From Marinomonas communis (GTDB lineage: Bacteria > Pseudomonadota > Gammaproteobacteria > Pseudomonadales > Marinomonadaceae): a stretch of 64,000 bases of DNA. A model generated the notes under the pieces. The model worked only from the letters and a program-made list of their open reading frames with translations, searched no databases and had not been told where the DNA came from. The stretch spans positions 1,267,228-1,331,227 of the forward strand of contig NZ_SNZA01000001.1 of assembly GCF_004363305.1 (NCBI RefSeq). The letters are read 5' to 3'. Made by a program: the position numbers and the translations under genes. Within the stretch, counting starts at the first letter, position 1. Every line of letters begins with the position of its first letter. Below, piece after piece: positions 1-64,000 of this stretch.

Positions 1-121
1 GCATGCTGAGCCATTGACGATCATTCGCCAGCTGCTCAATTTGAGCGTCAGGTAAAACATTTGAATAAGCTTGATTCGTAACAAAAACAGATAGAGCTGA
101 AAAAATAAGAAGAGAACGCAT
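1..121 (-). CDS. DUF4105-type secreted protein, N-terminal fragment
   Basis: This is the first 40 codons of a minus-strand gene that runs off the left edge. Translation starts at the ATG whose first base is 121 and begins MRSLLIFSALSVFVTNQAYS, a clear signal peptide. It continues with an acidic stretch and NDRQWLSM. That ending resembles the start of DUF4105 (Lnb N-terminal periplasmic) proteins, which often sit next to a DUF3015 gene, as here. The family call rests on this short segment plus the neighbour, so it is tentative. A hairpin terminator lies between it and the upstream DUF3015 gene, so its expression may be attenuated or separately driven. Confidence 0.55.
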   Translation of the reverse strand, partial: MRSLLIFSALSVFVTNQAYSNVLPDAQIEQLANDRQWLSM

Positions 122-141
122 AAAAGTCCATTTCAATAAAA

Positions 142-162
142 AAGAGCGGACAAGCCGCTCTT
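142..162 (-). terminator. Rho-independent terminator after the DUF3015 gene
   Basis: An eight-base-pair stem (AAGAGCGG pairing with CCGCTCTT, loop of five) is followed on the minus strand by a run of T. It lies just 3' of the DUF3015 stop and before the DUF4105 gene, so it ends or attenuates that transcript. Confidence 0.75.
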
Positions 163-184
163 CTATTCAATCAAAGCGAAAGAA

Positions 185-664
185 TTAACCTAGGTACTTA
201 GCAAGTACAGGTGAACGCTCCATCACTTTAACGATATCTTGGTATGCTGATTCAGACGTTACGTCTGCCGAAGCAAAAATCACATCAAAGTTTGCTTGGA
301 TTTCTTGGTTGAAATCTGCTTTATCTGCAGCGTCTACACCAATTAGCTCAGCAAGAGCATTTAGTGTCTCACCTTCGCCTTTAGCAGAATCAACTGCAAG
401 AGGCTCAAGGTTGTCATTGATGAATAGCGCAACGCCGCCAGCAAGAGGAGCATCAGGGATATCACAACCCAAAGTACCTGACGTCATACCGAAAGTTTGG
501 TTGCCTGACGTGCCGTTTGTCGTCGCAGCAAGAACATGCTCGTGCCATTCGTTAGCGTCCTTGAAGATTACTTCAGAACCAAGACCACAACCTGCTGGAC
601 CGTATGCAGCAAAAGAAGAGACAGAAGCCGTAGCTAACACTGCAGATAAGATAATTTTTTTCAT
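185..664 (-). CDS. DUF3015 family secreted protein
   Basis: The 159-residue product starts with a cleavable signal peptide (MKKIILSAVLATASVSSFA). The mature part has the family features AYGPAGCGLGS, then a glycine/threonine-rich NGTSGNQTFGMTSGTLGCD segment holding the second of two cysteines (about residues 26 and 67), which may pair in a disulfide. A conserved C-terminal part ends in a YQDIV...LAKYLG region. DUF3015 proteins are periplasmic or surface proteins of unknown function. The start has an AGGAA ribosome site. It is followed by a DUF4105 gene, a pairing seen in other gammaproteobacteria, suggesting a shared envelope role that cannot be specified. Confidence 0.85.
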   Translation of the reverse strand: MKKIILSAVLATASVSSFAAYGPAGCGLGSEVIFKDANEWHEHVLAATTNGTSGNQTFGMTSGTLGCDIPDAPLAGGVALFINDNLEPLAVDSAKGEGETLNALAELIGVDAADKADFNQEIQANFDVIFASADVTSESAYQDIVKVMERSPVLAKYLG

Positions 665-813
665 ATCAATTCCTAGAATTCCATTTAATGAAAATATTTT
701 TTATTAAGCGTCCCGGCAATCCCATAAGAAATACCAAAAGAGCATGCAAATAATAGCAACTCGTTAATTTTTCTGAAACAAAATTAACTATGCATAATGG
801 GTAATTATAAAAA

Positions 814-840
814 AACCGCGCCAGCAAAGCTAACGCGGTT
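814..840 (-). terminator. Terminator of the BCCT gene
   Basis: AACCGCG pairs with CGCGGTT, with an inner AGC/GCT pairing around AAA. On the minus strand it is followed by seven T. It lies 38 bases after the transporter stop codon. Confidence 0.8.
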
Positions 841-877
841 CTCTTTAGAAGCTTACTGAGTAAGTTATAAACTTAGC

Positions 878-2455
878 TTAGTAAAGCTCTGAACGTAGAC
901 CTTTGTAAATGCTTACACACATCAACAGTAGGATAACAGTGAATGGTAGACCTGTTGTTACTGCACCAGCCTGTAGTGAGCTTAGTGCTTCAGAACCACC
1001 ACCGAACAATAGCACGCCTGCGATTAGACCAACCATCGATGCCCAGAAGATACGCTGTGGCACAGGTGTTTCCACTTTACCACCAGCAGTAATCGAGTCG
1101 ATTACCAGCGAACCAGAATCAGATGATGTAATGAAGAATACCAATACCAAGATGATCGCAACAATTGACGTCAGAGTACTAAGTGGTAGATTTTCAAGCA
1201 TCTGGAACATCGCACTGGATACATCACCTAGGCCGCCGGCTAGAGCACCGACGCCGCCTTGTACTTGATCTATCGCTTGGCCACCAAAAGCAGACATCCA
1301 AATAATAGATACCAACGTTGGCACCAACAATACTGCGATCATGAATTCGCGAACCGTACGGCCTTTTGAAACACGTGCAATGAACATACCTACGAATGGC
1401 GACCAGCTCACCCACCATGCCCAGTAGAATACTGTCCAGCCTTCATAGAATTTGTTGTCGTCGCGACCAATCCAGTTACTAAGCGGAATAATGTATTCGA
1501 CGTAAGAAACTGTGGTGCTAAATAGGTGACCGAAGAAACCAATCAGTGATCCGAAGATAGCTACAAATAATACTAAAACGGCAGCCAATGTCATGTTGAT
1601 ATTACTCAACACTTTTACACCGCCATCAAGGCCACGCATGACCGATAGCACAGCAATACTTGTCACAACGATGATGATGCCGATCTGAGTTGAAATGGTA
1701 TTCTCAACACCAAACAGGAAGTTCAAACCACCTGCGGCTTGTGTCGCACCTAGGCCAAGGGATGTTGCCAAACCAAAGATTGTAGCAATGACCGCAATGA
1801 TATCGATGACATGGCCGATTGGTCCCCAGCAACGCTCACCCAGTAGTGGGTAGAATGCTGAACGGATCGTTAATGGCAAGCCTTTGTTGAATGAGAAGAA
1901 TGCCAGTGCTAGCGCCACAACACCGTAGATCGCCCATGGGTGTAAACCCCAGTGGAACATGGTTGCGCCCATGGCAGCAGAAGCGGCCTCATCTGTGCGA
2001 GCTTCAACATTAAGTGGCGTTCCCCACCAGTCGGTAAAGTAAGCCACAGGCTCAGCTACAGACCAGAACATCAAACCGATACCCATACCCGCTGCAAACA
2101 ACATTGAGAACCAAGATAATGTTGTAAACTCAGGGCGAGCTTCACTACCACCTAAACGCACTTTACCAACAGGCAACAGAATCAAAGCCAAACAGAACAG
2201 TACGAAAATGTTCCCGCCTATCATAAACAACCAGTCAAAGGACTCGATTGACCAACCTTTCGCACCGTTTAACCACTCTTTCGCTGCTGCAGGGAAAAGT
2301 AGCGCAAATGCAATAAAGCCGATAATCACTAATGCACTTGTCGTAAACACAGGGTTGTTAACATCCATCCCTAATATCTGGACGTTATCCTGCCCCGCTT
2401 TATAGTCGGACGTGTAATCCGTCGACTTTGGGCGTCTCTTCATTTTTGGATCCAT
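878..2455 (-). CDS. BCCT family betaine/carnitine/choline transporter
   Basis: A 525-residue inner-membrane secondary transporter with about twelve hydrophobic segments. The glycine-rich motif GMGIGLMFW (about residues 123-131) and the tryptophan-rich WAWWVSWSPFVGMF segment (about 344-357) are BCCT hallmarks that line the trimethylammonium binding site. The tail after the last membrane segment is short, unlike the long regulatory tails of osmosensing BetT or BetP. The glycine at the cation-switch position suggests sodium coupling, as in betaine carriers. The start at 2455 has a GGTGGAG ribosome site; the next ATG lies four codons in. It is transcribed the same way as the adjacent dimethylglycine demethylation genes, so import of glycine betaine or a relative for catabolism is likely. 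The substrate itself is inferred. Confidence 0.9.
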   Translation of the reverse strand: MDPKMKRRPKSTDYTSDYKAGQDNVQILGMDVNNPVFTTSALVIIGFIAFALLFPAAAKEWLNGAKGWSIESFDWLFMIGGNIFVLFCLALILLPVGKVRLGGSEARPEFTTLSWFSMLFAAGMGIGLMFWSVAEPVAYFTDWWGTPLNVEARTDEAASAAMGATMFHWGLHPWAIYGVVALALAFFSFNKGLPLTIRSAFYPLLGERCWGPIGHVIDIIAVIATIFGLATSLGLGATQAAGGLNFLFGVENTISTQIGIIIVVTSIAVLSVMRGLDGGVKVLSNINMTLAAVLVLFVAIFGSLIGFFGHLFSTTVSYVEYIIPLSNWIGRDDNKFYEGWTVFYWAWWVSWSPFVGMFIARVSKGRTVREFMIAVLLVPTLVSIIWMSAFGGQAIDQVQGGVGALAGGLGDVSSAMFQMLENLPLSTLTSIVAIILVLVFFITSSDSGSLVIDSITAGGKVETPVPQRIFWASMVGLIAGVLLFGGGSEALSSLQAGAVTTGLPFTVILLLMCVSIYKGLRSELY

Positions 2456-2892
2456 TAAGTTACTCCACCTAGTTGAATCAACAACCGCTCACCTAGACAC
2501 ACCAGCATTCGAGTCTAGGTGAACAGTCACTGTTTTATATAATAGTTTTAGTCTTAAACTCTGATTATGAGCTTATTCACGAGCGCACATTTTTTGCACC
2601 GTACATTGATAGTACGACGACTATTTGCTTACTTGGTGTCCAAATACGACAGCGTTTGAACACATAATGACCACTTACGACGACCATTGACTTTAAGCAT
2701 AGACACTAAAATCAACCCAATTTACGGGCGCTTCTTCATGGGGCAAAGCCCGTTTCCTACTGTTCGAACAGTCTTTTTTTGCTCTAAAATAAAGCATAGA
2801 AAACAGGATGTTAAGGGAAGAAAGGATTTTTTTATTGTTTGAATGCTTTACGCCTTAAATATAAGAAAATGCTAATTTCTTATCAGAAAAGA
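2456..2892. other. 437-base stretch without a recognised gene
   Basis: It lies between two minus-strand genes. It holds the BCCT leader hairpin, a weak minus-strand -10 candidate (TATTAT, 2544-2539), an ACGACGAC element present twice near 2615 and 2678, and a perfect 14-base palindrome, ACTGTTCGAACAGT, at 2759-2772 followed by seven T. No convincing coding frame was seen. Confidence 0.5.
2464..2522 (-). promoter_or_regulatory. Hairpin leader with alternative pairing to the BCCT ribosome site
   Basis: In the transcript leader, TCACCTAGAC (2522-2513) pairs perfectly with GTCTAGGTGA (2498-2489). The ribosome-site region CTAGGTGG (2472-2465) repeats the core of the second arm, so the first arm could instead pair with it over eight bases, one a wobble. 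The two folds exclude each other. This is visible in the sequence; a switching role is inference. Confidence 0.4.
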
Positions 2893-3132
2893 TTAATCGT
2901 TTTGTAACAGGCGCGTCATGACTTGATGAACTTCAGGTAAGATTGTAGCTTGAGTTGCAATTAATTCATCTACCGCTGATTTCAATACAGAGATGTTATT
3001 GGGATTTGAGGCTAACCAATCTTTGGTTGTTTGCTCCGTCGCGGCCAACGTTTGACAGTCTTTGGCAGGTACGCCGATCCCTAGCATTTTTTCTTTGAAG
3101 TCCACTTCATCAATCAAATCTACAATCATCAT
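2893..3132 (-). CDS. Small hypothetical protein beside the betaine block
   Basis: A possible 79-residue soluble protein, MMIVDLIDEVDFKEKML..., predicted mostly helical, with one cysteine near residue 26 and no membrane segment or signal. I do not recognise the family. Either of the first two methionines could be the start; an AGAGAG stretch about a dozen bases upstream is a poor ribosome site. It is separated from the ETF genes by a strong terminator and precedes the BCCT gene by 437 bases, so it is probably its own transcript. Its reading frame has ordinary codon use, which argues for a real gene, but its role is unknown. Confidence 0.5.
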   Translation of the reverse strand: MMIVDLIDEVDFKEKMLGIGVPAKDCQTLAATEQTTKDWLASNPNNISVLKSAVDELIATQATILPEVHQVMTRLLQND

Positions 3133-3185
3133 GGTCCATTACTCTCTATATCTTGACGGGATAGTAGCTTAGAAAGGTAACGTAA

Positions 3186-3220
3186 ATTAAAGGGAATGGA
3201 TAGACGCCATTCCCTTTAAT
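3186..3220 (-). terminator. Terminator of the ETF/dgc operon
   Basis: A perfect 14-base stem (ATTAAAGGGAATGG with its complement, loop of seven) lies directly after the ETF beta stop. A short T-rich stretch follows on the minus strand. Confidence 0.7.
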
Positions 3221-3227
3221 AATGGGG

Positions 3228-3998
3228 CTAGCGAATCACTTTCTCTTCAATTAATAAGTCAAAGATCGCTTGCGCTTTTTCTTGAGCAGACTCGTTCTTC
3301 ATCACTTTACCTAAACCACCTTGAGGCTTCGCAGTAGCTGCTTTGAAGCGGTCTGCTGCCGTTTTAGCTTTGACAACTTTCAGACGCTTAGGACGGGCTT
3401 TCGCTGGCGCTTCGCTCCAGTTAACACGAACGTTATCTTCTTCTGTTGAGCCAGTTTGCGTATCCATTTTTGCACGAAGACCAGGACCGAATGCACTTTG
3501 ACGAGCCGCTTGCGCCGCATTATCAATGGAGGCAATAAACGGCAGCTTAACCGTTACTTGACGACGCTGACCTCGTGGAAGCGCCAGTAGCACCTGCGCT
3601 TCGCCATCTTTGATTTCAACGATATCCGCCACACGAGCAACAATAGGCCAACCTAGTTGCTCAGCAAGAAGGTAAGGCGTCATACCCGACGACTCGCCAC
3701 TTTCAGAGCGAACACCAGTTAACACGATATCTGCTTTTTCTGCTTTTAAGTAGCTCGACAATGCAGGAATTGCGTCTGCAGTTTCGGTTTGCTCAAGCAC
3801 GGTAACCTTTTGCAGTCCCATACCCGCGTATTGGCGAAGTACTGGCTCTTCTGCATTACCCGCATGAACGACATCTAAATCTGTTCCAGCAAGCTTAAGA
3901 CCAAGCTCAACAGCACGACTGTCCTGGTCAGCACGGCGCGAACGACCTGATTGAGGGTGACGACCGACAGAGATTAAAGAAATGACTTTATGCGGCAT
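3228..3998 (-). CDS. Electron transfer flavoprotein beta-subunit-like protein of dimethylglycine catabolism
   Basis: A 256-residue ETF beta homologue. The N-terminal part has the ETF fold, with GRSRRADQDSRAVELGLKL (residues 18-36) and VLTGVRSESGESSGMTPYLLAEQLGWP (about 92-118). The last 60 residues are lysine/alanine-rich and unlike canonical EtfB. It would form a heterodimer with the adjacent alpha subunit and carry electrons from DgcA/DgcB to the respiratory chain. Its start overlaps the end of the alpha gene by 11 bases, implying translational coupling. The order matches the dgc cluster of Pseudomonas, where a dedicated ETF pair follows dgcB. This is a pathway-specific paralogue, not the housekeeping ETF of fatty-acid oxidation. 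Confidence 0.85.
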   Translation of the reverse strand: MPHKVISLISVGRHPQSGRSRRADQDSRAVELGLKLAGTDLDVVHAGNAEEPVLRQYAGMGLQKVTVLEQTETADAIPALSSYLKAEKADIVLTGVRSESGESSGMTPYLLAEQLGWPIVARVADIVEIKDGEAQVLLALPRGQRRQVTVKLPFIASIDNAAQAARQSAFGPGLRAKMDTQTGSTEEDNVRVNWSEAPAKARPKRLKVVKAKTAADRFKAATAKPQGGLGKVMKNESAQEKAQAIFDLLIEEKVIR

Positions 3999-5247
3999 TG
4001 CTATTCTCCTCCGCTTGATCGCTTAGGCTTGTTTGTTTGTGCTCAGCAACTAGTTTCATCAATTCAGCAAGAATTTCTTCACTGTCACCAATAACACTCA
4101 GCGCAGCACGTTTCACCATGTCACAGCCCGCATCCGTGTTGATAGCAACCACTTTATCTACTTGACCGATACCCTGCATATGCTGAATCGCACCAGAGAT
4201 ACCCACTGCCACGTATACTCGCGCCGTAACCCAAGTACCCGTCGCACCCACCTGACGTGAACGCGGCATAAAGCCATCATCGACCGCCACACGGCTGGCA
4301 CCTTCTGTTGCACCCAACACTTTCGATGCTTCATGGAACTGATCCCAGTTATGGATACCGTTGCCCGCAGACAAGATAAACTCAGCCTCAGCCATTGGAA
4401 TCGCGTTTGGATCCACAGCTATTAGACCTTTATCTTTGATCGTTGCAGCAGCAACAGATACATCATCCAAAAACATTGGTGTCGCTTCATGACGCGTTTC
4501 GTCAATGGCGTCAGCACATTCTTCAAGCAGCATCAGAATTTTAGGTGTTTGACGCGTGATGTCTAAGCTCGCAGAAGCACCACGGCTTACGCTTTGCTCA
4601 GCATTGACTTGCCATGCCTGTGTCGCTGGACGCTCACCTAAACGAGCAGCCAAACGAGAAGCTAGATCACAACCACCGTGGATGCTGTCTGGAAATAACC
4701 AGTGCTTAACACTGTATTGCGCTTCCACTTTAGTCAGTGCTTGTACTCGCGCTTCAGGAGCATAGCCTTCAAAGGCTTCACCTTCGATATGTAACACGCG
4801 GTCAACGCCTGCTGTATCAAAGTTATCTTCTTTCACTTCACCGAAGCACACAGCAACAACAGCACCATTACCGCCTTGCTCTACGATCAGCTTGTGCGCA
4901 AGACCAAGGATATCTTTATCGTGTCCAGTTAGACGACCACCGACCATATCCGCAACCATCATGATGTAGTAATCAGGGCTATCCACTTTATGCAGAGGCA
5001 ATTGAACCTCTTGCGCTGCAGCAGAACGCTTACCTTTCGGTGCGGTTGCGTTACCTTTAAGACGGTCAATACGTTTAATACCGTTCGGACCGATAAAGCC
5101 AACTTTATGCGGGAACTTACGAATCAAGCCAGATGGGCCGCGAACTTCGCCACCCTCTTCTTGACTTGCGTATTGCTCATGTAGTGGGTGCAGACGGTTA
5201 CGCATAATCCATTCTGCACGTGGGTCACGACGAATGATGTCACTCAT
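3988..5247 (-). CDS. Electron transfer flavoprotein alpha-subunit-like protein of dimethylglycine catabolism
   Basis: A 419-residue ETF alpha homologue, about 100 longer than housekeeping EtfA because of an N-terminal extension containing DIIRRDPRAEWIMRNRLHPLH. The C-terminal FAD domain is recognisable: RQVGATGTWVTARVYVAVG, then ISGAIQHMQGI and VVAINTDAGCDM (about residues 331-377), equivalent to the conserved ETF alpha signature. It should bind the FAD that receives electrons from the DgcA/DgcB complex. Its ATG overlaps the dgcB stop as TAATG, and its end overlaps the beta gene, so dgcB and both ETF genes look translationally coupled. The N-terminal extension is characteristic of the dgc-linked version. 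Confidence 0.87.
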   Translation of the reverse strand: MSDIIRRDPRAEWIMRNRLHPLHEQYASQEEGGEVRGPSGLIRKFPHKVGFIGPNGIKRIDRLKGNATAPKGKRSAAAQEVQLPLHKVDSPDYYIMMVADMVGGRLTGHDKDILGLAHKLIVEQGGNGAVVAVCFGEVKEDNFDTAGVDRVLHIEGEAFEGYAPEARVQALTKVEAQYSVKHWLFPDSIHGGCDLASRLAARLGERPATQAWQVNAEQSVSRGASASLDITRQTPKILMLLEECADAIDETRHEATPMFLDDVSVAAATIKDKGLIAVDPNAIPMAEAEFILSAGNGIHNWDQFHEASKVLGATEGASRVAVDDGFMPRSRQVGATGTWVTARVYVAVGISGAIQHMQGIGQVDKVVAINTDAGCDMVKRAALSVIGDSEEILAELMKLVAEHKQTSLSDQAEENSNAA

Positions 5248-7160
5248 TAGTGAACCTCCTCAATCAATTGATCCACTAGGATTTCAGAGATGTCTTTCAC
5301 TTGTGGACGAGGTTCAACAACCCCCTCAAGCATAGCGGTACATTGCTGACAACCTACTGCCACAAGCTCAGCCCCCGTAGCGCTCGCATCTTCCATACGC
5401 ATATCGGCGATACGACGTTCACCTGGGATATCCGTGATCGGTGCGCCACCGCCACCGCCACAACAACGTGAGCGGAAACCAGAGCGTTCCATTTCAGCGA
5501 TTTCAATACCCAAAGAACGTAATAGATCACGTGGCGCTTTGTACTCACCGTTGTATCGACCTAGGTAGCAAGGATCATGGTAAGTCACTTTACCACCCTT
5601 GAAAGCGTCAAGTTTAAGCGCGCCAGACTGAACGAGTTGGTTCAAGAAGGTCGTGTGGTGCAACACTTCAACACCAGCCAAAGCACCGTCTTTATCAAAG
5701 TCAGCGTATTCATTTCGCAGACAATGGTAAGCGTGCGGATCGGTCGTTACGATCTTGTTGAACTTGTATTGGCCTAGCGTTGCCAAGTTGCGTTTCGCAA
5801 GGCTTTGGAATGTCGCATCATCACCTAGACGACGAGCTACGTCACCACTGTCACGCTCTTCGTCACCAAGGATCGCTACATCAACGTCAGCAGCTTTCAT
5901 CAGTTTCACGAAGGCACGTAGAATACGCTGGCTACGCATATCAAAAGCACCGTCAGACACCCAGAATAGAACGTCGACTTCTTTCTTGTCTTTCATGACC
6001 GCAAGGTTTTGGTCAGCCGCCCAGTTAGTACGGCTACCAGGAGCGTAACCACCAGGGTTGTCCGTTGCGATGATGTTTTCTAGAACTTCAGAGCCTTTGT
6101 TTGGCGTTTCGCCTTTTTCCATGGTTAGGAAACGACGCATGTCAACGATGGCATCGACATGCTCGATCATCATCGGACACTCTTCCACGCAGGCACGGCA
6201 AGTGGTACATGACCAAAGGGTTTCTTGGCTCACAAGACCCGCTGTAATGATCTCGTTTGGGCTGCCTTTCGCCTGCCCCACTTCTTTACCTGGATAAGGA
6301 GAACCTGCGTAATTCGCATCGCTACCACCAGCAAGCCCCACCACCATATCTTGAATCAGTTTTTTCGGGTTAAGCGGCTGGCCTGCAGCAAACGCAGGAC
6401 ACATTGCCTGACACTTACCACACTGTACACAGGCATCAAACCCTAGCAGCTGATTCCATTTAAAGTCACTTGGCTTGGCAACACCAATCACCGACGCATC
6501 AAGATTCGCAGGCTTAAGCCCCGTTGAACGCCCACCACCGAAGCGCTCTGGACGACGGTGAAACGCTAGGTGAAGCGCACCTGCAAAGGCGTGCTTCATT
6601 GGGCCACCCCAGCCCATGCCAAATAACAATTCGCCAAGACCAATCACGATACCAACACTTAGCACTGCAATAAGCAATACACCACCGGTTCCATCTGGGA
6701 GGATGCCTGCCGCAGGAAGTGTTAGAACGATGAACGTTAAAGCAAATGTAATTAAGCTTTTTGGCAAGCGCATCCAAGGGCCTTTTGAAAGGCGCTCAGG
6801 TGGATTCAATCGACGCTTGAAGACAAAAAAGGCACCCACAAGCATTAGTAATAACGCGCCAAGCAAAGCCCAAGCAACGATCTGTTCCTCTACTTTGAAT
6901 ACGTGTACCACTAATACCAGCACCATAGATAGGACAAAACCACCACCGGTTGCAACGTGGGTTTTCGACATGTATTTGTCGCGCTCTACCACGTGGTGCA
7001 AATCTTTCAGGTAGCGCCCCGGCATCGCCATAAGACCAGCGATAATATTGACTTTTTCTGGTTGTCCCGCGCGCCATAGACTCGCTCGGCGAAGCATGCC
7101 AATTACGCCTAATAGCAACAGCACAACAATTAGAATAGAAGGTAACCAGTCGATAACCAT
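5247..7160 (-). CDS. dgcB: Dimethylglycine demethylation protein DgcB, membrane iron-sulfur oxidoreductase
   Basis: A 637-residue protein with several membrane segments in the first 180 residues (about 5-21, 74-88, 95-114, 136-153, 160-180). Two 4Fe-4S motifs follow: C244, C247, C250, C254 (CVQCGKCQAMCP) and C318, C321, C324, C328 (CTTCRACVEECP). The C-terminal half carries two CCG-type cysteine segments (YHDPCYLGRYNGEY and RCCGGGGGAP), as in heterodisulfide-reductase-like subunits. With DgcA it oxidises dimethylglycine to sarcosine and passes electrons to the dedicated ETF. The architecture and position match Pseudomonas DgcB. The 85-base gap to dgcA holds a strong hairpin that could tune relative expression. 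Confidence 0.9.
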   Translation of the reverse strand: MVIDWLPSILIVVLLLLGVIGMLRRASLWRAGQPEKVNIIAGLMAMPGRYLKDLHHVVERDKYMSKTHVATGGGFVLSMVLVLVVHVFKVEEQIVAWALLGALLLMLVGAFFVFKRRLNPPERLSKGPWMRLPKSLITFALTFIVLTLPAAGILPDGTGGVLLIAVLSVGIVIGLGELLFGMGWGGPMKHAFAGALHLAFHRRPERFGGGRSTGLKPANLDASVIGVAKPSDFKWNQLLGFDACVQCGKCQAMCPAFAAGQPLNPKKLIQDMVVGLAGGSDANYAGSPYPGKEVGQAKGSPNEIITAGLVSQETLWSCTTCRACVEECPMMIEHVDAIVDMRRFLTMEKGETPNKGSEVLENIIATDNPGGYAPGSRTNWAADQNLAVMKDKKEVDVLFWVSDGAFDMRSQRILRAFVKLMKAADVDVAILGDEERDSGDVARRLGDDATFQSLAKRNLATLGQYKFNKIVTTDPHAYHCLRNEYADFDKDGALAGVEVLHHTTFLNQLVQSGALKLDAFKGGKVTYHDPCYLGRYNGEYKAPRDLLRSLGIEIAEMERSGFRSRCCGGGGGAPITDIPGERRIADMRMEDASATGAELVAVGCQQCTAMLEGVVEPRPQVKDISEILVDQLIEEVH

Positions 7161-7181
7161 CTTTCACCCCATGTAACATTA

Positions 7182-7206
7182 AAGAGGCGGCGTAGTGCCG
7201 CCTCTT
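7182..7206 (-). terminator. Intercistronic hairpin between dgcA and dgcB
   Basis: A perfect ten-base stem, AAGAGGCGGC with its complement, loop GTAGT. Only three T follow on the minus strand, so it is more likely a partial terminator or an mRNA-stabilising hairpin than a full stop, since dgcB needs the same transcript. Confidence 0.55.
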
Positions 7207-7245
7207 GGGTTCAGTATTTTGGTTTAGTTTTGAATGGCTAAACGG

Positions 7246-9309
7246 TTAAAGGTCTTTACACAGACGCAAAGCATCGTACATCGCCGCGTGAGTGTTACGC
7301 TGAGACACACAGTCACCTAGGCGCCATAGGATCATGCCATCACCACTTTCAGAAAGAATTGGCTGTGGTTTGATGTCGAACAAAGCCTCCACATCAATCT
7401 GTCCCTTGTTGCGAGATTCACCTTTAAGCTCGTAGTACAACTCTTCATTTGGACGAGTTCCGTTTTCGATAACAACTTGGTCTACCACACGCTCTTCACG
7501 TTGACCTGTGTACTCGTTCTCAAGTACCGCCACTAAGCTGTCACCCTCGCGATATACTTTTTCCAACAAGAAGTCAGAGGTCATGATGACTTCTTTCTCA
7601 TATAACGAACGGTAGTAAGTTGGGAAGGTCGTACCACCGATGCCAACACCCGGCTTAATATCATCGGTTACAAGCTCAACTAAAGAGCCTTTGGAGGCCA
7701 AGAAGTCTGCTGCTGACATACCAGAGAATTCACAAATGGTGTCGTAAATCAGGACATTTTTACCTGGCTCAACTTTGCCAGTTAACACATCCCAGCTCGA
7801 CACACTCAGGCCTTCCTCTGCGCCCCATTCTGGGTTCTGCTCAACAAATGGACGACCACCCGTTGCTAAGATACAAACATCTGGTTGTAGATCACGGATT
7901 ACGGATGCGTCAGCAGCAACGCCCGTTTTCACCTCTACGCCTAGACGGTCAAGTTCCATTACCAACCAACGAGTGATACCGGCGATTTGGTCACGTTGTG
8001 GTGCTTTTGATGCGATCGTGATCTGACCACCCAATTCGTCGTTACGCTCTAGCAGAGTCACCTTATGACCACGCTCAGCTGCAACACGCGCTGCTTCCAT
8101 ACCACCAGGGCCACCGCCCACTATGACGACGTTGCGTACTGGTCCTTCGGTTTTTTCGATAATATGAGGCATGCCCATGTATTCACGAGACGTCGCCGCG
8201 TTTTGAATACAAAGCACATCAAGACCTTGGTACTGACGGTCGATACAGTAGTTTGCACCCACACACTGACGAATCTGATCCACTTGATCCATTTTAATCT
8301 TGGCAATGAAGTGCGGGTCAGCAATGTGTGCACGAGTCATACCAACAAAGTCTACATAACCTGCTTCGATGATGCGTTTGGCTTGGTTAGGGTCTTTGAT
8401 GTTCTGTGCGTGAATAACAGGAACACTAACGACTTCTTTGATACCCGCGGCCAAGTGTAGGAATGGCTCTGGTGGGTAGCTCATGTTTGGAATCACGTTT
8501 GCTAATGTGTTGTGCGTGTCACAACCAGAACCTACTACACCGAAGTAGTCGATTAGGCCAGTGTCATCGTAGTACTTAGCAATTTGCTTCATGTCGTCGT
8601 GGTTTAGACCGTCTGGGTGGAACTCGTCCCCCGTGATACGCATGCCCACAACGAAGTCTGGACCCACTTCGGCACGAACGGCTTTGGCAACCTCTAGACC
8701 GAACTTCATACGGCCTTCGAAAGTACCACCCCATTCGTCAGTACGTTTGTTGACACGTGGCGACCAGAATTGGTCAATCATGTGTTGGTGTACTGCCGAC
8801 AGTTCTACACCGTCAAGGCCACCTTCTTTCGCACGACGCGCAGCTTGGGCAAAGTCGCCGATGACACGCCAGATTTCTTCCACTTCGATGGTTTTACACG
8901 TAGCACGGTGTACCGGCTCACGAATACCAGATGGCGACATTAGGTTAGGCCAGTTCTCACCGTCCCAGCGGGAGCGACGTCCCATATGGGAAATCTGAAT
9001 CATGATTTTGCCGCCATGCTTATGCACAGCATCAGCTAAGTTCTGAAAATGCGGGATAATACGGTCTGTTGACAGGTTAACAGAGCTCCACCAACTCTGA
9101 GGGCTGTCAATCGAGACAACACTGGAACCACCACAGATACACAAGCCACATCCACCTTTGGCTTTTTCTTCGTAGTATTTCACATAACGATCCGTCGTCA
9201 TGCCTCCATCCGTTGCGTACACTTCTGCGTGAGCCGTACTGACAATACGGTTACGAATGGTTAATTTATTAATATTTAGTGGCTGAAACAGCACATCAAA
9301 CTGGGACAT
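7246..9309 (-). CDS. dgcA: Dimethylglycine demethylation protein DgcA (FMN/Fe-S/FAD oxidoreductase)
   Basis: A 687-residue member of the Old Yellow Enzyme/trimethylamine dehydrogenase group. The N-terminal TIM barrel (about 1-345) has RNRIVSTAH and the HQHMIDQFWSPRVNKRTDEWGG region. An iron-sulfur segment (349-367) follows, then an FAD/NAD domain with VVIVGGGPGGMEAARVAAE (394-412). It would demethylate dimethylglycine to sarcosine. The trimethylamine dehydrogenase cysteine pattern C-x2-C-x2-C-x11/12-C appears here as C349, A352, C355, C367, so one of four cluster ligands is alanine. I infer that this occurs in DgcA relatives, but cluster occupancy is uncertain. It lies 50 bases after the DUF5943 gene and 85 before dgcB, in the usual order. 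Confidence 0.92.
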   Translation of the reverse strand: MSQFDVLFQPLNINKLTIRNRIVSTAHAEVYATDGGMTTDRYVKYYEEKAKGGCGLCICGGSSVVSIDSPQSWWSSVNLSTDRIIPHFQNLADAVHKHGGKIMIQISHMGRRSRWDGENWPNLMSPSGIREPVHRATCKTIEVEEIWRVIGDFAQAARRAKEGGLDGVELSAVHQHMIDQFWSPRVNKRTDEWGGTFEGRMKFGLEVAKAVRAEVGPDFVVGMRITGDEFHPDGLNHDDMKQIAKYYDDTGLIDYFGVVGSGCDTHNTLANVIPNMSYPPEPFLHLAAGIKEVVSVPVIHAQNIKDPNQAKRIIEAGYVDFVGMTRAHIADPHFIAKIKMDQVDQIRQCVGANYCIDRQYQGLDVLCIQNAATSREYMGMPHIIEKTEGPVRNVVIVGGGPGGMEAARVAAERGHKVTLLERNDELGGQITIASKAPQRDQIAGITRWLVMELDRLGVEVKTGVAADASVIRDLQPDVCILATGGRPFVEQNPEWGAEEGLSVSSWDVLTGKVEPGKNVLIYDTICEFSGMSAADFLASKGSLVELVTDDIKPGVGIGGTTFPTYYRSLYEKEVIMTSDFLLEKVYREGDSLVAVLENEYTGQREERVVDQVVIENGTRPNEELYYELKGESRNKGQIDVEALFDIKPQPILSESGDGMILWRLGDCVSQRNTHAAMYDALRLCKDL

Positions 9310-9359
9310 AGTAGAACCCCGCCTTTCTCAAACAATAGACTGACAATTTTTAGTAATAA

Positions 9360-9905
9360 TTAAAGCGGCGTTACTTCGAAGTAACCCACATCGCAACCTT
9401 CCTCTGCTGCGCACTGTGTTTGCTCTGCTTTGGTACGAACAGCTAATCCTTGGGCTTCTGCAATCTGGTCTAAGGCACCTGCAAACCAACCAGTAAACAT
9501 GTAATCAATCTTGCGATTGACTTTTTTCCCGTGGATTTTTTCATAGTGGTAAACAAAAGCTGAGTTCTCTAATCTCACTTTTGCTGTGCCTTTCTCGATG
9601 TCTAGCTCCTCGGTGATAAAGAAGCCCCAACCGCGTTGAGACAGACGTTTTAGATAGTGATGCCATACATCAGCGCCAGAAATTCCATGGCACTCTGCTT
9701 CTTGTTCACACCAGAAGTAAGCAGACTTGTAACCTGCTTTATAAAGAATCTCCGCGTATCGTTCTGCGCCAATCTCGTCTTCGATTCCCATGTGATTGTT
9801 TACAAAGAAGTGACGTGGCACATACAGCATAGGCAACGCATCCGTTGTCCAAACCCCAGTTTCATCGTCTATTTCAATTGGCATTTCAGGAGCGTGTACA
9901 CCCAT
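9360..9905 (-). CDS. DUF5943 protein of the dimethylglycine cluster
   Basis: A 181-residue soluble protein that matches the DUF5943 protein found directly upstream of dgcA in betaine-degrading bacteria. Landmarks are a VPRHFFVNNHMGIEDEIG segment, a C-terminal NRKIDYMFTGWFAGALDQ helix and a cysteine pair in TQCAAEEGCDVGYFEV. It resembles small-molecule-sensing V4R-type domains, but its role in demethylation is unknown. The start chosen is the ATG at 9905, which has a TTTGAGG ribosome site eight bases away. A frame-open extension of 12 codons to 9941 has no ribosome site and was rejected. Direct repeats at 9968-10010 lie just upstream. Confidence 0.85.
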   Translation of the reverse strand: MGVHAPEMPIEIDDETGVWTTDALPMLYVPRHFFVNNHMGIEDEIGAERYAEILYKAGYKSAYFWCEQEAECHGISGADVWHHYLKRLSQRGWGFFITEELDIEKGTAKVRLENSAFVYHYEKIHGKKVNRKIDYMFTGWFAGALDQIAEAQGLAVRTKAEQTQCAAEEGCDVGYFEVTPL

Positions 9906-9967
9906 TTTTAAAACCTCAAATTCTGCTGTTCTGGATCGCATATCGCGTGTTAAGACATCATTTAATC

Positions 9968-10010
9968 AAATCGACAGACTGGTCACTTTTCCGAAATCGA
10001 CTCTCTGCCC
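9968..10010 (-). promoter_or_regulatory. Direct repeats upstream of the DUF5943-dgcA-dgcB-etf genes
   Basis: On the plus strand AAATCGACNNNCTGNNC occurs at 9968-9984 and again at 9994-10010, a 26-base period with 12 of 17 positions identical. The pair lies 63-105 bases before the DUF5943 start, where an AraC-type activator would bind. In Pseudomonas the cluster is activated by GbdR, an AraC-family protein; assigning these sites to a GbdR-like protein is inference. Confidence 0.4.
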
Positions 10011-10046
10011 TATCGAAAAGACGTTTTTCGACACTTTGGTTAATTG

Positions 10047-11024
10047 TTACTCACCCCAGATTTCACGTAACAAGTTGACCCAGTTTTCACCCATGATTTT
10101 GCAGACTTGGCGTTCAGTAAAACCATGACGCAAAAGTGCTTCCGTTAGATTTGGGAACTCCCCAACCGTACGAATGCCTTTTGGATTAATGATTTCACCG
10201 AAACGTGTTAAACGGCGGGCATAGCCTTTGTCATGGGTAAGGTATTCGAAGAAGTCTTCCCCGTGGCCTTGGGTAAAGTCAGTGCCAATGCCGATCGCAT
10301 CTTCACCCACAATGTTGTAGACGTATTGAATGGCTTCAACGTAATCATCGACAGTTGCGTTAACCCCTGCACGGAGGAATGGTGTGAACATGGTCACACC
10401 AACGAAGCCACCATTATCGGCGATGAACTTCAGCTCTTCGTCAGAACGGTTTCGTGGGTGCTCTTTTAGACCTGAAGGAAGGCAATGCGAGTAAGCAACA
10501 GGCTTTTTCGATTCGATGATGACTTCTTTAGCAGTATTCGGCCCCACATGAGACAGGTCGCACAGCATACCCACTCGGTTCATTTCAGCCACAATTTCAC
10601 GCCCAAAACCTGATAAACCGCCATCACGCTCGTAACATCCGGTACCCACGAGGTTTTGCGTGTTGTAACACATTTGAACAATGCCAACGCCAAGGTCTTT
10701 GAACACCTGTACGTAGCCGATCTGATCTTCGAAAGCGTGGGCATTTTGGAAGCCCATCATGACCCCAGTCTTCCCTTCTTCTTTCGCACGAAGAATGTCT
10801 TTGGTTGTGTAAACTTTTGTGAGTAGATCGCTGTTGGCTTCGATTAACTGGTTCATTTCAACGATGTTGCGAACCGTGCCTTCAAAATTTTCCCAAAACG
10901 ACACAGTGCAGTTTGCGGCAGTTAACTTTCCTTTCGCCATGTCTTCAAACAGTTCGCGATTCCATTTCGCACAAATTAAGCCATCGATCACAATGGCTTG
11001 ATCATGTAATTCTGCTGCGTTCAT
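10047..11024 (-). CDS. M19 membrane-dipeptidase homologue of the betaine cluster
   Basis: A 325-residue protein with the M19 (renal dipeptidase) fold: YNTQNLVGTGCYE (about 119-131), CDLSHVG (about 154-160), VAYSHCLPSG (about 175-184) and AIGIGTDFTQ (about 241-250). The first zinc-ligand motif of M19 enzymes, a His-x-Asp near the N terminus, is replaced by DGLICAKW, so one metal site is altered. Homologues of this kind sit at the same place in Pseudomonas betaine clusters. A simple dipeptidase role is therefore doubtful, and an amidohydrolase acting on a betaine-related compound is possible. It has a good AAAGGA ribosome site and starts the block; 141 bases separate it from DUF5943, including the repeat region. 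Confidence 0.85.
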   Translation of the reverse strand: MNAAELHDQAIVIDGLICAKWNRELFEDMAKGKLTAANCTVSFWENFEGTVRNIVEMNQLIEANSDLLTKVYTTKDILRAKEEGKTGVMMGFQNAHAFEDQIGYVQVFKDLGVGIVQMCYNTQNLVGTGCYERDGGLSGFGREIVAEMNRVGMLCDLSHVGPNTAKEVIIESKKPVAYSHCLPSGLKEHPRNRSDEELKFIADNGGFVGVTMFTPFLRAGVNATVDDYVEAIQYVYNIVGEDAIGIGTDFTQGHGEDFFEYLTHDKGYARRLTRFGEIINPKGIRTVGEFPNLTEALLRHGFTERQVCKIMGENWVNLLREIWGE

Positions 11025-11120
11025 CGTTTTTTCCTTTAATACAAAGATAGGATTAGGGGAAGGAAGACCTTCTGATGAACTCAGTTTATGACTAAGAAAA
11101 AAACGTTTAGAGGCTGGAAA

Positions 11121-11145
11121 CGACTTTAGAGAGACTAAAACCGAC
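11121..11145 (-). promoter_or_regulatory. Possible activator half-sites upstream of the dipeptidase gene
   Basis: On the minus strand GTCGGTTT (ending near 11145) and GTCGTTTC (near 11124) are spaced 21 bases, two helical turns. The core resembles the GTCGATTT halves at 9968-10001. The match is short and could be chance. Confidence 0.25.
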
Positions 11146-11179
11146 GCTCAAATTCAAGTGTCGAAAGGCATAAGAAAGG

Positions 11180-11203
11180 ACAAAGGCGCCTGAGCGCCTT
11201 TGT
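11180..11203 (-). terminator. Terminator of the chemoreceptor gene
   Basis: A perfect ten-base stem, ACAAAGGCGC with its complement, closed by CTGA. A broken T-rich stretch follows on the minus strand, 16 bases after the chemoreceptor stop. Confidence 0.65.
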
Positions 11204-11218
11204 AGATAAATGAGAAGA

Positions 11219-12820
11219 TTAAACTCGGTAGGAACTGACCATTTGGCTTAATGAAGATGCCTGATTCAGAACCGTTTTAGAAGCTTGGTTGGTTTGAGTG
11301 GCATTGACGCTGGTTGTCATAGCTTCATCACGAATCATGCGAATACGACCGTCAATGGTTTGCGCCGTTGCCGCTTGCTGCTCCATTGCCGTTGCAATTT
11401 CAGTCGCCTTCGCCGACATTCCTGAAATAGTCGACGCGATTTTCGTAAGTGCGGCTGTGGCTTCGCTGGATTTCACGACGGTTTCTTCGGCTTGTTGCTT
11501 GCTTGCCCCCATCACTTTAACCGCTTCGTGTGCGCCACCTTGCAACTTGGTGATCATGTCTTGGATTTGCTCTGTGGATTCTTGCGTGCGTTGAGCAAGA
11601 GTTCTTACTTCATCAGCTACCACTGCAAAACCACGTCCTTGCTCCCCTGCACGCGCCGCTTCAATGGCCGCATTCAAAGCCAATAAATTGGTTTGATCAG
11701 CAATATCTCGAATAACATCCAAGATCGATCCCACATCCGCCGTTTGACTCTCCAACGCCTGCAAAGCCAATGCGGCACTGTCTACCCCTTGCGCCAAACG
11801 GGTAATGGACGAAGCATTATCTGACACAATCGCCGTCACTTCTCGGGCATACACATCTGACTCTTTTGCGGCATTCGCGGTTTGGTCAGCACCCTCGGCA
11901 ACATAGCGGATGGTCCCCTGCATTTCCTCTACAGCTCCAGCAATCCCTAATGTTTCGTGCTGTAACTCTTCCATGCCTAAGCGAGTTCGCTCTGAGGCTT
12001 GTAGCATTTGCTCACCGACACTGGATAGTTCATGGGACTGATTTTGCACCGTACCAATCAGGGTATTTAAATTAGCGATGAAGCGGTTAAAACTCTTAGC
12101 AACGTCTGCCAATTCATCCTTGCCAGCTTCATCTAAACGCACCGTTAAATCACGAGCGCCTTGAGCGATATCGTGAAGAGAGTGCTCCAGTTTACGAATA
12201 TCAGGCAACGTACGATGACGCAAAAGCCACATTACGGAAATAATCACCAAGGCAGAAATAATGCTACTGATTAATGTCGCACGCTCAGCGGTTAAAATGT
12301 ACTCAATGGAAACCACAGAGCTTTTTTCTAATTGTTGGTTTATCTCTTCAGCAATGACATTTAAAGAATCAGATAACGTTGCAGACGCATCATCTAAGCC
12401 ACCTGGACCTTTCATTAGGCGATTACCGGCTTCCGTTCCCTCATTAATGTAAGCTTGCGCCATGGTGTAACCGGATTGATACAAAGCATCCAGTTGCGAC
12501 TTCAGAGAAACGACTTGAGTCTGATAATCAGGAATATAAGTCACTAGCTGGTCCAAGCTTGCCTTAGCAGACACTAAACTTTGCTTGGCTTCCGAAAGGG
12601 CATCATTGTCACGGGTTGCCCCCATATCCGTTAGGAACTGTTGAATTTGGACGGTGTAATACCTAGCATCCTTCATTGCCCCCATCGCGTGGGCCAATTC
12701 AACTTCTTCCTTGATCGCATGTTCGCTCTGCTTTAATCCATACGCACTAATTGCAAACAATCCCAACAAAGCAACCACAACTATGGCAATGGCTAGGGTA
12801 AACAACCGGTTTATCGTCAC
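11219..12820 (-). CDS. Methyl-accepting chemotaxis protein
   Basis: A 533-residue chemoreceptor. Membrane segments lie at about 8-28 and 182-200, enclosing a periplasmic helical four-helix-bundle type sensor of about 150 residues. A HAMP linker (about 201-255) and the cytoplasmic signalling domain follow. The hairpin tip is typical: [20 protein letters not shown] then [17 protein letters not shown]. It signals to CheA/CheW. The start is GTG with AGGAG seven bases upstream. Its ligand is unknown. Adjacency to the betaine genes suggests sensing of a quaternary amine or degradation product, but it has its own terminator and no further support. Confidence 0.9.
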
Positions 12821-12940
12821 AACAACTCCTAAAATGGATTCAGATTTAAGCGTGTATATATTAAGAACCCTAAAAATTCTCGCAAAGACAATAACGTATC
12901 TTTTTGTCAGTGCTATGAATTTTCGATTTCAGAATGTTAA

Positions 12941-14395
<1,455 letters not shown>

Positions 14396-14424
14396 TTCAG
14401 CAACCAATGCTATTTCTTAGATAC

Positions 14425-14455
14425 AAAGAGCCGTTTTCTAACGGCTCTTTTTTTT
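14425..14455 (+). terminator. Rho-independent terminator of purB
   Basis: An 11-base stem, AAAGAGCCGTT with its complement, loop TTCT, followed by T. It lies 30 bases after the purB stop and 15 before the roxA start. Confidence 0.9.
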
Positions 14456-14469
14456 GATGAGAACTGACT

Positions 14470-15660
14470 ATGAATATCGATACGCCACTGACCATTCTCG
14501 CTGGCATGAGCGCAAAAACCTTCTACCAAGAGTACTGGCAAAAAAAACCTTTGCTGATCCGAGGAGGTGCAAAAGACATTGATCTGCCTATTGCTGCAGA
14601 TGAGTTGGCTGGCCTGTCCATGGAAGACGAAGTGGAATCTCGTATCGTTATTGAACAAGGCGAGACACCTTGGCAATTACTGCAAGGCCCTTTTAACGAG
14701 GATACCTTTGCCACCCTGCCGGAGCGAGAATGGACGCTTTTAGTCCAAGCGGTAGATCATTGGGTGCCTGAAGTACAGACGTTGAAAGAACGCTTTCACT
14801 TTCTACCCAGTTGGCGCGTCGATGATGTGATGGTCAGCTACGCCACTGAAGGCGGTAGCGTCGGCCCTCATTACGATCAATACGACGTTTTTTTAGTCCA
14901 AATGGCAGGCAAGCGCCGCTGGCAAGTGCTCGCACCGGAGCAATATCAAGATTCAAATATTGAAGGCATCAAGCTTCATATTTTAGATAACTTTGATGTC
15001 GATCCAGAGCAAGATTATGAGCTGGAAGCAGGCGATATCTTATATTTGCCGCCTAACTTTGCGCATAACGGCCGAGCGTTAGATAGCGAATGCATGACCT
15101 TTTCTGTTGGCTTCCGAGCGCCCTCGGTACAAGCAGCTCTTCAAGGTATCACGGATAAGCTCTGCGAAGACATTAACGAAAAGAACCGTTTCGCAGCACC
15201 TGAGCCACTGGAACGTGACCATCATGCACAAATCCAAAACAGTGATATTGAACACCTAAGACAGAAACTGCTGACGTTAATCGACTCTCCGACTGAGTTA
15301 GCGAATTGGCTTGGTGAAACCATGAGTGAAAGCAAGTACCCAGAGTACAGTGCACAACTTAATGATGAAGAACTTGCGGAAACCTTCGCCCAAGCACAAA
15401 ACGGCGATACCTTTATCCGACCGGGTGATGCACGTCTCTGTTATTATCTAAATGATGCAGAGTCCACTTGCACACTATACTGTAATGGCAACGCCCTAAA
15501 ACTGGATGCCGACTTGGTTGATTTTGTCCAAGCGATTTGTGACCAAGAAGAATTCGATTTCAGTGGGTTGGACCTAACAAAACACCCTCAACTACCTGAC
15601 ACATTGCGCTTTTTGCTTCAGCATCAAGCCATTGTCGCATTGCCCTACGAGGACGAGTAA
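14470..15660 (+). CDS. roxA: Ribosomal protein L16 arginine hydroxylase (JmjC/cupin oxygenase)
   Basis: A 396-residue Fe(II)/2-oxoglutarate oxygenase of the YcfD/RoxA group. The iron triad is visible as H134 and D136 in GGSVGPHYDQYDVF and H199 in PPNFAHNG. An N-terminal QEYWQKKPLLIRG and the core GKRRWQV are typical. The C-terminal part (about 250-396) contains the dimerisation and winged-helix region of the family. In E. coli the homologue hydroxylates an arginine of L16, tuning translation. It is somewhat longer than E. coli YcfD (373). The GNAT gene starts four bases after its stop, so the two are probably co-transcribed. Confidence 0.9.
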   Translation: MNIDTPLTILAGMSAKTFYQEYWQKKPLLIRGGAKDIDLPIAADELAGLSMEDEVESRIVIEQGETPWQLLQGPFNEDTFATLPEREWTLLVQAVDHWVPEVQTLKERFHFLPSWRVDDVMVSYATEGGSVGPHYDQYDVFLVQMAGKRRWQVLAPEQYQDSNIEGIKLHILDNFDVDPEQDYELEAGDILYLPPNFAHNGRALDSECMTFSVGFRAPSVQAALQGITDKLCEDINEKNRFAAPEPLERDHHAQIQNSDIEHLRQKLLTLIDSPTELANWLGETMSESKYPEYSAQLNDEELAETFAQAQNGDTFIRPGDARLCYYLNDAESTCTLYCNGNALKLDADLVDFVQAICDQEEFDFSGLDLTKHPQLPDTLRFLLQHQAIVALPYEDE

Positions 15661-15664
15661 CGGC

Positions 15665-16081
15665 ATGAAAGTACTGACATCTGATTGGAACAGTAGTAAA
15701 GCACAATTAACCTTTGTTCGCCGACAGGTATTCATCATCGAACACGGTATTGATGAACAGGATGAATGGGATGGTAAAGATGAAGACGCCGTTCATTTCG
15801 TTGCTTTTGGCACAACTGCGGTTCCGGTCGGTGTCTGTCGCCTGACTTCAGATGGACAAATAGGCCGATTGGCGGTACTCCCTAATTATCGCCACCAAGG
15901 AAATGGTAACCTATTACTGCGCAAAGCGATTCAAGTAGCGCGAGAAATGCAGCTCCAGCAGGTATTTTTGCACGCGATGGTGGATGTGCAGATCTTCTAT
16001 CAAACTCACGGTTTTAAAACCGATGGCAAGATTTTTATGGAAGCCGGCAAACCACACGTCAAAATGGTGCGGGACATCTAG
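15665..16081 (+). CDS. GNAT family N-acetyltransferase
   Basis: A 138-residue GNAT enzyme. The acetyl-CoA motif A is IGRLAVLPNYRHQGNGNLLLRKAI (about 64-87), with the RxxGxG-type loop as RHQGNG, and motif B ends in VQIFYQTHGFKTDG (about 107-120). It most resembles ElaA-like small acyltransferases; the substrate is unknown. The ATG at 15665 is preferred because it directly follows the roxA stop and has a GAGG site. An in-frame start 11 codons upstream lies inside roxA and was rejected. A bidirectional terminator follows. Confidence 0.85.
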   Translation: MKVLTSDWNSSKAQLTFVRRQVFIIEHGIDEQDEWDGKDEDAVHFVAFGTTAVPVGVCRLTSDGQIGRLAVLPNYRHQGNGNLLLRKAIQVAREMQLQQVFLHAMVDVQIFYQTHGFKTDGKIFMEAGKPHVKMVRDI

Positions 16082-16107
16082 CGCGTGTTGGATGTTTTGC
16101 AAGACAA

Positions 16108-16135
16108 AAAAATAGGAGCCGAGGCTCCTATTTTT
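16108..16135. terminator. Bidirectional terminator between the GNAT gene and fklB
   Basis: A stem with AAAAATAGGAGC on one arm and its complement on the other, loop CGAG. It gives a T run in both directions, between two convergent genes. Confidence 0.88.
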
Positions 16136-16149
16136 ATGGGTATGGTTGA

Positions 16150-16770
16150 TTAAACGATAGCGATTAGCTCAACGTCAAATACCAATACAGAATGTGGTTT
16201 GATCATCGCACCAGCACCTTGAGCACCGTAAGCAAGATCAGAAGGAATTGCAAAGCGGTACTTAGCGCCTTCCTTCATTAGTTGAAGACCTTCAGTCCAA
16301 CCAGCAATAACGCCAGCTAGCGGGAACTCAATCGGCTCACCACGAGCGATAGAGCTGTCGAATACCTGACCGTCAACTAGACGACCTTCGTAGTGAACAC
16401 GAACAGTAGAAGACGCAACAGGTTGATTTCCTGTACCTTCTTCGATCACTTCAAACTGAAGACCAGATTCAGTAACTTGAACACCTTCGCGTGCTTTGTT
16501 CTCAGCAAGGAAAGCTTCGCCTTCTGCAACAGTTTCTGCAGCCGCTGCTTTAGACTTTGCTTCCATTTTTTCTTGAAGCTCAGCAAAAGCCGCTTCAAGT
16601 TCTGCCGCTGGAACTGCCATTGGCTGCTCGTTTAGCGCATCTTTAATAGCTGCAAATAGGTGATCCAAAGATAGTTCACCAAGGTCGCTACCACGTAGCT
16701 GATCACCGATCTGACGACCGATACCGTACGCGATTTTCGCTTCGTTTGTGTCAAAAGACAGTTCAGACAT
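16150..16770 (-). CDS. fklB: FKBP-type peptidyl-prolyl isomerase, FklB-like
   Basis: A 206-residue protein. The N-terminal helical dimerisation region (about 1-95) ends in an alanine/glutamate-rich coiled stretch. The FKBP domain (about 98-206) has VRVHYEGRLVDGQVFDSS, GVIAGWTEGLQLMKEGAKYRFAIPSDLAYG and the closing VLVFDVELI. It has no signal peptide, so it is cytoplasmic like FklB rather than periplasmic FkpA. It would speed proline isomerisation during folding. It is divergent from the Fur-boxed small gene, and its 5' region is within reach of the same Fur site. Confidence 0.92.
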   Translation of the reverse strand: MSELSFDTNEAKIAYGIGRQIGDQLRGSDLGELSLDHLFAAIKDALNEQPMAVPAAELEAAFAELQEKMEAKSKAAAAETVAEGEAFLAENKAREGVQVTESGLQFEVIEEGTGNQPVASSTVRVHYEGRLVDGQVFDSSIARGEPIEFPLAGVIAGWTEGLQLMKEGAKYRFAIPSDLAYGAQGAGAMIKPHSVLVFDVELIAIV

Positions 16771-16870
16771 AATGTAATCTCTTTTGTGTCGTTATAAATT
16801 CGGCGGCAAGGATACCATAACCACTTAACAATGCCGACAACCAGGTTAGAAACAAACTATAGACTTCATT

Positions 16871-16889
16871 AATGATATTAATTATCATT
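16871..16889 (+). promoter_or_regulatory. Fur box upstream of the 50-residue membrane protein gene
   Basis: AATGATATTAATTATCATT is a perfect inverted repeat with seven-base arms. The core TGATATTAATTATCA matches the 7-1-7 Fur consensus TGATAATNATTATCA at every defined position but one. It lies 32 bases before the ATG at 16921 and just before a TATAGA -10 candidate (16893-16898). Confidence 0.75.
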
Positions 16890-16920
16890 TACTATAGATA
16901 TCATTAACAGGAAGCAAATC

Positions 16921-17073
16921 ATGAAAAAAATCGTTTCTTCCCTAATTACCCCGACACAAGCTCAACAAAAGTGGAGCACGATCGCCTTCGTTGGAGCGAT
17001 CCTGACAATTGCTGCATTCGGCTTCATTGCTGACGGTTACTACGACAGTATGAATCAGAAGAATATTTTATAA
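16921..17073 (+). CDS. Small single-pass membrane protein (50 residues), Fur-boxed
   Basis: The frame reads MKKIVSSLITPTQAQQKWST, then a hydrophobic segment IAFVGAILTIAAFGFIA (about 21-37), then a polar tail DGYYDSMNQKNIL ending in TAA. An AGGAAG ribosome site sits seven bases upstream. The helix is not followed by a signal-peptidase site, so it is probably an inner-membrane peptide. I do not recognise a family. The strong Fur box at 16871-16889 suggests expression under iron limitation. It is short enough to be missed by gene callers. Confidence 0.7.
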   Translation: MKKIVSSLITPTQAQQKWSTIAFVGAILTIAAFGFIADGYYDSMNQKNIL

Positions 17074-17155
17074 GTCGGAAGCCCTATTGATGTAAGTCAC
17101 TTCAATTTAGTCAATAAGGATTAGACTACATTTTATCCGAGTGAGGAGAAAAGTG

Positions 17156-17641
17156 ATGCTACCGAAAATCAATACAATCTTATATGCCTGTGATTTAGAG
17201 CCAAAAACAACTCAAGCCATGGAACTGGTCATGAACCTTGCGATTTCTAATCAGGCAAAAGTCGTTCTTATGCATGCTATGGAACCTATTAGTGCCCAAG
17301 CTGCTAATATGATTCATAACTACATGTCAGAACAGACAGTCAAAACCATGCGCGATGAAGCCGTACAATCTGTCAAAGAACGTATGACGACTTACCTTGC
17401 AGAGTTTACTCAAACTCACGCTGACGACATGAACAACTTAAGTGAAACACCGCGAATCGAGGTGGTAAACGGCGTTCCAGCCGAAGCCATTGAGAAAACA
17501 GCTGAGAAAGTTGGTGCTGATCTCATTGTTATGAATAGTCGCACACACAGCAAAATCGGTCAGATGGTGATCGGCTCGACGGCCAACAAGGTTGTCCACC
17601 ACAGCCGTATTCCCGTTCTCGTCGTACCGATTATTAAGTAA
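17156..17641 (+). CDS. Universal stress protein (UspA family)
   Basis: A 161-residue single-domain Usp. The N-terminal strand INTILYACDLE and the ATP-binding loop near the C terminus, VMNSRTHSKIGQMVIGSTANKVVHHSRIPVLVV (about 126-158), fit the ATP-binding subclass pattern G-x2-G-x9-G(S/T) (here SKIGQMVIGSTANKV), slightly degenerate. Usp proteins help survival under starvation and stress. The ATG at 17156 has GAGGAG upstream. An upstream GTG at 17141 would place the ribosome site inside the gene and was rejected. It precedes topB by 73 bases. Confidence 0.88.
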   Translation: MLPKINTILYACDLEPKTTQAMELVMNLAISNQAKVVLMHAMEPISAQAANMIHNYMSEQTVKTMRDEAVQSVKERMTTYLAEFTQTHADDMNNLSETPRIEVVNGVPAEAIEKTAEKVGADLIVMNSRTHSKIGQMVIGSTANKVVHHSRIPVLVVPIIK

Positions 17642-17660
17642 AAACGACGACAATAGACTT

Positions 17661-17714
17661 GGATGCACAAAATACTGTATAAATAACCATACACGTAATA
17701 ATCTTTGTGCATCC
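17661..17714 (+). promoter_or_regulatory. Perfect 11-base inverted repeat abutting the topB start codon
   Basis: GGATGCACAAA (17661-17671) and its complement TTTGTGCATCC (17704-17714) flank 32 bases. The second arm ends immediately before the topB ATG and occupies the place of a ribosome site, which is otherwise not visible. A transcript hairpin or a dimer operator would both affect topB. Confidence 0.5.
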
Positions 17715-19652
17715 ATGATCTTATACATCGCTGAAAAACCAAGCCTTGCACGCGCGATTGCTAGTGCCCTTCCCAAGCCTCAGAAAAAACATGATGGTTA
17801 TATTGAATTACCTAATGGTGATTGTGTCACTTGGTGTATTGGCCATTTGCTAGAATTAGCAGAACCTCAAGATTACGCTCCCCATTACAAACAATGGCAG
17901 CTAGACCACTTACCTATTGTTCCACAAGAGTGGCAGTGGAAGGCCAAAAGCAACACAAAAAAACAGCTCGGTGTGGTTAGAAAACTGCTCAAAAATACTC
18001 AGCAAATAGTCCATGCAGGCGACCCTGACCGCGAAGGTCAACTCCTTGTTGATGAAGTATTACATTTCGCGAAGGTCCCAAAATACAAACTTGATCAAAC
18101 CCAGCGTCTTTTGATTAGCGACCTAACGCCGGCGGCCGTAAAAAAGTCACTCAATAAGCTTCGTTTAAATTCTGAATTCGCCGCCCTGTCACGCTCCGCA
18201 CTGGCCCGCTCTAGAGCTGATTGGCTATATGGTATCAATCTAACACGAGCCTATACCGTAAAAGGACGACAAGCGGGTTACAACGGTGTGCTATCGGTTG
18301 GGCGTGTGCAAACACCAGTTCTTGGGCTCGTAGTGAAACGCGACAAAGAACGTGAAGCATTTGTCGCGAAAGACTTCTATCAGGTGATTGCGCACCTTGA
18401 AACGGACTCATTTCCATTTCAAGCGAAATGGCAACCGAGTGAAGCCTGCGCACCTTATCAAGATGAAGAAGGACGAGTGCTCAGTCGCCCCCTTGCAGAA
18501 AACGTGGCTCGACGGATCACCGATAAACCAGGTTTTGTAAAACAGTTTGATAAGACACCCAAAAAGCAAAATGCTCCATTGCCTTACAATCTTTCAGCGT
18601 TGCAAATAGATGCGGCAAAAGCCTTCTCCATGAATGCTCAGAAGGTACTCGACACATGCCAAGCGCTCTACGAGCGTCACCAAATGATCACTTACCCGCG
18701 CTCAGATTGCCGCTACTTACCAACAGAACAGTTTGCCCAAGCAAGTAGCATCGTATCAAAACTTAAAGAGATGTCTTTGCCATATCAAACGGCTGCGCAA
18801 CAAGCAAACCCCACACAGAAAAGTAAAGCGTGGAATGACAAGCAGGTTGGGGCACACCACGCGATCATTCCCACTCAACAATTAAGTGCTTTTCCAAAAT
18901 TAAGCGCAGATGAAAGAAAAATTTTTGAACTGATCGCACGTCAGTACCTGATTCAGTTCATGCCTGCATACGAGTATTTAGCGACCAAGATTGTGGTAGA
19001 AATTGAAGGTGGTCAGTTTATCGCACAAGGTGTCACTGTGATCAATGAAGGTTGGAAATCACTGATGCCAAGGAGCAAAAAAGAAGAACCCGAGCTACCA
19101 CAGTTAACCGTCAATCAAACGCTACATTGTCGCGTTGGTGAAGTACTTGAAAAACAAACAACACCACCTGATGCATTTACCGATGCAACCTTGTTGGCTG
19201 CCATGACGGGGATAAATCGGTTTGTAAGCGATAAAGCAATCAAGGCGATATTGAAAGAAACCGATGGCTTAGGTACCGAAGCAACCAGAGCTGGCATTAT
19301 TGAATTACTGTTTAAACGCGGCTTTCTACAACGAGAAGGTAAGCAGATTCATGCCACGGCAGCAGGAAGAGCGCTGATCGACGCCCTTCCTGAAAGCACT
19401 ACCGTTCCTGATATGACGGCAAAATGGGAAGCGATGCTTAATGACATTAGCTTAAACCAGCAGTCATATCAGCACTTTATGCATGAGCTTGAAGACGCTC
19501 TCAACACCCTAATTCAAACTGCGAAAACGGGCAACATGACAGCTTTCGCGTCTCTTCCAAAGCAAGCAGCGAAACCTTTTACAAAGAAGAAGAGCACATC
19601 AAAAAAGCGCAACTACACTCGAAAGAAATCAACCAAAGAGACAAAGCGTTAA
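17715..19652 (+). CDS. topB: DNA topoisomerase III
   Basis: A 645-residue type IA topoisomerase. The Toprim domain starts with ILYIAEKPSLARAIA (residues 2-16) and has DPDREG at 103-108. The catalytic tyrosine is Y327 in ITYPRSDCRYLP. The lysine-rich C terminus (about 620-645) replaces long zinc domains and probably aids DNA binding. It decatenates replication and recombination intermediates. The ATG at 17715 fits the canonical TopB N terminus; a longer frame from 17592 overlaps the Usp gene and was rejected. No Shine-Dalgarno is visible, and the start abuts an inverted repeat. The last four bases overlap the convergent LysE gene. Confidence 0.95.
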   Translation: MILYIAEKPSLARAIASALPKPQKKHDGYIELPNGDCVTWCIGHLLELAEPQDYAPHYKQWQLDHLPIVPQEWQWKAKSNTKKQLGVVRKLLKNTQQIVHAGDPDREGQLLVDEVLHFAKVPKYKLDQTQRLLISDLTPAAVKKSLNKLRLNSEFAALSRSALARSRADWLYGINLTRAYTVKGRQAGYNGVLSVGRVQTPVLGLVVKRDKEREAFVAKDFYQVIAHLETDSFPFQAKWQPSEACAPYQDEEGRVLSRPLAENVARRITDKPGFVKQFDKTPKKQNAPLPYNLSALQIDAAKAFSMNAQKVLDTCQALYERHQMITYPRSDCRYLPTEQFAQASSIVSKLKEMSLPYQTAAQQANPTQKSKAWNDKQVGAHHAIIPTQQLSAFPKLSADERKIFELIARQYLIQFMPAYEYLATKIVVEIEGGQFIAQGVTVINEGWKSLMPRSKKEEPELPQLTVNQTLHCRVGEVLEKQTTPPDAFTDATLLAAMTGINRFVSDKAIKAILKETDGLGTEATRAGIIELLFKRGFLQREGKQIHATAAGRALIDALPESTTVPDMTAKWEAMLNDISLNQQSYQHFMHELEDALNTLIQTAKTGNMTAFASLPKQAAKPFTKKKSTSKKRNYTRKKSTKETKR

Positions 19653-20266
19653 CCGAATGCGAGCCAGATACCCACACCTAACATTAGGGAACCCGCAATT
19701 CGGTTCATAATACGAACGTTGCCACTTTTCAGTAGCAAGGAACGCAACGTTCGCCCACCCGATGCGTAAATGAGCAAGCAACAAAACTCTAGGGCAAGAA
19801 TCACGGTGATCAGACTGAATAATTGCTGTCCTAAAGGTTCATCCGCCTGTAAAAAAGGCGGCAGTAACGCAACAAAGAAAGCCCATCCTTTGGGGTTAGC
19901 GATGGCAGTAACAAAGCCTTGGGAGATTAGCTCAAATACACTAGCCGGACGCGTATTCTCTTCGGTTTTGATCGCCATTTTCCCTCGTGATAACCACATC
20001 TGGACACCCAAATACGCAAGGTAAGCCCCCCCCACATATTTAAATAACACGAAGAAAGTTGGGTAGTTTAACAACAGGGCAGCCACACCAATAGACGACA
20101 ATAGTGCGACCAAGCCGACACCAGTCAGCTCGCCCAACATCATCCACAACGAGCGTTTTACGCCGATAGTCATACCAAGCGTCATGGCTAACGTCATGCA
20201 CATACCTGGTGTAATCGAGACAAAGAAGAACGTCGGAACGAAAACCGACAAGAGCGCCAAACTCAT
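19649..20266 (-). CDS. LysE/RhtB family amino-acid exporter
   Basis: A 205-residue inner-membrane protein with about six hydrophobic segments. The LysE-family hallmarks are the N-terminal SITPGMCMTLAMTLGMTIG (about 18-36), YLAYLGVQMWL (about 82-92) and NPKGWAFFVALLPPFL (about 125-140). These carriers export amino acids such as homoserine, threonine or lysine, or amino-acid-like compounds; the substrate cannot be read from sequence. It stands alone, convergent with topB and sharing four bases with it. Confidence 0.88.
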   Translation of the reverse strand: MSLALLSVFVPTFFFVSITPGMCMTLAMTLGMTIGVKRSLWMMLGELTGVGLVALLSSIGVAALLLNYPTFFVLFKYVGGAYLAYLGVQMWLSRGKMAIKTEENTRPASVFELISQGFVTAIANPKGWAFFVALLPPFLQADEPLGQQLFSLITVILALEFCCLLIYASGGRTLRSLLLKSGNVRIMNRIAGSLMLGVGIWLAFG

Positions 20267-20366
20267 ACTTTATTCCATAAAGTTAAAGAAAAGATCGAGG
20301 TAAATTGCCAGATCTTATGACTGGCGACAATGAGGAAATAATGAAAAAATCGTCATCCTAGACAGG

Positions 20367-21155
20367 TTAAAAATGTTTCTTACGCTGAAACTCTCCGTCT
20401 TCCATGAACCGCTGCCACTCGTTATCGAGCTCTTCTTCTGCTTCGTTGTCACCTTGCTCTTCAGCCTCTAACTCAGCCTCTCTTTGCTGCAAGGCCATGT
20501 CGTCTTGAATTTCTTGGATCGTTTCAACAAATTTATTAATTAACTCTGCGGCTTCAGGCTTTTCTTCAATGGGCTTTAGTTGGTTAATCGCTTCTTGATA
20601 TTCATTGATGGCATCATCCATTTTTTGGGTCAAAAAGAACTGACGAGCAAGGTAAGAATGATGATCAGCGTTTACCTTATAACGAAACCAGTGCAGCATT
20701 TCATCAAACCGAGCAAAAGACTCATCATCAATCTGCTTGTTACTCTTGGTAGATAACAAATAGCCATGAAAAGACTCAAATAAACGCTTCAGCTCCATGA
20801 TCTGGATTTCATCCACGACAGGCTTAGCACGGCGTTTTTCCTTACTGGCTTGAAACTGGGACATTTCTTCTTGTAAAAAACGCCTACGCCTTGAAAGAGG
20901 CTCATCAGCTTGTATAGCCAATAGCTCATCACACAGGCCAATCATACGGCTGTATAGCCACAGGCGCATGTCCTTCGGCTGGTATTGAGCAGGCATTTCA
21001 TCAAGGTAACGACGAACTTGGCGTAATTGATTATTAAGCAATGCTGCTTTACGCAAACGCTCTATGCGCGCTTGTTCTTTAAGCTGAAGATAGATAGCAA
21101 AAGCAATAAAGCCACCAATAATCAACAGCAGTAGCGTAACGATGATTGCTGTCAT
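20367..21155 (-). CDS. Membrane-anchored hypothetical protein, coiled-coil type
   Basis: A 262-residue protein with one N-terminal membrane segment (about 3-24) and a long, highly charged cytoplasmic part. The middle has RRRRFLQEEMSQFQASKEKRR (about 95-115). A helical-pair segment near 160-200 (HSYLARQFFLTQKMDDAINEYQEAINQL) looks like a single TPR-type hairpin. The tail (about 215-262) is very acidic. No known family is recognised. It lies 70 bases after a second gene of the same layout (21225-21923), so the two probably work together at the inner membrane. Confidence 0.65.
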   Translation of the reverse strand: MTAIIVTLLLLIIGGFIAFAIYLQLKEQARIERLRKAALLNNQLRQVRRYLDEMPAQYQPKDMRLWLYSRMIGLCDELLAIQADEPLSRRRRFLQEEMSQFQASKEKRRAKPVVDEIQIMELKRLFESFHGYLLSTKSNKQIDDESFARFDEMLHWFRYKVNADHHSYLARQFFLTQKMDDAINEYQEAINQLKPIEEKPEAAELINKFVETIQEIQDDMALQQREAELEAEEQGDNEAEEELDNEWQRFMEDGEFQRKKHF

Positions 21156-21224
21156 AAGTTCCGTTTTCCAAAGCGCCGTGATAGAAAGTTTATTTATATA
21201 ACTTATTTCTTATATCAAAAGGAC

Positions 21225-21923
21225 TTAGCTTACTCTAGCGCTTTTTCCAAATAATTCATTTTCAATGCGCTGAATGGTGCCATTCAAAGATTCAATGACC
21301 TGTCCAGCTTGCTCGAATGATGCAACTTTTTCCATTTCAGCAAGTGCCTGTCGAAGTTTATCCAGTGCCGCAGCTTTCTTATCCAGCTCTAAGCAGCCAT
21401 CCGCTTCTTTCACTAGCAAGTCATGATGAGCCAGGTGAAAAAAGAACCGAATTTGAGTTACTTGGTCCTTTGCCGTAGCCTTATCCAATAAATCATTGGT
21501 CACCAGTCCTCTCAAAAGAAGGGGGAGCGCTTGTAGCCCTTGCTGAACTTGAGAAAGCTGAACATGAGTTTGAACACGGTCTTTTAGCGTCGCTTGTTGG
21601 CTGATTTTTAACTCTTCAAGCAGCTGTATAAAACCAGGTAATTCTGGCTCTAAGGATCGCCCCATTTTGTGGCGAATTAACGTCGAGATACTAGCGACAA
21701 GATACTCAACTAGTACTAATTTGGTCGTCAGGGGTATATAGCGATCCGTGATGATGTTCAGCAAGTCAGCAATGCGGCCACACCGCTTCTCAAGTTGCTC
21801 TAACTCCAGTTGTTGCTGAGCTTGACGTTGTTGGTAATATCGTAGCAACCCAATACAAACTAACACGACACCTAATGCTAGCGCGGCACTAACAACAATG
21901 GTTATAAGAAAACTCGTTGACAC
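21225..21923 (-). CDS. Membrane-anchored hypothetical protein, partner of the downstream gene
   Basis: A 232-residue protein with one N-terminal membrane segment (about 5-28), then a glutamine-rich coiled coil (YYQQRQAQQQLELEQLEKR, about 29-47) and an all-helical body. The C-terminal helices (DKLRQALAEMEKVASFEQAGQVIESLNGTIQRIENEL) have heptad spacing. No recognised domain. It has the same topology and size class as the gene at 20367-21155, in the same direction with a 69-base gap, which suggests an operon of two scaffold-like membrane proteins. The PiT terminator lies just upstream. Confidence 0.65.
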   Translation of the reverse strand: MSTSFLITIVVSAALALGVVLVCIGLLRYYQQRQAQQQLELEQLEKRCGRIADLLNIITDRYIPLTTKLVLVEYLVASISTLIRHKMGRSLEPELPGFIQLLEELKISQQATLKDRVQTHVQLSQVQQGLQALPLLLRGLVTNDLLDKATAKDQVTQIRFFFHLAHHDLLVKEADGCLELDKKAAALDKLRQALAEMEKVASFEQAGQVIESLNGTIQRIENELFGKSARVS

Positions 21924-21968
21924 AAAAATACCGCCTCACACTTTCGTTTGATTCTTTGTTAAGCATAT

Positions 21969-22002
21969 AAAAAAACCGACCATTATGCATGGTCGGTTTT
22001 TT
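21969..22002 (-). terminator. Terminator of the PiT gene
   Basis: AAAAAACCGACCAT pairs with its complement around TATGC and is followed by T on the minus strand. The A/T arms make it usable in either direction. Confidence 0.88.
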
Positions 22003-22027
22003 AAGAATACTTTGTTTAGCTAGCGCA

Positions 22028-23596
22028 TTACGCGACTGAGAAACCAAGTAGGGCGTAGAAAATAATCGCAGACAGTAGTGCCGATGCTGGAACAGTAATG
22101 ATCCATGCTGCGGCAATGCGAAGTAGAGCCGAACGTTTAACCAACTCTTTCTTGGTCGCTTTCTTAAGGCTCTTACGCTCTTCTTTAGAAATCGGAGCAG
22201 CAGATTGCAGCGCTTTAACTTCACGAAGAATTGCACGCTTTTCCTCTACGTCGGCCATTTTGAAACGTTCTACGAACGCGTGGGTCTCATCTGCACCTAG
22301 GCCAGAACTTTCAGAATGTTTCTCAATCTGAGCAAGTTTCTTCTCGTATGACAGCTTCAAGTACTCACGAAGGAAACCAACACCGAAGATACCGCCTACC
22401 GCAATGTGCGTAGAACTTACTGGCAAACCTAACTGAGATGCAATGATTACAGTGATTGCCGCTGCCATTGCCACACAGAAAGCACGTGTCTTATCAAGTT
22501 CAGTGATTTCAGAGCCCACTGTCTTAATCAGCTTAGGACCAAACAACGCCAAGCCAATCGCGATACCAATACCACCTACTAACATTACCCATAATGGGAT
22601 GGAAGCTTTAGACGATACACCACCGTGAAGCAAAGCATCGTTGATCGCAGCCAACGGCCCGATAGCGTTAGCAACATCGTTTGCACCGTGAGCGAAGCTT
22701 AATAGAGCTGCAGATACAATCAAGGGAATTGTAAACAAGCTATTAACGGCATCTTTTTCATTTTTCAGAGATGCAGCGGCACGATCTACCAATGGGCGAA
22801 CAACGAAGTAAGCAGTCAGGGCAAGACCAAAGCCGATGATCAAAGCGGTAATAATGTCCAGCTTCCAGATCTTCTTAAGACCTTTCATCGCCAAGTAAGT
22901 AGCAAATGCCCACACCATTAACGATACCAATAGTGGAACCACTTTCTTAGCCGCCGAAATCATGTCACTTTGATAAGTGATCGAGCGCTTAATGTAAATC
23001 AAGAAGGTTGCCGCAATGATACCGCCCAACGCAGGAGAAATAACCCAGCTGGCAACAATGGCTCCAACTTGGCTCCAGTTAGCAATGCCCCAGCCACCTG
23101 CGGCAATACCAGCACCCATTACACCACCAACAATCGAGTGTGTCGTTGATACCGGAGCTCCTAGGTAAGTCGCTAAGTTCAGCCAAATTGCGCCCGCTAG
23201 CAATGCTGCCATCATCACCCAAATAAAGGTCGTCGCATCAGCGATCGCATTAGGATTAATGATACCTTTCTTAATCGTGCCAACGACACTGCCACCAGCA
23301 ATGATTGCACCAGCCGCCTCAAAAATCGCAGCGATTAAGATCGCACCTGCCATAGACAGAGCTTTCGAACCTACCGCAGGGCCAACGTTGTTAGCAACGT
23401 CATTGGCACCGATATTCAGAGCCATGTAGGCACCAAACGCAGCGGCAATAGCTAGGATGGACACGTTAGAAACGCCTTCGCCGTGGCTGTAAGCATAAAA
23501 GCCTGCTACCAAAACGAACGCTAACGCGATAAGAATGCGGACAACTTCACTGCCGCGACTGGTCTTTGATTCTGAGCCGTAATTTGCAAGATCCAT
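22028..23596 (-). CDS. PiT family inorganic phosphate transporter
   Basis: A 522-residue inner-membrane carrier. The duplicated PiT signature is present in both halves: GANDVANNVGPAVGSKALS (about 62-80) and GANDVANAIGPLAAI (about 305-319). PVSTTHSIVGGVMGAG and PVSSTHIAVGGIFGVG are the matching second repeats. A soluble loop between about 405 and 480 is lysine- and glutamate-rich, giving a longer protein than E. coli PitA (499). It moves phosphate, usually as a metal-phosphate complex, with H+ or Na+. Four 11-base Pho-box-like repeats lie about 210 bases upstream (23806-23849), so control by PhoB is likely. Confidence 0.93.
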   Translation of the reverse strand: MDLANYGSESKTSRGSEVVRILIALAFVLVAGFYAYSHGEGVSNVSILAIAAAFGAYMALNIGANDVANNVGPAVGSKALSMAGAILIAAIFEAAGAIIAGGSVVGTIKKGIINPNAIADATTFIWVMMAALLAGAIWLNLATYLGAPVSTTHSIVGGVMGAGIAAGGWGIANWSQVGAIVASWVISPALGGIIAATFLIYIKRSITYQSDMISAAKKVVPLLVSLMVWAFATYLAMKGLKKIWKLDIITALIIGFGLALTAYFVVRPLVDRAAASLKNEKDAVNSLFTIPLIVSAALLSFAHGANDVANAIGPLAAINDALLHGGVSSKASIPLWVMLVGGIGIAIGLALFGPKLIKTVGSEITELDKTRAFCVAMAAAITVIIASQLGLPVSSTHIAVGGIFGVGFLREYLKLSYEKKLAQIEKHSESSGLGADETHAFVERFKMADVEEKRAILREVKALQSAAPISKEERKSLKKATKKELVKRSALLRIAAAWIITVPASALLSAIIFYALLGFSVA

Positions 23597-23805
23597 AAAA
23601 GAGTCATCTTAGGTTATTAAACGACACTGGTCGGCAAAAATGCCGAGTTACCCTTTCCCAAGTAACTACTCCAGCGATGCAAAAACTAATCCGTCATATT
23701 TCATAAAACTGAAACGTGCGCCATTCTACACTTAGAAGTTTTTCATAAAAACCCAAAGCTAGGCTAATTAAGAAAATTCCAATCAAAAAATTGCCACATG
23801 TTTCA

Positions 23806-23849
23806 TTTTGGTGACATTTATATGTCTTTTATATGACAGAAATATTACA
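23806..23849 (-). promoter_or_regulatory. Pho-box-like tandem 11-base repeats upstream of the PiT gene
   Basis: Read on the minus strand, four contiguous 11-base units are TGTAATATTTC, TGTCATATAAA, AGACATATAAA and TGTCACCAAAA. The known Pho box is tandem 11-base units starting TGTCA. The 358-base gap 23597-23954 otherwise holds the ald terminator and no reading frame I can support. Confidence 0.6.
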
Positions 23850-23885
23850 GGCAGTGTCATGTTACGAAATTAAATGTAAACAGCA

Positions 23886-23910
23886 TAAAAAAAGCCCCCA
23901 GAGGGGGCTT
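23886..23910 (-). terminator. Terminator of the aldehyde dehydrogenase gene
   Basis: AAGCCCCC pairs with GGGGGCTT around AGA, followed on the minus strand by seven T. Confidence 0.9.
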
Positions 23911-23954
23911 AAAGAGTAGAATTGGGGGGCCAATTCTCAGGGTAACAAAGGGAC

Positions 23955-25472
23955 TTAGAAGAAACCTAGAGGGTTGATATCATAGCTCACAAGCATGTTC
24001 TTCGTTTGTTGGTAGTGATCCAACATCATCTTGTGTGTTTCGCGACCTACGCCCGATTTCTTGTATCCACCAAACGCCGCGTGTGCTGGGTATTGGTGGT
24101 AGCAGTTCATCCAAACACGACCCGCTTCAATACCGCGCCCCATACGGTACGCAAGGTTTGTATCACGTGTCCAAACACCCGCACCAAGACCAAATTCCGT
24201 ATCGTTCGCAATCGCAAGCGCTTCTGCTTCGTCTTTAAACGTTGTCACCGCTACAACAGGACCGAAGATCTCTTCTTGGAAGACACGCATGTCGTTTGAG
24301 CCTTTCAGAAGTGTTGGCTTGATGTAGTAGCCATCGTTAAAGCCATCAATTACTTCAGAATCACCACCAATCAGAACTTCAGCACCTTCATCGCGACCAA
24401 TCTGCAGGTAGCTTAGGATCTTATCAAATTGCTCCTGTGAAGCTTGTGCACCAACCATTGTCTCTGTATCAAGTGGATTGCCGCGTTTTATTTGTCCAAT
24501 ACGTTCAATGACTAGCTTGATGAAATCATCATAAACATCTTCTTGAACCAACAAACGCGATGGACAAGTACACACTTCACCTTGGTTAAAGAATGCTAGA
24601 ACTGTACCCTCAACACACTTGCTGATGAATTCATCTTCCGCATTCATGATATCTTTGAAGTAGATGTTTGGCGACTTGCCACCTAACTCTACAGTAGATG
24701 GGATAATGTTTTCTGCCGCACACTTCATGATGTGTGAACCAACAGGTGTTGAACCAGTGAAGGCGATTTTTGCAATGCGAGTGCTTGTAGCCAACGCTTG
24801 ACCAGCCTCGGCACCGTAACCGTTAACGATGTTCAATACACCCGCTGGCAGTAAGTCTTTGATTAAATCAGCAAGCACTAGGATAGATGCTGGTGTCTGC
24901 TCAGCTGGTTTTAGAACTATACAGTTACCTGCAGCTAATGCTGGTGCAAGTTTCCATGCTGCCATCAGTAGCGGGAAGTTCCATGGGATGATTTGACCAA
25001 CCACACCTAGAGGCTCGTGGAAGTGGTACGCAACGGTGTTTTCATCAATTTCACCGATTGAGCCTTCTTGTGCACGGACACAGCCCGCGAAATAACGGAA
25101 ATGGTCCGCCGCTAATGGCACGTCAGCAGCTAGTGTTTCGCGTACTGCTTTACCGTTATCCCATGTTTCAGCAACCGCTAGAGTTTCTAGGTTCGCCTCA
25201 ATGCGATCAGCAATTTTAAGTAGAATATTTGAACGCGCTTGAACAGATGTTTTTGCCCAAGCCGCTTTGGCTTCATGAGCTGCGTCAAGAGCAAGATTGA
25301 TATCTTCTTCAGTAGATCGAGGGATGCGGCAGAAAGGTTTACCATCAACCGGACTAACGTTATCGAAGTACTGACCTTTAACTGGTGCTACCCATTCGCC
25401 ACCAATAAAGTTTTCGTACTGTTCGTTAAAGGTTACAACACTGCCTTCAGAACCTGGTTTAGCATAGATCAT
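23955..25472 (-). CDS. NAD-dependent aldehyde dehydrogenase (AldB/ExaC type)
   Basis: A 505-residue ALDH. Landmarks are [20 protein letters not shown] (about 150-169), the FTGSTPVG coenzyme loop (about 230-237), the general base glutamate in [10 protein letters not shown] (about 253-262), the catalytic cysteine in [12 protein letters not shown] (about 295-306) and the family-typical C terminus ending LGFF. It matches acetaldehyde/ethanol-catabolic enzymes such as ExaC. The ATG at 25472 has GGAG eight bases upstream. A frame-open extension of 14 codons lacks a ribosome site. It is divergent from an AraC regulator with 201 bases between, including two tandem repeats, so it is probably inducible by its substrate. 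Confidence 0.92.
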
Positions 25473-25558
25473 ACTGTTTACTCCGTTATTGTTGTTTTGT
25501 TTTATACTTAACAATGCTTTTCAATGTAGACCTATGAATGACAACTTACTTGCCTGTG

Positions 25559-25600
25559 AGTCTAAAAAACTTGACTGCCAGTCCATAAAAGTTGACCACC
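25559..25600. promoter_or_regulatory. Two tandem 21-base repeats between ald and araC-type genes
   Basis: Units 25559-25579 and 25580-25600 share the frame AGTC-N3-AAAA-N-TTGAC-N2-CC. About three quarters of positions are identical and the units abut exactly, giving a 21-base period. This is the classic arrangement of AraC-family half-sites. A TATAAT lies at 25604-25609 just downstream on the plus strand. Confidence 0.6.
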
Positions 25601-25673
25601 CACTATAATTTGGGTTAATCATATTCCAGCGTTCTGAAAACACCGCCATCAAACAACAATTAAAGAGGTGTGT

Positions 25674-26573
25674 ATGTCTCATCCGATTACAAGCTTATCT
25701 ATGCATCGACAGCCGACTGAGCTTGTTGAGAATAGAGTTTGTTTTGCAGGGCCTCATTCCGAGCTAAGTATTTATGATACCTATGAGCAAGCAAACAAAG
25801 TCAGCCTAAAGTCAGATGCACTGCTTTATTGTGGCATGGTGACAGGCGCGAAAGTGATGCACACTCGCCATGAGCAAAACATTGCATTTATGCCGCATGA
25901 GTCCTTTATCCTTGCTCCAAAAGAAGAAGTCTTTATTGACTTCCCCGAAGCTCAATTAGACCGCCCTACAACCTGCTTAACCGTCGAAATATCCCAAGAG
26001 CGGATTGCTCAGATTTGTGATCGCATGAACGATGTCAACAATGTCGACGGTTTGTCGCCCATTGATCCGAATAAGCCATTGCATACCTTACACACCCAGG
26101 GAACACAGCAAGTCTTGGACCGATTAGTCAGTGATTTTGTCCAAAATGATCCCGATCGGGATTTGTTGGTGGATTTTGGGGTAAGTGAATTAGTCACGCG
26201 AATTTTGCGCCACCATGGCAGAGAAGCTTTCCTACAATTTACCAAGACTATGCCAGACGCAAATGGACTAACTAATGCATTGAGTTTTATCGAAGCAAAC
26301 CTTGCACACCCTTTGGACATTGATCATTTAAGTAAATTAGCGTGCATGAGCCGTAGTCGCTTTTATCAAGCTTTTAAACGCCACCTCGGCTGCACGCCCA
26401 ATGAATATCAGCACCAACGTCGCATGAATGTAGCGCTAAGCTTCTTGAAACAACGTCGCTCTGTTACTGAAGTCAGTATGGAACTTGGCTACCAAAGCCT
26501 AAGCCACTTTAGCCGTCGCTTCCATCAGCACTTCGGCCTTTCACCTAGACAAGTCCAGAATCAACTTAACTGA
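25674..26573 (+). CDS. AraC-family transcriptional regulator, likely of the adjacent aldehyde dehydrogenase
   Basis: A 299-residue regulator. The N-terminal 180 residues form the cupin-like ligand domain (AraC-binding-like). The C-terminal double helix-turn-helix begins ALSFIEANLAHPLDIDHLSKLACMSRSRFYQAFKRHLG (about 202-238) and includes LGYQSLSHFSRRFHQHFGLSPRQ (about 271-293). The ATG at 25674 has GAGG six to seven bases away. A GTG six bases earlier would overlap that site. Divergent orientation and tandem 21-base repeats point to activation of ald and self-regulation. The inducer is unknown, perhaps an aldehyde or alcohol. Confidence 0.88.
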   Translation: MSHPITSLSMHRQPTELVENRVCFAGPHSELSIYDTYEQANKVSLKSDALLYCGMVTGAKVMHTRHEQNIAFMPHESFILAPKEEVFIDFPEAQLDRPTTCLTVEISQERIAQICDRMNDVNNVDGLSPIDPNKPLHTLHTQGTQQVLDRLVSDFVQNDPDRDLLVDFGVSELVTRILRHHGREAFLQFTKTMPDANGLTNALSFIEANLAHPLDIDHLSKLACMSRSRFYQAFKRHLGCTPNEYQHQRRMNVALSFLKQRRSVTEVSMELGYQSLSHFSRRFHQHFGLSPRQVQNQLN

Positions 26574-26608
26574 ACCTCTACTCTTCACGAGAAATGAAAA
26601 AAGCATAA

Positions 26609-26633
26609 AGAGAGCATTCGCAGAATGTTCTCT
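26609..26633 (+). terminator. Weak hairpin after the AraC gene
   Basis: An 11-pair stem with one G-U, AGAGAGCATTC against GAATGTTCTCT, loop GCA. No T run follows, so termination here is uncertain. Confidence 0.4.
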
Positions 26634-26693
26634 GGCATTGCCCAAAGTAGTTGATATGATTCACTATCTCTCATCTTCTTGCCAAAGGTTGCC

Positions 26694-27917
26694 ATGTCAT
26701 CTATCCCCTCTTCTCTACTGAAACAAAAGAACTTTGTCCATTTTTGGATAGGTCAGATTGCATCCTCTTTTGCATTCCAAATGTTAAGCGTAGGCATTGG
26801 TTGGCAAATATACGATCTAACCGATAGTGCTATGGCCCTTGGGCTCGTCGGTCTTTTTCAGTTTCTACCGCAACTACTCTTAACACTGGTAGTAGGGCAT
26901 GTGGCCGACCGCTATAACCGGCGCATTATTTGTATTTGCACACGTTTAACCATGGCATCAACTGTCGGTGTGCTCGCATACGGAAATTTAACCGATACTA
27001 TTTCAGCACAAATGATCTATAGCTGTGCGGTTATGATGGGAACAGCACGGGCTTTTGAGATGCCTGCCGGCCAAGCTATTTTACCGAACTTAATTCCCCC
27101 CGCCCTACTATCAAGAGCCGTTAGCGCTATCGCCTCTGCACGCGAAATTTCAGTCATCGCTGGCCCCGCGCTTGGGGGCGTAATTTACTTACTTGGCGCG
27201 CCCACACTTTATTTGACCAGCATGGTTTGCTTTCTTGTCTCCTGCTGCATCTTATTTTTCTTACACTACAACTATGTCGCAAAAGCTAAGCAACCGGTTG
27301 ATTTACATCATTTATTGGGTGGCCTTCGCTTTATCAAGAACAACAAACTCATATTAGGCTCTGTTTCCTTAGATATGTTTGCCGTACTGCTCGGTGGTGC
27401 AACGGCTTTATTACCTATCGTTGCAAAGGACATTCTACATACTGGCCCATGGGGACTGGGCCTATTACGCTGTGCGCCCGCAGTTGGCGCTTTACTCATG
27501 TCAGTGTATTTAGCAAGACACCCATTAACTCATAGTGTGGGAAAAATCATGTATATCGCTGTGGCGACCTTTGGTGCGGCCACTATTCTATTTGGCTTAT
27601 CAGAGCATTTAATTCTATCGATGATTGCTTTGTTTATCTTAGGGGCATCAGACATGATCAGCGTAGTAATCCGTTCAACCCTGGTACAGCTGGAGACACC
27701 TGATGATATGCGTGGTCGTGTTAGCGCAGCCAATTCGATTTTTATCGGCAGCTCTAATCAATTAGGCGAATTTGAATCCGGAGCAACGGCGGCACTGTTT
27801 GGCGTTGTTCCAGCGATCGTTTTAGGGGGCTTTGGCACAATCGCAGTGGTAGGTATCTGGATGTATCTCTTCCCCAGCTTATTGCATCGAAACACACTGG
27901 AAAACGAAGAGAAATAA
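26694..27917 (+). CDS. MFS exporter of the EntS-like group
   Basis: A 407-residue, twelve-segment MFS protein. The N-terminal FVHFWIGQIASSFAFQMLSVGIGWQIYDLT, motif A as GHVADRYNRRIIC (about 69-81) and FEMPAGQAILPNLIP fit the MFS_3 branch that includes the enterobactin exporter EntS. The substrate could be a siderophore, drug or metabolite and cannot be read from sequence. The ATG at 26694 has AAAGG upstream; a TTG five codons earlier was rejected. No siderophore synthesis genes are in view. A bidirectional terminator follows. Confidence 0.85.
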   Translation: MSSIPSSLLKQKNFVHFWIGQIASSFAFQMLSVGIGWQIYDLTDSAMALGLVGLFQFLPQLLLTLVVGHVADRYNRRIICICTRLTMASTVGVLAYGNLTDTISAQMIYSCAVMMGTARAFEMPAGQAILPNLIPPALLSRAVSAIASAREISVIAGPALGGVIYLLGAPTLYLTSMVCFLVSCCILFFLHYNYVAKAKQPVDLHHLLGGLRFIKNNKLILGSVSLDMFAVLLGGATALLPIVAKDILHTGPWGLGLLRCAPAVGALLMSVYLARHPLTHSVGKIMYIAVATFGAATILFGLSEHLILSMIALFILGASDMISVVIRSTLVQLETPDDMRGRVSAANSIFIGSSNQLGEFESGATAALFGVVPAIVLGGFGTIAVVGIWMYLFPSLLHRNTLENEEK

Positions 27918-27980
27918 CTAAATAAAACTTGTGTGATCGGCTAAATAATAAAAGTTCAACAACAATAAGTTTTAGGCATA

Positions 27981-28014
27981 AAAAAAGCTGATCTATTTCT
28001 AGATCAGCTTTTTT
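27981..28014. terminator. Bidirectional terminator between the MFS gene and the first tRNA-Leu
   Basis: A 15-base perfect stem beginning AAAAAAGCTGATCTA, loop TTTC, giving T runs both ways. Confidence 0.9.
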
Positions 28015-28019
28015 AAATT

Positions 28020-28104
28020 TGGTGCGGAAGGAGAGACTCGAACTCTCACGCCGTGAAGCACTGGAACCTAAATCCAGCGTGTCTACCAATTCCACCACTC
28101 CCGC
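28020..28104 (-). tRNA. tRNA-Leu (anticodon UAG)
   Basis: An 85-base minus-strand gene starting GCGGGAG and ending in an encoded CCA (28022-28020). The anticodon stem is CUGGA/UCCAG with loop UUUAGGU, so the anticodon is UAG, reading CUN leucine codons. The long variable arm (GUGCUUCACGGCGU) is as expected for leucine. The T arm is GAGAGUUCGAGUCUCUC. It has its own promoter (28119-28146) and terminator. Confidence 0.96.
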
Positions 28105-28118
28105 AAGGAATGACGCGT

Positions 28119-28146
28119 ATTATAGATAAGTGCGCCATGAGGTCAA
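28119..28146 (-). promoter_or_regulatory. Promoter of the first tRNA-Leu
   Basis: On the minus strand, TTGACC (28146-28141) and TATAAT (28124-28119) are 16 bases apart, followed by a GC-rich ACGCGTC discriminator typical of stringently controlled stable-RNA promoters. Confidence 0.85.
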
Positions 28147-28212
28147 GCGAATACTCTCTAATTTTTCACAAGAGAAATCACTTTAAAATCAAATATCTAC
28201 TAGTTAAAACCC

Positions 28213-28243
28213 AAAAAGGCCGATCGGAACGATCGGCCTTTTT
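28213..28243 (-). terminator. Terminator of the second tRNA-Leu
   Basis: A 13-base stem, AAAAAGGCCGATC with its complement, loop GGAAC, with a T run on the minus strand. Confidence 0.9.
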
Positions 28244-28248
28244 AAATT

Positions 28249-28333
28249 TGGTGCGGAAGGAGAGACTCGAACTCTCACGCCGTGAAGCACTGGAACCTAA
28301 ATCCAGCGTGTCTACCAATTCCACCACTCCCGC
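28249..28333 (-). tRNA. tRNA-Leu (anticodon UAG), second copy
   Basis: Identical in its 85 bases to the copy at 28020-28104, again with encoded CCA. The repeat unit of 229 bases also includes the promoter and the sequence just after the gene, so the copies arose by tandem duplication of a whole transcription unit. The terminator hairpins differ between copies. Confidence 0.96.
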
Positions 28334-28347
28334 AAGGAGTGGTGCGT

Positions 28348-28375
28348 ATTATATGGAAAGGTCTCATGAGGTCAA
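28348..28375 (-). promoter_or_regulatory. Promoter of the second tRNA-Leu
   Basis: TTGACC (28375-28370) and TATAAT (28353-28348), 16-base spacer, discriminator ACGCACC. The TTGACCTCATG segment is shared with the other copy while the rest of the spacer differs. Confidence 0.85.
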
Positions 28376-28513
28376 GGGAATTATTTAAAGTTTTTTAACA
28401 AAGCAAAAAATAGATCGAGACGCATACTTTAGTAAACCTCATTTTACGTGACTAGTTTACTAAATAACTCATGCTATCTATACTCGCGCGACGTATTCGA
28501 GGAGCTTACAAAG

Positions 28514-29392
28514 ATGTGGATTTTACTGGCAATGACAGGGCTTTGGGCCTTTTCTTTTAGCCTGATAGGAGTGTATTTAGCAGGTCAAGTTGACTCTTGG
28601 TTCTCTGTCTTAATGCGAGTGACGTTAGCGATGCTGGTCTTCCTTCCTTTTATGAAGTTTCGCCAAACACCGCGACCGCTGGCAATAAAGTTGATGCTGA
28701 TAGGGGCCTGCCAGCTTGGCATCATGTACGGGTTTTACTACCAGTCTTTCCTTCACCTATCAGTGCCAGAAGTATTGCTATTCACTGTTATGACACCAAT
28801 TTACATTGCGCTGATCAATGATATTTTGGAAAAGCGTTTTCATCCTGGCTACATCGTTAGTGCCATCATTGCTGTTTTAGGCGCCGTTGGCATACGCTAT
28901 CAAGGAATAGATGAAGGCTTCATTCAAGGATTTCTTCTCGTTCAGGGTGCCAACCTATGTTTTGGTTTAGGCCAAGTCTGCTATAAGCGCTTAATGGCAA
29001 ATCAAACCTCCGAACTGCCTCAACTAACGTTATTTGGCTGGTTCTTTATTGGCGCTTTTTTAGTGGTACTGCCTTGCTTTGCATTATTGGGTAATACAGA
29101 GAAGCTACCAACCACCACTTTACAATGGAGTATTCTTGTATACCTAGGTGTTATCGCATCGGGTTTCGGTTACTTTGCTTGGAACAAAGGCGCTACATTG
29201 GTAAATGTGGGAGCATTGGCCGTTGCTAACAACCTCTTGATCCCTGCCGGCATCCTAGTGAACGTACTATTCTGGAACCGTGATGCTGATATCATTCGTT
29301 TGGCATTTGGTGGCGGTATTATTATTTTTGCCCTGTATCTCAATGAGTGGTTTGTTAAGCAAAAGGACCGCGCTCAATTAGCAGTTAGCTAG
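28514..29392 (+). CDS. EamA/DMT family transporter
   Basis: A 292-residue inner-membrane protein with ten hydrophobic segments in two EamA repeats (about 1-135 and 145-280). The first begins MWILLAMTGLWAFSFSLIGVYLAG and the second half contains GFGYFAWNKGATLVNVGALAVANNLLIPAG (about 218-247). It resembles YcxC/YdcZ-like drug/metabolite exporters of carboxylates or amino acids; the substrate is unknown. The ATG at 28514 has GAGGAG ten bases upstream; the longer frame from 28448 was rejected. It is convergent with folE across a hairpin. Confidence 0.87.
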   Translation: MWILLAMTGLWAFSFSLIGVYLAGQVDSWFSVLMRVTLAMLVFLPFMKFRQTPRPLAIKLMLIGACQLGIMYGFYYQSFLHLSVPEVLLFTVMTPIYIALINDILEKRFHPGYIVSAIIAVLGAVGIRYQGIDEGFIQGFLLVQGANLCFGLGQVCYKRLMANQTSELPQLTLFGWFFIGAFLVVLPCFALLGNTEKLPTTTLQWSILVYLGVIASGFGYFAWNKGATLVNVGALAVANNLLIPAGILVNVLFWNRDADIIRLAFGGGIIIFALYLNEWFVKQKDRAQLAVS

Positions 29393-29416
29393 GCCCCTTC
29401 TCCTATGCATAAAATA

Positions 29417-29441
29417 CAAAGGGGACACTAGGTCCCCTTTG
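29417..29441. terminator. Hairpin between convergent EamA and folE genes
   Basis: A ten-base perfect stem, CAAAGGGGAC with its complement, loop ACTAG. T runs are short on both sides, so strength is moderate. Confidence 0.6.
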
Positions 29442-29471
29442 AAATACTGACTCAAACATGTTCAAGCCACT

Positions 29472-30155
29472 TTATTTGGCTAAAAACTCACTACGTGTTT
29501 TATCACTTCGCTTAAACAGACCGCCTAGTGCAGTAGTTTGGGTCGATGAACTCGCATCCATAACACCACGAGCTTTAACACAGTAATGTGTCGCATCGAT
29601 ACTCACCGCAACGTTATCGGTTTCTAACAACGTTTGCAGCGTAACAAGTACCTGCTGAGTTAGTCGCTCTTGCACCTGAGGTCGCTGACCGAAAAAGCGC
29701 ACGATACGATTTATTTTAGAAAGGCCAATAATTTTGTTTTTTGGTAAATACGCAACTTTTGCCAACCCATCAATCGTCACAAAATGATGTTCACAGGTAC
29801 TAGTGAAAGAGATATCGCTCACCTTCACCATCTCATCCACTTTCATCTTATTCTCGATCACTGTGATCTTAGGAAACTGGCTGTAATCCAAGCCAGAAAA
29901 GATCTCTTTCACGTACATCTTAGCGATACGATGAGGTGTTTCACATAAACTGTCGTCGGTTAAGTCCAAACCCAGTGTGTAAACAACATCTTCAAATGCT
30001 GACTTGATTCGCTGGTACTTTTCTTCAGTGGTTAAGCCGTTATCAATCATTGGCGTTTCTAGGCCATGCTTGATCAAAGCATCACGAACTTTAGAAGCCT
30101 CTGCTGAAAGTGCAAAAGGGCTAACGTTGCTTGTTTCTGCCATTGCAGTAGTCAT
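29472..30155 (-). CDS. folE: GTP cyclohydrolase I
   Basis: A 227-residue enzyme. Zinc ligands C121 and H124 sit in [13 protein letters not shown] and C192 in [11 protein letters not shown]. The substrate histidines and [21 protein letters not shown] (about 146-166) are in place. It opens GTP to dihydroneopterin triphosphate for folate or other pterins. It lies 56 bases after folM on the same strand. The folE-folM pairing points to tetrahydromonapterin production, the pterin cofactor of phenylalanine hydroxylase in related bacteria, so this copy may not be the main folate enzyme. Confidence 0.95.
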
Positions 30156-30211
30156 ATCGATACCTGTCTCACTAATTCGTCTAACATGTACTCAGTGCGC
30201 CCCAGCTTTAA

Positions 30212-30976
30212 TTAAGCCAAATGACGACCGCCGTCTAAAGCCAAAGTACGCCCAGTCATGTAACGACTATTTAAGAGGTATTGTACCGCTGCAACCCCCT
30301 CCTGTTCACCTGGTTCTAGGCATAATAGCGATTTTTTTAATGCTTTCTGCTGATATTCCTTATTGTCACCTTCCTGAAACATCAATAAAGAAGGCGCGAT
30401 AGCATTCACTTTTACCTTCGGCGCCAGCTGGCGAGAGAAGGATAAACTTAAATTAGCTAGGCCTGCTTTACTCGATGCGTACGCAATATGCTTATCACTG
30501 CCTTTTTCCGCAACAAAATCTGTTAAGTGAATGATGTCAGTTGCTTCACCTAAGCTTTCAGCGGCATGGCATAGCAAGTTCTTAAGTGACATATTTATCT
30601 GGTAAGGCGCTGCCACATGGACCTTCCACATTCTCTCCATTAATGCATACAGGTCTGATTCTTCCGACTCAGAGGACCAATCAGAAGCATTGTGTATGAT
30701 GCTTCTAAGACCGGTGTATTCCGATTGGATTTGTGTAATGAGATCATCAAGCTGCCGCTTCGATGTAAAATCTGCCTGGATACAATGCACACCAAGGGAA
30801 TTTAGCTCTTCTACCTCATGTGAGTGAGTGCGATAGCTCGTTACGACCAGCTCACCTTGAGCAACAAGGTGCTTAATAATCGCAAGGCCCAAGCGCCTCC
30901 CACCACCCGTTACCAAGTGAGGAAATCGAGTATTTGAAGCATCGGTATTGGAGTGGCGATCCGATTTACTGATCAT
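30212..30976 (-). CDS. folM: Dihydromonapterin reductase FolM-like short-chain dehydrogenase
   Basis: A 254-residue short-chain dehydrogenase. The cofactor loop TGGGRRLG (23-30) has the arginine pair typical of NADPH use in pteridine reductases. Y166 and K170 (YASSK) are catalytic, the usual upstream serine position is HLTDF, and the end is YMTGRTLALDGGRHLA. FolM reduces dihydromonapterin to tetrahydromonapterin. Co-direction with folE supports the assignment over a generic SDR. The start has no strong ribosome site, and the first 15 residues (MISKSDRHSNTDASN) look disordered, so a slightly later start is possible. Confidence 0.87.
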   Translation of the reverse strand: MISKSDRHSNTDASNTRFPHLVTGGGRRLGLAIIKHLVAQGELVVTSYRTHSHEVEELNSLGVHCIQADFTSKRQLDDLITQIQSEYTGLRSIIHNASDWSSESEESDLYALMERMWKVHVAAPYQINMSLKNLLCHAAESLGEATDIIHLTDFVAEKGSDKHIAYASSKAGLANLSLSFSRQLAPKVKVNAIAPSLLMFQEGDNKEYQQKALKKSLLCLEPGEQEGVAAVQYLLNSRYMTGRTLALDGGRHLA

Positions 30977-31090
30977 TTACTAAGCTCTCTCATCCATTCT
31001 GAGTAAACATACGTAAAGAAACTTAGTCCGGTTTAATAAAATAGTCTAAATTTCATACTACCTTTCTGCACATTAGCTGATGGAGCACAC

Positions 31091-31987
31091 ATGAAAAATC
31101 GTTCAGATTTACCTTCTATTCCCCAAGCCGCATTTGACTGGTATGACGAATACGCCCACGGTGATATTGATCGTAGAACCTTTATTCGTCGACTATCGAC
31201 TTTAGGGGTTGCAGGACTCACCGTTTCGGCCGTGTCATCGGCGTTGTTGCCAAACTACGCCATGGCGGAACAAGTCTCTTTCAATGACCCAGATATAACC
31301 GCCAAGTACATTGAGATCGACGCCCCTAGTGGTCATGGAAAAGCGGGAGGATATTTGGTCACACCGAATAAAGTAACCAAAGACAATCCAGCTCCTGCAG
31401 TATTAGTTGTGCATGAGAACCGAGGGTTAAACCCATATATAGAGGATGTCGCTCGTCGACTAGCGAAAGCTGGATTCGTTGCCTTTGCGCCGGATGCTCT
31501 CTTCCCTCTCGGCGGCTATCCTGGGAATGATGATGAAGGGCGAGCAATGCAGAAAACCTTAGATAGAGAGAAAATCCTAGGGGACTTCACTGATGCTGCC
31601 ACGTACTTAAAATCGCAACCGATAACTACTGATAAGCTGGGGGTTGTCGGTTTTTGTTTTGGTGGGTACGTGTCTAACCAATTAGCGGCTTCTTGGCCTG
31701 AAATGATTAACGCTGCTGCTCCATTCTATGGCACTCCTCCTACAGCAGACCTACAAAGCATCAAAGGCCCATTACTATTACATTTCGCGGAGCTAGACCA
31801 ACGAGTGAATGCGACTTGGCCTGATTATGAGAATGCCCTAAAGACACTAGGTGCTCAGTATGAAGCACACATGTACGAGCGTGTTAATCACGGGTTCCAT
31901 AATGACTCTACTGCTCGCTACGATGAAAAAAGCGCTGAGTTAGCTTGGCAACGAACGTTAGACTTTTTCAATCAACATTTGAGCTAA
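31091..31987 (+). CDS. Tat-exported dienelactone hydrolase family protein (YghX-like)
   Basis: A 298-residue alpha/beta hydrolase. The N terminus has a twin-arginine signal, DRRTFIRRLSTLGVAG then a hydrophobic stretch ending ANYAMA-like at about 59, so it is probably exported folded by Tat. The catalytic triad is C189 (GFCFGGY), D236 and H267 (NHGFHN), the cysteine nucleophile being typical of dienelactone hydrolases. HENRGLNPYIEDVARRLAKAGF matches the family. Its substrate is unknown. It is divergent from folM and convergent with the glycosyltransferase gene, so it is probably a lone transcript. Confidence 0.88.
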   Translation: MKNRSDLPSIPQAAFDWYDEYAHGDIDRRTFIRRLSTLGVAGLTVSAVSSALLPNYAMAEQVSFNDPDITAKYIEIDAPSGHGKAGGYLVTPNKVTKDNPAPAVLVVHENRGLNPYIEDVARRLAKAGFVAFAPDALFPLGGYPGNDDEGRAMQKTLDREKILGDFTDAATYLKSQPITTDKLGVVGFCFGGYVSNQLAASWPEMINAAAPFYGTPPTADLQSIKGPLLLHFAELDQRVNATWPDYENALKTLGAQYEAHMYERVNHGFHNDSTARYDEKSAELAWQRTLDFFNQHLS

Positions 31988-31996
31988 AATGCGGTT

Positions 31997-32031
31997 CATG
32001 TAACCCTAGGCTACTTGCTCAGGGTTACATG
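31997..32031. terminator. Inverted repeat between the hydrolase and glycosyltransferase genes
   Basis: CATGTAACCCT and its complement, 11 bases, flank a 13-base loop between two convergent stops. There is no T run, so it could terminate either transcript weakly or only stabilise 3' ends. Confidence 0.45.
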
Positions 32032-32035
32032 CTCC

Positions 32036-33109
32036 TTAAGAAGCTTCCATAAAAGGTTTCGGCTTATCAAACGTTACACCGTTTGCAGGTGTCACGGATT
32101 GCCATAGAGATTGGCTCAATTCCTCGATTGGCGTCGTTGCGCCATTCGCTACCCATTCCGCAATACCCTTTGCCACATTTGGAAATGTTACACGAACCAC
32201 TTTGGCGTCATCCAGCCAACTGCTAATTACTTGAGATGACAATTGATAGGTCGCTTTGGCAAAGCCTAAATGCTCAAGAGCCACCACATTAGAGAGCTGC
32301 TCTACCTGACCGTGCAAAGGTTTCACCATGATTCGGCGCCCCATGTGCAGCGCTTCAGAATTCAATTCAAAACCCGCATTACAGAGCACAGATTGGCACT
32401 CATGCAAATTCTTTTGAAACCCCTCTCGACTAAAAGGGAATACTTCAACATTACCGTATTTTCCAGGCTCGATATCTTTACAGTGCATTCGAAAAGTATA
32501 ATTAGGCACTCCTTCGAGCCACTCCATCACATCTTCAGAATTCTCAAACGGCAAATACACCAACACTTGATCATCCATAGCACCAGATTGGCTGTCTGCG
32601 TGCTGAATAATTGGCGGTAAGATTGGCTGATCGAAATGGTGCCAGTGTACCCCCAGTCCACGAGAAACAGGCGCAAACCAACTCATAATCCAAGTGCCAA
32701 TTGCATCACCAGTGTACTTAGGTATGTCGTAGTGAAAAGCGTACTGATGCCCCACTCCAATGCATGGCTTTCCTTGTCGCTTTGCGGCCCATGCTGTAAT
32801 TGGCTCAAAATCCGTTAACACTAAATCATACGAAGACAAATCAAGCGTATATATGTCTTTCAGTAAACGTATTAATTGCGCATTACGATACGTAGCAAGA
32901 AAACTGACTTTGCCATTTTTCGCGACAAACGATAGTCCAGGAAAGGTTCGATAATTTCCAAAGCATGCCATATCGAAGTAATCTTTTTGATCTCGCCCAG
33001 AGAAGATAAAGTCAACCTCAATCCCCAAGCGAGCAAGCTCCTCACTCATTGCTCTGGCCCTCGTAATATGGCCATTTCCCGTTCCCTGAACACCGTAAAG
33101 AACCTTCAT
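32036..33109 (-). CDS. MJ1255/VC2487-family glycosyltransferase
   Basis: A 357-residue GT-B-like protein. The N terminus MKVLYGVQGTGNGHITRARAMSEELARLG is the hallmark of this family, with the glycine loop GTGNGH (9-14). The C-terminal nucleotide-sugar half has NLHECQSVLCNAGFELNSEALHMGRRIMVKPLHGQVEQ (about 234-271), as in MurG/UGT-like enzymes. The acceptor is unknown. Its ATG overlaps the stop of the PAP2 gene by four bases (ATGA), so the two are translationally coupled. A lipid-linked or membrane glycolipid substrate is a reasonable inference from the partner. Confidence 0.87.
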   Translation of the reverse strand: MKVLYGVQGTGNGHITRARAMSEELARLGIEVDFIFSGRDQKDYFDMACFGNYRTFPGLSFVAKNGKVSFLATYRNAQLIRLLKDIYTLDLSSYDLVLTDFEPITAWAAKRQGKPCIGVGHQYAFHYDIPKYTGDAIGTWIMSWFAPVSRGLGVHWHHFDQPILPPIIQHADSQSGAMDDQVLVYLPFENSEDVMEWLEGVPNYTFRMHCKDIEPGKYGNVEVFPFSREGFQKNLHECQSVLCNAGFELNSEALHMGRRIMVKPLHGQVEQLSNVVALEHLGFAKATYQLSSQVISSWLDDAKVVRVTFPNVAKGIAEWVANGATTPIEELSQSLWQSVTPANGVTFDKPKPFMEAS

Positions 33110-33621
33110 GCGAATACCTCAAACGCTAACATGGCACAAGACGTTCCCAGTAACGCCCCCATCGCCGTGTCAGTTGGAAAATGCACCCCTAAAAAGATAC
33201 GAGACATGCCAACCATCACCGACCAACTATAAAAACTAACGTAAAACTCAGGGAACCACTCACTTAGACAGTAGGCCATGAAAAAGGCCCCCGATGTATG
33301 ACCTGAAGGAAAAGAGAATTGATCGGATGGACGAATGAAGCTGGTAAAATCATCCAGTATGTCTGCTGGGCGGTTGCGCTTGAAGCTACGTTTCAAAACA
33401 AGATACAGGAGCCGTTCCAAAGCAAAGCCTACCGCTATGATAAGCGTCCAAGTCGGATAACCAAGGGCCCAAAATGACAACCCTAACAACACGTATAAGG
33501 GACCATCGGCTGAAATCGAAACGATTCGGCTTACCCTAGTGAGTAGCTGACGTCGTTTGCGGGCCATCAACCAGTAAAAAGTCGTTACGTCCATGTTATG
33601 AATGCTATTCAGTATGTTCAT
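33106..33621 (-). CDS. PAP2 superfamily membrane phosphatase
   Basis: A 171-residue integral membrane protein with about five segments. All three PAP2 motifs are present: K77-x6-RP (KRSFKRNRP), PSGH at 105-108, and SR-x5-H-x3-D (S140, R141, H147, D151), so it should be active. It could dephosphorylate undecaprenyl pyrophosphate, phosphatidic acid or another lipid phosphate. It is followed with a four-base overlap by a glycosyltransferase, which suggests a joint role in glycolipid or carrier-lipid metabolism. Confidence 0.88.
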   Translation of the reverse strand: MNILNSIHNMDVTTFYWLMARKRRQLLTRVSRIVSISADGPLYVLLGLSFWALGYPTWTLIIAVGFALERLLYLVLKRSFKRNRPADILDDFTSFIRPSDQFSFPSGHTSGAFFMAYCLSEWFPEFYVSFYSWSVMVGMSRIFLGVHFPTDTAMGALLGTSCAMLAFEVFA

Positions 33622-33712
33622 ACCTTTTCCACCTATACATGTCTTCTATAGTTTCAAATTAGACCGTTTAGGTGTCACTTTCATGGCAGGGTCATGATGC
33701 TTTTATGACAAC

Positions 33713-33737
33713 AAAAAAGCGCCTGAATAGGCGCTTT
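33713..33737 (-). terminator. Terminator of the lipoprotein gene
   Basis: AAAGCGCCT pairs with AGGCGCTTT around GAAT and is followed on the minus strand by T, about 28 bases after the stop. Confidence 0.82.
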
Positions 33738-33765
33738 CTCTAGATCTTGGTAGAACAAGAATGGA

Positions 33766-34332
33766 TTACATTTTGTTCGCTTCTTTGAATTTAGCCATCA
33801 GCTCAACAGGCTTTTTCTTCTTATTCTCGCCGTTCAATGCGTAAACAACTGTTTCACCATTTGGGCCAGCAGCGATATCAGTGTAACGAAGTGGCACCTC
33901 TCCAACGAGACGTGCGTTGTTCATCTCTTCAAGTGACTGGAATACATAAATACGCCCTTCCATGCGCATTTCACCATAGAAATCTTCCGCGCCGTTCAGG
34001 TCACCATCGAACATATCGATGCTCGCAATGCCACTTGTCTTTTTCTTGTCTTCGTTGGTCAAGCCAAATACCAGCGTCTCACCTTTTGGGCCTTCGCCAA
34101 TGCGCACTTTACGGTAAGATGTTTCACCAATTGCAAGAAAGTCTTCATACGTTGCACGATCATCGAATAAGTAAATTCGACCTTCATCATGAACTTCGTA
34201 CAAGTCTTGGTTATTTAAAGACATTTCTGTTGCAGCCATATCTGAACCAGACTGTGTATTTGTACCAGCACAAGCGGTAAGCAGCAAAGAGGAAGCAATT
34301 AAACCAACAAAAGGTAGTGAACGTTTAGTCAT
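33766..34332 (-). CDS. Lipoprotein with two copies of an unknown domain
   Basis: A 188-residue protein with a lipoprotein signal ending LLTAC (lipobox, C21). Residue S/G at the +2/+3 region lacks aspartate (CAGT), so outer-membrane sorting is expected. Two repeats, about 44-98 and 118-174, share EGRIYLF/EGRIYVF, then GE, a tyrosine, an I-x-x-GP-x-GET segment and a lysine triplet near ExKKK. I do not recognise the domain by name. It has a good TAAGGAG ribosome site, its own terminator and no obvious partner; the next gene, pldA, is 65 bases upstream on the same strand. Confidence 0.8.
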   Translation of the reverse strand: MTKRSLPFVGLIASSLLLTACAGTNTQSGSDMAATEMSLNNQDLYEVHDEGRIYLFDDRATYEDFLAIGETSYRKVRIGEGPKGETLVFGLTNEDKKKTSGIASIDMFDGDLNGAEDFYGEMRMEGRIYVFQSLEEMNNARLVGEVPLRYTDIAAGPNGETVVYALNGENKKKKPVELMAKFKEANKM

Positions 34333-34397
34333 GAGATATTCTCCTTAATGTAATTACCCATAACTTAACAATTCAATATTGCAAAAATATTGCATCC

Positions 34398-35357
34398 CTA
34401 AAGCCAGTTGGTCAGCATAAAGCCAATCCCGAATGAGCGAGTGTAGTTATCATAGTCTAGTAACGATTGACCATACCCCTCAAAGTATTGGGCATACCCT
34501 CGTACTTTCCCCCACATAGGGAAACTCACACCTAAGCGCACCGCACCTCGGTTAGTGGAGAAGTCTAGGTTATTTCTGAGTTGCAAATCGTAGGTCACAT
34601 CATTAACAACGTGCACGAGCGTCAGTTCACCATGACCTAAGTACTTTTCGATATCTGGGTTATCATCATCAGCCTTAGATTCAGGTATACGATACCAAGG
34701 CTTGAACGATACAACCGTGTTGTCATGTTCAAAGACAAAATCTGCGAAAACACGATTCCAAGAACGTGAAAGAGGCTCTCCACGACCATTAGACTGATGA
34801 TTAACACCAAAGTTTATATGGGTAAGTTTCGTGCCCAAAAACGTAAAATCTGTTTCCTTGGTTATGAAAGCTTCAGGTTCGTAACTCGTATCGCGAAAAG
34901 GCGCCGAGATTTTGCTGTTATATGCCTGCCAATAGGATTCTTGCGTGTAAGCAAACCATAGCTTGGAATCATCCCCTAATACTCCTTTGGCAACAGGAAA
35001 CTTCATACTCACTTGGAATTTAAACTCTGTATCCTGCAGGGTGTCATTAGGGTTGGCACTGTTGTACAAGTCTCGATTGCCAGACTTTTGAGCATAGTAG
35101 ACAGGCAGGAAGTAATTAGGTCGATGGGGCGTCAACACAAATGGGTCATTTGCTGTTCTTTCTTCTCGCTGCACTCGCTGCTCGACCATACCATTCGCTT
35201 TGCGAGCACGTTCCGCAATCGGCTCAGGTGTCTCTGGCTCCATCGTCGTCTCAGCAGCGTTATCTGTTGGCACTACCTGTGATACACCCTCTTGAGCCCA
35301 AGCTCCAGAAGCAACCCCCACCCCTAAAAGCAACCAATTCATTTGTCGCCACACCAT
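34398..35357 (-). CDS. pldA: Outer-membrane phospholipase A (OMPLA)
   Basis: A 319-residue protein with a signal peptide ending near AWA and a proline/glutamate-rich linker to about 70, then a twelve-strand barrel ending in an aromatic-adjacent TNWL. Catalytic H187, S189 and N201 lie in VNHQSNGRGEPLSRSWNRVF, matching H142, S144, N156 of E. coli OMPLA. YTQESYWQAYNSKISAPFRDT is also family-typical. It hydrolyses phospholipids misplaced in the outer leaflet. The ATG at 35357 has AGGAG six bases upstream; the GTG directly before it was rejected. The extra N-terminal linker makes it longer than E. coli PldA. Confidence 0.94.
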   Translation of the reverse strand: MVWRQMNWLLLGVGVASGAWAQEGVSQVVPTDNAAETTMEPETPEPIAERARKANGMVEQRVQREERTANDPFVLTPHRPNYFLPVYYAQKSGNRDLYNSANPNDTLQDTEFKFQVSMKFPVAKGVLGDDSKLWFAYTQESYWQAYNSKISAPFRDTSYEPEAFITKETDFTFLGTKLTHINFGVNHQSNGRGEPLSRSWNRVFADFVFEHDNTVVSFKPWYRIPESKADDDNPDIEKYLGHGELTLVHVVNDVTYDLQLRNNLDFSTNRGAVRLGVSFPMWGKVRGYAQYFEGYGQSLLDYDNYTRSFGIGFMLTNWL

Positions 35358-35394
35358 CACTTACTCCTAGATTAGAACGCTTGCACTATTAACA

Positions 35395-35742
35395 TTAGGC
35401 AGGAATAACCTTTTTAAGGTAACTCTCGCCATCCATTTCAACGATCTCGACAGAGAGACTAACTTGTTTTACTGAAAAACGGCTTAAAGCATCTAGGACA
35501 GACTGTGAAAGTTCTGATTTTTGATGTTTGCTTCTTCCTGGCAGCATTCTTACAGACACGTGAACAAACGCATCCTGAACGCCCCCTGTAATAAAGTGCT
35601 TGCAGGCAAAGGCCCTTAGTTTAATATCTGCTGGCTTAAAAAGTGCTGACTCGATACAGGCCTGCTGTACCGCTTCCATCCAATCTAAGGGCGGCACTTC
35701 CTGCTCTAAGTTCTGACTGTATTCAATAATACAATGTGGCAT
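35395..35742 (-). CDS. 5-carboxymethyl-2-hydroxymuconate isomerase-like tautomerase
   Basis: A 115-residue tautomerase of the CHMI family. The N terminus MPHCIIEYSQNL leaves the catalytic proline P2 exposed after methionine removal. KHFITGGVQDAFVHVSVRMLPGRS (about 48-71) is the conserved core. In E. coli C the enzyme works in homoprotocatechuate degradation, but no other genes of that route are present, so the physiological substrate is open. It lies 34 bases after a 2-hydroxyacid dehydrogenase on the same strand, suggesting a small operon. Confidence 0.85.
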   Translation of the reverse strand: MPHCIIEYSQNLEQEVPPLDWMEAVQQACIESALFKPADIKLRAFACKHFITGGVQDAFVHVSVRMLPGRSKHQKSELSQSVLDALSRFSVKQVSLSVEIVEMDGESYLKKVIPA

Positions 35743-35776
35743 GAGGACTTCCTGTTTTTAACTTTGTGATGAAGTG

Positions 35777-36757
35777 TCAATATCCTAACTGTACATCAAC
35801 CGTTGCAGGTAGCATATTCAGATGTCGATAATTGCGAATATTCTGTGCCACAATGGACACTGCACTTTCAACAGTTGTGGGTGCTGAGATGTGTGGCAAA
35901 ACGGTAATATTTGGATGAGTCCAAAAGGTATGTGAACGCGGCAAAGGTTCATATTGAAAGACATCCAACACAGCATGATGAATACGCCCTACGTTTAACT
36001 CATGTAATAACGCATCTTCATCGACTATCTTGCCACGAGCGAAGTTAATTAGCTCAGCACCGGGCTTGAGTTTGGAAAGGTTTTCATGCCCTAGCAGCCC
36101 CTCTGTTTCCGGCGTCTGAGGCAAGAGACAAACCAGAATATCACTCTGAGAAAGTAAATCGTCAAGCCCATCTTGCCCATTTAAACACTCGACACCAGTA
36201 ATATCTTTTGCACTTCGACTCCAACCTATGACAGAAAAGCCAAATTTTTTCAGTAACTTGGCCGATGCTTGACCTAACTCGCCTAAGCCTAGGACACCGA
36301 TTTTTCTTTCAGGAGCTGGCACATAAGGCAAAGGATTCCAAACAGCTTTTGCTTGTTGCATGCGATAGTCTGGCATATTGCGATGTAAATAAAGTGACCA
36401 GGCTAAAACCGCTTCACTCATAGTTCGACTGAGCTCAGGGTCAATGAGACGTACAATACTGTAGTTAGGAGTCGCATTTCCTTGGAGTAACTTCTCCACC
36501 CCAGCCCAGACACTGTGGACCCAGACCAAGCCTGGTAACTGTTTTAAGTCATCTGGATTTGGGTTTGCAATAATAGCAATCTCAGCTGTTTGCTTTTGCT
36601 GTTTACTTAACTTTGAAAAAGGCGTTATTGATTCATTTGGTAAAGCAGATGATAGAGCTTTAACCCAGTCCTGTTCTTCCTGTGTATTAAGCGAGCTTAC
36701 AAAAGGGATTATCACTGAGGTCATTCCTTTTTTCTTGTTGTTCATGATATGGCACAT
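35777..36757 (-). CDS. D-isomer-specific 2-hydroxyacid dehydrogenase (GhrA-like)
   Basis: A protein of up to 326 residues. Counting from 36757, the NAD(P) loop is GLGELG at 157-162 and the catalytic residues are R241 (NFARGKIVDEDAL), E270 and H289 (LPHISAPT). It resembles glyoxylate/hydroxypyruvate reductases of the GhrA branch. The first start lies eight bases after the stop of the GGDEF/EAL gene with no ribosome site. ATGs at 36745 or 36724 are alternatives, the last preceded directly by AAGGA. Coupling with the GGDEF/EAL gene and the tautomerase is likely. Confidence 0.87.
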   Translation of the reverse strand: MCHIMNNKKKGMTSVIIPFVSSLNTQEEQDWVKALSSALPNESITPFSKLSKQQKQTAEIAIIANPNPDDLKQLPGLVWVHSVWAGVEKLLQGNATPNYSIVRLIDPELSRTMSEAVLAWSLYLHRNMPDYRMQQAKAVWNPLPYVPAPERKIGVLGLGELGQASAKLLKKFGFSVIGWSRSAKDITGVECLNGQDGLDDLLSQSDILVCLLPQTPETEGLLGHENLSKLKPGAELINFARGKIVDEDALLHELNVGRIHHAVLDVFQYEPLPRSHTFWTHPNITVLPHISAPTTVESAVSIVAQNIRNYRHLNMLPATVDVQLGY

Positions 36758-36765
36758 TCAATCAA

Positions 36766-39171
36766 CTAAATAATTTCAATCGCACTATGTGATTCACAAT
36801 AGGATTTAAAATCGTCTGCACACATTGGGCGACCGAATAAATAGCCTTGATAAGTGTAACATCCCATGAGTTTCAACTGCTTGAAATGCTCTTCGGTTTC
36901 AACCCCCTCTGCGAGGACATTGAGTGAGAGTGCGCTCGCCATGGCAATCACAGCAAGTACTATGGCGTAATCATCTTTGTCATGAATCAAGTCTCGAACA
37001 AAGGACTGGTCAATTTTCAGGCGGTCGATCGGCAAATCCTTTAGGTATTTTAAGGATGAGTATCCTGTCCCAAAATCATCGACCGACAAACTGATGCCTA
37101 AATCCTTCAATCGCTCCATTTTAGCCAGTGCACCATCAAGATCTGACATGAGCGTTGTTTCCGTTATCTCAATATCCACTAAGTCAGGGGAAAGGCCACT
37201 GGCATCCAAAGCGGCGACAACATATTCCACTAATTTGGCATGAGCAAACTGCATTGGGCTTACATTGATCGAGACTTTCCAAGTATCCTTCCATAAACCT
37301 TGTCGACGCCATAAAGCTACTTGCTGAGTGGATTTTTGTAAGACAATCCGGCCAATGTCATGAATCAGGCCAATTTCTTCTGCGACAGGGATAAACTCCA
37401 TCGGTGAAATAAAGCCGCGTTCTTGATCTTGCCAGCGAAGCAGTACCTCAGCACCAATAATTTCGCCTTTATCATTATTTTGTGGCTGATAGTACACTTC
37501 AAATTCATCTTCTTTGAGGGCTCGATGTAATGATTTTTCCATTTGTAAACGAGCATCTGAAAGCGATTTCATATCATCTTGAAAAAAGGCAAAGGTATTT
37601 CTGCCTTGCTCTTTAGCTTTGTATAAAGCGGTATCTGCCTGACGAAGAATGGTTGCAGTTGACTCTTCTGAACCGTCAAAAAAAGAGATCCCCATACTGG
37701 CCGTCACATGTAAATCATGCCCTTCTACATGTTTAGGCTTCGAGCATTCTATCAATACTTTCTGAATAAAGTGATTGATAGAGACGTTGCTTTCTTCCAT
37801 ATCTCCACGTACACAACCCCATAGAAATACAAACTCATCACCCCCTACACGAGCAAACGTTGTATTAGGCGAAACCAACGGCATTATCCCATTGACTACT
37901 TCGATCAATAGTTGATCGCCAACATTGTGCCCTAGTGCATCATTTATTGTTTTGAAGCGATCTAGATCCAATATAATCAGTGCACCAAAGCCCCCTGGTT
38001 TCATATCATCCATGGACTTCTGGAGGTGGTCAGTCATCAAGGTTCTATTAGGTAAGCGGGTTAGCGAATCATAAAATGACAAGCGGTTAATGCGCTGCTG
38101 GGCTTCTTTGCGCTCAGATAGATCTCGCATCAACAATACAAGTTCAGTTTCGCCTTGTACTTCATATTTACTAATCCGGATTTCGACTGGCACCAGCTTT
38201 TGCTGATTGGATAAAGTGGTTTCAGCAGTCATGACTTGATCTACGGGCAGATCTTTTAATGAAGACTGCAATGACGTCCAAAAACTCCCCCCCTGAATCG
38301 AAGCAAGTGGTGCTGAAGTTAGTTCCTCTGCCGTTTTGTGTAACAATTTCTCTGCGGCACCATTGACCACTTGAATATGCAATGAATGATTCAAAACAAC
38401 AATGCCATCTGCGGCATGAGTAATCATCGCTTTTGAATGTTGGTGACTTCGGTCCAAGGCATCTAGAGCTTTGGTTAAGCGAAGCCACAGTTCATTAAAT
38501 GTATTTTTAAGGCGCCCTAACTCATCGTTTCGGTGCATAGCATTAAAACTGCTCGGCACAGAGACACCATTAGCTTCATCGACTCTTGCCAAAGACCAAG
38601 TCAATTGTTTAACCGGCCGAGTAACAATTGCATAAAACAAAAAAGATAAAAGCAGTGCTAACAGTATGTCTTTAACTAAGTTCTGGGCAAAAAGCTGTGT
38701 GTTTACACTAATGATCTGTTCTACCAAGTACCTAAGGTCGAGCTCCAACAGAATAGAGCCAAGAGGAAACTCAATTTCACTAAAGTTTAACTGTCGAGAT
38801 ACTGATAGCTGTTCCGCTAACAACCAACCAGCCACATTATTCGAAATGGACGGAGCAATAGATGGAGCTTTAGCTTGGGCAAAGACTTGTCCATTTTCAT
38901 CAAAAACGGTCGCCTGCTGTATGGCTGGGTTATACAGCAGACTCTCTGCTTGCTGCTGAGCAAAAGTCGTATCTAAACGAAATAAGGCTTGGGATAAAGG
39001 TCGCTCAACGATAGAAAGGATATCGTTAAACTCTTTTTGAATACGATAAGGTTCTTGTTGCAGAGTCTGGTAGGCTTGCACAAAGCTGAGTGCGAAGCTC
39101 AAGACAACCGCTAACGCTAGGGTAGCGAGAGACTGCTTGATGTAAAGTGATCGATTTAATGCAGATATCAT
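36766..39171 (-). CDS. Membrane GGDEF/EAL cyclic-di-GMP protein with PAS domain
   Basis: An 801-residue signalling protein. Membrane segments at about 14-34 and 166-183 enclose a periplasmic sensor. HAMP (about 184-238), PAS (about 244-360), GGDEF (about 363-530, motif GGDEF at 443-447) and EAL (about 545-795, motif EVL at 575-577) follow. The EAL domain keeps DDFGTGYSSLKYL and LKIDQSFV, so phosphodiesterase activity is possible. No inhibitory RxxD site precedes GGDEF. Net activity, cyclase or phosphodiesterase, cannot be decided by reading. The downstream dehydrogenase begins eight bases after its stop. Confidence 0.92.
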   Translation of the reverse strand: MISALNRSLYIKQSLATLALAVVLSFALSFVQAYQTLQQEPYRIQKEFNDILSIVERPLSQALFRLDTTFAQQQAESLLYNPAIQQATVFDENGQVFAQAKAPSIAPSISNNVAGWLLAEQLSVSRQLNFSEIEFPLGSILLELDLRYLVEQIISVNTQLFAQNLVKDILLALLLSFLFYAIVTRPVKQLTWSLARVDEANGVSVPSSFNAMHRNDELGRLKNTFNELWLRLTKALDALDRSHQHSKAMITHAADGIVVLNHSLHIQVVNGAAEKLLHKTAEELTSAPLASIQGGSFWTSLQSSLKDLPVDQVMTAETTLSNQQKLVPVEIRISKYEVQGETELVLLMRDLSERKEAQQRINRLSFYDSLTRLPNRTLMTDHLQKSMDDMKPGGFGALIILDLDRFKTINDALGHNVGDQLLIEVVNGIMPLVSPNTTFARVGGDEFVFLWGCVRGDMEESNVSINHFIQKVLIECSKPKHVEGHDLHVTASMGISFFDGSEESTATILRQADTALYKAKEQGRNTFAFFQDDMKSLSDARLQMEKSLHRALKEDEFEVYYQPQNNDKGEIIGAEVLLRWQDQERGFISPMEFIPVAEEIGLIHDIGRIVLQKSTQQVALWRRQGLWKDTWKVSINVSPMQFAHAKLVEYVVAALDASGLSPDLVDIEITETTLMSDLDGALAKMERLKDLGISLSVDDFGTGYSSLKYLKDLPIDRLKIDQSFVRDLIHDKDDYAIVLAVIAMASALSLNVLAEGVETEEHFKQLKLMGCYTYQGYLFGRPMCADDFKSYCESHSAIEII

Positions 39172-39389
39172 GCTTACCCTACAACCCAGTCTTCATGACA
39201 ATAAAAGCAACTTAGCTAGAAATGTAAATCCTCATTCAAAATCGACTATACAGGGTTCATTGTCATATGCAAACCACTGTTATTATGATTTATCTCAGTA
39301 AGTTAGCGACTTATTAAAGCCTAAATTGCCATAACTGCTATAAATTTCCGTTATGGACAGATTGAGTTTCAGGGACCAAATATAAGCGA

Positions 39390-40628
39390 CTACTTCGACA
39401 TCAATGTACCAGCTATTGGTTTTACTCCTTCGTATGTCTCATTTTTTTGTTGGCGTCGAGACAATATGAAAGCGACAAATAGCACTCCAGCCAACACTAA
39501 CCAGGACCCTAGTACAACAGCGCTCCAACCACCGTACTGCCAGAATGGATCTAGATAAAAACCACCCGCACTGGCTCCCAAATAGTAAAAGACTAAATAC
39601 AAAGAGGACGCACTTGCTTTTGCTTGCTTGGCATTTTTGCTGACATAACTGCTTGCCGTGGAGTGACATAAAAAGAAGCCAAAGCAATTTACAAACAAGC
39701 CAATAATGATAGTTACCAAAGAAGGGTAAAGAGTCACTAAAGAACCCAACATAATGATTCCTGTGCCAATCATCATGATTTTAGGTTGGGACAAATAACC
39801 CGCTAGTTTACCTGAAAAAGCTGACCCTACCGTGCCACTCAAATAGGTCAAAAACAATAAGCTGACGTATTTGGCAGATAAACTATATGGGGCATCTTCG
39901 AGCACAAATGTTATGTAGCTAAATTGGTTGATAAAAATGAAGAAGTTCAAACCACCAATTACATAGCACATAACTAGAACAGGGTTACGCATGTGCAGAG
40001 TGACATTGGTCACTAATGTGCGAACTAAAAAAGGCTTAGCTTGAAAATGCTGAGATTTAGGCAGCAGTACCCAAAACAATAGGAAACAAATAAGGCTCAC
40101 AACTGCCATCGTAGTAAATGCTGCAGAAGGCCCTTGCCACTCGCCAACAAAACCACCTATAAGTCGCCCGCCTATTCCACCAAGGGTATTACCACTGATG
40201 TACAAACCTACAGCAAGCGCCATGGCATGAGGTGTGTATTCATCTCCAAGATATGCTACGGCAATAGCAGGCAGACCCGCTAAGAAAAAGCCCTGTATAG
40301 CACGCAGCAGCAACAGAGTGCTGTAATCGCTCGCAAGGCTCAGAGCATATGTTGTCAAAGTCACACCGAGAAGCGTCAATACCATAATTTTCTTACGGCC
40401 AAGCGCATCAGATAAAGGACCATAAAAAAGCAACGAAAGACCGAGTGTTAAGGTGGTAATCGTAAAACTACTTGCAGCTTGAAGCTCGCTGATATCATAG
40501 GTTTGCGCAATCATTGGCAACAGTGGCTGGGTGACATAGACATTGGCAAACACCATAAAAGAGCCAATTATCAGTGCCAATGTACCTCGCCAAAATGCCC
40601 AACCATTCGATTCGATCAATGCCTTCAC
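39390..40628 (-). CDS. MFS transporter, YnfM-like
   Basis: A 412-residue MFS carrier with twelve segments. ANVYVTQPLLPMIAQTYDIS (about 28-47) and motif A GPLSDALGRKKIMVLTLLG (about 70-88) fit the YnfM branch related to Bcr/arabinose-type exporters. The substrate is unknown. It is divergent from a LysR regulator with 85 bases between, the same arrangement as ynfM and ynfL in E. coli, so substrate-linked induction by that regulator is expected. Confidence 0.87.
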   Translation of the reverse strand: MKALIESNGWAFWRGTLALIIGSFMVFANVYVTQPLLPMIAQTYDISELQAASSFTITTLTLGLSLLFYGPLSDALGRKKIMVLTLLGVTLTTYALSLASDYSTLLLLRAIQGFFLAGLPAIAVAYLGDEYTPHAMALAVGLYISGNTLGGIGGRLIGGFVGEWQGPSAAFTTMAVVSLICFLLFWVLLPKSQHFQAKPFLVRTLVTNVTLHMRNPVLVMCYVIGGLNFFIFINQFSYITFVLEDAPYSLSAKYVSLLFLTYLSGTVGSAFSGKLAGYLSQPKIMMIGTGIIMLGSLVTLYPSLVTIIIGLFVNCFGFFLCHSTASSYVSKNAKQAKASASSLYLVFYYLGASAGGFYLDPFWQYGGWSAVVLGSWLVLAGVLFVAFILSRRQQKNETYEGVKPIAGTLMSK

Positions 40629-40713
40629 CCTATGTGCAATTACTTTAAAAGCACTATACGCTGACGCTATCCATCAATAAAATATATATAAATTATCATT
40701 TGGATCAAAAGTT

Positions 40714-41604
40714 TTGATTGAAATAAAACCGCTACGCTATTTTTTAAAGGTTGCAGATACGCTCAGCTTTACCAGAGCCTCTGAGCAATTATTCGTGGCC
40801 CAGCCAGCTATCAGTATGGCCATTAAAAAACTTGAGCGTGACTTCGACGTGACTCTTTTTCATAGGCGAGACAGAAAGATAAGCTTAACCGATGAGGGAC
40901 GAGTGCTTTACGAGCATGCAAAGAAGCTGGTTCAGCAAGCCGACCAGACACAACTCGCAATGAAAGAACTGAGTGGCCTCAAAACAGGAGAGGTTCGGGT
41001 TGGTATCCCAAGCATGCTTGGCTCTTACTATTTTCCCCCTATCCTGATGGCCTTTCGACATCGTTACCCTAACTTGACCCTTCAAGTGATTGAGGGAGGC
41101 ACATGGAAGCTTCAACAAATGTTAGAGAATGGCGAGATCGACCTTAGCGTCATTGTTGCTGAGGCACCAAATGAGTCACTGGAAACTCGGGCACTTCTCA
41201 AAGAACAAATGTTGGTCACTTTGAACCATGACCACCCCTTCGTAAAGCACCAAAGCATCTCACCTGAACTCTTTTTTCAAGAAGAGCTGGTGATGTTTAA
41301 AGAAGGCTATTTTCACCGACGTGTCATTGACCGATTGGCAAGCCAACAAGGCATCAAACCAAACATTGGCTTTGAAACCAATTTGATCCCTCTTATCAAA
41401 TCGATTGTGAAACAAGGATTTGGGATCACAACGCTACTAGGTATGGTGATCGAAGAGAATGATGAGCTGGTAACAAGACCGTTTTCAGATGAAGTTTGGC
41501 TAGACATCAACATTGCTTGGCGGAAAGACGGCTATTTATCCAAAGCTAATCGAACGTTTCTACAGTTCTTAATAAGTGAGACCGAACAAAGCTCCTCAAC
41601 TTAG
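40714..41604 (+). CDS. LysR-family regulator, YnfL-like
   Basis: A 296-residue regulator. The helix-turn-helix covers about residues 3-62 (LRYFLKVADTLSFTRASEQLFVAQPAISMAIKKLE), and the C-terminal substrate-binding fold has VRVGIPSMLGSYYFPPIL (about 93-110). The frame begins with TTG at 40714. No ATG exists upstream in frame, and a GGATC ten bases before is the only ribosome-site candidate, so the gene is probably weakly translated. It is divergent from a YnfM-like MFS carrier and probably controls it. Confidence 0.88.
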   Translation: MIEIKPLRYFLKVADTLSFTRASEQLFVAQPAISMAIKKLERDFDVTLFHRRDRKISLTDEGRVLYEHAKKLVQQADQTQLAMKELSGLKTGEVRVGIPSMLGSYYFPPILMAFRHRYPNLTLQVIEGGTWKLQQMLENGEIDLSVIVAEAPNESLETRALLKEQMLVTLNHDHPFVKHQSISPELFFQEELVMFKEGYFHRRVIDRLASQQGIKPNIGFETNLIPLIKSIVKQGFGITTLLGMVIEENDELVTRPFSDEVWLDINIAWRKDGYLSKANRTFLQFLISETEQSSST

Positions 41605-41742
41605 TTTTAGCCTGAATCATGAGAGATCGGGAGACAGTGAAAATAGTTTATTAAACAGTATGTAAAGTTTTGTGTCTTTTCTTTATATTTAGCGGCTAAA
41701 CTATTAATGCGACAGTTCACCCTTCAAATTAAGGAATAGTTA

Positions 41743-43650
41743 ATGCGTCTTTCTCTTCAGAGTAAAATCACGCTGCAAAGCATCCTAGCCATACTTATTG
41801 TCTCCATTTCTGTTGGTTGGCTTGCTTACAATAAATTCTCTAGCGCTAATCAAACCAGCATGCTGTCAGAGTCTGAATCTCAAGCATCAGCCATCAATGT
41901 CTACTTGACAAACTGGTACTCAGACCGGGAGTCAACTATGGCAACGGTCAAAAAGCATCTTGAAAAGTCTTTAGTAAATCAAGAAGAGAACGAGGATGAG
42001 ATTCTCTCAATTCTTCAGCAAGCACAATCCAGTTTAGGGTTTGGTATGACGTTTCTAGGGCTGGAAAATGGCCACATGTACCGACATGATCCAAGCCTAA
42101 ACAGTGCTGATTATGATCCTAGAGTACGCTCTTGGTATAAAGATGCCAAAGCGGGAAAACAGTCTTACGTCACCTCGCCTTATATTTCAGCATCGACGAA
42201 AAAGTTATCCATGACATTTGTTGAGCCCATTTTTGTTAAAGGTCAATTCGTTGGTGCCATCGGTGGACTCGTCTTTTTGGATGACTTGCTTGACCGAATT
42301 CTTGAACTAAAAGTACTCGGTGACGGTGAGTTAATGCTGCTAAGCAGTTCAGGAGAAGTTATCGCTCATCAGAATAAAGAATTTATTCAAAAGAAAATTA
42401 CAGAGTTAGATTACCAACTTAATCAGAGTGACCTTAACCAATCACAACAAAACTCTATATTTAAAGAAGTGAAAGTTGATGGTGTTGCTAAGTTTGCTTA
42501 CTTACAAAACCTTACCAAGGCTGACTGGACGTTAGTGCTTGTTATGGACAAAAGTAAGTTGATGGCTTCGATTAATGATTTCGCCACTTCTGCTGTCCTA
42601 TCAACAGTCGTTCTATTGGTTATACTATCTTTAGTGGTTTTCAAAGTAACTCAATGGCTATTGAAGGATTTAAGAACTGTCACCGCGCGCCTTCAGGACA
42701 TCGCACATGGCGAAGGCGATTTAACCGCGCGCATCTCGGTCAACAGTCAAGACGAAGTGGCGGCCCTAGTAACGGCTTTTAACCAGTTTGTCGAACGCCT
42801 GCAAAAGACCATCAACAATATTAAGTCCATTGAAAATAAAATCACCCAACAAACTGACTCTATTAATAGAACATCTGAGCACAGTCACAGCCGACTTGTA
42901 GCACAACAAGACAGCATCACCATGGTGGCAACAGCTGTTCATGAAATGGCTCAAGCGACTCAAGAGATCGCAGACAATGCACTCGAAACCGCCCACAATG
43001 CTGACAATGCAGTGTCATCAAGTGAATCAGGGCAGGCGCAAATTGACACCAGCCAGAAAAGTATTCAAAAGCTCGCTCAGGAAGTTGGTGCGGTTTCAGA
43101 AGTTATTCAGCGTGTTAGCCAAGACGCTGAAAATATTAACTCCATTCTCAATACGATTTCTGATATTGCTGAGCAAACCAATCTATTGGCGCTGAATGCT
43201 GCAATTGAAGCGGCTCGCGCTGGCGAACAAGGCCGAGGCTTTGCCGTCGTTGCAGATGAAGTTCGCGTGTTGAGCCAGAGAACCTATAGCTCGATTGAAG
43301 AAATTCAAAAAATGATTGAGAACCTACAGAGCAGCAGCGGGCATGCCGTAACCCAGATCCATAAAAGCCATGAGCAAGCCGAGAAAAGTGTGACGGACAT
43401 TCATGCAGCTCGAATGAGTTTTGATGAAATCAAACTTCTCATTACCAGCATCAGTGATAGAGCCACTCAAATTGCCAGCGCGACAGAAGAACAAACCAGC
43501 GTGACAAAAGGAATTAGCCAGAACACAACGGAAGTTGATGAAGGGGCTCGCGAGATGGTGACGTTCGCGCAACAAAATGCTGAAACGGCCAACCAGTTAG
43601 CTAACTTAACGAAAGAGTTAAACGAAAATATCCATTATTTTAAAAGCTAA
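41743..43650 (+). CDS. Methyl-accepting chemotaxis protein with dCache sensor
   Basis: A 635-residue chemoreceptor. Membrane segments at about 10-28 and 281-302 enclose a double-Cache sensor with [25 protein letters not shown] (about 124-148) and MTFVEPIF. The R...WY...Y arrangement recalls amino-acid-binding dCache domains. HAMP (about 303-357) and a signalling domain with [20 protein letters not shown] and [18 protein letters not shown] follow. It lacks an obvious C-terminal CheR-binding pentapeptide. The ligand is unknown, but an amino acid or amine is plausible. Confidence 0.93.
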
Positions 43651-43666
43651 TATGCTGCTCAGGTCG

Positions 43667-43695
43667 AAGCAGGGTTGTTGAAAACAACCCTGCTT
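43667..43695. terminator. Bidirectional terminator between the chemoreceptor and NnrU genes
   Basis: A 13-base perfect stem, AAGCAGGGTTGTT with its complement, loop GAA, between convergent genes. A T-rich stretch follows on the plus strand. Confidence 0.8.
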
Positions 43696-43702
43696 TCATC
43701 TT

Positions 43703-44281
43703 TTAGGCAAACGGTGCCACACCAATCAGCCATGCATGTAAGTGGAAAGCAACAATATAGTAAGCGATTAGGCTAAGCACCACGGCAAGCAGGTCAAACT
43801 TAAAATCAGGCGCTTGATAAACCACCTCCTCACTTCTCATTCGGCGTTTAGAGATCACGAAATTTGTGACCGCCCACGCTAGGAAGCTACCAAATAAGAC
43901 CACATCAGCTGTAGTACCATTGCTAATCAAGTGCGCAAAAGCCCATAGCTTAACGCCCACGACCACTGGTACGCCAATTCGAGACTTCGTTTTACTGTAT
44001 GGCATGGCCGCTACAATCATGTAGAAAAATGCAACCAACACCAGTAACGCAGCAACATGGCGGGTCCATACAGGAGGAAACCAAAGCCACTCGGCACTGT
44101 ATCGTGCGTAACCGTACCCCATAATCGTAGTCATCAAGCCGATAAAAGCCACTGCCGCATGCATAAGCTTCCAATTTTTGCTGCCCAGTTGCTCAATCAT
44201 AAATTGACGCCATTCTGGTGCGAACAAGCGTATTGAATGAATGCCAATAAACAGAACTAACCCTACGAGCAACAACGCCAT
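43703..44281 (-). CDS. NnrU family membrane protein
   Basis: A 192-residue inner-membrane protein with about five to six segments. GIHSIRLFAPEWRQFMIEQLG, then KNWKLMHAAVAFIGLMTTIMGYGYAR, HVAALLVLVAF and LWAFAHLISNGTTADVVLFGSFLAWA are hallmarks of the NnrU domain. These proteins occur near denitrification or tetrapyrrole genes, with histidines that may bind haem. No such genes are next to it here. The ATG at 44281 has GGAGAG upstream; the TTG four codons earlier was rejected. Confidence 0.87.
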   Translation of the reverse strand: MALLLVGLVLFIGIHSIRLFAPEWRQFMIEQLGSKNWKLMHAAVAFIGLMTTIMGYGYARYSAEWLWFPPVWTRHVAALLVLVAFFYMIVAAMPYSKTKSRIGVPVVVGVKLWAFAHLISNGTTADVVLFGSFLAWAVTNFVISKRRMRSEEVVYQAPDFKFDLLAVVLSLIAYYIVAFHLHAWLIGVAPFA

Positions 44282-44582
44282 CTTTCTCTCCAAATCTAGC
44301 TAAAAAAACCTCTAATACATCCATCAAACAGAGTGCAGAAGAGCAACAATGAGTGCATAATCCGCCATGTTTGATGTCATATTTTCTATATTATTCAAGC
44401 GATTATACAGTCTTTACATTATACGGATGCGACTATCTCACATTTCGTTTTCTTTGCAATTTCCCGACAGCAAAATCACATTATCCGGCCAATTTATCAT
44501 TATGATTAATGACTATGGTCAGATGAGTGGCTCTTACCAAAATCCCTAGAAATTTATTTTAATAAGCGAATAACGAACTTAT
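44282..44582. other. 301-base gap between the NnrU gene and opgG
   Basis: An AT-rich divergent promoter region. It holds a palindrome-like TCATTATGATTAATGA at 44497-44512 and TTTACA near 44413 as a weak -35. A 60-codon open frame (44367-44549) lacks a ribosome site and conserved features. I cannot assign promoters with confidence. Confidence 0.4.
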
Positions 44583-46142
44583 ATGCTGAAATTTTCAACG
44601 TTAACATTACCTGTGATCGCGAGCTTAGCATTATCAAATGCATCTTGGGCAGAAGAAAGCTTGCCAAGCACTAATGAAAACAAGGAACAGACCTCCAACT
44701 TAGTGTCATCAGAGCAAGCTGGCTACAGCTTCTCTCGTCAAACCGTTATCGATTTAGCGAAAGCACTTGCTGCAGAGCCGATGAAAGCGCCCCAGAAAGC
44801 AGCCCCCGAATTAATTAACTTAGACGCCGATACCTATCGCCAAATTAACTTTCAGCAAAACCAAGCGGTCTGGGGAGAAGCTCCAACACAGTTCTCTATT
44901 CAATTATTCGCGCCGGGGTTTCTGTATCAAGATCTAGTCGAAATCGATGCGGTTGAAAGCGGACGAGCTTATCCCATCAAAGCCACTACCGACTCCTTTG
45001 TCACCCCAAATGAAAACATAGGTAAGCTGATTGCGGAACTGGGAAAATTCGCAGGATTACGTTTGCACTACCCCATCAACACCGATGATAAGAAGGATGA
45101 ATTTATTGTCTTTCAAGGTGCCAGCTACTTTCGCGCTATTTCCAAAGGCCAAAAGTATGGCGTTTCAGCCAGAGGGCTCGCGGTTGATGTCGCACAGCCT
45201 AAAGGGGAAGAATTCCCTATGTTCCGCCACTTTTGGATAGAGCGACCTTCAAGCTCACAGCAAGCGATTGTTGTGCACGCTTTGCTTGACAGCAAAAGTG
45301 TTACCGGAGCTTATCGATTTGGTATCTTCCCCGGATCACCAACACGAATCGAAGTGGAATCCACGCTATTCCCGAGAAAGGATTTAGCCCATGTTGGTTT
45401 AGCACCTTTAACATCTATGTACATGTTTAATAATACGATGGACGATTCCCCATCAGCTGACCACCGTGCAGCAGTACACAACTCAGAAGGTCTACAGATT
45501 CAAACAGGACAAGGGGAAATGCTATGGCGCCCATTGACTAACCCAGACAAACTACAGATTAGTGCGTTTATGGATGAATCGCCACAAGGGTTTGGCTTGA
45601 TTCAGCGCCAGCGACAATTTAGTGCCTATCAAGATTTAGAAGCCCTTTATCAGCGCCGCCCTTCTATCTGGGTGAAACCAATGAATGACTGGGGCAAAGG
45701 CCATATTGAGCTGGTTGAAATTCCTTCTCAGTCTGAAAGTAACGACAATATTGTTGCTTACTGGCAACCAGAAGCGCCCCTTAAAAAAGGTCAACCTTTT
45801 GAATATTCATACCGCCTGACACTCACTAATGACACGCCAGTATTATCGGGACAACCGCACATTGTTCGCAGTGCGGTAAACAAGTCTTCATCTGAGCCCC
45901 AATTGGTAATTGATTATGAAGATTTGAGCGTATCAACGCTTGAGAGCCTTCAAGTAGATGCCAACATCAGTCAAGGCAAAATTGTTGACACTAAATTGGT
46001 TGCAAACCCTTATCAGCAAGGTGTTCGAGCTTTTGTCACCTTTGACCCAGCAGAAGCCGACACGGCTGAGATTAGGTTGCAGCTAAAACAAGACAATAAA
46101 CCACTCGCGGAAACATGGTTATATCGATGGACGGGAGAATGA
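44583..46142 (+). CDS. opgG: Glucans biosynthesis protein G
   Basis: A 519-residue periplasmic protein with a signal peptide (about 1-21, ending ASWA). The MdoG domain covers about 48-515, with FSIQLFAPGFLYQDLVEIDAVE, LRLHYPIN, FQGASYFRAISKGQKYGVSARGLAVD and FRHFWIERP. It works with OpgH to build or modify osmoregulated periplasmic glucans, providing the branching or processing step. It overlaps the opgH start, and the two form the classical operon. Confidence 0.95.
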   Translation: MLKFSTLTLPVIASLALSNASWAEESLPSTNENKEQTSNLVSSEQAGYSFSRQTVIDLAKALAAEPMKAPQKAAPELINLDADTYRQINFQQNQAVWGEAPTQFSIQLFAPGFLYQDLVEIDAVESGRAYPIKATTDSFVTPNENIGKLIAELGKFAGLRLHYPINTDDKKDEFIVFQGASYFRAISKGQKYGVSARGLAVDVAQPKGEEFPMFRHFWIERPSSSQQAIVVHALLDSKSVTGAYRFGIFPGSPTRIEVESTLFPRKDLAHVGLAPLTSMYMFNNTMDDSPSADHRAAVHNSEGLQIQTGQGEMLWRPLTNPDKLQISAFMDESPQGFGLIQRQRQFSAYQDLEALYQRRPSIWVKPMNDWGKGHIELVEIPSQSESNDNIVAYWQPEAPLKKGQPFEYSYRLTLTNDTPVLSGQPHIVRSAVNKSSSEPQLVIDYEDLSVSTLESLQVDANISQGKIVDTKLVANPYQQGVRAFVTFDPAEADTAEIRLQLKQDNKPLAETWLYRWTGE

Positions 46143-48283
46143 TGGATCATAAAATGAAACACTCAACAGGTTATGCTTTACCCAAAGACGCGGTACTCGA
46201 AATGCCAAGGCATGGGGTCAATGAGCAGAGAAAGGACTCAAAAAAGCAGCAACAGCGCTTTTTTATCACAACCATACTATCTAGATTATTTGTACTACTT
46301 TCTACCGTGGGACTCTCTGCTTACGGCGCGAAGGAGATGTATGAGGTACTGAGCACCAACCACATTACTTGGTTACAGTGGTTGTTTCTTGGGCTTTTCT
46401 GTATCAACTTCACTTGGATATCGTTCGCTTTTAGTCAAGCGACTCTCGGCTTGCTATTCAAGTTGTCACCCTTTCGCAAAAAACGCTTGGAAGCTGAACC
46501 CAACGGCGTTACCGCAATATTGTTGCCAGTTTACAATGAAGATCCTATGCGGATTCGAGCTAGCATTGAAGCCATGCAGGAAGACCTATTGGAGAATGCG
46601 CCAGGTAAGTTTGCCTTTTTCATTCTGAGTGATACCAATAGAGCCGAAAATAGTATTCGCGAAAAACAAGCCTTTCATCCGATTATCAATAATGATCAGA
46701 CTGGTTGCCCTATTTACTATCGCCGCCGCTTTAATAATGCCGAGCGAAAAGCGGGTAATGTTTCAGACTGGGTAACCCGTTTTGGCGCTGAATATGAATG
46801 CATGATTGTACTTGATGCGGATAGTTTGATGAGTGCTGAGTGCTTAATCTCTATGGCTCGCCGTATGGCGGCAGAACCAACCCTAGGCTTAATCCAAACA
46901 CTTCCAACGATTATACGTGCCGATACGCTCTACAGCCGAATTCAGCAATTCGCCAATCAATGTTTTGGACCAATTTATGCTGCAGGATTAACAACTTGGC
47001 ACGGTAACGCTTCGAATTTCTGGGGCCATAACGCCATTATCCGAACTCGCGCCTTCGCTGAAGCTTGTGGTTTACCCATCCTTCCTGGTAAAGCACCATT
47101 TGGCGGCCATGTCATGAGTCACGACTTTATAGAAGCAGCACTCTTACGCCGAGCTGGATGGGGCGTTCGCTTTGACACCGATTTGCAGGCCTCGTATGAA
47201 GAGGCGCCGCCATCACTTATTGACGTCATGGTTCGCGACCGTCGTTGGTGTCAGGGAAACTTGCAGCACAAAGCATTTGTTCCAGCTAAAGGCCTACACT
47301 TCGTCTCTCGAATGCACTTGATGACGGGCATATTCTCCTACTTCAGTGCTGTTTTTTGGTTTGCACTAATTGCCGTCGGTTTTGCTCTTGCGGTGCAAGC
47401 CCACTTTGTCAGACCTGAGTATTTTAACAATCTATCGCTTTTCCCAACTTGGCCGGTATTTGACTTTGAAAAGGCACGCTCGTTATTCATTGTCTCCATG
47501 GCGTTAGTATTAGCCCCTAAGTTTTATGGCTGGGTTAATGCGATGCTACATTGGCGTGTTTGCCGTCAGTTTGGCGGGCCGATTATGCTGACCATAGATA
47601 CACTGCTGGAAGTGCTCATTTCGGCCCTTTACGCACCTATTTTGATGTTCTCACAATTTTTAGTTGTAGTAGACGTATTAAAAGGTCGAGACAGTGGCTG
47701 GAAGCCGCAGTCCCGAGATGACGGTGCGAACCGCTGGCCTGAGGCAGCACGTGCGCACATTTACCATACATTGTTTGGTATGTTACTTGCGGCCAGCGCC
47801 TACTTTTTGAGCCCACAACTATTTTATTGGTCACTGCCCATTTCATTTGGATTGATTTTCTCAATCCCTCTTTCTTGGTTAAGTGGTGGCTCTAAACGAG
47901 GTAACTTGCTCGCTAGATTGGGTCTGTTGAAAGGTCCAGAGGAACGTAGGCCAAGCAAAATCGTAAGCTTGTTAGAGCAACATATTTCGAAACTCGAGCA
48001 TCACGCAAGCAGCTCTAATACTCTAAAAGACTATGTCGATAACAGAGAGTTTTACTATTGGCACCTTGCTCAACTCCCAGAGCTTGAAAACAAACAGTTT
48101 GATAGACATAAAGTCTGCGCTGCATGGCAAATCGAGCACAGTGACTCTATTGATGCGCTTTATGAACACCTGAATGAACAAGAGTTACTGTCTATTCTCA
48201 AGCATCGATCTTTATTTTTGCGCTTACAGAAGTTTTTACCAGAAACCTCTGACAACGCCCATCATGGTTCTGCACTCGCATAA
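46142..48283 (+). CDS. opgH: Glucans biosynthesis glucosyltransferase H
   Basis: A 713-residue inner-membrane family-2 glycosyltransferase that makes the linear beta-glucan backbone from UDP-glucose. The catalytic landmarks are LLPVYNEDPMRIRASIEAM, the DADSLMS aspartates, and RDRRWCQGNLQHKAF, equivalent to QxxRW-type motifs. About eight membrane segments surround them. It is shorter than E. coli OpgH (847), mainly at the N terminus. Start choice: GGGAG at 46133-46137 precedes ATGs at 46139 (ATGA overlap with opgG) and 46142; both are feasible, and the earlier frame-open ATG at 46115 is not. Confidence 0.93.
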   Translation: MDHKMKHSTGYALPKDAVLEMPRHGVNEQRKDSKKQQQRFFITTILSRLFVLLSTVGLSAYGAKEMYEVLSTNHITWLQWLFLGLFCINFTWISFAFSQATLGLLFKLSPFRKKRLEAEPNGVTAILLPVYNEDPMRIRASIEAMQEDLLENAPGKFAFFILSDTNRAENSIREKQAFHPIINNDQTGCPIYYRRRFNNAERKAGNVSDWVTRFGAEYECMIVLDADSLMSAECLISMARRMAAEPTLGLIQTLPTIIRADTLYSRIQQFANQCFGPIYAAGLTTWHGNASNFWGHNAIIRTRAFAEACGLPILPGKAPFGGHVMSHDFIEAALLRRAGWGVRFDTDLQASYEEAPPSLIDVMVRDRRWCQGNLQHKAFVPAKGLHFVSRMHLMTGIFSYFSAVFWFALIAVGFALAVQAHFVRPEYFNNLSLFPTWPVFDFEKARSLFIVSMALVLAPKFYGWVNAMLHWRVCRQFGGPIMLTIDTLLEVLISALYAPILMFSQFLVVVDVLKGRDSGWKPQSRDDGANRWPEAARAHIYHTLFGMLLAASAYFLSPQLFYWSLPISFGLIFSIPLSWLSGGSKRGNLLARLGLLKGPEERRPSKIVSLLEQHISKLEHHASSSNTLKDYVDNREFYYWHLAQLPELENKQFDRHKVCAAWQIEHSDSIDALYEHLNEQELLSILKHRSLFLRLQKFLPETSDNAHHGSALA

Positions 48284-48289
48284 ACGCAA

Positions 48290-48313
48290 GCCAGCCACTG
48301 AATGGTGGCTGGC
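48290..48313 (+). terminator. Hairpin after opgH
   Basis: GCCAGCCAC pairs with GTGGCTGGC across a six-base loop, starting seven bases after the opgH stop. There is no T run, so it is a probable but weak terminator. Confidence 0.5.
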
Positions 48314-48509
48314 AATCTCCATTCGAGCATAATTCAACACTTTTACGCGTAAACCTCTGCAGCGACACCATTTTCATGACATAGATTAATAGAATCCATG
48401 TATCCATCGCACGTATCTTTCAAAAACTAACCTAGATCAATTTCTTTTCTTGAGGTCGGCGTATGGTGAGCACATCTTATTTGATTTGCACCCACCAGGA
48501 GACATGGAT

Positions 48510-49118
48510 ATGAAATCTGTAACTAAATTCGCCCTACTTTCCGCTGCACTTGTAAGCGCCCCTCTAGCCATGGCACACGAAGCGGGTGACATGTTTATTC
48601 GTGGCGGTTTGGTGAATGTCGTACCAAACGAAAGCAGTACAGGTCTAGACCTAGGCGTAGAAAGCAATGTTCAAATTGGTTTAACTGCTACATATATGTA
48701 TTCTGATAATGTCGGTATCGAGCTACTTGCAGCAACACCTTTTACACATGACGTTACACTAGCAGGCGCAGGTAAAATTGGTGAAGTATCTCACCTCCCA
48801 CCTTCTTTAATGGCTCAGTACTATTTCGGTCAAGCAGACAGTGCGGTACGTCCGTATGTTGGTGCAGGTCTTAACTACACAGTGTTCTTTGATGAGAAAA
48901 CTGAAGGCGCTATCGCTGGTACTAAACTAGATCTTGACAACTCATTTGGTCTAGCCGTTCAAGCAGGTGTTGATTACAGTCTATCTGAAAACTTGTTCTT
49001 AAACGCTTCGATTTGGTACATGGACATCAATACGGATGTAAAACTTAATGGTGTGAAATCTGCCGAGTTGGATATCGATCCAGTAGCATTTATGGCAAGC
49101 GTTGGTTACACATTTTAA
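48510..49118 (+). CDS. ompW: OmpW family outer-membrane protein
   Basis: A 202-residue eight-stranded barrel. A signal peptide ends ALAMA at 22, and the mature part begins HEAGDMFIRGGLVNVVP as in OmpW. NVGIELLAATPFTHDV, LPPSLMAQYYFG and RPYVGAGLNYTVFFDE are family features, and the protein ends in VGYTF. OmpW forms a narrow hydrophobic channel for small molecules. AGGAG at 48497-48501 favours the ATG at 48510 (eight-base spacing) over the one at 48504, two bases from the site; a still earlier in-frame start was rejected. Confidence 0.94.
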   Translation: MKSVTKFALLSAALVSAPLAMAHEAGDMFIRGGLVNVVPNESSTGLDLGVESNVQIGLTATYMYSDNVGIELLAATPFTHDVTLAGAGKIGEVSHLPPSLMAQYYFGQADSAVRPYVGAGLNYTVFFDEKTEGAIAGTKLDLDNSFGLAVQAGVDYSLSENLFLNASIWYMDINTDVKLNGVKSAELDIDPVAFMASVGYTF

Positions 49119-49146
49119 TCTAGCCAAATAGTCGATTTCCCCTTTG

Positions 49147-49171
49147 AAGCCTCAACTTTTGGTTGAGGCTT
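49147..49171 (+). terminator. Rho-independent terminator of ompW
   Basis: AAGCCTCAAC pairs with GTTGAGGCTT around TTTTG. TGTTATTTTT follows on the plus strand. Confidence 0.88.
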
Positions 49172-49346
49172 TGTTATTTTTATCTGTCAAGAAAGCCCAA
49201 ATCCTACGCCCTATTTGACAACTTATTGCACCTAAGCAGAACAAATCGCACAGCAAAATTGAAGTTAGCGCCGCTTGTATTTACTCCCAAACCAATCCGA
49301 TCAACACTGAACTCGTTCTTACAAATTGGTCACAAGGAGTAATACT

Positions 49347-49916
49347 ATGAAAAAAGTTATGCCAATCATTGCTAGTACCATTGCCCTTTCATCATTCGCT
49401 GGAATTGCCCACGCAGAAGATTGGAGCACAAACGAAAGCGGTCTCTACATTGGTGGTAACTACGGCTACTTAAAAGTCGATAGCGATGACGACTTTGATG
49501 ACAATAATGATGTATGGCAAGGCCTTATCGGTTACCGTTTTAATGAATTCTTCGCTCTAGAAGGTGGTTATACTGATTTCGGTTCATACGGCGGCAATCT
49601 CGCTAATGCTGAAACCGACGGTTACAGTGCAGCGGTAAAAGGTATTTTACCTTTAACAGATTCTATTGAGTTTTTCGCCAAAGCAGGTCAAATCTGGTAC
49701 GACACAGAATATTCTGTAGCTGGCGTAACGGGTAGCTCAGATGACGAAGCATTGTTCGCAGGCGCAGGCTTAAACTTTAAACTGTCTGAGCAGTTACTGC
49801 TTAATGCCCAATATACTTGGTACGATGCAGAGCTAAGTGCTGACGACTTAGACGAAGACAGTGACTTTGACACTAACTTTAACCAAGCGAGTGTTGGTGT
49901 TGAGTACCGCTTCTAA
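49347..49916 (+). CDS. OmpA-like eight-stranded outer-membrane barrel protein
   Basis: A 189-residue protein with a signal peptide (MKKVMPIIASTIALSSFAGIAHA) and a barrel with GLYIGGNYGYLKVDSDDDF, FFALEGGYTDFG and a final GVEYRF, typical of OmpA-type porin-like barrels. It has no C-terminal peptidoglycan-binding domain. The loops are very acidic (for example DSDDDFDDNND and DDLDEDSDFD), as often in marine surface proteins. AAGGAG eight bases before the ATG at 49347 fixes the start. Its function is unknown. Confidence 0.88.
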   Translation: MKKVMPIIASTIALSSFAGIAHAEDWSTNESGLYIGGNYGYLKVDSDDDFDDNNDVWQGLIGYRFNEFFALEGGYTDFGSYGGNLANAETDGYSAAVKGILPLTDSIEFFAKAGQIWYDTEYSVAGVTGSSDDEALFAGAGLNFKLSEQLLLNAQYTWYDAELSADDLDEDSDFDTNFNQASVGVEYRF

Positions 49917-49933
49917 GCAACCCATCAAGCAAT

Positions 49934-49961
49934 AAAGAGGGCCCTTTATAGGGCTCTCTTT
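49934..49961. terminator. Bidirectional terminator between the barrel gene and the MFS gene
   Basis: AAAGAGGGCCCT pairs with AGGGCTCTCTTT (one wobble), loop TTAT, between convergent genes. Confidence 0.82.
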
Positions 49962-49964
49962 CGT

Positions 49965-51176
49965 TTACGCAATGCTTTTCACATGACTGTATAAACGGTA
50001 GCCTGCAATGAGTCCTACCATAGCGAACCCAATCCAAATCAACTCTCTCGGCAAAGAAGACCAAGACAGCAACATCCCTATCAGTACATTACCTATAAAT
50101 GCGGCCAAACCACCGACACACGAATACATCCCGTAATAGCTACCCAGCTCAGATGTAGAGCAAAATTTTGGTACGTAGGAACCTAGTAATGGGAGAACTA
50201 GCATTGAGCCAACACTGAATACAGCAGCGTACAGAATAAAGTTCGCACCTGGGAGGATTGTTGTATTTGGTAAAAACAGTAAATAAGAGCTCCCCATTAG
50301 GACAAGTCCCAAGCCCATCGCTTTAGCACTTCCTATGGTCCGGCTAACCAAACGACTAATAGGTAATTGAAAACATATTCCTAAAATAGATGAGGTCATA
50401 AACACCCAAGTAATCACACTTGAGTCCAATTCTCGCGTTTCAACCTCGTTTGGCAGGGCTAAATACAATTGATGGAAAAATAAGTGGAACGCACAGGCAC
50501 AAGCGATGAACTTTATAAATGCTGTGTTTTGAAGCATGTCTAACCAGTGCTGCCAAAACGCACCTTCGCTGCGGTTGCGCTTTTCTTGATCGGCCAATTC
50601 AGGTAAAAAGCGCCACTGGATTAAGAACAGGCTGAAAAATAAAAGTGCGGCTCCAAAACCCACCCACATAAAGTCTATGGCCACTAACATAATCCCCAAT
50701 AGAGGCCCGAGAAACATACCTGATTCACTAGTCCAATTTTGCATGGCAAAAATACGATCGCGACGTATTTGATCAGGTGCTTCATGTGCCAAATACGCAT
50801 TACTAGAGGGGGTAAATAACGCACCAGCAAAGCCAGTTAAAAACGCTCCAAGTAACAGTAATGGGAAGTTCGCAGCGAAGCCTAGCAACCCAAAACCCGC
50901 GACCCGAACAAGGCAACCAAGCAAAATAAGCTTTTTATAACCTAAGTAATCGCCTAGGGTTCCCCCCACCAGAAATAAACCTTGCTGACTGAGTACTCGT
51001 AAGCCAATCACAATCCCCACGTGCCATGGGCTCAGGCCGAGATTCCGTTGCAGATGATCTGCCAGATATGGCAGTAACATGTAAAAGCCGAGATTGAAGG
51101 TGAAGCCATTGATAACAAGGACACGACTGGCCGCAGATAATGCGCGCCAGTCTGCTAAAAAGTGATTAGCGTTCAT
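49965..51176 (-). CDS. MFS transporter linked to the metal ABC locus
   Basis: A 403-residue, twelve-segment MFS carrier. Motif A is GGTLGDYLGYKKLILLG (about 71-87), FTGFAGALFTPSSNAYLAHEAPD follows the fifth segment, and the second-half equivalent is weaker. The layout suggests an exporter of the MdtH type. The start is eight bases after the cupredoxin stop on the same strand, so it is probably the last gene of the FecCD permease, ATPase, cupredoxin operon. A chelator or metallophore exporter is a reasonable inference, unproven. Confidence 0.85.
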   Translation of the reverse strand: MNANHFLADWRALSAASRVLVINGFTFNLGFYMLLPYLADHLQRNLGLSPWHVGIVIGLRVLSQQGLFLVGGTLGDYLGYKKLILLGCLVRVAGFGLLGFAANFPLLLLGAFLTGFAGALFTPSSNAYLAHEAPDQIRRDRIFAMQNWTSESGMFLGPLLGIMLVAIDFMWVGFGAALLFFSLFLIQWRFLPELADQEKRNRSEGAFWQHWLDMLQNTAFIKFIACACAFHLFFHQLYLALPNEVETRELDSSVITWVFMTSSILGICFQLPISRLVSRTIGSAKAMGLGLVLMGSSYLLFLPNTTILPGANFILYAAVFSVGSMLVLPLLGSYVPKFCSTSELGSYYGMYSCVGGLAAFIGNVLIGMLLSWSSLPRELIWIGFAMVGLIAGYRLYSHVKSIA

Positions 51177-51184
51177 GCTGTGGG

Positions 51185-51649
51185 TTATTTAACCTGCTCT
51201 AGGATAGCGTCAACACGCTCAGGGTTGAGAGCGATCTTATTGCGAAATGAAGGGTAAAATTGATCAAGAGACTCTTTATTTACCGACTCTCCTACTTGAA
51301 TCACACCGACCATCCCCATCATCAAGTGTGGTGGGCAATAGTATAAATTCACACCTTCTTCAGTGAGCTCTACGGTATAAGTCTCATTTAGCTTTGATGA
51401 CCATGCCTTTTGCTGATCTGGCGTCAAAGCAGAAGCCACATGATGACCTGGTTGAGTGGGAAGGAAAGTAACCGTATCACCAACTTGTGCTTGGATGAAA
51501 TCCGGCTCAAACACCATTGGCCCTTTTTCACCATAGCTTAACATCTGCACTTGCCAGTCTTTAGCAAAGGCAGATGAACAAGCTATTGAGGTCATAGCCG
51601 CAAAAAGTAGCGATCTAGTTAGCATAAGATGATTCCGGTTTTGATTCAT
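51185..51649 (-). CDS. Pseudoazurin-like periplasmic cupredoxin
   Basis: A protein of up to 154 residues with a signal peptide (hydrophobic core about 12-28). The type-1 copper ligands line up with pseudoazurin: H69 in QPGHHVAS, C105 and H108 in YYCPPHL, and M113, with the same C-x2-H-x4-M spacing. A helical tail of about 40 residues follows the fold. AAGGAG precedes the first ATG (51649), inside the end of the ATPase gene; an ATG at 51625 with GGAA is also possible. Its place between the ABC ATPase and an MFS gene is unusual and suggests redox handling of a metal during uptake. Confidence 0.87.
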   Translation of the reverse strand: MNQNRNHLMLTRSLLFAAMTSIACSSAFAKDWQVQMLSYGEKGPMVFEPDFIQAQVGDTVTFLPTQPGHHVASALTPDQQKAWSSKLNETYTVELTEEGVNLYYCPPHLMMGMVGVIQVGESVNKESLDQFYPSFRNKIALNPERVDAILEQVK

Positions 51650-52448
51650 TTAAAGACTCCTTCATACTGACATAGGCGTGTGCACCACGTCTTTGTGTAC
51701 GTATGAAAGGCACGCCTAGACTATCTAATTGCACATCCGCTTTAACCCCGTACACATCCTCCACCATAGCAGGTGTTATAACATCTTTCGGCGCACCCTG
51801 CGCAACCACTTTTCCACCTTTTAGCACCAATAAATTGTCCGCATATTGTGCTGCCAGGTTCAGGTCGTGAAGAATCATTAGGGATACCCAGCCCTTTTGC
51901 TTTGTCTGTTGATCTAAGTGATCTAACAGAACTTGCTGAAAATGTAGGTCCAAAGCACTCACCGGCTCATCCAGCATTAAAATCTTGGGTTTACGCATTA
52001 AGGCCTGGGCGAATAGGATCATCTGACATTGACCCCCGCTCAAAGTTCGCACATCACGGTTTGCCAAATGCAACAGACCAATTTGATCTAATGCTTGCAA
52101 CGCCTCTTCTAACAGCTGATCACCAAGTTTAAGCGACAAAGCATTTAACTGGCCAAGCAGAACGACTTCTAAAACCGTTAAACCGACATCTAAGCGAATG
52201 TCTTGTGGCATATAACCAAATTGGGTACGCCAAGTAGATAGCGTTGCTTTAGTCAAAGGAGCCCCCTCAAAAGACACTTGCCCCTTTTGAGGCTGAATAT
52301 CGCCAAATAGCGTCTTTAACAAGGTGCTTTTACCGGTGCCATTAGGGCCAATAATGACATGGGTTTTGCTGGCTTCTAATTCGAAGCTCATGTTGTCTGC
52401 TAACACTAGGTCATCAAACGATAAATCCAGGTTCTCAACTTTTAACAT
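51615..52448 (-). CDS. ABC importer ATPase (FecE/FhuC type)
   Basis: A 277-residue ATPase. Walker A is GPNGTGKST (34-42), the Q-loop is Q82, the signature is LSGGQ (136-140), Walker B ends in LMLDEP with D160 and E161, and the switch histidine is H194. It matches the ATPases of metal-siderophore and corrinoid importers. It starts two bases after the permease gene and overlaps the cupredoxin gene by 35 bases, or 11 if that gene uses its later start. It powers import with the 52451-53506 permease and the 53722-54807 binding protein. Confidence 0.93.
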   Translation of the reverse strand: MLKVENLDLSFDDLVLADNMSFELEASKTHVIIGPNGTGKSTLLKTLFGDIQPQKGQVSFEGAPLTKATLSTWRTQFGYMPQDIRLDVGLTVLEVVLLGQLNALSLKLGDQLLEEALQALDQIGLLHLANRDVRTLSGGQCQMILFAQALMRKPKILMLDEPVSALDLHFQQVLLDHLDQQTKQKGWVSLMILHDLNLAAQYADNLLVLKGGKVVAQGAPKDVITPAMVEDVYGVKADVQLDSLGVPFIRTQRRGAHAYVSMKESLNESKPESSYAN

Positions 52449-52450
52449 CG

Positions 52451-53506
52451 TTATCGCCTCTTACCGATGATCAGCCAAAAGAAAAATGGCACGCCTATGA
52501 TTGCAGTGACAATGCCTATCGGAAATAGAGCACCAGGAACAATAACCTTGGAAAGTACAGAAGCACTTGAGAGCAAAAACGCCCCCACCACAAATGACAA
52601 TGGTAGGAAGTAGCGTTGATCTTCACCCACTAGCATTCTTGCAATGTTGGGAGCAACAATCCCTATAAAGCCAATAATCCCCACAAAACTGGTCGCTGTC
52701 GCCGTCATAATAGCAACCAAGATAAGGGTTTTTAATCGCAGCCTAGTGACATTAACCCCCAAGCTTTTTGCTCGCTCTTCTCCTAAGCGAAGTGCAGTCA
52801 GTTTCCAAGAGTCTTTTAGCAAAACAGCCATGCAAGCAAAGGTCACTACTGCAGTAATGGTTACATTGGTCCAGTTAGCTTTAGTTAAACTGCCGAATAA
52901 CCAGAACAAGATCTGTTGGCTTAATTCAGGGGAAGAGACAAACTGAACCAAAGACAGTAATGACTGGAATAAAAACAGCAATGCGATACCGGCTAAGATA
53001 AGCTGCCCCGAGGTAATATGGCGCATCATCGCCAAGCCAAATAATAGGCTTGCTGACAACATACAACATACGAAGGCGCCGATTGGTACCGCAATTTGAG
53101 AACTCAGGCCTAGCGAGCCGATGTACAGCATCAATGCGGCCCCGAACCCCGCCGCCGCAGCCATGCCAAGCGTATAAGGGCTCGCCATAGGGTTATTTAA
53201 TAAGGTCTGCATTTCAGCGCCCCCAACACCTAGGGAGCCGCCGACAATAATGGCCATTAAAGCAATCGGTAAACGAAGATTTGTGACAATCACTTCTGTA
53301 GTACGTGCTACCTCAACCGGGGCACCCAGTTTGTTTAACAAGGCATCGGTCACATCGCCAAGGTCAAGCAAAGACGGTCCAGTTGCGATATCAAAAATAA
53401 ATGAACAGAGCAGTAATATAAGCAGTGCAGATAGCACGAACCAACGACGCTTTTCAGAACGCCTCTGCGAGTCCAGTGCTTCGGCAATCATAATGGAATG
53501 TTGCAT
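52451..53506 (-). CDS. FecCD-family iron-complex ABC permease
   Basis: A 351-residue permease with about nine to ten membrane segments. GGSLGVGGAEMQTLLNNPMASPYTLGMAAAAGFGAAL (about 88-124) and the loop GFIGIVAPNIARMLVGEDQRYFLPLS (about 281-306), which contacts the ATPase, are FecCD hallmarks. As a single permease gene it should form a homodimer. It imports a ferric complex or similar metal chelate. It is the first gene of a minus-strand operon, divergent from its binding-protein gene across a 215-base region carrying a Fur box. Confidence 0.93.
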   Translation of the reverse strand: MQHSIMIAEALDSQRRSEKRRWFVLSALLILLLCSFIFDIATGPSLLDLGDVTDALLNKLGAPVEVARTTEVIVTNLRLPIALMAIIVGGSLGVGGAEMQTLLNNPMASPYTLGMAAAAGFGAALMLYIGSLGLSSQIAVPIGAFVCCMLSASLLFGLAMMRHITSGQLILAGIALLFLFQSLLSLVQFVSSPELSQQILFWLFGSLTKANWTNVTITAVVTFACMAVLLKDSWKLTALRLGEERAKSLGVNVTRLRLKTLILVAIMTATATSFVGIIGFIGIVAPNIARMLVGEDQRYFLPLSFVVGAFLLSSASVLSKVIVPGALFPIGIVTAIIGVPFFFWLIIGKRR

Positions 53507-53607
53507 GAGTCTTTAGTCTATTAAGAGATCCGTTTGCCGTAGGTAATCATATACCTCTTGGGAGAACACAAACCATCTCATGCTATGTTGCTGCACATAT
53601 AATCAAA

Positions 53608-53622
53608 TGATAATGATTTGCA
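53608..53622. promoter_or_regulatory. Fur box between the divergent metal-import genes
   Basis: TGATAATGATTTGCA matches the 7-1-7 Fur consensus TGATAATNATTATCA at 12 of 14 defined positions. It is about 100 bases from both divergent starts and could repress both. Confidence 0.72.
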
Positions 53623-53721
53623 GAAACATTTTAAATAACTGTAGAATGCGCCACAAGGAATAAATGGTATTTCTAGTCAATGGAATTGCTGATTTAGGGT
53701 TTTGAAACAAAGGAAAACACT

Positions 53722-54807
53722 ATGCTGCCGAAAATCACGGCTTTTTCTACTTTACTGCTTACGTCTTCAATCTGTTTGGCACAAGATGTCACCGTGACAG
53801 ACATTCTAGACCGCCAAGTCACATTTGATGCGCCAGCTAAACGTGTTGTAGTCGGCTTTTACCCAGAAGACTACATGGCGATTGGTACTGAAGCAGCTTA
53901 TGACCATGTGGTTGGTATGTCTAAATACATTTGGCAAGCACGCCCAGCGAACTGGGAAATGTACCTAGAACACCGCCCTTCTCTAGATGAGATCCCAGGA
54001 ATCGGCCGAGTAGATACAAAAACGTTTTCTGTGGAAAAAGTCATCAGCTTAAACCCTGATTTAATCATGCTAGCGGATTGGCAATACAAGGGCCTAGGAA
54101 GCGACATCGAACGACTAGAAAATGCTGGTATTCCGGTCATCGTAGTGGACTACAATGCACAAACCCTTGAACGCCATGTAAAAAGCACTGAAATTATTGG
54201 CGTCATTACAGGTCAAGAAGAGCGTGCTAAAAAAATTGCGGATGAATACACGCAAAACCTTAGCATGATTCAAACGCGTATTGAGCAAGCGAATCTTCCT
54301 AAACCGACGGTTTACACCGAGTACGGTGCAGCGGGCGTTAATGAGATTGGCTACACATTTGGTAAAAATATGTGGGGCGCTATTTCCACTATGGCTGGCG
54401 GCGACAACATTTCAGCACCTTACGTTGAATGGTGGGGAAAACTAAACCCTGAGCAAATCCTTGCTGCCAACCCCGACGTAATCGTTATGACAGGATATGA
54501 AACTGGCTCTGGTGATGATGCAATGGTTATGGGTCAAGGCGTTGATGCGGATCTAACCAAGTCTCGACTAGCAGGTTTCAAAGATCGTACTGGTTGGTCT
54601 AGCTTATCAGCGGTAGAAAATGATCGTATGTATGGGGCCTACCACGGTGCAGTGCGATCTATCTTAGACGGTCCGATGATCCAGTTTTATGCTCAAGTGC
54701 TTTACCCTGATCTGTTTACAGATCTTAACCCTGAGCAAGCTTACTTAGACTTCTATAAAAAATACCTACCAGTTATGCCTACAGGCACCTTCGTGACAGG
54801 CCTTTAA
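53722..54807 (+). CDS. Periplasmic iron-complex binding protein
   Basis: A 361-residue class III binding protein (FecB/BtuF fold). The signal peptide is 1-20 (ending CLA). DRQVTFDAPAKRVVVGFYPEDYMAIG starts the first lobe, SLNPDLIMLADWQYKG is typical of the hinge area, and ANPDVIVMTGYE the second lobe. Several tyrosines and tryptophans (WEMYLEH, YVEWWGK) could contact a ligand. It feeds the divergent FecCD permease and its ATPase. The ligand, a siderophore, haem-like or other chelate, cannot be named. A hairpin terminator ends the gene. Confidence 0.9.
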   Translation: MLPKITAFSTLLLTSSICLAQDVTVTDILDRQVTFDAPAKRVVVGFYPEDYMAIGTEAAYDHVVGMSKYIWQARPANWEMYLEHRPSLDEIPGIGRVDTKTFSVEKVISLNPDLIMLADWQYKGLGSDIERLENAGIPVIVVDYNAQTLERHVKSTEIIGVITGQEERAKKIADEYTQNLSMIQTRIEQANLPKPTVYTEYGAAGVNEIGYTFGKNMWGAISTMAGGDNISAPYVEWWGKLNPEQILAANPDVIVMTGYETGSGDDAMVMGQGVDADLTKSRLAGFKDRTGWSSLSAVENDRMYGAYHGAVRSILDGPMIQFYAQVLYPDLFTDLNPEQAYLDFYKKYLPVMPTGTFVTGL

Positions 54808-54811
54808 ATAC

Positions 54812-54851
54812 TTTGCCTTGGCTGAGCGCTCCCTTGCTCAGTCAAGGCAAA
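54812..54851 (+). terminator. Hairpin after the binding-protein gene
   Basis: A 16-pair stem with one G-T, TTTGCCTTGGCTGAGC against GCTCAGTCAAGGCAAA, loop of eight. The T run after it is weak. Confidence 0.6.
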
Positions 54852-54873
54852 AATCCTTTCCAAACAATATTGT

Positions 54874-54908
54874 ACGTCATAAAAATGACATTAAACTCAC
54901 ACGTAACT
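54874..54908 (+). promoter_or_regulatory. Pho-box-like 11-base repeats upstream of the phytase-like gene
   Basis: Three consecutive 11-base units, GTCATAAAAAT, GACATTAAACT and CACACGTAACT, run from 54876 to 54908. The first two give a good match to the Pho box (TGTCA-N6 twice). They lie 56-88 bases before the start at 54964. Confidence 0.55.
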
Positions 54909-54963
54909 GAAAAAGAACCTCGTTAAGTTATTTGAAATTTTTATAACTTTCCTTGGAGTCTTT

Positions 54964-57138
54964 ATGTTACGTCACGGTTTTAAACGTACTCTGTTAGCGT
55001 CATGCTTACTGTCAGCAGCTTTCTCGGTACAAGCAGATTCTTTCCAGCGTATAGCAAGTTTTCCAGTAGCCAAAAATCTTGGACCTCATACTTTGGAAAC
55101 TGAAACGTCTGCTGAAATCATCACTGCAACCGCTGACGGTAATACGTTAATCTACTCCGACAGCCCTCTTGGCGGCATTGGATTTGTCGATATCAAAAAT
55201 GCGAAACACCCTAAAGCCAAAGGCTTCCTAGACTTAAATGGCGAACCGACTTCGGTTGCTACCGTTGGTAAATGGGTCGTAGCGGGGGTTAACACTTCTG
55301 AAAGCTACACAAAACCAAGCGGCTACCTTGCGATTGCAGACGTTGCATCGCAAAAAGTGATACAGCACTGTGAGTTAGGCGGTCAACCGGACTCTGTAGC
55401 GGTTTCAAAAGATGGTCGCTATATTGCGGTCGCAATTGAGAATGAGCGTGATGAGGACCTTAATGACGGTGCCATCCCTCAGCTCCCAGCTGGCTACGTG
55501 GTCATTATCGAATTCGACCAAGCCTCCGGTACATGTCAGAAAACACATAACATTCCTCTAACGGGTCTTGCCGACATTGCGCCAACAGATCCTGAACCTG
55601 AATTTGTCGCGTTTAATGACCACAATGAAGTGGTCATTACCCTGCAAGAAAATAACCATATTGTTATTGTTGATGCGAAAACAGCGAAAGTGACCAATCA
55701 CTTCAGTGCTGGTGAAGTTGATCTGTCAAATATTGATATTAACAAGGATGGAGCACTGACATTCGCAAGCTCTCTAAAGGCGGTAAAACGTGAGCCCGAT
55801 GCCGTTAAATGGTTAGACAACGATCGTTTCGTGATTGCAAACGAAGGGGACTATCAAGGTGGCGCCCGAGGTTTTACGATTTTTAATAAACAAGGTGAAG
55901 TGCTGTTTGAAAGCGGAGCAAGCTTTGAACATGAAGTTGTTCGTGTTGGCCATTACCCAGGAAAACGTTCTGGTAAGAAAGGCTCAGAGCCAGAAGGCTT
56001 AGAAGTCGGTCGATTCAACGGCCAAACTTATATCTTTGTGATGTCTGAACGGGGTTCTGTTGTGGGTGTTTACAAAGACACTGGAGCAGTTCCAGAGTTA
56101 GTACAAATGTTGCCATCCGGCATTGCACCAGAATCGGCAATCGCCATCCCATCTCGTAACCTGATCGCCACGGCGAACGAGAAAGATCTGATCGAAGATA
56201 AAGGTCCACGTTCACACGTGATGCTATATCAGCTGGACGACAAAGCACCAAGTTACCCGCAGATCCAATCTAACCTTGATAAATCTGGCGCACCGATTGG
56301 TTGGGGAGCCTTATCAGGTCTTGCAGCGGATCCCAAACAAGCAGGTAAGCTGTACGCTGTCAGCGATAGTTTCTACAGTAGTCAGCCTGCGATTTTTACC
56401 ATTGATGCCACACAAGCTCCGGCACAAATCACCAATAAGCTTGTGGTCACACGTGATGGCAAACCAGCTGAAAAGCTTGACCTTGAAGGCATTGTTGCCG
56501 ATCCCAAAGGAGGCTTCTGGTTAGCCTCTGAAGGTAATGAGAAAAAAGAAGTTCCTCATGCTATCTATCATGTAGCAGAGTCTGGAGAAATTGATCAAAC
56601 CATTCCATTCCCAGCGGAGCTGCTTGAGAACCAAGAACGCTTTGGTGCCGAAGGTATTACTCTTGTTGACGATCTGCTATGGATTGCGGTCCAAAGACCT
56701 TGGAAAGATGACCCTAAAACAGCAAGCAAACTTCTCAAGTATGATCTAAACAGTCAGCAATGGTCTGCCGCGCATTATCCACTAGAGGAAGCGAAGCAAG
56801 GCTGGATGGGACTGTCAGAAATCACCGCGCATAATGGTCACTTTTACATTCTTGAGCGTGACAACCAACTGGCTGAAAGCGCGAAAGTGAAACGTCTATA
56901 TAAAGTAGAAATTTCGAGTATCAAAACAGCGAAACTGGGGCAAGAACTGCCTACTGTGAGCAAAGAGCTAATATACGATTTCTTGCCAGAGCTTAAAGCA
57001 CAAAATGGTGTCGTAGTGGATAAGATCGAAGGCTTTACGATAGATGCCAACAATATCGGTTACGCAGTAACAGACAACGATGGTGTTGACGACAGTACAG
57101 GTGAAACGTTCTTTTTCAAGGTAGATAAATTTAAGTAA
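54964..57138 (+). CDS. Secreted esterase-like (phytase-type) propeller protein
   Basis: A 724-residue exported protein with a signal peptide (1-24, ending VQA). The first half (about 30-430) reads as a WD/NHL-like beta-propeller (GGQPDSVAVSKDGRYIAVAIENERDED, DAVKWLDNDRFVIANEGDYQGG, ESAIAIPSRNLIATANEKD). The second (about 440-724) matches the esterase-like-activity-of-phytase fold, with KLDLEGIVADPKGGFWLASEGN, RFGAEGITL and DKIEGFTIDANNIGYAVTDNDG. Acidic loops suggest calcium binding. It probably cleaves a phosphate ester or other organic ester in the periplasm; the substrate is unknown. A Pho-box-like promoter fits a phosphate-scavenging role. Confidence 0.85.
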   Translation: MLRHGFKRTLLASCLLSAAFSVQADSFQRIASFPVAKNLGPHTLETETSAEIITATADGNTLIYSDSPLGGIGFVDIKNAKHPKAKGFLDLNGEPTSVATVGKWVVAGVNTSESYTKPSGYLAIADVASQKVIQHCELGGQPDSVAVSKDGRYIAVAIENERDEDLNDGAIPQLPAGYVVIIEFDQASGTCQKTHNIPLTGLADIAPTDPEPEFVAFNDHNEVVITLQENNHIVIVDAKTAKVTNHFSAGEVDLSNIDINKDGALTFASSLKAVKREPDAVKWLDNDRFVIANEGDYQGGARGFTIFNKQGEVLFESGASFEHEVVRVGHYPGKRSGKKGSEPEGLEVGRFNGQTYIFVMSERGSVVGVYKDTGAVPELVQMLPSGIAPESAIAIPSRNLIATANEKDLIEDKGPRSHVMLYQLDDKAPSYPQIQSNLDKSGAPIGWGALSGLAADPKQAGKLYAVSDSFYSSQPAIFTIDATQAPAQITNKLVVTRDGKPAEKLDLEGIVADPKGGFWLASEGNEKKEVPHAIYHVAESGEIDQTIPFPAELLENQERFGAEGITLVDDLLWIAVQRPWKDDPKTASKLLKYDLNSQQWSAAHYPLEEAKQGWMGLSEITAHNGHFYILERDNQLAESAKVKRLYKVEISSIKTAKLGQELPTVSKELIYDFLPELKAQNGVVVDKIEGFTIDANNIGYAVTDNDGVDDSTGETFFFKVDKFK

Positions 57139-57146
57139 GGCTAGTT

Positions 57147-57178
57147 AAAAAATGGCGCTCAAACGAGCGCCATTTTTT
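57147..57178. terminator. Bidirectional terminator after the phytase-like gene
   Basis: AAAAAATGGCGCTC pairs with its complement around AAAC, with T runs both ways. It overlaps the last bases of the convergent DUF2789 gene. Confidence 0.92.
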
Positions 57179-57410
57179 AGGCTCTAAGTAATGAGTCAAG
57201 CTGCTCAACGGCGTCATTCCAAGGCGAAGAAGGCTCTTTCCATTGCTTAATTTTATCTGCTTGTACCGCATCCCATTCAGGCGCTTCCCAAAGCTCTAAA
57301 TTACTAGGAATCGGGGCTATGCTCACGACAAGCATTTCAATGCTTCGTTCCGAACCCTCTAGCCCTAATTGTTCGACCAGATGGACCAAGGAAAATAAAT
57401 GAGTCTCCAT
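57177..57410 (-). CDS. DUF2789 family small protein
   Basis: A 77-residue protein matching DUF2789: METHLFSLVHLVEQLGLEGS at the start, a proline-containing centre (LELWEAPEW) and a closing WNDAVEQLDSLLRA. These are small cytoplasmic helical proteins of unknown function common in Pseudomonas and marine relatives. The ATG at 57410 has a perfect GGAGG five bases upstream; a TTG four codons earlier was rejected. Its stop lies inside the shared terminator. Confidence 0.8.
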   Translation of the reverse strand: METHLFSLVHLVEQLGLEGSERSIEMLVVSIAPIPSNLELWEAPEWDAVQADKIKQWKEPSSPWNDAVEQLDSLLRA

Positions 57411-57504
57411 ATCGACCTCCAAAAAGGAGTTGATTATTTGATCAGTTATTTAAAGCCTAGCTTAATTAAAACCATAGCGCTACGAGATGAAAGAGGAACA
57501 TTTG

Positions 57505-58161
57505 CTAAGCTTTCGCAAAGTTTGAAAGCGCTACGTCAACAGCCTCATCGCCATCCGTCAATTCAATAATTTCACGTCGTATAAGCGGTAAATCAATTAA
57601 ACTCGCTAAAACCTTGGCCACATTACCACGCTTCACCGTACCGTAAGGGATGGCTTTTCCAAGGCTGACAGCCCCATCTCCTTCTTCATCGAGTAATGTA
57701 CCGGGTCGAACGATAACCCAATCAAGACTTGTAGCAGCAACTTCAGCATCTGCTTGCTTTTTCACTTCCATGTAAAACTCAAAACCTTCCCCCAAATCTT
57801 TTTTTCTCCCAGCTTCAGGGAAAGCAGAAACTAAATACAAACGACGAATATTGTTTCGTTTCATTGCCTCAATGACTTTTACGGGACCGTCACCATCTAT
57901 TGCTTGAGTGCGATCTAAACCACTGCCTGCAGCGCCTGCCGAAAAAACAACGACATCATGACCCGCCATTAAATCAGACAGCTCTTCCACACTGATATCA
58001 ATAATGTCTCCGTTGACACTGGCTACTTGGTTTTGCTGGTACCAATTATCATTAGCGCTACTGCGACTCAGCCCGGTCACATTATGACCCGCGGACACCA
58101 GCATTGGGCCCAAGCGTTTACCGATTTTTCCCGTTGCACCGATTACAAATACATTAGACAT
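57505..58161 (-). CDS. NAD(P)-binding SDR-like protein (NAD(P)H-binding, YtfG/BVR-B type)
   Basis: A 218-residue atypical short-chain dehydrogenase. The N-terminal nucleotide loop is FVIGATGKIGKRLGPMLVSAGHNVTGLSRS (5-34), with GATGKIG. VVFSAGAAGSG (about 71-81), RRLYLVSAFPE and VIVRPGTLLDEEGDGAVS are typical of the NAD(P)H-binding family that includes flavin reductases and NADPH sensors. It lacks a classical YxxxK pair, so it may be a regulator or reductase of unknown substrate. It stands alone. Confidence 0.85.
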   Translation of the reverse strand: MSNVFVIGATGKIGKRLGPMLVSAGHNVTGLSRSSANDNWYQQNQVASVNGDIIDISVEELSDLMAGHDVVVFSAGAAGSGLDRTQAIDGDGPVKVIEAMKRNNIRRLYLVSAFPEAGRKKDLGEGFEFYMEVKKQADAEVAATSLDWVIVRPGTLLDEEGDGAVSLGKAIPYGTVKRGNVAKVLASLIDLPLIRREIIELTDGDEAVDVALSNFAKA

Positions 58162-58264
58162 ATCGCCTCCAAATCACTAAAAACATTAGCTTTATTAAAG
58201 CAGCCCCTGATCTGGAACGTGCGCAAGAAAAGACAAAACAATATGGAGTCTTAAGGCTCAGAAA

Positions 58265-58292
58265 ACACAAAAGCCACCCGAAGATGGCTTTT
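58265..58292 (-). terminator. Terminator of the HBM chemoreceptor gene
   Basis: On the minus strand AAAAGCCATC and GGTGGCTTTT form a stem closed by the stable UUCG tetraloop, followed by a T-rich stretch. Confidence 0.85.
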
Positions 58293-58311
58293 AGACAAAC
58301 CGAATGATTCA

Positions 58312-60174
58312 TTAGAGTTTAAACCGTGAAACAACACCCTCTAATTGATGTGCCAACTCCGAAATGTCGTGACTTGAGCGTGAATTCAGTCTAACAGCCT
58401 CAGAAGTATCCATGGAAATCTCATTAATAATGACCACATTACGATTGATTTCATTCGCTGCAACCGATTGCTGGCCAATAGCCGTCGCCACAGATTGTGC
58501 CATTTCAGAAATTTCATTCACTTCATAAGTAATTCGCTCTAATACATCACCGATGACAGAAGCTTCATCACGGCTACGTTGACCTTCCTCACCACAAGAT
58601 TGCATGATGGTGACAATACTTTGAGTACGTTGCTGCAACGAGTTAATGATGTCAGAAATTTCGACTGTAGCATCATGAGTACGGCTCGCCAAAGCACGAA
58701 CTTCATCAGCAACGACAGCAAAACCGCGCCCTTGCTCTCCAGCCCTAGCAGCTTCTATTGCTGCATTTAATGCAAGTAGGTTGGTTTGCTCCGCTATATC
58801 TTGAATGACATTTAGCACAGTGCCAATACTTTCACTTTCTTTAGCAAGTTCTTGTGCAGAAAGAACGGAAGACTGTAATTGTCCTGATAAATTATTAACA
58901 AGACTTACAGCTGAAGTGACTCTGGCCTGACCATCAGAAACACTTTGCTGAGCATTTTGCGATTTGTCGGCTGCCACTTCCATGTTACGTGAAATATCTT
59001 CAATAGTGCCGACCATCTGCGCTACTGAAGCTGCAACCATATCTGTTTCATCACGTTGACGCTCCGCATCTTTTGCCGTGCGTTCAGCGGTTTGAGAGAG
59101 TTGCTGGGTTTGTTGCTTCATGTTCAACACTGTCTCATTTACAGAGCCAACGACTTTTTGAAAGCCCTCTAGCATCTGATTAATGCTTCGAGCAACATCA
59201 CCAATTTCATCTTTACCCTGATAGGTCACTCTAAGACTTAAGTCTCTCGACCGATCAATTTCAAGCATGGCCTCACGAATAACGGCCAAAGGACGGTTAA
59301 TCGAAGCCCCCACCCGCCAAGCGACCAAACTTGCGATCACTGCGATGACGACAAATAAACTAGTAATCAACCACTCGACTCTGGTTAATAAGGACTCCGT
59401 TTGCTGTGACATACTTGAAACCATCGCCTCAAGCTTGGTTTCAGTTTGATGAATCGTACGACGCATTTCGCCTAAGATACCTTCTTCACTAGAAAGCCCT
59501 ATTCGCTGTTGCTGTGCCACGTAGTCTGAAAACTTACTGCGATATACCTCAGCAAGATTCGTCAAAGACTGCTTTTCACGATTGCTGATCTGAGCACTCT
59601 GAAGCTGACTTGTCAGTGTCGATATTGTTGTATCAAAGCGTTCAATATATTTGGCATCCAGTCGCAACATAAAGTCTTTTTCATGCCGTCTTAGTTGCAA
59701 CATAGTCACCATGATAGCAGGCTGATCTAATGTCTTAAGCGCAGTTTCTATATCATGCACCGCCGAACGAAGTTGCCCTTCAAGCCCTTGGTCGTGACTC
59801 AAGCCCATTGCCTTCTTCGCATCGACCAGCTCTACAAATTTATTCCGGTAATCGCCAAATAATGTCGTTAAATTGCTGAACGCTTTAACATCAACACCAC
59901 TCTCAATAAACATAGCATCAAGAGCGGATTGTTGTTCGATGATTCGTTGCGCTACGTCTTCAAAGCGCGATACATACTTTTCATCGCCACGCGCCAAAAA
60001 GTCTTTTTCATGACGCCTTAAGAGCAGCATTTCAGACTCTTGACGTTGAGCCATTTCTTTTCCTTGAATCAACTCTTTCAAACGAATTTCTGCAAATAGG
60101 AAGGCAACAATTAAGATAACGAGAGATACCACGACAACGCTGGTATTTAGGATAAGCTTCTGCTTGATCTGCAC
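58312..60174 (-). CDS. Methyl-accepting chemotaxis protein with HBM-like helical ligand domain
   Basis: A 620-residue chemoreceptor starting with GTG. Membrane segments at about 8-28 and 264-284 enclose an all-helical sensor of about 235 residues that is internally duplicated. LRRHEKDF occurs at 52-59 and 161-168, and [13 protein letters not shown] near 124 is echoed by [13 protein letters not shown]. This fits the two-bundle HBM domain (McpS type), which binds organic acids such as malate and succinate in Pseudomonas. HAMP and a signalling domain with [20 protein letters not shown] follow. The ligand here is inferred only. Confidence 0.92.
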
Positions 60175-60359
60175 AGGATTACCTACTGATTGAAAAGTGT
60201 CTATCCATGAGTGATATGTGAGACAGCTTCCTTAACTAATTCAGTGTAGCAGACGTAAATAAGAGCACACTGGTTGAATCGGTAGACTTTATTAAGTTTA
60301 TGTGACTGTTTTGTTACAGAAAAAAGCAATTCATTAGAGTAATTTATAAGTTTATTTAT

Positions 60360-60623
60360 TCATGCTGAACGTACCGTTAAGCATGACAGTCCGTATAAAC
60401 ATAAAATAATGGCATGTAGAAACGTGGCATCAATCTGCCACTGATACGCTAGAGGTTTGACAAAAAACAGCGTAGCTGCAACAGGCAAAATCAGCAGAGC
60501 GCCTCGTTTAACACTTAATGTCACAACGAAATTTTGTTCACACGATTCGCAATGAGTTGGCTTGAAAAAACTCGATAAAGCTCTCTTACTTGGCAAGTTT
60601 TGAGCACAATGTGGACATTTCAC
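60360..60623 (-). CDS. Small zinc-ribbon membrane protein
   Basis: An 87-residue protein. Two CxxC pairs, C3-C6 (CPHC) and C25-C28 (CESC), form a zinc ribbon or rubredoxin-like knuckle. Two membrane segments (about 41-58 and 66-83) follow, with basic residues before the first (SVKRGA). The layout resembles short prokaryotic zinc-ribbon membrane proteins of unknown role. It has no clear operon partner, with a 185-base gap after it and about 140-200 bases to the divergent lpxR. Confidence 0.7.
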   Translation of the reverse strand: MKCPHCAQNLPSKRALSSFFKPTHCESCEQNFVVTLSVKRGALLILPVAATLFFVKPLAYQWQIDATFLHAIILCLYGLSCLTVRSA

Positions 60624-60819
60624 TACCTATTCTCCATCAATAGAATCATCATAAATTATGGAAATAAACCCTTATTTAGTGCAAGGTATTGTAAAGATCG
60701 CATAAACCAAAGGATAATCACAAAAACACAGGATAAACATTCTTGTTAGTTTAAACCTATCAAGAATGGGCTTCGATACAATGATGCCAACTATCCATAC
60801 ATGGAACGTGAACGTTACT

Positions 60820-61806
60820 ATGCTAAAGCTCAGACAGCTAATATATTTTTTGCTGATTGTAACAAGTTATCAAATACACGCGGGCAATAGTGTCGCGAGT
60901 GTCACTCTAGATAATGATTACTTTGTTAACAGTGATGATGGTTATACTAGTGGGCTGTATCTGGCTGTTTATGAAAAAGGAAGCTTAGATAACGAATCCG
61001 TGTTACCGCAGCCAAGTTTCCTCGTGACGCCCCTCTTATGGAGTATGCCTAGCAAAGGAGTTGATGAGGCCATTAATGCTTATAACATCGGCCAATCCAT
61101 GTTCACACCATCAGATATTACTCGAACTGTACCTGATGCGAACGATATTCCTTACTCAGCTATTATAGCCCTCACAAACAGCTACATTTTAAGTAGCCGA
61201 AATCATGCAGATGTAGTCAGCACAACAGTCGGAGTGGTTGGTCCAGCGGCATTAGGCAAACAATCACAAAACGCAATACACAGCATACTCGGATCCGAAG
61301 CACCAAAAGGATGGGATGCGCAATTACGCAATGAGGCAGTATTCCAATTTGGCCGCGGGAGAGTGTGGCGCAGTTGGTCTTCCGAACTTGATGATTATGA
61401 CCTGCTCACAACAGCCAAAGCGAATCTTGGAACTCTGCAAAGCTCTGTTAGCTCAAATGTGATTGTTCGCTACGGGCGAGACTTACGTCACTCGTTTGCT
61501 AGTGTATTACTGATGGATACTAGAACCAGTAACCCTATCGCTGTTGACGGTGAGTGGTATCTGTACTTAGGGGTTCAAGCGCAATACGTGTTTAACCAAA
61601 TATATACCGATGGCAACACCTATCGCGACAGCGCCAGCGTAGATTATGACCATACTTTTATTGGCCTGAACTATGGCTTGACGTACTCTTGGGGAAGAAG
61701 CGCTCTCACATTCGCTGTAAACCATTCGGATTTGTTCCAAAGCGAATCAGAGCAATATCGTAATGATACTCGTTATGGGACGTTAACCTATTCTTGGTCA
61801 ATGTGA
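60820..61806 (+). CDS. lpxR: Lipid A deacylase LpxR family protein
   Basis: A product of about 328 residues from the ATG at 60820, chosen because it begins a normal signal peptide, MLKLRQLIYFLLIVTSYQIHA. ATGs at 60766 and 60781 are alternatives, and none has a strong ribosome site. The LpxR motif DNDYFVNSDDGYTSGLYLAVYE holds the conserved Asn-Asp pair, and GPAALGKQSQNAIHSILGSEAPKGWDAQLRNE includes the probable catalytic histidine. LpxR is an outer-membrane barrel that removes the 3'-acyloxyacyl chain of lipid A, altering recognition and permeability. The protein ends with alternating barrel strands. Confidence 0.9.
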   Translation: MLKLRQLIYFLLIVTSYQIHAGNSVASVTLDNDYFVNSDDGYTSGLYLAVYEKGSLDNESVLPQPSFLVTPLLWSMPSKGVDEAINAYNIGQSMFTPSDITRTVPDANDIPYSAIIALTNSYILSSRNHADVVSTTVGVVGPAALGKQSQNAIHSILGSEAPKGWDAQLRNEAVFQFGRGRVWRSWSSELDDYDLLTTAKANLGTLQSSVSSNVIVRYGRDLRHSFASVLLMDTRTSNPIAVDGEWYLYLGVQAQYVFNQIYTDGNTYRDSASVDYDHTFIGLNYGLTYSWGRSALTFAVNHSDLFQSESEQYRNDTRYGTLTYSWSM

Positions 61807-61813
61807 CCTAAAG

Positions 61814-63223
61814 CTACTCCGCAACTAACCAGTGTTTAGGGATGCGATCAATACAGGCTTTTAATGCTTCTAAACAACGCTCATCAATGGCAGTGTGTAA
61901 GTTTTCTTCCATAATGTCTAATACCTTGGAAACTGGCATGGCTGCTCTATAGGGTCGTTCTGCGGAGATGGCATCAAAAATATCTGCTGTTGTGATGATG
62001 CGAGTAATGAGAGGAATTTGATCTCCTTTAAGCCCTCTCGGATAACCAGTACCATCAAGCTTTTCATGATGAGATGCCGAAGCTTTAGCAACGTCTTTAA
62101 AGCAGGAAATAGGCGCTAATATTGATTCCGTATAGAAAGCATGCTCTTGAACTCTTTCCCACTCTGATGCTTCTAAACGTCCAGGCTTGTCGAGAATTTG
62201 ATTGCTGACCCCTAGCTTACCGATGTCATGAAGCAAAGCGGCTCGCTCAACCCACTTTACTTCTTCAGCACTCATACCAAGTTCACTGGCAATATTCGCG
62301 GCGTAAAAGCCGACACGTTGACTGTGTCCCGCTGTATAAGGGCTTTTCGCATCCACAATCTTACCGAAAGCCGCCACAATGCAGTCAAAGTAATCGTCAT
62401 CCAGTAGCATATGCGTGTTCTTAGGCGCAATCTTTAGCACTCGCTCGCGAATATCATCAGCCAAGAGCCCTTCCACAAACGCTTGATCTGAAAATAATGC
62501 CGTCAGCTGATCGACTAACATTGGATCGAACCAAGTGCCTGATCGATGACGGGCTTCGGATAACGCGCGCTCAATACTGTGTTCGTTCTGGAAAACATCC
62601 ACAACTTGAACCAACAGGGCTATTCTCGAATAAAGGGGGATTACATCACCGGAGAGTTTGAGTGGCCTCCCTTCGCCATTCCAGTGTTCATCAAGACTGG
62701 CAATACCCAAAGAGACGTCCTGATTGAAACGCAATTCGGTCGCTATTTCCGCACCTCTTGTACAACGTGTTTCAATCAATTCTTGGGCATACTGAGAGCC
62801 ATTTTTTATGATATCTAAAGTGGTACTGATGCGTGTTAATACCCCTTGCTCTTTCCCTGCATGACGCATAACAAAGCTAAGAGCACTGGCGACACTTGTG
62901 CCAATGGTTTTGTAATCTCTTTTAAAATCTTGGTCATGTGTCAGATAAAGCTCGCAAATACGTGCGGCATTACTACTACAACCAGCATCCTTTAATAAAA
63001 TAGTAAAAAATAAGTCGTAAAGCTGATTGTCGGACAGACCAAGTTGCTGCCCCAAATGCAAACCAATCCAGCTACAGCGGATACAATGTTCTGGAGGCTG
63101 CCCTTCCGTCATATCCAAAGCGGTCGTAAGCGATAGCACCAGTTCAGAAAGCGGGATATGCGAAGAAGATGAAGCGATTGAGAGCAAGGAGATTACCTTT
63201 TTCGTACGCCATTCCCTAGGCAT
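61814..63223 (-). CDS. Tandem HD-domain protein with C-terminal HD-GYP phosphodiesterase
   Basis: A 469-residue protein from the ATG at 63223 (a TTG at 63235 is possible). The C-terminal HD-GYP domain (about 275-465) is intact: HDIGK at 332-336, HHEKLDGTGYPRGL with DGTGYP at 390-395, and ADIFDAISAERPYR. It should hydrolyse cyclic di-GMP or a related dinucleotide. The N-terminal domain (about 25-220) is a decayed copy: the HD pair reads KD (78-79) and the GYP segment reads NGEGRP (182-187), so it is probably a sensor or scaffold. No membrane segment was seen. It is convergent with lpxR, only seven bases apart. Confidence 0.9.
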   Translation of the reverse strand: MPREWRTKKVISLLSIASSSSHIPLSELVLSLTTALDMTEGQPPEHCIRCSWIGLHLGQQLGLSDNQLYDLFFTILLKDAGCSSNAARICELYLTHDQDFKRDYKTIGTSVASALSFVMRHAGKEQGVLTRISTTLDIIKNGSQYAQELIETRCTRGAEIATELRFNQDVSLGIASLDEHWNGEGRPLKLSGDVIPLYSRIALLVQVVDVFQNEHSIERALSEARHRSGTWFDPMLVDQLTALFSDQAFVEGLLADDIRERVLKIAPKNTHMLLDDDYFDCIVAAFGKIVDAKSPYTAGHSQRVGFYAANIASELGMSAEEVKWVERAALLHDIGKLGVSNQILDKPGRLEASEWERVQEHAFYTESILAPISCFKDVAKASASHHEKLDGTGYPRGLKGDQIPLITRIITTADIFDAISAERPYRAAMPVSKVLDIMEENLHTAIDERCLEALKACIDRIPKHWLVAE

Positions 63224-63274
63224 TTTGTTGATCAAATATCAAACATTACAAGAATCAAGCAGTGAGATCTCATT

Positions 63275-63305
63275 AAAAATGGCTATGGGAATCATAGCCA
63301 TTTTT
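63275..63305 (-). terminator. Terminator of the ABC-F gene
   Basis: AAAAATGGCTATG pairs with its complement around GGAAT and is followed by T on the minus strand, 13 bases after the ABC-F stop. Confidence 0.88.
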
Positions 63306-63317
63306 GCCTATCTAACT

Positions 63318-64000
63318 TTATAACTCTCTTGACGCAAGGAACTCGTCGTAATTGCCTTGGAAGTGCTCGATCTTGTGATCTTTAATATGCAAAATCTCTG
63401 TCGCAAGAGACGATACAAACTCGCGGTCGTGACTCACGAAAATCAATGTACCTGGATACATTTCCAACGCCATGTTGAGAGATTCAATCGACTCCATGTC
63501 CAAGTGGTTGGTTGGCTCATCCATTAGCAAAACGTTTGTTTCTTCAAGGATCAGTTTACCGAAGATTAGACGGTTCTTTTCACCACCAGAACACACCTTG
63601 GCTTTCTTCTTAAAGTCATCCGCTGAGAACAACATACGACCTAGGGTCGCACGTACCACTTGATCATCATCCGATGGTTTACGCCATTGCGTCATCCAGT
63701 CAAACAGTGTCATGTCATTATCAAACAAATCGTTGCTGTCCTGAGGACAGTAGCCAAGGGTAGCGTTTTCCGCCCACTTCACCGTACCTTCTTGGGCTTC
63801 AATTTCATTCATTAAACAACGCAGCATGGTGGTTTTACCCACACCATTTTCACCTAGAACTGCTAAGCGCGCACCCGCCTCAAGGATCAAGTTACCACCT
63901 TTGAACAACTTCTCACCTTCAAAGCCGTGGCCTAAATTCTCAAGGATCAACGCTTGGCGGTGAAGCTTCTTCTGTTGATTGAAGCGGATAAATGGATTCT
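63318..64000 (-). CDS. ybiT: ABC-F ATPase of YbiT type, C-terminal part
   Basis: This is the C-terminal 227 codons of a minus-strand gene that continues past the right edge. The visible part starts [21 protein letters not shown] and contains the second nucleotide-binding domain: Walker [10 protein letters not shown], the signature VCSGGEKNR, Walker B LLMDEP and [15 protein letters not shown]. The [17 protein letters not shown] end and [15 protein letters not shown] are very close to E. coli YbiT. ABC-F proteins act on ribosomes rather than in transport. The signature begins with C instead of L (CSGGE), a small deviation. Confidence 0.93.

Follow-up and report, generated by a model that had tools for sequence, protein, structure and literature searches.

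Does the run of 11-nt repeats that precedes the gene for a 724-aa two-propeller protein in Marinomonas communis act as a PhoB operator, and what would such a protein do for the cell? Phosphate shortage is frequent for marine bacteria. Some of the genes that free phosphate from organic matter are only now being recognised, Psip1 being a recent case (PMC11098088), and searches of an open-access library showed no description of this two-propeller protein. The gene (54964-57138, plus strand) was analyzed in a window of 64,000 nt of genomic DNA. PhoB is encoded in the genome (G000:C2:466267-466935, 346.3 bits against a cut-off of 296.2), and so are PstS and PhoX.

Three contiguous 11-nt units, GTCATAAAAAT (54876-54886), GACATTAAACT (54887-54897) and CACACGTAACT (54898-54908), were found upstream of the ATG of the 724-aa ORF at 54964. 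A sequence-only reading had described them as consecutive 11-base units located 56-88 bases before the gene, and a check of the sequence bore out both the contiguity over 54876-54908 and the distance. The TGTCA core ascribed to the units had to be given up as an exact match, as they carry CGTCA and TGACA. The conventional PHO-box register begins 2 bases earlier, at 54874, and in this register the predicted PhoB operator (54874-54917, plus strand) consists of four tandem units, ACGTCATAAAA (54874-54884), ATGACATTAAA (54885-54895), CTCACACGTAA (54896-54906) and CTGAAAAAGAA (54907-54917). The repeats proposed earlier are the first three of these, and the fourth completes the array. The unit cores are diverged (CGTCA, TGACA, CACAC and TGAAA), and the array belongs to a relaxed kind, with GTCA followed by GACA at 11 nt. 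A PHO box is defined in PMC4415409 as two 11-nt direct repeats. The target has two or more 11-nt direct repeats of the CTGTCAT type in tandem, and 6 nt lie between its last unit and a -10 hexamer, here the -10-like TAAGTT at 54924-54929 on the plus strand, which lies at GTCA+48, that is, 15+33 (k = 3 in the series 15+11k). No sigma-70-like promoter was called at the target by a pattern scan, as is expected for an activator-dependent promoter. Further downstream, GGAG (54955-54958, plus strand) was read from the sequence as a likely ribosome-binding site and is unchanged in all six Marinomonas sequences that were aligned.

The strength of the single site was estimated with a 22-bp matrix made from seven E. 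coli K-12 promoters (phoA, phoB, phoE, phoH, ugpB, pstS and phnC), in which the sites were picked by means of the PHO-box consensus. Two registers of the target scored 11.0 (54885) and 10.7 (54874) and ranked 9 and 10 in the window (127,958 positions, both strands). Among the 50 gene upstream regions of the window, counted for ATG-start ORFs of at least 120 aa, the target was third, and the p-value against 200 shuffles of its upstream sequence was 0.015. Taken alone, the site is suggestive; it is moderate, not exceptional and not decisive. The Pho genes of the same genome scored 5.9 (pstS), 6.0 (phoB) and 13.9 (phoX) with this matrix. In this scoring, and in that of the choice-of-anchor I genes described below, the first ATG of the ORF was taken as the gene start, which for some genes (several pstS loci, and L194 among the choice-of-anchor I loci) is probably too far upstream. 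Since the organism's own pstS, phoB and phoX score in the range of the target, the E. coli matrix is not sharp for Marinomonas. A score no better than that of random AT-rich sequence, named beforehand as the outcome that would speak against a PHO box, was looked for with the E. coli matrix and was not obtained; the score of the target lies among those of true Pho genes.

Orthologues were collected from the best 80 of 127 relatives and from nine Marinomonas genomes. Of 110 loci, 89 match the protein at E 1e-30 or better, and removal of L031 and L032, which are the same genes as L002 and L004, left 87 orthologues; the partial matches to the N-terminal half (L010-L030) were not counted. According to the classes given in the sequence records, 36 orthologues are gammaproteobacterial (Marinomonas, Marinobacterium, Neptuniibacter, Amphritea, Enterovibrio, Veronia and others) and 51 are alphaproteobacterial (Ruegeria, Pelagimonas, Cognatishimia and others). 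Neighbouring genes on the same contigs, taken from loci L033-L110, served as controls, 527 for the matrix test and 517 for the spacing and -10 tests, which differ in the upstream length required. The median upstream matrix score was 9.2 for the orthologues and 2.3 for the 527 controls, and 48 of the 87 orthologues exceeded the 95th percentile of the controls (8.99) with the E. coli matrix. The Mann-Whitney p-value for this difference was 4e-32; the orthologue sequences are related and not independent, so p-values of this sort are not to be taken literally.

The spacing of the repeats was then counted in a manner that does not depend on the matrix. Pairs of GTCA at exactly 11 nt were present in 14/87 orthologues versus 5/517 controls, and pairs at exactly 22 nt in 29/87 versus 1/517, with 1, 0, 0 and 0 of the 87 at 10, 12, 21 and 23 nt. 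Combined, the strict 11/22 pairs occurred in 38/87 orthologues and 6/517 controls. When one unit was relaxed, the counts rose to 67/87 and 20/517, compared with 3/87 at the neighbouring spacings of 10/21 and 5/87 at 12/23. A spacing of 24 nt was also raised (8/87 orthologues), and the relaxed 13/24 spacing was found in 19/87 orthologues versus 16/517 controls, a lesser excess for which we have no explanation. Of the 28 genus-level groups, 15 had one or more members with strict pairs and 26 had one or more with relaxed pairs. The relaxed test was failed by 20 of the 87 orthologues, among them 4 of the 10 from Marinomonas. The 11-nt period is thus sharp and recurs in two classes, and it is this conservation, far beyond that of the controls, which decides for the PhoB-operator reading, the site alone being insufficient.

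The distance to the -10 hexamer is conserved as well. TANNNT at GTCA+15+11k was present in 32/87 orthologues versus 11/517 controls, and at the other offsets from 9 to 19 in 0-7 of the 87. All 32 carriers are gammaproteobacterial (32 of 36); the geometry was found in none of the 51 alphaproteobacterial orthologues. Three orthologues (L002, L005 and L006) failed the repeat test and passed the -10 test, and L009, from Marinomonas, failed both the relaxed repeat test and the -10 test. One test or the other was passed by 74/87 orthologues versus 25/517 controls. Six controls passed both, of which four (L039, L040, L041 and L061) are positioned at a PhoX-cluster gene and the remaining two are L047 and L060. 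The same layout is known from genuine Pho promoters. In Marinomonas pstS, TANNNT stands at +15, with the same 6-nt gap, in 27 of 30 cases, and E. coli phoA shows a box, 6 nt and TATAGT, as at the target. TANNNT was absent 6 nt downstream of the other six of the seven best E. coli sites, and for Marinomonas phoB it was found at that position in 0/30, a looser T[AT]NNN[TA] being present in 29/30. These exceptions leave the assessment unchanged, as do the 13/24 spacing and the alphaproteobacterial orthologues with their lack of the -10 geometry: the excess at 11/22 is far larger, and the target belongs to the group in which the -10 geometry holds. The target therefore resembles the PhoB-dependent promoters of E. 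coli phoA and Marinomonas pstS in its tandem 11-nt repeats and the 6 nt to TANNNT; unlike in those promoters, its units are diverged and four in number. The repeats upstream of the 724-aa gene are very probably a PhoB operator, and the predicted control of this gene by PhoB is strongly supported.

Two other accounts of the upstream region had to be weighed. The repeats could have arisen by chance in AT-rich sequence, or could be the palindromic operator of another regulator, as GTCATaaaaATGAC is also an inverted repeat. The modest p-value of the site alone is compatible with such an origin, and inverted GTCA..TGAC spacings of 10, 15 and 37 do occur in 5, 7 and 8 of the 87 orthologues, besides the somewhat raised direct spacing of 13/24 (19/87). 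However, no single inverted spacing exceeds 8/87, whereas the direct 11/22 spacing dominates (67/87 against 3/87 and 5/87 at the neighbouring spacings). As the conserved property is this direct spacing, both chance and a palindromic operator were rejected, and we regard either as extremely improbable. In the other account, transcription reaches the gene mainly by read-through from the gene before it, and control is by Fur, not PhoB. That gene (53722-54807, plus strand) encodes, by profile matches, a periplasmic binding protein of an iron/siderophore-type ABC system, and it ends 156 bp before the target ATG on the same strand. A Fur-box-like sequence, AAATGATAATGATTT (53605-53619), lies in the promoter region of the binding-protein gene. 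Against this, a 17-bp stem-loop (54812-54851, plus strand; -28.5 kcal/mol, z -6.9) separates the iron/siderophore-type system from the operator, and both the operator and the -10 hexamer lie beyond it. The stem-loop is terminator-like and has no T run, and no terminator was called there by a pattern scan. Moreover, the Pho spacing is kept by orthologues in other genera, and the neighbours in the window are absent from the neighbour clusters present in at least four orthologue loci. Because of the stem-loop and of the spacing kept elsewhere, read-through was rejected as very unlikely, and the binding-protein gene was not judged part of a Pho unit.

Some features of the surroundings can be recorded here. 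AAATGATAATGATTT stands within the divergent promoter region that the binding-protein gene shares with the iron-type ABC genes, and the ABC genes are followed by a pseudoazurin gene (51185-51649, minus strand) and an MFS gene (49965-51176, minus strand). A PADLOC search gave no match. Around the orthologues, a PhoX-cluster gene shares the locus in L039, L040, L041 and L061 (Neptuniibacter) and in L052; the match to PF05787 (E 1.5e-186) was obtained with the L039 protein. A porin gene (PF13609, as judged from the L033 member) is found within 17 loci.

The 724-aa protein is 88% identical to a protein of Marinomonas ostreistagni and 82% to one of M. fungiae. Its N-terminus, MLRHGFKRTLLASCLLSAAFSVQA, resembles a signal peptide when read by eye, and with such a start the protein is most likely exported. 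A 7-bladed propeller follows, and then a PF13449 propeller. The phytase-type C-terminal half proposed in the sequence-only reading is supported by a PF13449 match over residues 446-706 (E 1.3e-65, 222.5 bits, above the cut-off of 27.6). The N-terminal half is related to the choice-of-anchor I family (NF038117, E 2.1e-33) and lies outside the family proper, with 115.9 bits against the curated cut-off of 300. AlphaFold gave a mean pLDDT of 88.9 and a pTM of 0.88 for the whole protein. With the C-terminal half alone the values were 90.2 and 0.91; the alignments used for the two predictions had 69 and 49 sequences, counting the one from the window. Foldseek with the full model returned mostly double-WD40 chains at rmsd 12.6-28 and was uninformative. 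The C-terminal half was folded alone because the matches from VIA-align with the full model lay mostly within residues 19-426. The best structural matches of the N-terminal propeller were the WD40 proteins Rrp9 and WDR5, together with YncE (Z 34-35). The closest structure to the C-terminal half was YjiK (3qqz; Z 21.8, rmsd 2.7, 219 aligned), followed by glutaminyl cyclases (Z 19-20), with glycosidases, paraoxonase (PON1) and apyrase at Z of about 15. With YjiK and glutaminyl cyclases as its best matches, the fold alone does not point specifically to a phosphatase. PhoX and Bacillus-type beta-propeller phytases were not among the structural matches listed for the C-terminal half, which excludes nothing. 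Searches of PDB sequences gave no convincing relative, and there was no Pfam match to PhoX (PF05787). In the two alignments, of 69 and 49 sequences, many Asp/Glu are invariant in both halves, and the acidic motifs DLEG, SEG, EGI, ERDN, KxEG and TDNDGVDD of the PF13449 half are invariant or nearly so.

These data suggest the following scheme. When phosphate is exhausted, phosphorylated PhoB would bind the four tandem 11-nt half-sites at 54874-54917 and bring RNA polymerase with sigma-70 to the -10 hexamer (54924-54929), for which no -35 is recognisable. The gene would thus be switched on, and the exported two-propeller protein, most likely a metal-dependent phosphoester hydrolase, would help, outside the cytoplasm, to gain phosphate from organic phosphorus. 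Binding and induction by PhoB can be predicted with high confidence. That the 724-aa protein hydrolyzes organic phosphate is reasonably probable, and the scheme as a whole, from the PhoB switch to phosphate obtained by an exported protein, appears to have a good chance of being correct. Phosphate scavenging is the likely, putative role of the protein, given a site score among those of true Pho genes, the conserved repeat and -10 spacing, and the PF13449 match. The term 'phytase-like' attached to PF13449 is a name, and catalysis by the target is putative, as the best inference.

The alternative to an enzyme is that the gene is regulated by PhoB and that, under phosphate stress, the propellers of its product serve for binding, be it of a ligand, a surface or a partner. 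Propeller folds are common to binding proteins, the best structural matches (WD40 proteins and YncE for the N-terminal half, YjiK for the C-terminal half) would suit such a role, and the PDB holds no convincing sequence relative; but the acidic motifs of the PF13449 half are invariant or nearly so, PhoX adjoins the orthologue in Neptuniibacter, and phytase-annotated genes are on record in phosphate stress (PMC9846622, PMC8829014, PMC11208175). A non-enzymatic protein is accordingly considered rather unlikely, and a putative phosphoester hydrolase is preferred.

Several known systems resemble the target in part. In Sinorhizobium meliloti, SMc00620 of 'phytase type' is given in PMC8829014 as the most connected gene of the phosphate-stress network, and the Caulobacter PhoB regulon as described in PMC11208175 includes a phytase. 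Both share with the target the 'phytase' annotation and phosphate-stress regulation, the latter predicted for the target. The target differs from them in that its PF13449 propeller is the C-terminal one of two in a protein of 724 aa. In Nodularia, nsp7010, an 'esterase-like activity of phytase family protein', is tabled in the phosphate-limitation stimulon (PMC9846622), and the atypical alkaline phosphatase PhoAaty has conserved Asp/Glu motifs (PMC4548154); compared by description, these two are like the target in annotation, in phosphate response (predicted for the target) and in conserved Asp/Glu motifs. Sequence comparison with PhoAaty, a Synechococcus enzyme, was indirect, by way of an S. 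elongatus control genome in which choice_anch_I matches and PF13449 does not. PhoX (PF05787) and Psip1 alkaline phosphatases are described as propeller enzymes of phosphate starvation, and Psip1 as a separate family in which some cyanobacterial orthologues have an additional phytase-like domain (PMC11098088). The target and PhoX are both propeller proteins and have no significant profile match to each other (hhalign probability 0.5 and 1.1). With phosphate-regulated phytase-annotated proteins already on record, the target gene is very probably a new, widely conserved gene of the Pho regulon. Its conserved PhoB-type promoter in gamma- and alphaproteobacteria turns a 'phytase-like' annotation into a concrete and testable function in phosphate scavenging, and makes the gene a candidate marker of phosphate stress for metatranscriptomes.

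A full-length match to the 724-aa protein was found in 9 of 48 Marinomonas genomes. PF13449 matches of any kind were present in 37 (34 over the cut-off) and PF05787 matches in 47, five of the latter being weak at about 70 bits. Choice-of-anchor I proteins above the cut-off were encoded in 13 of the 48 genomes, none of them among the nine with the full-length protein. These choice-of-anchor I genes (L193-L205) encode 529-604 aa, many with lipoprotein-like starts. Upstream of the 13 genes the median score with the E. coli matrix was 11.3, seven exceeded 8.99, the 95th percentile of the controls, and in 12 the best site was at -56 to -79. The sites were such as TTGCCATATTATTGTCATAATT, in several cases followed by 6 nt and TACTGT or TAGTGT. 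Only 3 of the 13 passed the relaxed spacing test, because the first unit is usually GCCA, which this test does not count. As a lead only, the link to Pho may belong to the wider choice-of-anchor I/PF13449 family. It is a tentative idea, somewhat doubtful as yet, that choice-of-anchor I-type propellers, either single (529-604 aa) or as the N-terminal half of the 724-aa PF13449 fusion, form one undescribed family of phosphate-starvation enzymes of marine bacteria. In Marinomonas the two forms replace each other: of 48 genomes, 13 have the single form, 9 have the fusion and none has both. The fusion is preceded by predicted PhoB boxes, as are many of the single genes, and the family would perhaps correspond in proteobacteria to the atypical alkaline phosphatase of cyanobacteria and algae. 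Stand-alone PF13449 genes were looked at in three cases; two of these, which are very similar to each other and come from two other Marinomonas genomes, have a PHO-box-like site, TAGTCATAAAGTTGACAAGAGA in L177 and TGGTCATAAATTTGACAAAACA in L178.

Other PHO-box-like sites were noticed in the window. The top matrix score, 20.6, belongs to an array of four units, CTGTAATATTT CTGTCATATAA AAGACATATAA ATGTCACCAAA (23807-23850, minus strand), located upstream of a gene for a PHO4-family phosphate transporter (22028-23596, minus strand). A site with a score of 15.5, CTGTAACAAAACAGTCACATAA (60298-60319, minus strand), precedes the gene for a methyl-accepting chemotaxis protein (58312-60174, minus strand, GTG start), possibly a chemoreceptor of phosphate starvation. 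A further site (33668-33689, minus strand, score 13.9) stands before genes for a PAP2 phosphatase (33106-33621) and a glycosyltransferase (32036-33109), a pair that might take part in lipid remodelling under phosphate stress.
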